Shown: one piece after another, positions 1-23,510 of the stretch
Layout of the letters: each line of letters starts with the position of its first letter
Numbering within the stretch: position 1 is the first letter of the stretch
From: a virus
IMG/VR virus record: IMGVR_UViG_3300028422_001980
Coordinates: 1 to 23,510 of that record
Direction: 5' to 3' (one strand)
DNA length: 23,510 bases
The notes under the pieces: generated by a model
What the model was told of the DNA's origin: nothing
The model's database searches: none
The model's input: the letters and a program-made list of their open reading frames with translations, nothing else
Position numbers and translations under genes: made by a program

Positions 1-339
1 ATGAGTATGCTTATTAATCTTGATACAAATGAAGAAATAACGCCATTTATCAGCATTTCCAGTAAGCAAGAAGTAACAAAAACAGTTCAGAAAACTCTTG
101 ACGGAGCTACTCATATTCAAAGGATAGGTCAGCCAAATATTAGCTTTGAAATTACAGCCTATGTTGATGAAGTGGGAAAAGAAAAGCTTATGTATGCAGA
201 GGATAAGGCATCACTTTTAAAGGCTGACCTTAAAAAAGGTGTGTTTTTAGGGAGGATAACATCACTCAAAGATTTTGATAGTGTCACGAGGAGTTACTAT
301 AAGGCGGTTATTACCCTTTCAAAAGAGGTAGAAGAATGA
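1..339 (+). CDS. Small phage structural (tail-associated) protein
   Basis: A 112-residue protein at the left edge. The ATG is at the first base of the window, so the upstream ribosome binding site cannot be seen and a start further left is possible; a second in-frame ATG follows at codon 3. I recognise no domain. It is hydrophilic, with no signal peptide or membrane segment. Its stop overlaps the next start in an ATGA arrangement, which indicates translational coupling to a large tail protein. Position in a tail gene string, not homology, is the reason for calling it structural. Confidence 0.55.
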   Translation: MSMLINLDTNEEITPFISISSKQEVTKTVQKTLDGATHIQRIGQPNISFEITAYVDEVGKEKLMYAEDKASLLKADLKKGVFLGRITSLKDFDSVTRSYYKAVITLSKEVEE

Positions 340-1706
340 GGATTTTGCCACAGGATTTAAAAAATAAATTACTCCAAAATATTCAAGCAGACAGTACAAA
401 TGCAAAGCCTAATTTAAGGCTGATAGCCACTCAGGCAAGTATGAACACGCTTATTTCTGAAGATATTCATAAAGGTATCTCACCAAACTTCGGTGATGTT
501 GCAGTTCGTCAGCTTGAGGGCGAAAAAAGTCCGTCACTTGCTTACGCAATCTGCATTGATAATGGAATTGCAAATGTGTATAAGCGTGATTTTCCGACAG
601 ACCTTGAGAAACCTTGGATAAAACAATGGGAGCTCGGATCTGCTAAGGAAGTTGCAATCGAATATAACGGAATTTGGACTTTGGATTCAAAGAAAAAGTG
701 GTACTACCTCAAAACTGAGGAGTACCCTTATGTTTTTTATACGGATAACAGCAATACTTTGTGGGTGCAATACTGGAATTACACTGCCACTAAATTTCAG
801 CTTGCAACTGGCGTTTCTCAAATTTCAGCCTGTCGTGCTTGGCAATCAAGTGATGATTTGAATTTAAACCAAGGGCTAGTTATTGGCTACTTAAAAGGTG
901 GGATTGTTTATTACAGGGCCTTTTGCACTGGTCAAGATGGCGTATCTCTTTGGGAAACTGAACGTGAGGTTACTACACTTGGAACAGGAAATACCTCACT
1001 TTGTGTATTCAGAACTAACGATTTTAGGGTTGGCTTCATAACAGAAAATTGTGGTGAAATTTGCTACACACTTTCAAAAAGAACCTATGCCGGGCAGAGT
1101 GTCCGACCTGAATCGGTGTATTCAGAAATTGCAGGTTGTGAGATAATATATACTCCAATCCAGTATTTATCGGCTTTTGTGGGAGATGAGAGTACAAAAA
1201 TCTTTGTGCCAAAAAATGATTGCTCTATTGAATACTACAAGGAAAAACCAGTACTTGAAATTATAGAAACAAAGCGAATTGATCCACAAACATTTGAGAT
1301 GACTTTTAATTTCAGCCTTGTTGAGAGAAACCCTCTAGAAAAGTATTTAAGCATTTCCCCGCAAGCAGAAATTTCTGAAATTGTTATAAGTGAAAACAAA
1401 ATAACTCTTACAACAGTTGATGAATTATCGAAAAATATGACGGTAGAAATAACCATACTTGAAAACAGTAGTCTTAGGTATCTGTGTCCTGAAACATCTT
1501 TTTTACTTGTTCCAACATTTACAGCAAGGTTCCCACCAGAAGCTATTGAGGACGATAGCCCGTCAATATCAGTGAATTTTATAGTTTTAAAGCTTGAAAA
1601 CAAGCAAGTGCATTACTCAACCAATTTATACGTTGAAAATTTAAGTTTAACATCAACGCTAAATTGTTCAGTTTTGGCAACGCAAGTTGGAGGAGTTCCT
1701 ATCTAG
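336..1706 (+). CDS. Large phage tail/baseplate protein, function unassigned
   Basis: A 456-residue protein starting at an ATG that overlaps the preceding stop. Residues about 90-300 are rich in Trp, Tyr and Gly with regularly spaced short strands such as TLWVQYWNYTATKFQLATG. This suggests a beta-rich fold, possibly propeller-like. The last 200 residues look like immunoglobulin-like or other beta domains that continue to the C-terminus. There is no signal peptide or catalytic motif. Between a small structural protein and a discoidin-bearing tail protein it is most likely part of the distal tail or host-contact apparatus. The fold assignment is a guess from composition. Confidence 0.55.
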   Translation: MRILPQDLKNKLLQNIQADSTNAKPNLRLIATQASMNTLISEDIHKGISPNFGDVAVRQLEGEKSPSLAYAICIDNGIANVYKRDFPTDLEKPWIKQWELGSAKEVAIEYNGIWTLDSKKKWYYLKTEEYPYVFYTDNSNTLWVQYWNYTATKFQLATGVSQISACRAWQSSDDLNLNQGLVIGYLKGGIVYYRAFCTGQDGVSLWETEREVTTLGTGNTSLCVFRTNDFRVGFITENCGEICYTLSKRTYAGQSVRPESVYSEIAGCEIIYTPIQYLSAFVGDESTKIFVPKNDCSIEYYKEKPVLEIIETKRIDPQTFEMTFNFSLVERNPLEKYLSISPQAEISEIVISENKITLTTVDELSKNMTVEITILENSSLRYLCPETSFLLVPTFTARFPPEAIEDDSPSISVNFIVLKLENKQVHYSTNLYVENLSLTSTLNCSVLATQVGGVPI

Positions 1707-1817
1707 CCGGAGTGCCTCCGGTGGCATTTCACCGCCATACAAAAATAGTTGCGGTTATAATTTTGCTTAAGGCGGTGGACTAAATTTCAATAAAACTAAC
1801 AAAAAGGGGGTCTTAAA
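1707..1817 (+). promoter_or_regulatory. Structured 111-base leader between two tail genes
   Basis: This gap is unusual because neighbouring tail genes overlap. It begins immediately after a TAG stop with a perfect hairpin, CCGGAG (1707-1712) against CTCCGG (1716-1721), loop TGC. CGGTG (1719-1723) can pair with CACCG (1730-1734). Alternatively CACCGCC (1730-1736) can pair with GGCGGTG (1771-1777). The last two pairings exclude each other. A GGGGG-containing ribosome binding site precedes the ATG at 1818. It could be a processing site, attenuator or translational leader. The pairings are visible; any function is inferred. Confidence 0.4.
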
Positions 1818-3323
1818 ATGACAATTAAACCAATAATCCACAACCGATTTGACATTGAGGTTAGGGATAGTAAGACTAATCAGCTCAAGCAGAAGGCTGT
1901 TTCATACAACATTGTTCTGGATAAGTTTTTTAATTATCTTGTTAATAAGCAAAAGAAAATGGCATATATCCACGTTGGCACAGGAACAGGTACTCCAACA
2001 ATTGAGAGAACTCAGCTTTTTACTTTCTTGGGAGCAAAATCAACATCAGTTGTTGAAACTCAGAAAGCCTATCCGGTTAGCTTTATTAGACGTTCGATAG
2101 TGCTTTCCCCGTCAGATTTTGTTGGTGCAAAAATTACTGAAGTCGGACTTGGTGCAAGTCAGTATGCAAGTGACCTTGTAACCCACTCAATGCTCAAGGA
2201 CAGTGAGGGAAACCAGATTGCTATTGAGAAAACTGACACCGATGTGATAACAATTTACTCGACTTTTTATCTCACAATGAGCCAGAATGATGAGGATTAT
2301 GTTCTGCCTACACCTGCAAACAATGCAATAATTTGGGCAGTTTTGGAGGACGTATATTTAAACGCAACTGTAACAATGGGCGCTTTTAGCAATTTACAAA
2401 CAGCTGATGAGCTGGCAATCAAAGCAATTTCATCAAAAACTAACATTTATCCGTCAGGCGATTATGCAAACAAAAAGTGGAATTTTGCTGTCACACGTTG
2501 GAATTACAATGAGGCAAATGGACACATAATCAGTTCAATCGGTTCACCAAATTATGCAGCGTGGAAGCTACCGAATGCAGATATTTTCCCTCAAATTACA
2601 CTATCAAATATGACTGTTGGAACTGGTGACGGTGAAACAGTAGAGTTTAATTGTCCTATTCCAAAAGTCGTGGAAAACAGTGAGGTTATCCGAGTAAATG
2701 GGGTTACACAGCAACGTGGGACAGATTACACCTTTGATTATGAAAACAATTTTGCTGAGTATCCTGAGTTGTTTATAAGTTCTGATAACAATAATTTTGA
2801 TATTAGTGGTGGGTATAACGCAAATTATTTAGGGCGTGACTTTTTTGGCTGGAATGGAGTTAATAAAAAGCCTAGTTTAGGTGCAAACGGGAGTAGTCCT
2901 ATCGTTTTGGATTTTAGGGAAGCAGTAAAAATCAACAGATTTAAGTTTCCACAATGCTTTACTCCGAATTATAGTGGTGGAAGTAGCGAGATCACTCTAA
3001 AGCTTGAGTATTCAACCGACGGAGCTACTTGGAATGAAGTGGTTAATAAGTATTATGCCAGTATGTATACAGCGACCGATAACATCAGCTTTGAACCCAT
3101 AACAGCTCGTTATTGGAGATTTTATGCAATAGCCTCTGCTGGTGTGGGCGCAGCTACTTCACCGAATTTGATGCTTGGTTACACTTCCCCAGGGATTGTT
3201 TTTACAACCCCACCGTCAAATGGAGCGACAATTGAGATGGATTGCAAAATCGACAGACCAATTAAAAATGAAAACTGGGTGCTTGATTTTGGGTTTAGTG
3301 TGCAGTTTGAACGCGGGAGTTAG
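1818..3323 (+). CDS. Phage tail/baseplate protein with inserted discoidin-like domain
   Basis: A 501-residue protein with a strong ribosome binding site ahead of its ATG. The N-terminal 250 residues resemble tail-fibre or baseplate proteins. Residues about 265-311 read like a small beta domain (VIRVNGVTQQRGTDYTFDY), and this fold seems to resume near residue 458 (IVFTTPPSNGATI). Between them lies roughly 145 residues resembling a discoidin / F5/8 type C domain, with the typical LKLEYSTDGATWNEV strand and ARYWRFYA near its end. Discoidin domains bind glycans or cell surfaces, so this is a plausible receptor-binding module. It stops one base before the next gene's start. The tail role is firm by context; the ligand is unknown. 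Confidence 0.7.
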   Translation: MTIKPIIHNRFDIEVRDSKTNQLKQKAVSYNIVLDKFFNYLVNKQKKMAYIHVGTGTGTPTIERTQLFTFLGAKSTSVVETQKAYPVSFIRRSIVLSPSDFVGAKITEVGLGASQYASDLVTHSMLKDSEGNQIAIEKTDTDVITIYSTFYLTMSQNDEDYVLPTPANNAIIWAVLEDVYLNATVTMGAFSNLQTADELAIKAISSKTNIYPSGDYANKKWNFAVTRWNYNEANGHIISSIGSPNYAAWKLPNADIFPQITLSNMTVGTGDGETVEFNCPIPKVVENSEVIRVNGVTQQRGTDYTFDYENNFAEYPELFISSDNNNFDISGGYNANYLGRDFFGWNGVNKKPSLGANGSSPIVLDFREAVKINRFKFPQCFTPNYSGGSSEITLKLEYSTDGATWNEVVNKYYASMYTATDNISFEPITARYWRFYAIASAGVGAATSPNLMLGYTSPGIVFTTPPSNGATIEMDCKIDRPIKNENWVLDFGFSVQFERGS

Positions 3324-3324
3324 T

Positions 3325-4647
3325 ATGATTTTAGAATTTGAATATACAGAAAGCCTTGGAGTTGGTTCATCACCACAGGTTCTGCACATGATGGATAATG
3401 GTTTCAGAGTGATTTATTTAAACCAAAATAATGATGTTTGTGTAAAGGTTACTTTCCCAGAACTCGGACTTTACAATAATTTATCGTGGAAAGAAAAAGG
3501 GCGAATGTCACCCGATGAAAATGTTTCATTCCCTCAGCTTAAAAAGGTAGCACACTATGGTGGCTACGGTTTTTGGAGCAGTGCTGGCAACCACAAATTT
3601 GTTATGTATATGCTACCAGTTGACATTTCTCACACAGTTATTGACGGAAGTATTTCAATTTCAAAGGACACACCAGTGACTTCTGCAAGTGTAAACTTGC
3701 AGAATATAAATGGCTTTTTGCTTAAAAGAAGTCGCTCAATTGTTGCACCAAACGCAAAGCTTGAATTCTACATTTCCTTTGGTGACAGTGATGAAATTTC
3801 AATTGGACAGTTTTATGTGGATAGGGTTTCAACGTCAATCCCAGAAAACAATCTGTCAGTTTCTGCTCGCAATTCTATCGGAAAGCTTTTAAAAGAGCAA
3901 ACCTTTGATGAAAGTTATACCTTTAATAAAGGGACGTTGCAAGAAAACCTCGAGGACATATTAAAGCTTGCTGAAATTGAAGACTATTTTGTTGGAGATA
4001 GTGGCAAGGCTTGGAGTTTATCTTTTGAGCCACAAACTACACTCTTAGACGGCATAACTGAAGTAATTAAGCTTTTAAATAACTGGCAGATTGCAGAAAA
4101 CTCAGATGGGGTTGTCGGCATTTCAAGAAATGAGGATGCAAGATTTGATGTTGCGTCAACCTATCTTTTTGAGCGTGACAAAACTTGTTTTAATTATAGC
4201 ACAGAATATTCTGACGAGCAGACTTACAACAGAATTTGCGTGTCCTGCAAAGAGCCGAGCAATCAACTTTTGCTTGAACTCCCACCTCACAAGCTATGGG
4301 TTTCACCAATGCACAAGACTTTGTATGTAAATGTTCCCGACGGAACAAGCTTTGCAGAGCTTACTGAGTATGCAAATAATCTTATTACCAGTATTTCAAA
4401 TGCTGGCAGAATTGAAACTTTTGCATCAAAGTTTACACCTCAGATGGTAATTGGTGATGAGATTAAAATGGTTGAGGATGATGTTGTTATCGGAACGGTT
4501 ACGTCAGTAAAGCACACACTCGGCAATAAAGGCTTTTATACGGAGTTTACGATTGACAGTTCTGGGCGAAAGGGTAAGCCTTTGCTCAAAGATTATTTAA
4601 ACAAAATTACAGGCAATAAAACGCTGAATGGCGTAACAATTACATGA
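3325..4647 (+). CDS. Phage tail hub / endopeptidase-like tail protein
   Basis: A 440-residue protein. I take the ATG at 3325, one base after the upstream stop and preceded by GGGAG; an open frame extends further left but only through the previous gene. Residues about 100-330 (ASVNLQNINGFLLKRSRSI, then IGQFYVDRVS and LLDGITEVIKLLNNWQI) resemble the hub-like N-terminal region of siphovirus tail-associated proteins. It ends in a short basic segment, NKITGNKTLNGVTIT. The 3' end is duplicated 533 bases downstream as a 41-base repeat, and the duplicate carries what looks like the ancestral stop codon. The hub assignment is by resemblance and gene order. Confidence 0.6.
   Translation: MILEFEYTESLGVGSSPQVLHMMDNGFRVIYLNQNNDVCVKVTFPELGLYNNLSWKEKGRMSPDENVSFPQLKKVAHYGGYGFWSSAGNHKFVMYMLPVDISHTVIDGSISISKDTPVTSASVNLQNINGFLLKRSRSIVAPNAKLEFYISFGDSDEISIGQFYVDRVSTSIPENNLSVSARNSIGKLLKEQTFDESYTFNKGTLQENLEDILKLAEIEDYFVGDSGKAWSLSFEPQTTLLDGITEVIKLLNNWQIAENSDGVVGISRNEDARFDVASTYLFERDKTCFNYSTEYSDEQTYNRICVSCKEPSNQLLLELPPHKLWVSPMHKTLYVNVPDGTSFAELTEYANNLITSISNAGRIETFASKFTPQMVIGDEIKMVEDDVVIGTVTSVKHTLGNKGFYTEFTIDSSGRKGKPLLKDYLNKITGNKTLNGVTIT
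4602..4642 (+). repeat. 41-base direct repeat, copy 1 (inside the tail hub gene)
   Basis: This copy matches 5135-5175 with one mismatch (T at the end of AGGCAAT versus C in AGGCAAC). It encodes KITGNKTLNGVTI at the C-terminus of the tail protein. The two copies bracket the backwards membrane-protein gene. Confidence 0.9.
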
Positions 4648-4683
4648 AATAGAACAATTTAAAGAACTCGTTTTGTTGAACCA

Positions 4684-5043
4684 TTAAGATAAATATACGA
4701 ATAGTGGCACTAAGAGAACCCAAATTATATGAGAAATATTGATAAGAAAATATATTATTACTGCTCCATTTATAATGAAATTTGATTGTTTAAGCTGCTT
4801 ATCTGTTGCCTTTTGCATTCTTTTAAATAAATACAATATTAGTATTGCTGGTAATATCGATTTTAGTGCTAGACTCCCTAGTGGGTTTTGAACAGTAGAG
4901 GCCATTAATGAATTTGCTTCCTTGTAGAACCCTGTATTTAATAAAAAAAGAGTAAAAATAATATCGGTTAAATTGAGTAGGTAAAGTAGTATAAGTTTTT
5001 TTTTAATTATTTCAAAGCTATATTTTCTTAAAAAATTAATCAT
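4684..5043 (-). CDS. Small membrane protein, DUF5658-like (inserted cargo)
   Basis: A 119-residue protein on the strand opposite to every neighbour. I choose the ATG at 5043 because an AGAGGTG ribosome binding site sits six bases ahead of it; an in-frame GTG three codons earlier is part of that site. It has three hydrophobic segments (about 17-37, 57-74 and 89-118) joined by a basic loop. The LNLTDIIFTLFLLNTG stretch followed by KEANSLM resembles DUF5658 small membrane proteins, whose function is unknown. The gene looks more AT-rich than its flanks. A 41-base duplication brackets it, so it looks like a phage cargo (moron) gene. A lysis-related or superinfection-exclusion role is possible but unsupported. 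Confidence 0.65.
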   Translation of the reverse strand: MINFLRKYSFEIIKKKLILLYLLNLTDIIFTLFLLNTGFYKEANSLMASTVQNPLGSLALKSILPAILILYLFKRMQKATDKQLKQSNFIINGAVIIYFLINISHIIWVLLVPLFVYLS

Positions 5044-5126
5044 TTTTAACACCTCTGTTGAAAATTATTGTCTATTATCTTATAAGATAAACAACAAATA
5101 TAGAGAAGTGATATAAAATTTTAATA

Positions 5127-5180
5127 GATTTAATCAAAATTACAGGCAACAAAACGCTGAATGGCGTAACAATTAATTAG
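5127..5180 (+). pseudogene. Leftover 3' end of the tail hub gene
   Basis: Read in frame, this stretch gives DLIKITGNKTLNGVTIN followed by TAG. The functional tail gene ends with LNKITGNKTLNGVTIT and TGA. The remnant lies 14 bases before the holin ATG, which is normal operon spacing. It is probably the original end of the tail gene, left behind when the DUF5658-like gene was inserted. Confidence 0.75.
5135..5175 (+). repeat. 41-base direct repeat, copy 2
   Basis: Second copy of the repeat at 4602-4642, with 40 of 41 bases identical. The start-to-start distance is 533 bases. No inverted termini or transposase lies between the copies, so this is not a classical insertion sequence. Confidence 0.9.
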
Positions 5181-5194
5181 AAAGAAGGGGTTTT

Positions 5195-5602
5195 ATGAAA
5201 GAAGTATGGTCTTGGATTCAGATAGCTTTGACGGCTATCGGTGGGTTTATTGGAGGGTTCTTGGGAGGAGTTGATGGCTTTTTGTATGCGTTAATTGCAT
5301 TTGTGGTCATTGACTACATAACTGGGGTTATGGTAGGAATAACGCAGAAAAAGCTGTCAAGCGAGGTCGGGTTTAAAGGAATATGCAAAAAGGTGCTGAT
5401 ATTCTTGCTCGTGGGAGTTGGGAGCATAATTGATACAAAGATACTTGGTGAAGGCAATGCCCTGAGAACGGCATCTGTCTTTTTTTATTTATCGAATGAG
5501 GGCATTTCAATTATTGAGAATGTCGCAATTATAGGACTTCCAATACCTCAAAAGCTAAAGGATGTTTTGGAACAGTTAAATGATAATAAGGGAGAAAAAT
5601 AA
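5195..5602 (+). CDS. Phage holin, TcdE/Phage_holin_4_1 type
   Basis: A 135-residue inner-membrane protein that should form the lesion letting the endolysin reach the wall at lysis. It has hydrophobic segments at about 8-24, 28-48 and 67-80. It also carries the family signatures DYITG (40-44), the SEVGFKGICKK loop (56-66) and SNEGISIIENV (100-110). Length fits the family. The ATG is preceded by AGAAAGAAGGGG. The stop lies two bases before the amidase start, the standard holin-endolysin pair. Confidence in the family is high. Confidence 0.9.
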   Translation: MKEVWSWIQIALTAIGGFIGGFLGGVDGFLYALIAFVVIDYITGVMVGITQKKLSSEVGFKGICKKVLIFLLVGVGSIIDTKILGEGNALRTASVFFYLSNEGISIIENVAIIGLPIPQKLKDVLEQLNDNKGEK

Positions 5603-5604
5603 TC

Positions 5605-6312
5605 ATGAAAATATATTTATCACCAAGCAATCAACCACAGAATTTATATTGTGTCGGAGGAACAAACGAAAAAGCACAGATGGAGGCTGTGGCTCACAAG
5701 GTCAAGGCAATTATTGATAGCGAATATGTGTGCGAAACTGTTATGGCAAGCTTGAATACTGACATTAATTTTAGAGCAATTGAAGCAAAAAACAATGGCT
5801 GTAATGTGTATCTTGCAATTCACTCAAATGCTGGGTGTTCAACGGCAAGCGGTGCAATTGCACTTTATCACCCAAGCAACGCTACATCAAAGACTTTTGC
5901 AACCAATCTTGTAGCAGAATTAAATGCAGCTTGTCCTATAAAATCAAACCGCAGTAGTGCTATCGTCAATGGAATGTCAGCTTTTAACGGTCAAGGTTAT
6001 GGTGAGGTCAGAATGCCAACGCAAAATGGTATGGTTTCTGTTCTTGTTGAAACGGATTTCCACGATAATCCGAATACTGCAAGTTGGATTATTAATAACA
6101 AGGATACAATAGCTAGAGCCCTTGTTACTGGAATTGCAAAGACTTTTGGGATTACAAAAAAGCAAGCTGCACCAGTGCCGCAATCCGTGCCTGTTTCTAC
6201 CGGAAAGCTATACAAGGTTCAGGTTGGAGCTTATTCAGTTAAAGCTAATGCTGACAATATGCTCGCAAAACTAAAACAATCCGGGTTTGATGGATATATA
6301 AAATTTGAATAA
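5605..6312 (+). CDS. N-acetylmuramoyl-L-alanine amidase endolysin (Amidase_3 type)
   Basis: A 235-residue phage lysin predicted to cut the amide bond between muramic acid and the stem peptide. The catalytic domain spans about 1-176. Visible residues are Glu22 (TNEKAQ) and His73 (AIHSN) as probable zinc ligands, and Glu149 (LVETDFHDN) as probable catalytic acid. The usual first His of this family is not evident; the N-terminus reads YLSPSNQ, as in a clostridial subgroup. Residues about 201-235 (LYKVQVGAYSVKANADNML) form a short SPOR-like wall-binding tail. There is no signal peptide, in line with holin-dependent release. An intrinsic terminator follows. Confidence 0.88.
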   Translation: MKIYLSPSNQPQNLYCVGGTNEKAQMEAVAHKVKAIIDSEYVCETVMASLNTDINFRAIEAKNNGCNVYLAIHSNAGCSTASGAIALYHPSNATSKTFATNLVAELNAACPIKSNRSSAIVNGMSAFNGQGYGEVRMPTQNGMVSVLVETDFHDNPNTASWIINNKDTIARALVTGIAKTFGITKKQAAPVPQSVPVSTGKLYKVQVGAYSVKANADNMLAKLKQSGFDGYIKFE

Positions 6313-6317
6313 CAATT

Positions 6318-6368
6318 ATTGCTCATTGAGGATTTTTCTTCAGTGAGCAATATTTTTTTTATTTTTTT
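6318..6368 (+). terminator. Intrinsic terminator closing the lysis module
   Basis: ATTGCTCATTG (from 6318) pairs with the arm ending CAGTGAGCAAT (to 6351), with wobble pairs near the loop. It is followed by a long T-rich tail. It ends the late operon just after the amidase stop. Confidence 0.85.
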
Positions 6369-6370
6369 AT

Positions 6371-6416
6371 AAAACGTCCTTTTTTACTTTCTCCCAAGGC
6401 TACAAGGTAGAGGGCA
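6371..6416 (+). ncRNA. Conserved RNA hairpin element, copy 1 (upstream of the DUF2800 operon)
   Basis: AAAACGTCCT, then 15 bases, then the loop AAGGCTACAA and a 3' arm beginning GGTAGAGGG. The 5' arm pairs with the 3' arm over about 9 of 11 positions including two wobbles. A second copy at 10715-10760 has the same spacing, a nearly identical loop, and different but compensated stem bases. It may correspond to the Bacillota RNA motif reported upstream of DUF2800 genes, but I cannot confirm that identity. It lies in the leader of the replication operon, 34 bases before the first start codon. Confidence 0.6.
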
Positions 6417-6449
6417 AAAACTAAACGCTCTCGGAAAGAGGTGAAAGAC

Positions 6450-6656
6450 ATGAAGCACAATTTAAAAATCAGTGTTTCAAAATATCCGCAGAATGGTGGA
6501 ATAGTGTCTTGCCGCAATGTCACCATCAGAGAGCGTGTTTTGCGTTTTCTCTTAGGAAGCAAGCAGCAAATGACTATCCTTGTGCCTGGTGATACCGTAC
6601 AGCAACTAACCATTTGTGAATTTAAGGAAGGAGGTAAAGTTTATGAGCAAGGTTAA
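6450..6656 (+). CDS. Small conserved phage protein of unknown function
   Basis: A 68-residue protein, first gene of the replication cassette. I take the ATG at 6450, behind AAAGAGGTG. A small hairpin, CTCT-CGGAA-AGAG, overlaps that ribosome binding site. The protein is basic and strand-rich (CRNVTIRERVLRFLLG, ILVPGDTVQQLTICEF) with no recognised domain. Its end overlaps the next gene's start by 14 bases. Gene position suggests an early replication or regulatory accessory protein. Confidence 0.6.
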   Translation: MKHNLKISVSKYPQNGGIVSCRNVTIRERVLRFLLGSKQQMTILVPGDTVQQLTICEFKEGGKVYEQG

Positions 6657-6951
6657 ATTGTTACTTGATGTTGTTTCCGATATGCGTTCTTTGGCTGACA
6701 GTATACAAGCTGTTTGTAATGCAATGGCAGAAAACGAATCTGAGAAAAAATCTGAGCCTGTTGTATCTGAAAAAAAGACAAAACAGCCAGAAGTTACACT
6801 CGAGGAAGTCAGAGCCGTGCTTGCTGATAAAAGTAGGCTCGGCAAGACCGCTGAGGTGCGTGAACTTATTCAAAAATACGGTGCTGACAAATTAAGTGAA
6901 GTTCCGAAAGCGAATTATGCTGACATCTTAAAAGATGCGGAGGTGCTTTAA
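6643..6951 (+). CDS. Small acidic phage protein preceding DUF2800
   Basis: A 102-residue protein starting at the ATG behind GGAAGGAGG. The N-terminal third is helical, the middle is a charged linker (residues 27-48), and residues 50-102 form a compact helical segment, VTLEEVRAVLADKSRLG then KYGADKLSEVP. Similar phage proteins are sometimes annotated as putative Rrp5 rRNA biogenesis proteins, which is probably misleading. It lies one base upstream of the DUF2800 start region and is surely co-translated with it. The role is unknown; binding to a replication partner through the C-terminal segment is only a guess. Confidence 0.65.
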   Translation: MSKVKLLLDVVSDMRSLADSIQAVCNAMAENESEKKSEPVVSEKKTKQPEVTLEEVRAVLADKSRLGKTAEVRELIQKYGADKLSEVPKANYADILKDAEVL

Positions 6952-6952
6952 T

Positions 6953-8143
6953 ATGGGCAATCACGCAGTATTATCGGCATCTGGTTCGCACAGATGGCTC
7001 AATTGTACTCCTTCTGCAAGACTTGAACTTGAGTTTGAAAACAAGAGTGGGGTGGCTGCAGCAGAAGGTACGGCAGCTCACGCACTGTGCGAACACAAGC
7101 TAAAAAAGGCACTCAAAATTAGGAGTAAGCGTCCTGTTTCCGAGTTTGATTCTGACGAAATGGAAGAGCACAGCGACAGCTATGTGGAGTTTGTAATGGA
7201 GCAGCTTGAGGTAGCAAAACAAACTTGTAAAGACCCACTAGTTCTAATTGAGCAAAAACTTGACTTTTCAGAGTATGTGCCAGATGGCTTTGGCACTGGT
7301 GACTGCGTGATTATCGGTGACGGCACTCTCCATATTATTGATTTAAAGTATGGCAAAGGTGTGCTTGTTAATTCGGAGGAAAACTCACAATTGAAACTAT
7401 ATGCTCTTGGCGCGTTGGAGATTTATTACAAAATCTACGATGTTAAAGAAATTTCCATGACTATTTTTCAACCCCGAAGAGAGAATGTCAGCACTTTCAC
7501 TATTACCGTAGATGAGTTAAAGAATTGGGCTGAAAATGAACTTAAACCCAAAGCTGAAAAGGCATATAACGGCGATGGAGATTACACTCCCGGTGAGTGG
7601 TGTGGCTTTTGCAGAGCTGCAGTTAGATGTAGAGCGAGGGCAGAAGAAAAGCTGAAACTAGCACAATTGGATTTTAAATTACCTCCCCTACTTGCAGATG
7701 CGGAAATTGAAGAAATCCTTTTAATTCTGCCGGACTTAACAAAGTGGGCAAATGACATCCTGGATTTTGCAACCGATTCTGCTATCAACCATGGCAAAGA
7801 GTGGCAAGGCTTCAAGGTTGTCGAAGGGCGCTCAGTTCGCAAGTACAAGGATGAAACTACTGTAGCGGAAACTGCTAAAGCAAACGGATATAAGGACATT
7901 TACCGTCAGAGTCTTATTCCTATGACAGAAATGCAAAAGCTGATGGGAAAGACAAAATTTGAGAAAATACTCGGCGACCTCATTTACAAACCATTGGGCA
8001 AGCCTACTCTCGTTCCAAGCTCGGATAAAAGACCAGCGATGAACGTATCAAACGCAAAAAACGAATTTAATGAAATTTTGGAGGAAAATCCTCTGCTCGT
8101 CAAAGCAGACTCGCATTTTTCTTTGAAAAACAAGGAGGATTAA
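6953..8143 (+). CDS. DUF2800 protein, RecB/Cas4-like PD-(D/E)XK nuclease
   Basis: A 396-residue phage protein. I use the ATG at 6953, just after the upstream stop. Nuclease-type motifs are visible: EGTAAH (39-44), Asp117 in FGTGDC, and Asp130-Leu-Lys132 (IIDLKYGKG). Cys18 together with Cys217, Cys220 and Cys226 (WCGFCRAAVRC) matches the cysteine pattern that holds an iron-sulfur cluster in Cas4/AddB-like nucleases. It is probably a DNA exonuclease in phage replication or recombination. It is followed four bases on by an ssDNA-binding protein, a common pairing. Family confidence is high; activity is inferred. Confidence 0.88.
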   Translation: MGNHAVLSASGSHRWLNCTPSARLELEFENKSGVAAAEGTAAHALCEHKLKKALKIRSKRPVSEFDSDEMEEHSDSYVEFVMEQLEVAKQTCKDPLVLIEQKLDFSEYVPDGFGTGDCVIIGDGTLHIIDLKYGKGVLVNSEENSQLKLYALGALEIYYKIYDVKEISMTIFQPRRENVSTFTITVDELKNWAENELKPKAEKAYNGDGDYTPGEWCGFCRAAVRCRARAEEKLKLAQLDFKLPPLLADAEIEEILLILPDLTKWANDILDFATDSAINHGKEWQGFKVVEGRSVRKYKDETTVAETAKANGYKDIYRQSLIPMTEMQKLMGKTKFEKILGDLIYKPLGKPTLVPSSDKRPAMNVSNAKNEFNEILEENPLLVKADSHFSLKNKED

Positions 8144-8147
8144 TATT

Positions 8148-8699
8148 ATGAATAATAACACAAACAAAACTAAGGTAATCACAGGAGCAAACAGTCGCTT
8201 TTCATATTTCCACGGCTGGGGGCCTGTTTCCATCAATGGTGGTGCGGAGAAATATAGCGTATCCGTACTTATTCCTAAAACTGATACAGAAACTGTAAAT
8301 GCGATCAATGCTGCTATCGATGCTGCTATTGAAGAAGGTATTGCAAAGTTTGGTGGAAAGAAACCTAACAAGGCCACAATTAAACTTCCTCTCCGTGATG
8401 GCGATGTAGAACGTGATGATGAGTCCTACAAGGGACATTACTTCATCAATGCTAACAGTAATACTGCACCACAGATTGTGGACAGAAGTGTAAAGCCTAT
8501 TCTTGACCGCAACGAAGTGTACAGTGGTTGTTACGGCAGAGTTTCTCTAAGCTTTTATGCTTTCAACTCTAATGGAAATAAAGGCGTCGCTTGCGGTCTT
8601 GGCAATATTCAGAAAATCAAAGACGGTGAACCACTCGGCGGAAGAACTAATGCAGCTGATGATTTTACTACTCTTGCAGATGACGATTTCCTTGCTTAA
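8148..8699 (+). CDS. Phage ssDNA-binding protein, DUF2815 / Enc34 type
   Basis: A 183-residue protein behind a strong AAGGAGG. It begins with a strand-rich OB-fold-like region (TGANSRFSYFHGWGP, then KYSVSVLIPKTD). Residues about 160-183 (GGRTNAADDFTTLADDDFLA) form an acidic tail, as expected of single-stranded DNA-binding proteins that recruit partners. The GKKPNKATIKLPLRDGD segment is typical of DUF2815 proteins. It should coat ssDNA during phage replication, alongside the nuclease before it and the polymerase after it. A terminator-like hairpin follows it. Confidence 0.88.
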   Translation: MNNNTNKTKVITGANSRFSYFHGWGPVSINGGAEKYSVSVLIPKTDTETVNAINAAIDAAIEEGIAKFGGKKPNKATIKLPLRDGDVERDDESYKGHYFINANSNTAPQIVDRSVKPILDRNEVYSGCYGRVSLSFYAFNSNGNKGVACGLGNIQKIKDGEPLGGRTNAADDFTTLADDDFLA

Positions 8700-8725
8700 C
8701 GCAAATATCGTAAATTAATATTAAT

Positions 8726-8757
8726 GGCGGTGGAGGTCTATCCTCTGCCGTCTTTTT
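8726..8757 (+). terminator. Terminator/attenuator between ssDNA-binding protein and polymerase
   Basis: GGCGGTGGAGG (8726-8736) pairs fully, with wobbles, with CCTCTGCCGTC (8742-8752) around the loop TCTAT, followed by five T. The polymerase start is only 16 bases further on. It therefore probably lowers polymerase expression relative to the ssDNA-binding protein. Confidence 0.75.
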
Positions 8758-8772
8758 AAGAAAGGTGGGCAA

Positions 8773-10713
8773 ATGAAAAATTTAGAAGTAGATATTGAAA
8801 CCTTTTCTTCCATTAATCTTGCAAAATGTGGTGTGTACCGTTATGCAGAGGCTGATGATTTTGAAATACTCTTGTTTGGGTATTCTGTTGATGGTGGTCA
8901 AGTGCAGGTAGTTGATTTAGCAAATGGTGAAAGAATTCCTGAAACCATAATTACTGCACTTACTGATGCAAATGTAACAAAGTGGGCATTTAATGCGGCT
9001 TTTGAGCGTGTATGCCTTTCTAAATATCTCGGTTTGCCAACTGGTGAATATCTTTCTTCAAAAGAGTGGAAATGCTCAATGGTTTGGTCGGCATATATGG
9101 GATTACCTTTATCTCTTGAGGGTGTTGGTGCAGTGATTGGAGTTGAAAAACAAAAGCTTTCTAGTGGAAAAGACTTAATTCGATATTTTTGTTTGCCGTG
9201 TGCTCCAACTAAAACCAACGGTGGTCGCACTCGTAATTTACCAATCCATGATACTGATAGATGGTCACTTTTCAAAGAATATAACAAGCGAGATGTTGAA
9301 ACGGAAATTCACATTCAAGAAAAGCTTGCAAAATTCCCTGTACCAGACTTTGTTTGGGAGGAATATCATCTAGACCAAGAAATAAATGACCGTGGCATTA
9401 GAGTTGATATGATATTTGTGACTCAGGCAATATCTGTATCAGAAAAATCTCGTGAAGTCCTTATGGAATCAATGCAAAACCTAACAGCACTTAATAATCC
9501 TAATTCTGTACAGCAGATGAAAAAATGGCTATCGGATAACGGAATGCAAACAGATACTCTTGGGAAAAAGGCGGTAGCTGAACTAATAAAAGATGCCCCC
9601 GACTATCTAGCTGAGGTATTATCACTTCGCCAGCAGCTTGCAAAATCATCAATTAAGAAATATACTGCTATGCAAAATGCTGTATGCTCTGATAATCGTG
9701 CAAGGGGTATGTTTCAATTTTATGGTGCCAATCGCACAGGGAGATTTAGTGGTAGGCTCATTCAATTACAAAATTTACCTCAAAACCATATCACAGATTT
9801 GGAACAGGCACGGGCCTTGGTTCGTAGTGACAATTACTCTGCACTTGAAATGCTGTATGAAGATATTCCAGATACACTTTCCCAGCTTATCCGTACTGCA
9901 TTTGTGCCAAGAGAGAACTCAAAGTTTATTGTTGCAGACTTTTCAGCTATTGAGGCAAGGGTGATTGCATGGCTTGCAAATGAAAAATGGCGAAATGAAG
10001 TGTTTGCAAAGGGTGAAGATATATACTGCAGTAGTGCAAGCAGAATGTTCCATGTCCCTGTTGAAAAGCACGGAATAAATGGCCACTTAAGGCAAAAAGG
10101 TAAAATTGCTGAACTAGCACTTGGCTATGGCGGTTCGGTTGGTGCATTGAAAGCTATGGGTGCCTTAGATATGGGACTTGCTGAAGAAGAACTAAAACCA
10201 CTTGTAACTGCTTGGCGAACATCAAATTCAAATATCGTATCACTGTGGTGGGCAGTAGACAATGCAGTGAAACGTTCTATTAAAGAACGAACAACTACCG
10301 AAACCCACGGCATTAAATTTACCTATCAAAGCGGTATGCTTTTTATCATTTTACCTTCCGGCAGACGATTATCCTATGTAAAGCCACGCATTGGAGAGAA
10401 TAAGTTCGGTGGTGAGTCTGTCACTTATGAAGGCGTTGGCGGAACAAAGAAATGGGAGCGAATTGAAAGCTATGGTCCTAAATTTGTTGAAAATATTGTT
10501 CAGGCAATTAGCCGTGATATTCTGATGTATGCAATAAAAACACTTAGTTGCTGCTCTATTGTGGCTCATGTTCATGATGAAATTATTATTGAAGCTGATA
10601 AACGAATGTCCCTCAAAGCGGTATGTGAGCAAATGAGCCGTGTCCCACCTTGGGCAAAGGGTTTATTGCTTAATGCCGACGGTTATGATTGTAATTTTTA
10701 TAAAAAAGATTAG
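8773..10713 (+). CDS. Phage family A DNA polymerase with 3'-5' exonuclease domain
   Basis: A 646-residue replicative polymerase. The N-terminal exonuclease domain starts with Asp7 and Glu9 (VDIETFSS). Polymerase motif A is VADFSAIEARVIAWLA with Asp389, motif B is RQKGKIAELALGYGG, and motif C is HVHDEI with Asp602-Glu603. All catalytic acids are present, so it should be active. It lacks the 5' nuclease domain of host DNA polymerase I, as usual for phage enzymes. The ATG follows AAGAAAGGTGGG. The genes that commonly follow in related phages (VirE-type primase, VRR-NUC nuclease, SNF2 helicase) are not found downstream. Confidence 0.95.
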   Translation: MKNLEVDIETFSSINLAKCGVYRYAEADDFEILLFGYSVDGGQVQVVDLANGERIPETIITALTDANVTKWAFNAAFERVCLSKYLGLPTGEYLSSKEWKCSMVWSAYMGLPLSLEGVGAVIGVEKQKLSSGKDLIRYFCLPCAPTKTNGGRTRNLPIHDTDRWSLFKEYNKRDVETEIHIQEKLAKFPVPDFVWEEYHLDQEINDRGIRVDMIFVTQAISVSEKSREVLMESMQNLTALNNPNSVQQMKKWLSDNGMQTDTLGKKAVAELIKDAPDYLAEVLSLRQQLAKSSIKKYTAMQNAVCSDNRARGMFQFYGANRTGRFSGRLIQLQNLPQNHITDLEQARALVRSDNYSALEMLYEDIPDTLSQLIRTAFVPRENSKFIVADFSAIEARVIAWLANEKWRNEVFAKGEDIYCSSASRMFHVPVEKHGINGHLRQKGKIAELALGYGGSVGALKAMGALDMGLAEEELKPLVTAWRTSNSNIVSLWWAVDNAVKRSIKERTTTETHGIKFTYQSGMLFIILPSGRRLSYVKPRIGENKFGGESVTYEGVGGTKKWERIESYGPKFVENIVQAISRDILMYAIKTLSCCSIVAHVHDEIIIEADKRMSLKAVCEQMSRVPPWAKGLLLNADGYDCNFYKKD

Positions 10714-10714
10714 A

Positions 10715-10760
10715 AAAACGTCCTATTTCACCTCCTGCCATGGCTACAAGGTAGGAGGTG
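10715..10760 (+). ncRNA. Conserved RNA hairpin element, copy 2, sequestering a Shine-Dalgarno
   Basis: AAAACGTCCT, then 15 bases, then the loop ATGGCTACAA. The arms CACCTCCTGCC (10729-10739) and GGTAGGAGGTG (10750-10760) pair at all 11 positions, with one G-U. The 3' arm holds the AGGAGGTG ribosome binding site of the following gene, whose ATG is at 10767. Pairing should block ribosome access. Relative to copy 1 at 6371-6416, spacing is identical and two stem positions change from T-A to C-G on both sides. Confidence 0.75.
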
Positions 10761-10766
10761 TTTTTT

Positions 10767-11153
10767 ATGAACCAATATGAAAAAAGCGAAGTAGTTTCTC
10801 TTCAAAATGAAGGGTTGGGTTACAAGCGAATTGCTGATATTCTCGGTCTTCCTGTTAACACTGTAAAGTCCTACTGTTATCGTAATAAATCCAAATCAAC
10901 ACAAATAACAAATCAATGTAAGCAATGTGGTATAGAGGTAAAACAGGAACCCCAGAGAAAGCAAAAACAGTTCTGTTCTACTGATTGCCGTATGAAGTGG
11001 TGGAACACCCACACAGAACAAATAACTCATAAAACGGTTACCAAATTTATCTGCCCATTGTGTGGTTGTAAATTTGAGGTTTATGGCAAACGCACACGTA
11101 AATTCTGCTCTCGTGAATGTTATGCCAAATTCAGAACAAAGGAGCGTAAATAA
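10767..11153 (+). CDS. HTH plus double zinc-finger protein (sigma-region-4-like)
   Basis: A 128-residue protein. The ATG at 10767 is chosen because AGGAGGTG lies six bases upstream. Residues about 7-40 form an HTH resembling sigma-70 region 4 (YKRIADILGLPVNTVKSYC). Two FCS/MYM-like zinc fingers follow: CKQCG with FCSTDC (about 50-76), and CPLCG with FCSREC (about 94-119). It is probably a DNA-binding regulator of phage or element genes. It shares an A with the next gene (TAATG), so the two are coupled. A regulated hairpin precedes it. Confidence 0.75.
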   Translation: MNQYEKSEVVSLQNEGLGYKRIADILGLPVNTVKSYCYRNKSKSTQITNQCKQCGIEVKQEPQRKQKQFCSTDCRMKWWNTHTEQITHKTVTKFICPLCGCKFEVYGKRTRKFCSRECYAKFRTKERK

Positions 11154-11314
11154 TGGATACAGACTTTTCAAAGCGATTATTTCTTTATAAGTCAACCATT
11201 GCAATTGTGAAAATTATGCTCGCAGACGGCATAATATCTGAAGATGAGTACGCCATAATTGATACAATAATGCTTAAAAAATATGAGTTAAGTTCGTGTA
11301 GCATTTTTAGGTAA
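11153..11314 (+). CDS. 53-aa SHOCT-like protein next to serine recombinases
   Basis: A short gene starting with the ATG that overlaps the upstream stop (TAATG), with 53 codons before TAA at 11312. The sequence KRLFLYKSTIAIVKIMLADG followed by ISEDEYAIIDTIMLKKY and a C-terminal SCSIFR matches small proteins seen repeatedly just upstream of large serine recombinases in clostridial elements. The ADGIISEDEYAIID stretch resembles the SHOCT oligomerisation motif. It may regulate or assist recombination. That role is inferred from recurring context and has not been shown. Confidence 0.75.
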   Translation: MDTDFSKRLFLYKSTIAIVKIMLADGIISEDEYAIIDTIMLKKYELSSCSIFR

Positions 11315-11389
11315 AATTGTTGATAATATACCCTTTCAGAGTTAATATGTATACTACCAAAAGCTATATATAATAGGAAGGAGATTTCA

Positions 11390-12706
11390 ATGGGGAGAAA
11401 TATTTCACAGGTCAGTTTTCCAAAGCTGAGTGCACCAAAGCTTAAAAAAGTAGCAGCCTATGCTCGAGTTTCAAGTGGTAAGGACGCCATGCTACACTCA
11501 CTTTCAGCACAAATAAGTTATTACAGTGACTACATACAACATCAAAAAGAGTGGCTGTATGCTGGCATGTATTCCGATGAGGCATTGACGGGCACAAAAG
11601 AAAACCGTGCTGGCTTTCAGAAAATGCTCATCAATTGCAAAGACGGAAAGATTGATATGATAATTACAAAGTCAATCTCAAGGTTTGCAAGAAATACCGT
11701 TACACTTCTTGAAACAGTTAGAGAGTTAAAGTCAATTGGTGTCGATGTATATTTTCAAGAACAAAACATTCATACAATGAGTGCTGATGGAGAGCTAATG
11801 CTCACTATTTTAGCAAGTTACGCTCAGGAAGAAAGCTTATCTGCAAGCGAAAATCAGAAATGGCGTATCCGTAAAGGCTTTGAAAATGGCGAGCTAATTA
11901 ATCTGCGTTTTATGTACGGTTATTATATTCATAAGGGTAAAATTGAAATTGATAAAAAACAAGCCAACATTGTCATGATGATTTTTGATGAATACTTAAA
12001 TGGCTTAGGGTGTAGTCTTATTGCCAAAAAACTTAGAGAACAAAATATACCTTTATTAAGAAATGGTAAATGGGAAGCTTTCAGGGTTTTATCAATACTT
12101 AAAAATGAGAAATACACAGGAAATTCTCTTTTACAGAAAAAATACCGTAATAACCACCTTGAAAAGAAAGAAATTAAAAATGACGGTACTCTTCCCAAAT
12201 ACTACGCAGAAGGCACGCATCAAGCAATAATTGATATTTGCACATTTAATAAGGTACAGCAAAGATTAAAACAGCAATCAGATAAATATGCAACCGGCAA
12301 AAATGCTGAACAATCCGTTTTTGCTGGTAGGCTTTTATGTCCACATTGTGGCAAGAATTATAAAAGAATGAAAAGTAATGGCTCTTTCGGATATAATTGT
12401 TCGAATTATCTGACAAAAGGCAAATCTGAATGTTGGGGCAAGAAAATACCTGAAACAACCTTGATTTCTATGAATAATGAGGTTTTGGGGATTGATATGT
12501 TTAATGATAATTTATTTAATTCTCAAGTAAAACAAATTATAGTCCCCTCTCCTAATAATCTTATTTTTATAATGTCTGACGGCAGACAAATAGAAAAAGT
12601 CTGGCAGAACCCTTCCCGTAAAGACAGTTGGACAGATGAAATGAAACAAAAAGCCAGCGAAAAAACAATTTTGCAAAGGAGTGAAAAACAATGTCAAGAG
12701 CAGTAA
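11390..12706 (+). CDS. Large serine recombinase 1
   Basis: A 438-residue site-specific recombinase. The N-terminal resolvase domain (about 19-165) has the catalytic Ser28 in AAYARVSS and the SRFARNT helix with conserved arginines. The recombinase domain follows (about 175-290, with MIFDEYLNGLGCSLIAKKL). A zinc ribbon begins at CPHCGKNY (about 315) with later cysteines NCSNY and ECW. It lacks the long coiled coil seen in the second recombinase, so it is shorter than typical integrases. It has its own GGAAGGAG ribosome binding site and its end overlaps the second gene by 16 bases. The pair probably act together in integration or excision. Confidence 0.92.
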   Translation: MGRNISQVSFPKLSAPKLKKVAAYARVSSGKDAMLHSLSAQISYYSDYIQHQKEWLYAGMYSDEALTGTKENRAGFQKMLINCKDGKIDMIITKSISRFARNTVTLLETVRELKSIGVDVYFQEQNIHTMSADGELMLTILASYAQEESLSASENQKWRIRKGFENGELINLRFMYGYYIHKGKIEIDKKQANIVMMIFDEYLNGLGCSLIAKKLREQNIPLLRNGKWEAFRVLSILKNEKYTGNSLLQKKYRNNHLEKKEIKNDGTLPKYYAEGTHQAIIDICTFNKVQQRLKQQSDKYATGKNAEQSVFAGRLLCPHCGKNYKRMKSNGSFGYNCSNYLTKGKSECWGKKIPETTLISMNNEVLGIDMFNDNLFNSQVKQIIVPSPNNLIFIMSDGRQIEKVWQNPSRKDSWTDEMKQKASEKTILQRSEKQCQEQ

Positions 12707-14256
12707 CAGTAATTCCACCAACAATTACCTTAAGAACAAATGCAAACTCACCCTCCCCTACTTACAGGCGAGTGGCAGCATACGCCCGGGTTTCAACTGA
12801 CAGCGAGGAGCAACAAACTAGTTACACTGCGCAGGTCGATTATTACACAAAATATATAAAGGAACGTGCAGACTGGAAATTTATTTCAGTTTATACAGAT
12901 GAGGGTATTTCTGCTGTTAATACAAAAAAGAGAGATGGCTTTAATACTATGATTGCAGACGCACTTGCCGGAAAGATAGATTTAATAGTCACAAAGTCAG
13001 TCAGCAGATTTGCGAGAAATACAGTTGACAGCCTTGTTACTGTTAGAAAGCTCAAAGAAAAAGGCGTTGAGGTTTATTTTGAAAAAGAAAATATCTATAC
13101 ACTTGACAGTAAGGGCGAACTTTTAATTACGATTATGAGCTCTTTGGCACAGGAGGAAAGCCGTTCAATTTCAGAAAACGTTACCTGGGGACAGCGCAAA
13201 CGCTTTGCTGATGGTAAAGTAAGCCTACCATATAAAAGCTTTCTCGGGTTTGAAAAAGGTGATGATGGTTTGCCAAAGATTGTGGAAAAGGAAGCTGAAG
13301 TAGTCAGGCAGATTTACCGACTTTTTATGGAGGGTAAAACTCCAAGGAAAATAGCAACAATTCTTACAGAGAAAGGAATACCTACTCCAAAGGGTAAAGA
13401 AAAATGGCAGGTCACTACTATTTTAAGTATTCTCACCAATGAAAAATACAAGGGGTCGGCATTACTTCAGAAAAAATTCACAGTTGATTTTTTGACAAAA
13501 AAGCAAAAAATCAATGAGGGTGAGGTTCCTCAGTATTTTGTAGAAAACAGCCATGAGGCTATTATTGAACCTTTAGAATTTGATATGGTTCAGGCAGAAC
13601 TTGCAAGACGAAAAGAGCTGGGCAAGAGTTATTCCTGTAACAGCATTTTTTCCTCAAAGATAGTTTGTGGGGAGTGTGGAGATTTCTATGGCTCTAAGGT
13701 TTGGCACAGCAATAGCAAGTACAAACGCACCATTTGGCAATGTAATAATAAATTCAAGGGAGATAAGAAATGTAATACACCCCATCTTTATGAGGAAGAT
13801 ATAAAGGCAGAATTTATAAAAGCTTTTAATGAACTGCTCCAAAATAAAGAGGAAATTCTTGATAATTGCAGGCTTATTCAAGCTACTCTTACAGATTGCA
13901 GTAAAATAGATAAGGAAATAACTGATTTGCAATCTAAGCTTGAAGTCATAGAAGGTCTTACAAGAAAGCTTGTTGACGATAATTCTTGCAATGTTATAGA
14001 TCAGAATGAATATATTTCAAAATATGAGGCTCATTTAAAACGCTATGAAACCTCCAAATTCAAACTGGAGAAACTACAAAATCAGCGTAATGCAAGGATT
14101 GCCAAGCATGATTTAATCGGTGGTTTTATGTTTGAGTTGGTGGAATGTAATGAGGTTATTTCAGAGTTTGATGAGAAACTGTTTGGTGTGGTGGTTAAGA
14201 AGGTTGTGGTTAGAAAGGATGGGTTGGAGGTTGAGTTTAGGCATGATAAAATATAA
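12691..14256 (+). CDS. Large serine recombinase 2 (integrase type)
   Basis: A 521-residue recombinase. Catalytic Ser35 lies in AAYARVST. The resolvase domain covers about 26-170, with SVSRFARNT and AQEESRSISENV. The recombinase domain runs about 178-290. The zinc ribbon has CGECG (about 325) plus CNNK and CNTPH, and a coiled coil (about 400-485) of the kind that controls synapsis direction in large serine integrases. All expected domains are present. The start is the ATG behind AAAGGAGTG, inside the end of recombinase 1. Serine integrases usually lie beside their attachment site, so a boundary of the element may be just downstream. Confidence 0.93.
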   Translation: MSRAVTVIPPTITLRTNANSPSPTYRRVAAYARVSTDSEEQQTSYTAQVDYYTKYIKERADWKFISVYTDEGISAVNTKKRDGFNTMIADALAGKIDLIVTKSVSRFARNTVDSLVTVRKLKEKGVEVYFEKENIYTLDSKGELLITIMSSLAQEESRSISENVTWGQRKRFADGKVSLPYKSFLGFEKGDDGLPKIVEKEAEVVRQIYRLFMEGKTPRKIATILTEKGIPTPKGKEKWQVTTILSILTNEKYKGSALLQKKFTVDFLTKKQKINEGEVPQYFVENSHEAIIEPLEFDMVQAELARRKELGKSYSCNSIFSSKIVCGECGDFYGSKVWHSNSKYKRTIWQCNNKFKGDKKCNTPHLYEEDIKAEFIKAFNELLQNKEEILDNCRLIQATLTDCSKIDKEITDLQSKLEVIEGLTRKLVDDNSCNVIDQNEYISKYEAHLKRYETSKFKLEKLQNQRNARIAKHDLIGGFMFELVECNEVISEFDEKLFGVVVKKVVVRKDGLEVEFRHDKI

Positions 14257-14279
14257 TTTATTAAAAAATCAGAAAAAAA

Positions 14280-14326
14280 TTGATATTATATATAGCTTAT
14301 GCTATAATAATATATCATATGCTATA
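14280..14326 (+). promoter_or_regulatory. Sigma-70 promoter with overlapping palindromic operator
   Basis: TTGATA (14280-14285), a 17-base spacer, and TATAAT (14303-14308) form a near-consensus promoter. The palindrome TATAGC-N4-GCTATA (14291-14306) covers the spacer and the -10. A further GCTATA at 14321-14326 lies near the expected transcript start. These look like operator half-sites for the HTH protein encoded right behind them, giving autoregulation of the HTH-ATPase-protease operon. The promoter is strong by sequence; the operator is inferred. Confidence 0.75.
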
Positions 14327-14340
14327 TTGGAGGTTGTTAT

Positions 14341-14535
14341 ATGGAGTTTTCTGAAATAATAAAAAAAGTTAGAAAGATATTAGCCTTAAGCCAAACACAG
14401 CTTGCGGACGCATTAAGCGTTAGTTTTAGCACTATTAATAGATGGGAAAACAAGAAAGTAGAACCAAGCAAACTTGCCATTAAAACATTTTATGAATTTT
14501 GTGAAAACAACTTTATAGATGTAAATAAATTGTAG
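14341..14535 (+). CDS. Xre-family HTH regulator
   Basis: A 64-residue single-domain DNA-binding protein. The HTH_3 fold fills it (about 5-58), with LSQTQLADALSVSFSTINRW as the two helices and recognition helix. The ATG is preceded by GGAGG. It is the first gene after a promoter carrying a TATAGC/GCTATA palindrome and is 40 bases from the ATPase gene. It is therefore probably an autoregulatory repressor of the ATPase-protease pair. No antitoxin-specific feature is seen. Confidence 0.85.
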   Translation: MEFSEIIKKVRKILALSQTQLADALSVSFSTINRWENKKVEPSKLAIKTFYEFCENNFIDVNKL

Positions 14536-14575
14536 AAATCCTAAATGACTAATATATAATTAACGGAGGGATAAC

Positions 14576-15583
14576 ATGGCTAGAGCAGACTTGCTCTGTG
14601 ATATAATCAAATATGGTTTGATTAATGACAGTGTTAATTTTAGAAAAGCTGCTGAGGCAATTTGTGCTGAAGAACGTTCAAAGCAGCATGGTGTCTTAGC
14701 AAATAAAATAGAAGAATTATTGAAAAACGCAAAACCATCATACAAAGATATGAGTGCACCTAGCATAATACGAAATGGAATTAACGAACAAACATTAATT
14801 TGGGAGAAAATACCTCAAAAAAGAATAAATGAGTTATTATTACCTAAAAACGTTTTGGAGAGTTGCAACGAAATAATTGAAGAACAATTACGAGGAGATC
14901 TATTGAGATCTTACGGACTTGAACCTCGTAACAAAATGTTATTAGTGGGGCCTCCTGGGAACGGAAAGACCTCATTGGCAGAAGCATTAGCAGAATCTTT
15001 GTCTGTTCCTCTTCTTACAGTACGATATGAGAGTATTGTAGGTTCATATTTAGGTGAAACAGCAAGTAAGCTTTCAAAGCTAATTGAATACGCAAAGTCA
15101 AGACAATGTGTTCTTTTTTTCGATGAATTTGAAACATTGGGCAAAGAGCGTGGTGATATGCACGAAACAGGTGAGATAAAGCGTGTAGTTAGTTCCTTGT
15201 TGTTGCACATTGATTCTTTGCCAAGCTATGTTGTTGTTATTGGTGCAACTAATCATGAAGGGTTACTGGATAAAGCAGCATGGAGAAGGTTCCAAATAAA
15301 ACTAAATTTACCGAAACCTGAGCAAAAAGATCTAGAAAAATTGTATTCTTTGTTTGAAAAACAAAAAAATTTCAAATTTGGTGTTTCTACATTGAATTTG
15401 GCAAAGAAAACAGTAGGTTTATGCTTTGCAGAATGTGAAGAATTAGCTCTGTCAATTTACAGACAGTATGTTTTGAGTCTTCCTAATTCAAATACTAAAA
15501 ATATTACTGAAAACACATTGAAGCTATGGGATGATCAAGTTAAAATCAGTAAAAATCCAAATATGGAAGTAGGTGAAAAATAG
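14576..15583 (+). CDS. AAA+ ATPase paired with a subtilisin-like protease
   Basis: A 335-residue cytoplasmic ATPase. The Walker A loop is GPPGNGKT (125-132), Walker B is LFFDEFE with Asp183-Glu184, sensor 1 is IGATNH, and arginines follow in AAWRRF, where an arginine finger is expected. The N-terminal 110 residues are helical and should be the partner or substrate-binding part. The class resembles FtsH/CDC48-type AAA domains. It starts at an ATG behind GGAGGG and its stop overlaps the protease GTG (TAGTG), so the two products are made together. AAA ATPase-subtilase pairs recur in mobile islands and are suspected conflict systems. The biological role here is inferred. Confidence 0.88.
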   Translation: MARADLLCDIIKYGLINDSVNFRKAAEAICAEERSKQHGVLANKIEELLKNAKPSYKDMSAPSIIRNGINEQTLIWEKIPQKRINELLLPKNVLESCNEIIEEQLRGDLLRSYGLEPRNKMLLVGPPGNGKTSLAEALAESLSVPLLTVRYESIVGSYLGETASKLSKLIEYAKSRQCVLFFDEFETLGKERGDMHETGEIKRVVSSLLLHIDSLPSYVVVIGATNHEGLLDKAAWRRFQIKLNLPKPEQKDLEKLYSLFEKQKNFKFGVSTLNLAKKTVGLCFAECEELALSIYRQYVLSLPNSNTKNITENTLKLWDDQVKISKNPNMEVGEK

Positions 15584-18138
15584 TGAGTGAAAGACCATTG
15601 TTATTATTTCCTGAACCTCAAGTAGCAGATAAAACAAAGGGGCATTCAGTGCCTCCAGGCAAAATCTTCAAACCTAACGCACAAAGGCAGTTTCAACGAC
15701 TAACTCCTGTTTTTGGAGAGTTAACCCGAGCTTTTGCTTTAAAAAATATTGTCGTGCAGCAATCGACAATTGGTATAAATCCAGAATATGCTTTGGTGTT
15801 CGAAGTTATAGGGAGTGTCGATGATTTTTATAAGGCAGTGAATAAAGTTGAAGGACTGGAATGGATTTTTGACCAAACTACAGATAATATTGAACCTGAT
15901 GAATACTTTTATCAACAAAATGATGAAGGAGAAGTTGTTGACACTTCTTTTAACGGTAGAGTATATTGCGTAATGACAAATCTGTCTGCAATGAACGAAT
16001 TATTATCCATGTGGCGAAGATATAGCAATGGAGAAACAAATGTGTTCCCGAGAGGGACTGCTCCGATCAGAAAGGTATTTGAATTACTAAAGAGTATTAG
16101 ATTATGGAATGCGCAAGATCGTATTTATGAAACTAAAGCAATTGAATACTGGAAAGAAGAGTTGGAGTTTACAGGAAAAGATATTGTTACTTTTGAGATT
16201 GAATTGTTTTGTAGAAACAATGAGGATAAAAGAACCAAATCCATTTCAGAAGTAACGTATGCAATTTCCGCATTAGGCGGACATGTATTAAAAATTTGTT
16301 ATATTGAAGAAATATCATATCATTCCCTTCTTGTTAATTTACCAAGAGCCGAAATACAACAGTTGGTGGATAATTATGAAAGTGTTTCTTTAGTTAATGT
16401 TGATGGTATTATGTTTTTTAGACCAATGTGTCAATCGGTTTTTTGCAGTGATGATTCCTCTATTCCGTATGAAAATGAAACAGAAGATACCCAAGACTTG
16501 CAAGACCCAATAATTGCAGTATTGGATGGTATGCCTATGCAAAACCATCGACTATTAAAGAATAGAATTATTGTTGATGATCCAGATGAATATGAAAAAT
16601 ACTATCAAGTTAAAGATAGGAAACACGGAACAGCAATGGCTTCTTTAATTATTCACGGAGATATCAATAGTGGTAGCCCTTCGTTACAAAGAAAAATATA
16701 TTTCAGGCCAATAATGAAACCTTATACAGATTGGCATGATAATTCTATTGAAAAAATTCCTGAAGATGTAATGATAGTTGATTTAATTCATCGTTCAATT
16801 AAAAGAATGATCGAAGGAGAAAACGATGAAAGTCCAGCATCACCTATGGTCAAGGTTATTAACCTCTCAATAGGTGACCCTTATCGGCAGTTTGCTACAA
16901 TAATGAGTCCTTTGGCAAGATTATTGGATTGGTTAAGTTTTAAGTATAAAATACTATTTGTAGTTAGTGCTGGTAATCAATCAAAGTTTGAAGAAGAGTT
17001 CAGCGAACCATTCTCAAATTTTAAAAGTTTATCAATTAATGAAAGAACTGCGAAAGTATATGACTGTTTATCAGATTATAAAAGTTACCTAAGGGTTTTA
17101 TCTCCAGCTGAAACAATCAATAATCTAACTATCGGGGCTACATACTCAGATTTTTGCAAATTAACCGAAAATGAAAGACAAGCATTTGTAGTTGAAAATG
17201 GTTATCCAAGTCCAATTTCAGCTATAGGATTTGGATATAATAAAATGATTAATCCAGATTTATTTTATTATGGAGGCAGAAAGTTTCTTGTTGAGGATTT
17301 GGCAAGACGTAAATCTAGGTGGTTAAATAACACGAATGAACCAGGCTGTAAATCTGCTTCTCCGTTGGCTGATGGTGTTTCAGATGGATGTGCTTTTTCT
17401 TTTGGCACTAGTGATGCTACTGCTCAAATTACACATGAAGCAGGAATTTGCTATGATGTACTATACGATATATTCGTTAACGAAAACGAGAGGGCTTTGC
17501 CACAAAATCATATTGCAACTTTATTAAAATCAATGCTAGTTCATGGTGCATCTTGGGGTAGTATTAGTACTGAATTGGCAACTCATGTGTCAGAAACAAA
17601 TAAAAAATTAACCAGATGGTTAGGGAACGGAATACCTGACGTAGCTAAGGTGCAAGATTGTACTAAGAATAGAGTTACATTAATAGGGTTAGGTGAGCTA
17701 GTGCCAGATGAGGCGCACTTGTATAGGTTGCCATTACCCTTTAACTTTTCAACAGAAAAAATAAAAAGAAAGTTGACAATAACACTATCTTATCTTACTT
17801 CTACTGTTCCTACAAAGCAAAAATACAGAGGCTCGCAGATTTGGTTTGAAGTTAATCAAATTGATAATTTAAAAATGACACGTCAAAATTCAGATTGGCA
17901 AGCTGTTAGAAAAGGAACATTACAACACGAAATATTTTGCGGCGAAAATGCTGTTGTTTGGGATGAAAACAATGAATTAATAATTAAGGTTAATTGTAAA
18001 GATGACGCTATAAAGACAAATGATAAAATACCATATGGAATGTTTGTGACATTCGAAGTTGCTGAAGGAATAGACTTGGATGTTTATACTAAGATTGCAA
18101 GTAAAATCAGAACAACTGTTTCTATACAAAATAATTAG
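15583..18138 (+). CDS. Cytoplasmic S8 (subtilisin-like) serine protease, 851 aa
   Basis: A large protease with no signal peptide, hence probably intracellular. The triad is complete: Asp315 (AVLDGMP), His348 (KHGTAMA) and Ser610 (FGTSDATA), with oxyanion Asn465 (SAGNQS). About 300 residues precede the catalytic domain and include a possible inhibitor-like segment near 225-275. About 200 residues follow it as a beta-rich C-terminal domain. The start is a GTG sharing its G with the ATPase stop. The ATPase probably delivers or gates substrates, or holds the protease in check until a trigger appears. Family is certain; target unknown. Confidence 0.9.
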   Translation: MSERPLLLFPEPQVADKTKGHSVPPGKIFKPNAQRQFQRLTPVFGELTRAFALKNIVVQQSTIGINPEYALVFEVIGSVDDFYKAVNKVEGLEWIFDQTTDNIEPDEYFYQQNDEGEVVDTSFNGRVYCVMTNLSAMNELLSMWRRYSNGETNVFPRGTAPIRKVFELLKSIRLWNAQDRIYETKAIEYWKEELEFTGKDIVTFEIELFCRNNEDKRTKSISEVTYAISALGGHVLKICYIEEISYHSLLVNLPRAEIQQLVDNYESVSLVNVDGIMFFRPMCQSVFCSDDSSIPYENETEDTQDLQDPIIAVLDGMPMQNHRLLKNRIIVDDPDEYEKYYQVKDRKHGTAMASLIIHGDINSGSPSLQRKIYFRPIMKPYTDWHDNSIEKIPEDVMIVDLIHRSIKRMIEGENDESPASPMVKVINLSIGDPYRQFATIMSPLARLLDWLSFKYKILFVVSAGNQSKFEEEFSEPFSNFKSLSINERTAKVYDCLSDYKSYLRVLSPAETINNLTIGATYSDFCKLTENERQAFVVENGYPSPISAIGFGYNKMINPDLFYYGGRKFLVEDLARRKSRWLNNTNEPGCKSASPLADGVSDGCAFSFGTSDATAQITHEAGICYDVLYDIFVNENERALPQNHIATLLKSMLVHGASWGSISTELATHVSETNKKLTRWLGNGIPDVAKVQDCTKNRVTLIGLGELVPDEAHLYRLPLPFNFSTEKIKRKLTITLSYLTSTVPTKQKYRGSQIWFEVNQIDNLKMTRQNSDWQAVRKGTLQHEIFCGENAVVWDENNELIIKVNCKDDAIKTNDKIPYGMFVTFEVAEGIDLDVYTKIASKIRTTVSIQNN

Positions 18139-18208
18139 CCTTTAGGTTTTTCGAAACTCATATTATAAATGTAACAACTATACAGTGATAATGATAAATC
18201 TATATTGT

Positions 18209-18271
18209 ATGTTCTATGAAAAGAGAAAAGCTATTCTGGCTGAGAAAATTCGTGCTTTACTAGGAGGATAA
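18209..18271 (+). pseudogene. Possible gene remnant, 20 codons
   Basis: A short open frame reading FYEKRKAILAEKIRALLGG then TAA. It looks like the C-terminus of a larger helical protein with nothing intact upstream. It sits four bases ahead of another short frame. It could be a decayed gene or chance; I do not recognise a parent family. Confidence 0.25.
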
Positions 18272-18275
18272 CATA

Positions 18276-18359
18276 ATGAGCAATCAATTAACAGGGCGAG
18301 AAATATTACAACATTTGAATATTCCTGATTTAAGACATATTGCAAAAGATAAGGTTTAG
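18276..18359 (+). pseudogene. Possible truncated gene start, 27 codons, with good ribosome binding site
   Basis: An ATG behind AGGAGG begins a 27-residue frame (MSNQLTGREILQHLNIPDLR then HIAKDKV and TAG). The strong ribosome binding site and protein-like composition suggest the beginning of a former gene whose body was deleted. A functional micropeptide cannot be excluded. It is followed by a perfect terminator. The rest of 18139-18484 holds no other gene that I can support. Confidence 0.35.
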
Positions 18360-18392
18360 ATATGTAAAACTGAATATAAGTATATATGGCTT

Positions 18393-18432
18393 ACGCCCTG
18401 CTAGTTTGAAATAAACTAGCAGGGCGTTTTTA
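18393..18432 (+). terminator. Strong intrinsic terminator separating the two defence-like operons
   Basis: The arms ACGCCCTGCTAGTTT (18393-18407) and AAACTAGCAGGGCGT (18413-18427) are perfectly complementary over 15 bases around the loop GAAAT. A run of T follows. It isolates the downstream operon from transcription of the ATPase-protease operon. Confidence 0.93.
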
Positions 18433-18449
18433 AATGGTATGAATAATAA

Positions 18450-18479
18450 TTTACAATAAAATTTTTTTATTATTGTAAA
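18450..18479. promoter_or_regulatory. Inverted repeat just upstream of a promoter, candidate operator
   Basis: TTTACAATAA (18450-18459) is exactly mirrored by TTATTGTAAA (18470-18479) with a 10-base AT spacer. It ends six bases before the -35 hexamer at 18485. The position and symmetry fit a regulator site, most simply for the HTH protein of the same operon. An AT-rich chance palindrome is possible. Confidence 0.5.
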
Positions 18480-18484
18480 AATAA

Positions 18485-18513
18485 TTGACAAGATTAAAAA
18501 TTTTTGCTATTCT
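18485..18513 (+). promoter_or_regulatory. Strong sigma-70 promoter of the three-gene operon
   Basis: Consensus -35 TTGACA (18485-18490), a 17-base spacer, and TATTCT (18508-18513) as -10. The first start codon with its GGAGG lies 20 bases further on, giving a short leader. Confidence 0.75.
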
Positions 18514-18532
18514 AAATTTAGGAGGTAATAAT

Positions 18533-19021
18533 ATGAAAAATAATAGTAAGGAAATTCAAATAAAGCGATTGCAAAATAACCTGTCTTCTATAAGGAAAAT
18601 TGCAGGGTGGACTTCAGAGCAACTAGGTGAGAAGATTGGTGTTACGAAACAAACCATTAGTAACTTAGAAAATCAGAAAACGCCAATGTCACTGATACAA
18701 TATATTGCGATAAGATCCGTATTAGATTATGAAATAGAAAATAATAAAGAAAACACTGTGCTTCCTCAAGTGATTACAATTTTACTTGATAAAGCTGATG
18801 CCATTGATGATAAAGATTATGACAAAGTCAAAGAGGCCGTTTCTGCAGTTTCAATAGCAGCTGCAGGAGGTACTTCAGGGGCGACACTTGCAGCTATGTT
18901 TGCTGGAGTATTAGCTCCAATGGGAGTAATCGGCGCTGGATTATTGGGACCAATAGGAGCAATCGCCGGTGAAACCGCTAGCTGGTTGAAAAAGATATTA
19001 AACAAAAAGGAGAAGAACTGA
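18533..19021 (+). CDS. HTH protein with glycine-rich hydrophobic C-terminus
   Basis: A 162-residue protein; the ATG at 18533 is chosen because GGAGG lies seven bases upstream and the promoter overlaps any earlier start. Residues about 10-65 are an Xre-type HTH (WTSEQLGEKIGVTKQTISNL). Residues about 72-100 are acidic and helical. Residues 103-150 are small and hydrophobic (SIAAAGGTSGATLAAMF, then GVIGAGLLGPIGAIAG), which suggests a glycine-zipper membrane or oligomerising segment, followed by basic KKILNKKEKN. An HTH joined to such a tail is unusual. It is two bases from the next gene, whose product has a similar tail. It could be a regulator, antitoxin or membrane-docked sensor. Confidence 0.8.
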   Translation: MKNNSKEIQIKRLQNNLSSIRKIAGWTSEQLGEKIGVTKQTISNLENQKTPMSLIQYIAIRSVLDYEIENNKENTVLPQVITILLDKADAIDDKDYDKVKEAVSAVSIAAAGGTSGATLAAMFAGVLAPMGVIGAGLLGPIGAIAGETASWLKKILNKKEKN

Positions 19022-19023
19022 TT

Positions 19024-20886
19024 GTGGACTTTACATTAAAAGAAACACTTAAAAATTTGAATCCCTCACCTACAAAACTAGATAATTCAAACATCAAAAG
19101 TATTAAGGAACAATTTCCTGTACCAGTTTCGCACAAAGTGCTATGGGCAGATGTAAAATTTGGAAGAAGAATTTCAGGACTTGTATTGACCGACATTGGA
19201 ATTTTTATAAAGGGAAGTAAAGAAATAATTAATGAAGAAAACTTAAAAATTTCCAATAAGAAAGATAAAATAAATTCAATATACCATTACATTAAATGGG
19301 AGTATTTTGATGTAGATGATTTTAAAATAGACTTATACCAAGATAAATGCAGTGTAAAATTTAATAATAAAAAAGTTGCAGACCTAAGTAGAAATAACAA
19401 TTTTTTTAAACTATACAAGGACACTTACAAAAATATAGTTAAAGAAGCCGTTGTTTCAGCTGAAAATATTTTTGCTGATTTAGAAGCTGTTGTTGCTGAA
19501 AATTTTTCTGCTGTTAATACAAAGACCGGACATGGCGAGATGGCTGAAGAAGCATTAACACTTTTGGATAAATTATCTGGAAAGGATGTAAAAGTTGTTG
19601 GTCGAACAAATGAAAAGAACGGTGCAGATCGATTAGTTGATGGTGTCGAAATTCAAACGAAATATTACTCATCTGGTAAAGGCTGCGTTGATGCATGCTT
19701 TGATAAAACTACAGGTAATTTTCGCTATCAATCAACTAATGGAGAACCTATGCTTGTTGAGGTGCCAAAAGATAAATATGCCGATGCAATCAATGAGTTT
19801 CGTAAGAAAATACTTGAAGGAAAAGTTCCGGGGGTTACTAATCCAGATGATGCATCTAAATATATAAAGCAAGGTAAGCTAACCTATAAGCAAGCATTAA
19901 ATCTTTGTAGACCTGGAACAATTGAATCATTAACATATGATACTGTAACTGGTGCTATTAATTGTTCTTTTGCTTTTGGAATAACTTTTCTTACGACTTT
20001 TATTATTAGTTATTCACAAACTGGGAATCGAAAAGAAGCAATGAATTCAGCCTTTGCTGCTGGCATACAAGTTTTTGGCTTGGCTTTCTTTGCTCATGTT
20101 TTCACTCAGCAAGTTGCCCGTACAACTTTGACAAAACAATTAATTCCTTTAAGCACATACATTGTAAACGCTATGGGGTATAAAACTGTACAAACTATCG
20201 TTAACGCAATTAGATCAATGGCTGGAAAATCAGCAATTTCCGGTGCTGCTGCTATGAAACAGTTAGCTAAAATTTTAAGGAGTAATGTTGTAACTTCAGC
20301 AATTACATTTATTGTTTTCTCCGTTCCGGATACATATAACATTTTTTGTAAGAGACTATCTAAGGCGCAATATACCAAAAATATGTTATCTTTGATTGGC
20401 ACTATGGCAGCTGCAGGAGGAGGTACGTTAGGTACTTCGCTAGTTGTAGCAAAAGTTGGTGCTGAAACAGGCACAATTATTGCACCAGGAGTAGGTACCG
20501 CCATTGGTATAGCTGGTGGTTTAGTTGGGGGTTTGCTTGGGGGAGCTGCAATTAAAGCGGCAGGGGATGCAATAAGAGAAGATGATTCAGTGGTAATAGC
20601 AAGACTATTCAATGGAGTAGTTATTAATATGATTTATGAATATATGCTATCTGAAAGTGAAATAAATGTTGTTATTGAGAAATTTGATTCATTAAAGCCA
20701 AAAGATTTTAAAAAGCTCTTTAAATCTGTCGTTTCTTTTAAAAAACAAGAAAAAATTATTGAAGATTATATTCGCCATTTTTATGAGGAAGTTATCAGAA
20801 GTAGACCTAAAATTTCAGAACCTTCACCATCAGATTTAGTAGAGTTCGTGAAGCAATTTAACTGCGCTGAACAAAATAACATATAA
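19024..20886 (+). CDS. Membrane-associated protein with PH-like and Mrr-like nuclease motifs
   Basis: A 620-residue protein with a GTG start behind AAGGAGAAG. Residues about 35-120 look PH-like (SGLVLTDIGIFIKG, then YHYIKWEYF). Residues about 165-245 carry GHGEMAEEA, then Asp202 in NGADRLVDG and VEIQTKYY (Glu209, Gln211, Lys213), resembling the D...QxK active site of Mrr-type PD-(D/E)XK nucleases. Hydrophobic segments lie at about 311-331 and 343-360, another near 420-435, and a glycine-zipper tract at 461-512 (GIAGGLVGGLLGGAAIKAAG). The C-terminus is soluble. It may be an effector that attacks DNA or membrane. Fold calls are by eye and need profile searches. The gene is co-transcribed with both neighbours. 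Confidence 0.65.
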   Translation: MDFTLKETLKNLNPSPTKLDNSNIKSIKEQFPVPVSHKVLWADVKFGRRISGLVLTDIGIFIKGSKEIINEENLKISNKKDKINSIYHYIKWEYFDVDDFKIDLYQDKCSVKFNNKKVADLSRNNNFFKLYKDTYKNIVKEAVVSAENIFADLEAVVAENFSAVNTKTGHGEMAEEALTLLDKLSGKDVKVVGRTNEKNGADRLVDGVEIQTKYYSSGKGCVDACFDKTTGNFRYQSTNGEPMLVEVPKDKYADAINEFRKKILEGKVPGVTNPDDASKYIKQGKLTYKQALNLCRPGTIESLTYDTVTGAINCSFAFGITFLTTFIISYSQTGNRKEAMNSAFAAGIQVFGLAFFAHVFTQQVARTTLTKQLIPLSTYIVNAMGYKTVQTIVNAIRSMAGKSAISGAAAMKQLAKILRSNVVTSAITFIVFSVPDTYNIFCKRLSKAQYTKNMLSLIGTMAAAGGGTLGTSLVVAKVGAETGTIIAPGVGTAIGIAGGLVGGLLGGAAIKAAGDAIREDDSVVIARLFNGVVINMIYEYMLSESEINVVIEKFDSLKPKDFKKLFKSVVSFKKQEKIIEDYIRHFYEEVIRSRPKISEPSPSDLVEFVKQFNCAEQNNI

Positions 20887-20898
20887 AGGGATGATATA

Positions 20899-21897
20899 AT
20901 GCTTTACAAATTAAATACAAATAAAGAAGATTATATAAAAGTTAATAGAGTGACATTAAAAAGCCTCGGGTGGAAGGAAATTGATTTACAGAAATTGCTA
21001 TCTAAGCATATTCAAGATTTTATTTATTCAAATGAATTAATGACTATATTTAACGAAAGACCAAGACAAGAAGAACCCGATATTTTGGCGTTAGATAAAA
21101 AAGGAGACCTGTATATATTTGAATTAAAACGCTGGAGTTCAAATCAAGAAAATTTGCTCCAGGTTCTTCGCTATGGACAATTATTTGGTAATAGCAATTA
21201 TGATGAGTTAAATGAATTATTTCAGAAATATACTTCATCTCCTTCAACATTGTATGAAACACATAAACAATATTTTGGATTTAATGAGGACTCCTGTGTT
21301 GAAACAGATAATTACAATAAAAATCAGCACTTTTTGATTGTGACAAATGGTTTAGACCAGAAAACCGTTGAAGCTATTGCTTATTGGAAGAAAAATGGAC
21401 TTAATATTGACGCCATTATATATTGGGTTTTTGAAATTAATGAAGAATATTTTATCGAATTTAATATGTTTTCACCTATAGAAGGATTTCTAGAATATGA
21501 AAGTTCTAGTTATGTACTTAATACAAACTACTCAAATAATAAACAACATAATGATGATATGATTAAGAATCATAAGGCAGCAGCTTATTATCCTGGTTGG
21601 AGAGAAAAAATTGAAAAAATCCAAAAGGGAGATACAGTTTTCTTGTATAAAAGTGGCAGCGGAATTGTTGCATACGGAATTGCTAATGGAATTTTGGAAA
21701 AGCGAGATTGTGATGGGAACAAAGATTATGAATACCTTATGAAACTTGATAAATTTGAAGTTTTAAGTACTCCAATGCTTCCATCTAAAATGAAAGAAAT
21801 AACTAACCAAGGGTTCCCGTTTAGAACAACACTGTTTTCTATTAGCGATGAGAGCAGAGATCTTATCATTAAAGAAATTAAAAAAAACTACCTATGA
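20899..21897 (+). CDS. PD-(D/E)XK nuclease with C-terminal EVE/PUA-like domain
   Basis: A 332-residue protein, 12 bases after the previous gene, behind AAAGGGATG. The N-terminal half has a complete nuclease signature: Asp61 (EEPDILAL), Glu75 and Lys77 (IFELKRW), then QVLRYGQLF, as in NucS/DUF91-like and RecB-type nucleases. Residues about 218-332 (AAYYPGWREKIEKIQKGDTV, then FLYKSGSGIVAYGIA) resemble EVE or other PUA-like domains, which read modified bases in restriction systems. The combination suggests modification-dependent cleavage of invading DNA. The nuclease motif is firm; the reader domain is less certain. It is the last gene of the operon. Confidence 0.72.
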   Translation: MLYKLNTNKEDYIKVNRVTLKSLGWKEIDLQKLLSKHIQDFIYSNELMTIFNERPRQEEPDILALDKKGDLYIFELKRWSSNQENLLQVLRYGQLFGNSNYDELNELFQKYTSSPSTLYETHKQYFGFNEDSCVETDNYNKNQHFLIVTNGLDQKTVEAIAYWKKNGLNIDAIIYWVFEINEEYFIEFNMFSPIEGFLEYESSSYVLNTNYSNNKQHNDDMIKNHKAAAYYPGWREKIEKIQKGDTVFLYKSGSGIVAYGIANGILEKRDCDGNKDYEYLMKLDKFEVLSTPMLPSKMKEITNQGFPFRTTLFSISDESRDLIIKEIKKNYL

Positions 21898-22157
21898 ATT
21901 ATGTGTGTATATTAAATCCGTTTATTATCTTACAACAGTCCCTCTATCCCCAAAACCTACTATACGCCCTACAATATGACTACACTACTTTTGGGTAGGT
22001 TGAGTGAAAATAGGCTAAAATAGGCTGTGGACTATTACTGAATGACATGTAAGAGGGTTTTGAGAAATAAGCAAAAATACTGACATTATAAAAGTCCTCT
22101 CGTGCCATATTGAGTTCATGTTATTGGTATAAATTATTCTGCACCCCTCTAAACTAA

Positions 22158-22187
22158 AAATGCACCCATTTTAAAATAGGTGCATTT
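22158..22187 (-). terminator. Hairpin, probable terminator of the integrase transcript
   Basis: AAATGCACC (22158-22166) and GGTGCATTT (22179-22187) are exact complements around an AT palindrome. On the minus strand a run of T follows the second arm. That suits a stop signal downstream of the leftward integrase gene. Confidence 0.55.
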
Positions 22188-22220
22188 GTATCAAAGGTGA
22201 AAGCCTTTGCCAAAATCACT

Positions 22221-22262
22221 CTCCGCAAACCCTTTATTGATACGGGTTCGCGGAGTTTTTTG
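22221..22262 (+). terminator. Intrinsic terminator on the plus strand, possible attachment region
   Basis: CTCCGCAAACCC (22221-22232) pairs with GGGTTCGCGGAG (22244-22255) at 11 of 12 positions, followed by six T. It could end transcription from the operon to the left. It could also be the tail of a host gene at which the tyrosine integrase element inserted, since gene ends are frequent targets. Confidence 0.75.
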
Positions 22263-22275
22263 CTTTTAAAATTTC

Positions 22276-22299
22276 AAATTGTACCCCAAATTGTACCCC
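22276..22299. repeat. Tandem 12-base repeats, candidate integrase arm-type sites
   Basis: AAATTGTACCCC occurs twice back to back, nine bases beyond the integrase stop. Tyrosine integrases of the Tn916/lambda kind bind short repeated arm sites beside the att core. Role inferred from location. Confidence 0.55.
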
Positions 22300-22307
22300 A
22301 ACTTTTT

Positions 22308-23510
22308 TTATCCAACTTTTATACAGTCTGAAATACACTCGCTGACAGCAGTCTGCATTTCCATAAAAGCATAGGCGTAAATATTAAGTGTGGTCGTAGC
22401 TTGAGCATGTCCCAGATTTTGTTGAACAGTTTTAATGTCACATCCATTTTTAATTAATAAGCTTGCGTTCATATGTCTAAAATCATGTGTGCAAATATGC
22501 TTGAGATTGTTTACAATACAAAAGCGTCTAAGCCAGAGCGTCATAGCAGGCGGAGAAACAGCGTTGCCGTATGTCCCTCTAAATACTATTTCATTATCCC
22601 TATCGTTCCATTCTGTGCCTATATCGTTGCGTTGGCCCTCATAAAACTGTTTTAATTCATTAAGTTTATCAAACACAAGTTGTGGCAATTTGATACACCT
22701 AACTGATGACTTAGTTTTTGGGGAACTAACTACTCTGAAAATATCTGCTCCATTAACAGTTTGGACAGAGTCCTCTTTGCATCTTCTTATTTTGTAAACA
22801 TTTCTTTTAATAAAAACCATACTTCTTTTGAAATCAAAATCTTTCCACTCAAGTCCGCAAAGTTCCCCTAATCGCATTCCGCTATAAAGTGCAACTGTGA
22901 AAAACACTCTATATAAAATAGATGATTTTTCATTCAAGGCCTCAAAAAGTAAGTTTGCATCTTCAATAGAATAGAACTCTTTTTCTGACTGACATGCTGA
23001 TGGTCTTTTAACATCATCACATGGGTTGATTTCAAGAATATCGAGTTCCTTAGCATATTCAAATACAGTTGAAATATAAGACATTGTATTTCTTATTGTC
23101 TTAGGGTTAAGTGGCCTTTTGGAAAACTTCCCCTTACCCTCTTCAAGCCTTTGAATCATCCTTTTAAGGACACTTCTTGAAATGCTGTCAAGCCTCATAT
23201 CTCCAATTTCAGTATTAACACGTTTTATAACGGTTGACATTTTATCAAAAGTAGAAGGTTTGTATTTCGGTTTTGCATAGTGAGGTATCCAATCTTTAGA
23301 AATAAAGTCTGCGAATTTTACATTACAGGCTTGATACCCATTTTTATATTTTTCTTCAAACAGAACCATCTGTCGAGCCAGTTCTGCTTTAACTTTTCGC
23401 TTATTATTTTTGATATCAGCATTAGGTTGCCAGTTAAAATACTGGCATCCTTTTTCTTTATTTGTGACTTTGATTCGGTATGAATCGCCACGTATTATAT
23501 AACTAGCCAC
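22308..23510 (-). CDS. int: Tyrosine recombinase/integrase (Tn916/phage type)
   Basis: A 400-residue integrase whose GTG start is at the window edge. MASYIIRGDSYRIKV is a typical N-terminus for the family, so it is probably complete. Residues 1-60 resemble the arm-binding AP2-like domain. The core-binding domain covers about 65-165 and the catalytic domain about 175-395. Catalytic residues are all visible: Arg213 (SGMRLGEL), a Lys near 265, His342 and Arg345 (HDFRH), His368 (LGHAQ) and Tyr378 (LNIYAY). The gene reads leftward towards a non-coding repeat region, as int genes read towards their att site. It therefore probably belongs to an element continuing to the right. Confidence 0.93.
   Translation of the reverse strand: MASYIIRGDSYRIKVTNKEKGCQYFNWQPNADIKNNKRKVKAELARQMVLFEEKYKNGYQACNVKFADFISKDWIPHYAKPKYKPSTFDKMSTVIKRVNTEIGDMRLDSISRSVLKRMIQRLEEGKGKFSKRPLNPKTIRNTMSYISTVFEYAKELDILEINPCDDVKRPSACQSEKEFYSIEDANLLFEALNEKSSILYRVFFTVALYSGMRLGELCGLEWKDFDFKRSMVFIKRNVYKIRRCKEDSVQTVNGADIFRVVSSPKTKSSVRCIKLPQLVFDKLNELKQFYEGQRNDIGTEWNDRDNEIVFRGTYGNAVSPPAMTLWLRRFCIVNNLKHICTHDFRHMNASLLIKNGCDIKTVQQNLGHAQATTTLNIYAYAFMEMQTAVSECISDCIKVG

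Follow-up and report, generated by a model that had tools for sequence, protein, structure and literature searches.

A DUF5658 membrane gene between the tail and holin genes of a phage is flanked by a duplicated tail gene end

We analysed a 23.5-kb stretch of DNA (the window), positions 1 to 23,510 of the IMG/VR virus record IMGVR_UViG_3300028422_001980. In this window a tail protein gene and a holin gene, the latter followed by an amidase (endolysin) gene, are separated by a small membrane gene on the opposite strand, and a direct repeat lies on each side of that gene. The closest relative was IMGVR_UViG_3300017589_000255 (L002), with 84-86% identity in the flanking DNA. The tail protein of the window shares 94% of its amino acids with that of L002 and 44-65% with those of other relatives. 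The features of the locus are as follows.

3325..4647, plus strand: tail protein gene (phrog_1887, E=1.6e-16), now ending in repeat copy 1 and a new stop, TGA
4595..4642, plus strand: repeat copy 1, the tail gene 3' end in its upstream context; the L002 alignment (BLAST) is continuous to 4642
4643..5127, no strand: unique inserted segment of 485 nt, missing from L002
4684..5043, minus strand: cargo gene, DUF5658, a small membrane protein of 119 aa (PF18902, E=5.4e-21)
5075..5090, no strand: perfect 16-base palindrome TTATCTTATAAGATAA, upstream of the cargo gene (sequence and inverted-repeat search)
5128..5175, plus strand: repeat copy 2, the duplicated tail gene 3' end on the holin side, outside any intact gene
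5178..5180, plus strand: TAG stop after copy 2, in frame; the translation of the joined flanks ends in VTIN and this stop
5195..5602, plus strand: holin gene (PF05105, E=1.2e-42; phrog_199 holin), starting with the ATG at 5195

An independent repeat search recovered 4595-4642 and 5128-5175 as a 48-nt direct repeat with 96% identity (2 mismatches), and this pair was the longest and best among the direct repeats of the window. Its 41-nt core (4602-4642 and 5135-5175) contained exactly 1 mismatch. When the region 4000-6000 was shuffled with approximate preservation of dinucleotides (n = 50), every best 41-nt pair contained 13 mismatches or more, versus the 1 observed. The repeat corresponds to the 3' end of the tail gene. 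Copy 2 reads ...KITGNKTLNGVTIN-TAG, with 14 bases from there to the holin ATG, and runs on into the holin leader, matching the arrangement in L002. After copy 1 the insert supplies another stop, TGA 4645-4647, and the tail gene consequently now ends in VTIT. Joining the window flanks at the repeat restored an open tail frame ending in KITGNKTLNGVTIN and a stop (VTIN-stop), and TAG 5178-5180 is probably the original stop of the tail gene. The first-pass annotation, made from the letters of the window, had described a 41-base duplication differing at one base, a tail gene upstream, a minus-strand DUF5658-like membrane gene between the copies, and a downstream copy reading in frame to VTIN and TAG, 14 bases before a holin. 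All of these were borne out, the genes by their matches to phrog_1887, PF18902 (over its curated cut-off) and PF05105. Another direct repeat of the window, 6371-6410 and 10715-10754 (40 nt, 85% identical), falls within intergenic DNA at both positions, which are separated by 4.3 kb.

The insert has a G+C content of 25%, compared with 38-39% in the flanking genes. The cargo protein scored 75.6 bits against PF18902, for which the curated cut-off is 25.2, and it kept 11 of the 11 residues that were invariant across nine members of the DUF5658 family (L23, N24, D27, T31, L34, G38, E42, N44, K61, P65 and Y98), so the gene looks intact. An SD-like GAGGTG precedes its ATG. Within the insert we found no recombinase, no transposase and no terminal inverted repeats. 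Promoter-like sites were at background level (5 vs 3.7 expected), and neither a consensus scan of the insert nor folding of the 3' side of the cargo gene revealed a terminator of its own. In the cargo leader (minus strand, 5044-5130), a hairpin in one of four folds would pair with the ribosome-binding site (z -2.3), and the palindrome at 5075-5090 would sit inside this predicted SD-sequestering structure. The protein is small and hydrophobic, and four helices were predicted for it at low confidence (pLDDT 73, pTM 0.32). A PDB search with the predicted fold returned nothing better than E 5.9, so no function could be assigned from structure, and our literature search found no mention of DUF5658. 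From its position and orientation, we would guess that the protein acts in the lysogen membrane, for example in superinfection exclusion.

Comparison with L002 provided the empty site. Collinearity of the two genomes stopped at 4642 and resumed at 5128, from where the BLAST alignment ran through the holin and endolysin genes. L002 is without the 485 nt and has one repeat copy only; the two alignments of the window overlap on L002 5268-5314, which is that single copy. With filled and empty site both at hand, the joints could be placed to within a few bases, the empty site being that of one close relative whose junction itself carries small indels. In L002, about 18 nt have apparently been lost at the holin start (5319-5345), perhaps by slippage between two copies of GAAAGAAG (window 5180-5204), as well as 1 nt in the tail end. 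The locus is thus a gene-end duplication accompanying an insertion, with both neighbours preserved. The first-pass annotation had proposed such an insertion, with no transposase inside, and had anticipated that a relative without the cargo would hold a single copy of the repeat, two copies there speaking against it; L002 bears out both points. An AAC codon is common to copy 2 and L002 and copy 1 has AAT, a difference that could stem from drift in copy 1 or from two parents. Divergence between the two copies is low (2 of 48 positions) next to the roughly 14-16% that separates the window from L002 in the flanking DNA. The duplication therefore probably arose after the two lineages had parted, a tentative dating drawn from 48 nt.

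The tail-holin junction was then read in 26 relatives, L002 and 25 more distant ones, and DUF5658 was present there in none (0/26). Because the 485 nt are missing in L002 and DUF5658 occurs in none of the 25 more distant relatives, the comparison indicates that the insertion is derived, as opposed to an old gene that L002 has lost. In 16 of the 26 junctions the holin starts 13-16 nt after the tail stop; in 7 the spacer measures 52-92 nt and usually includes a terminator-like hairpin; the remaining 3 are occupied by other genes. The tail family normally ends at the position of the repeat, in line with the earlier proposal, and the other relatives are without cargo of this kind. Two of the occupied junctions carry an AraC-type regulator with unknown genes (L010, 7496-9687) and a TehB-type methyltransferase (L011, 1596-2204). 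No repeat of this kind surrounds either insert, and in both relatives a hairpin spacer before the holin provides room in the junction. Cargo in L010 and L011 without such repeats indicates that the junction accepts cargo and that the repeat is no fixed targeting site, and the different cargo in related prophages marks the tail-holin junction as a cargo hotspot of this phage group. We scanned about 30 tail loci, and 80 holin loci covering 0.61 Mb, for repeat-flanked inserts and found no comparable repeat upstream of a holin, the few repeat matches being short or located elsewhere. For eight relative loci, a check of the record or genome likewise found no PF18902.

Homologues of the cargo protein were not found in phage, plasmid or viral-contig collections when the single protein was used as query, nor in viral contigs with a four-member DUF5658 alignment, and the exact repeat pattern had no match in viral contigs. 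A homologue used as query likewise uncovered none in the phage or plasmid collections. The suggestion of the first-pass annotation that the same gene might occur at a second site therefore found no support in viruses. Chromosomal DUF5658 homologues were found in Clostridia (up to 52% identical), and about 2-3% of the genomes sampled had a relative, the sampling being of the order and class to which the host of a related prophage belongs. The homologues lie at ordinary chromosomal loci, for example by a seryl-tRNA synthetase or a Trk-type transporter gene (neighbours named by eye from sequence). The searches turned up no donor sequence whose edges match. Given the ordinary chromosomal surroundings of the homologues and the lack of viral or plasmid ones, the cargo would most simply be a bacterial chromosomal gene caught by the phage.

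A repeat-flanked cargo, with a single repeat copy in relatives, was described in 2011 for genes 43-46 of the mycobacteriophage LRRHood (PMC3029335, GQ303262), and we recovered its 29-bp repeat from GQ303262. As in LRRHood, the extra DNA is missing from close relatives (here L002), which have one copy of the repeat, and the two copies of the direct repeat sit within the upstream gene's end and shortly ahead of the downstream gene. The LRRHood insert is 1.35 kb long, with a repeat of 29 bp and four genes, among them a repressor from other phages, whereas the present one consists of 485 nt with one bacterial-type membrane gene and a repeat of 48 nt, at a tail-holin junction. The window insertion is of the same kind, and the type has therefore already been described. 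The insert also resembles morons in being a single ORF of other base composition, on the opposite strand, between genes that are adjacent in relatives; unlike in morons, no clear promoter or terminator of its own was found, and the end of the upstream gene is duplicated. It is moron-like in a loose sense and is not filed as a strict moron, because no terminator of its own was found and promoter-like sites were at background. The mycobacteriophage mobile elements MPME1/2 encode a product of about 120 aa, similar to the 119 aa of the cargo. Their length (439 bp; PMC3029335) is similar as well; however, the insert shows no terminal inverted repeats, no 6-bp addition and no copies at other sites that we could find, and DUF5658 is a family of membrane proteins with chromosomal homologues. 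Neither a shared attachment site or cassette elsewhere nor a linked recombinase was found that would place the insert among integrase-borne cassettes or islands.

With the insertion, its empty site, the duplication, the preserved frames and the tight ancestral junction established, the arrival of the gene is most likely explained by illegitimate recombination with overlapping endpoints. A DUF5658 gene, probably from a Clostridia host chromosome, would have entered a temperate phage between its tail and holin genes through illegitimate joining, either non-homologous or at microhomology. The two joints on the phage genome would have overlapped by about 48 bases, copying the tail gene end to both sides; copy 1 would then close the tail gene at the new stop, copy 2 would retain the native leader of the holin, and selection would keep the duplication product. 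Selection for the duplicated end is suggested by the ancestral junction itself, since it spans about 14 bases and holds the holin ribosome-binding site, and an insertion without the duplicated end would put the tail gene end or the holin translation start at risk. L010 and L011, with spacer room and no repeat, are as such selection predicts. The lysogen may express the cargo, and the small membrane protein would then serve the host cell or act against superinfection. Taken as a whole, illegitimate joining with an overlap of about 48 bases followed by selection, with no special machinery, is the account that we favour with some confidence.

Recombination with a related phage in which the cargo already followed the tail gene would derive copies 1 and 2 from different parents. 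The copies do have unlike stops and 2 mismatches, the AAC of L002 recurs in copy 2 and not in copy 1, and the LRRHood authors favoured recombination with another phage for their case, for which they could not reconstruct the event (PMC3029335). Yet 2 mismatches in 48 could as easily be later drift, and no virus with DUF5658 beside such a repeat was found; we consider this origin rather unlikely, though deserving of serious thought. Repeats are also classic misjoin points, and the window is an IMG/VR virus record, which raises the question of a metagenome assembly chimera made at the repeat. Such a misjoin would need real DNA in which the cargo was already repeat-flanked, the copies differ at 2 positions, and the flanks differ on both sides, each being collinear to L002, which makes an artefact improbable.

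Elements that attach at gene 3' ends rebuild the gene end in the same manner, and the record encodes two serine recombinases, so that the 48 nt might be the attL and attR of a small circular cassette integrated site-specifically by a phage or host recombinase. The insert itself holds no recombinase, however, no second cassette or site was found in the sequences searched, and the L010 and L011 inserts sit at the same junction without the repeat; site-specific integration is accordingly given little credence. Transposition with target-site duplication would likewise leave an insert between direct repeats and one copy at the empty site, but 48 nt is far above the usual target duplications and neither terminal inverted repeats nor a transposase are present, making it scarcely credible. 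Beyond the illegitimate joining and selection preferred here, gene-end duplication might mark a recurrent acquisition route into tight phage junctions, with LRRHood as a further example. A dedicated template-switching or recombinase activity might then drive it, in place of random joining and selection; we regard this broader idea as a long shot.

The entry of cargo genes into compact phage genomes has been called mysterious (PMC4378225). Where spare spacer is lacking, duplicating the sequence that would otherwise be broken lets an insertion survive. The first-pass annotation had seen in this locus an unusually clear picture of how cargo arrives: that holds for the architecture, and it does not hold for the mechanism, since several mechanisms give such an architecture, and LRRHood is a precedent (PMC3029335). 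The locus offers a usable test case for cargo acquisition, the second after LRRHood, from which alone the recombination machinery is not identified.

Farther along the window, IetA and IetS, an AAA ATPase and subtilase anti-phage defence pair, were detected at 14576-18138 (PADLOC E 2e-137 and 2e-297), and the two serine recombinases (11390-14256) lie just upstream of them. The pair may lie beyond the prophage end or may be phage cargo. A match to the candidate defence family PDC-S11 (20899-21897, E 1.6e-22) adjoins a 620-aa gene (19024-20886) and precedes a minus-strand tyrosine integrase at 22308-23510.
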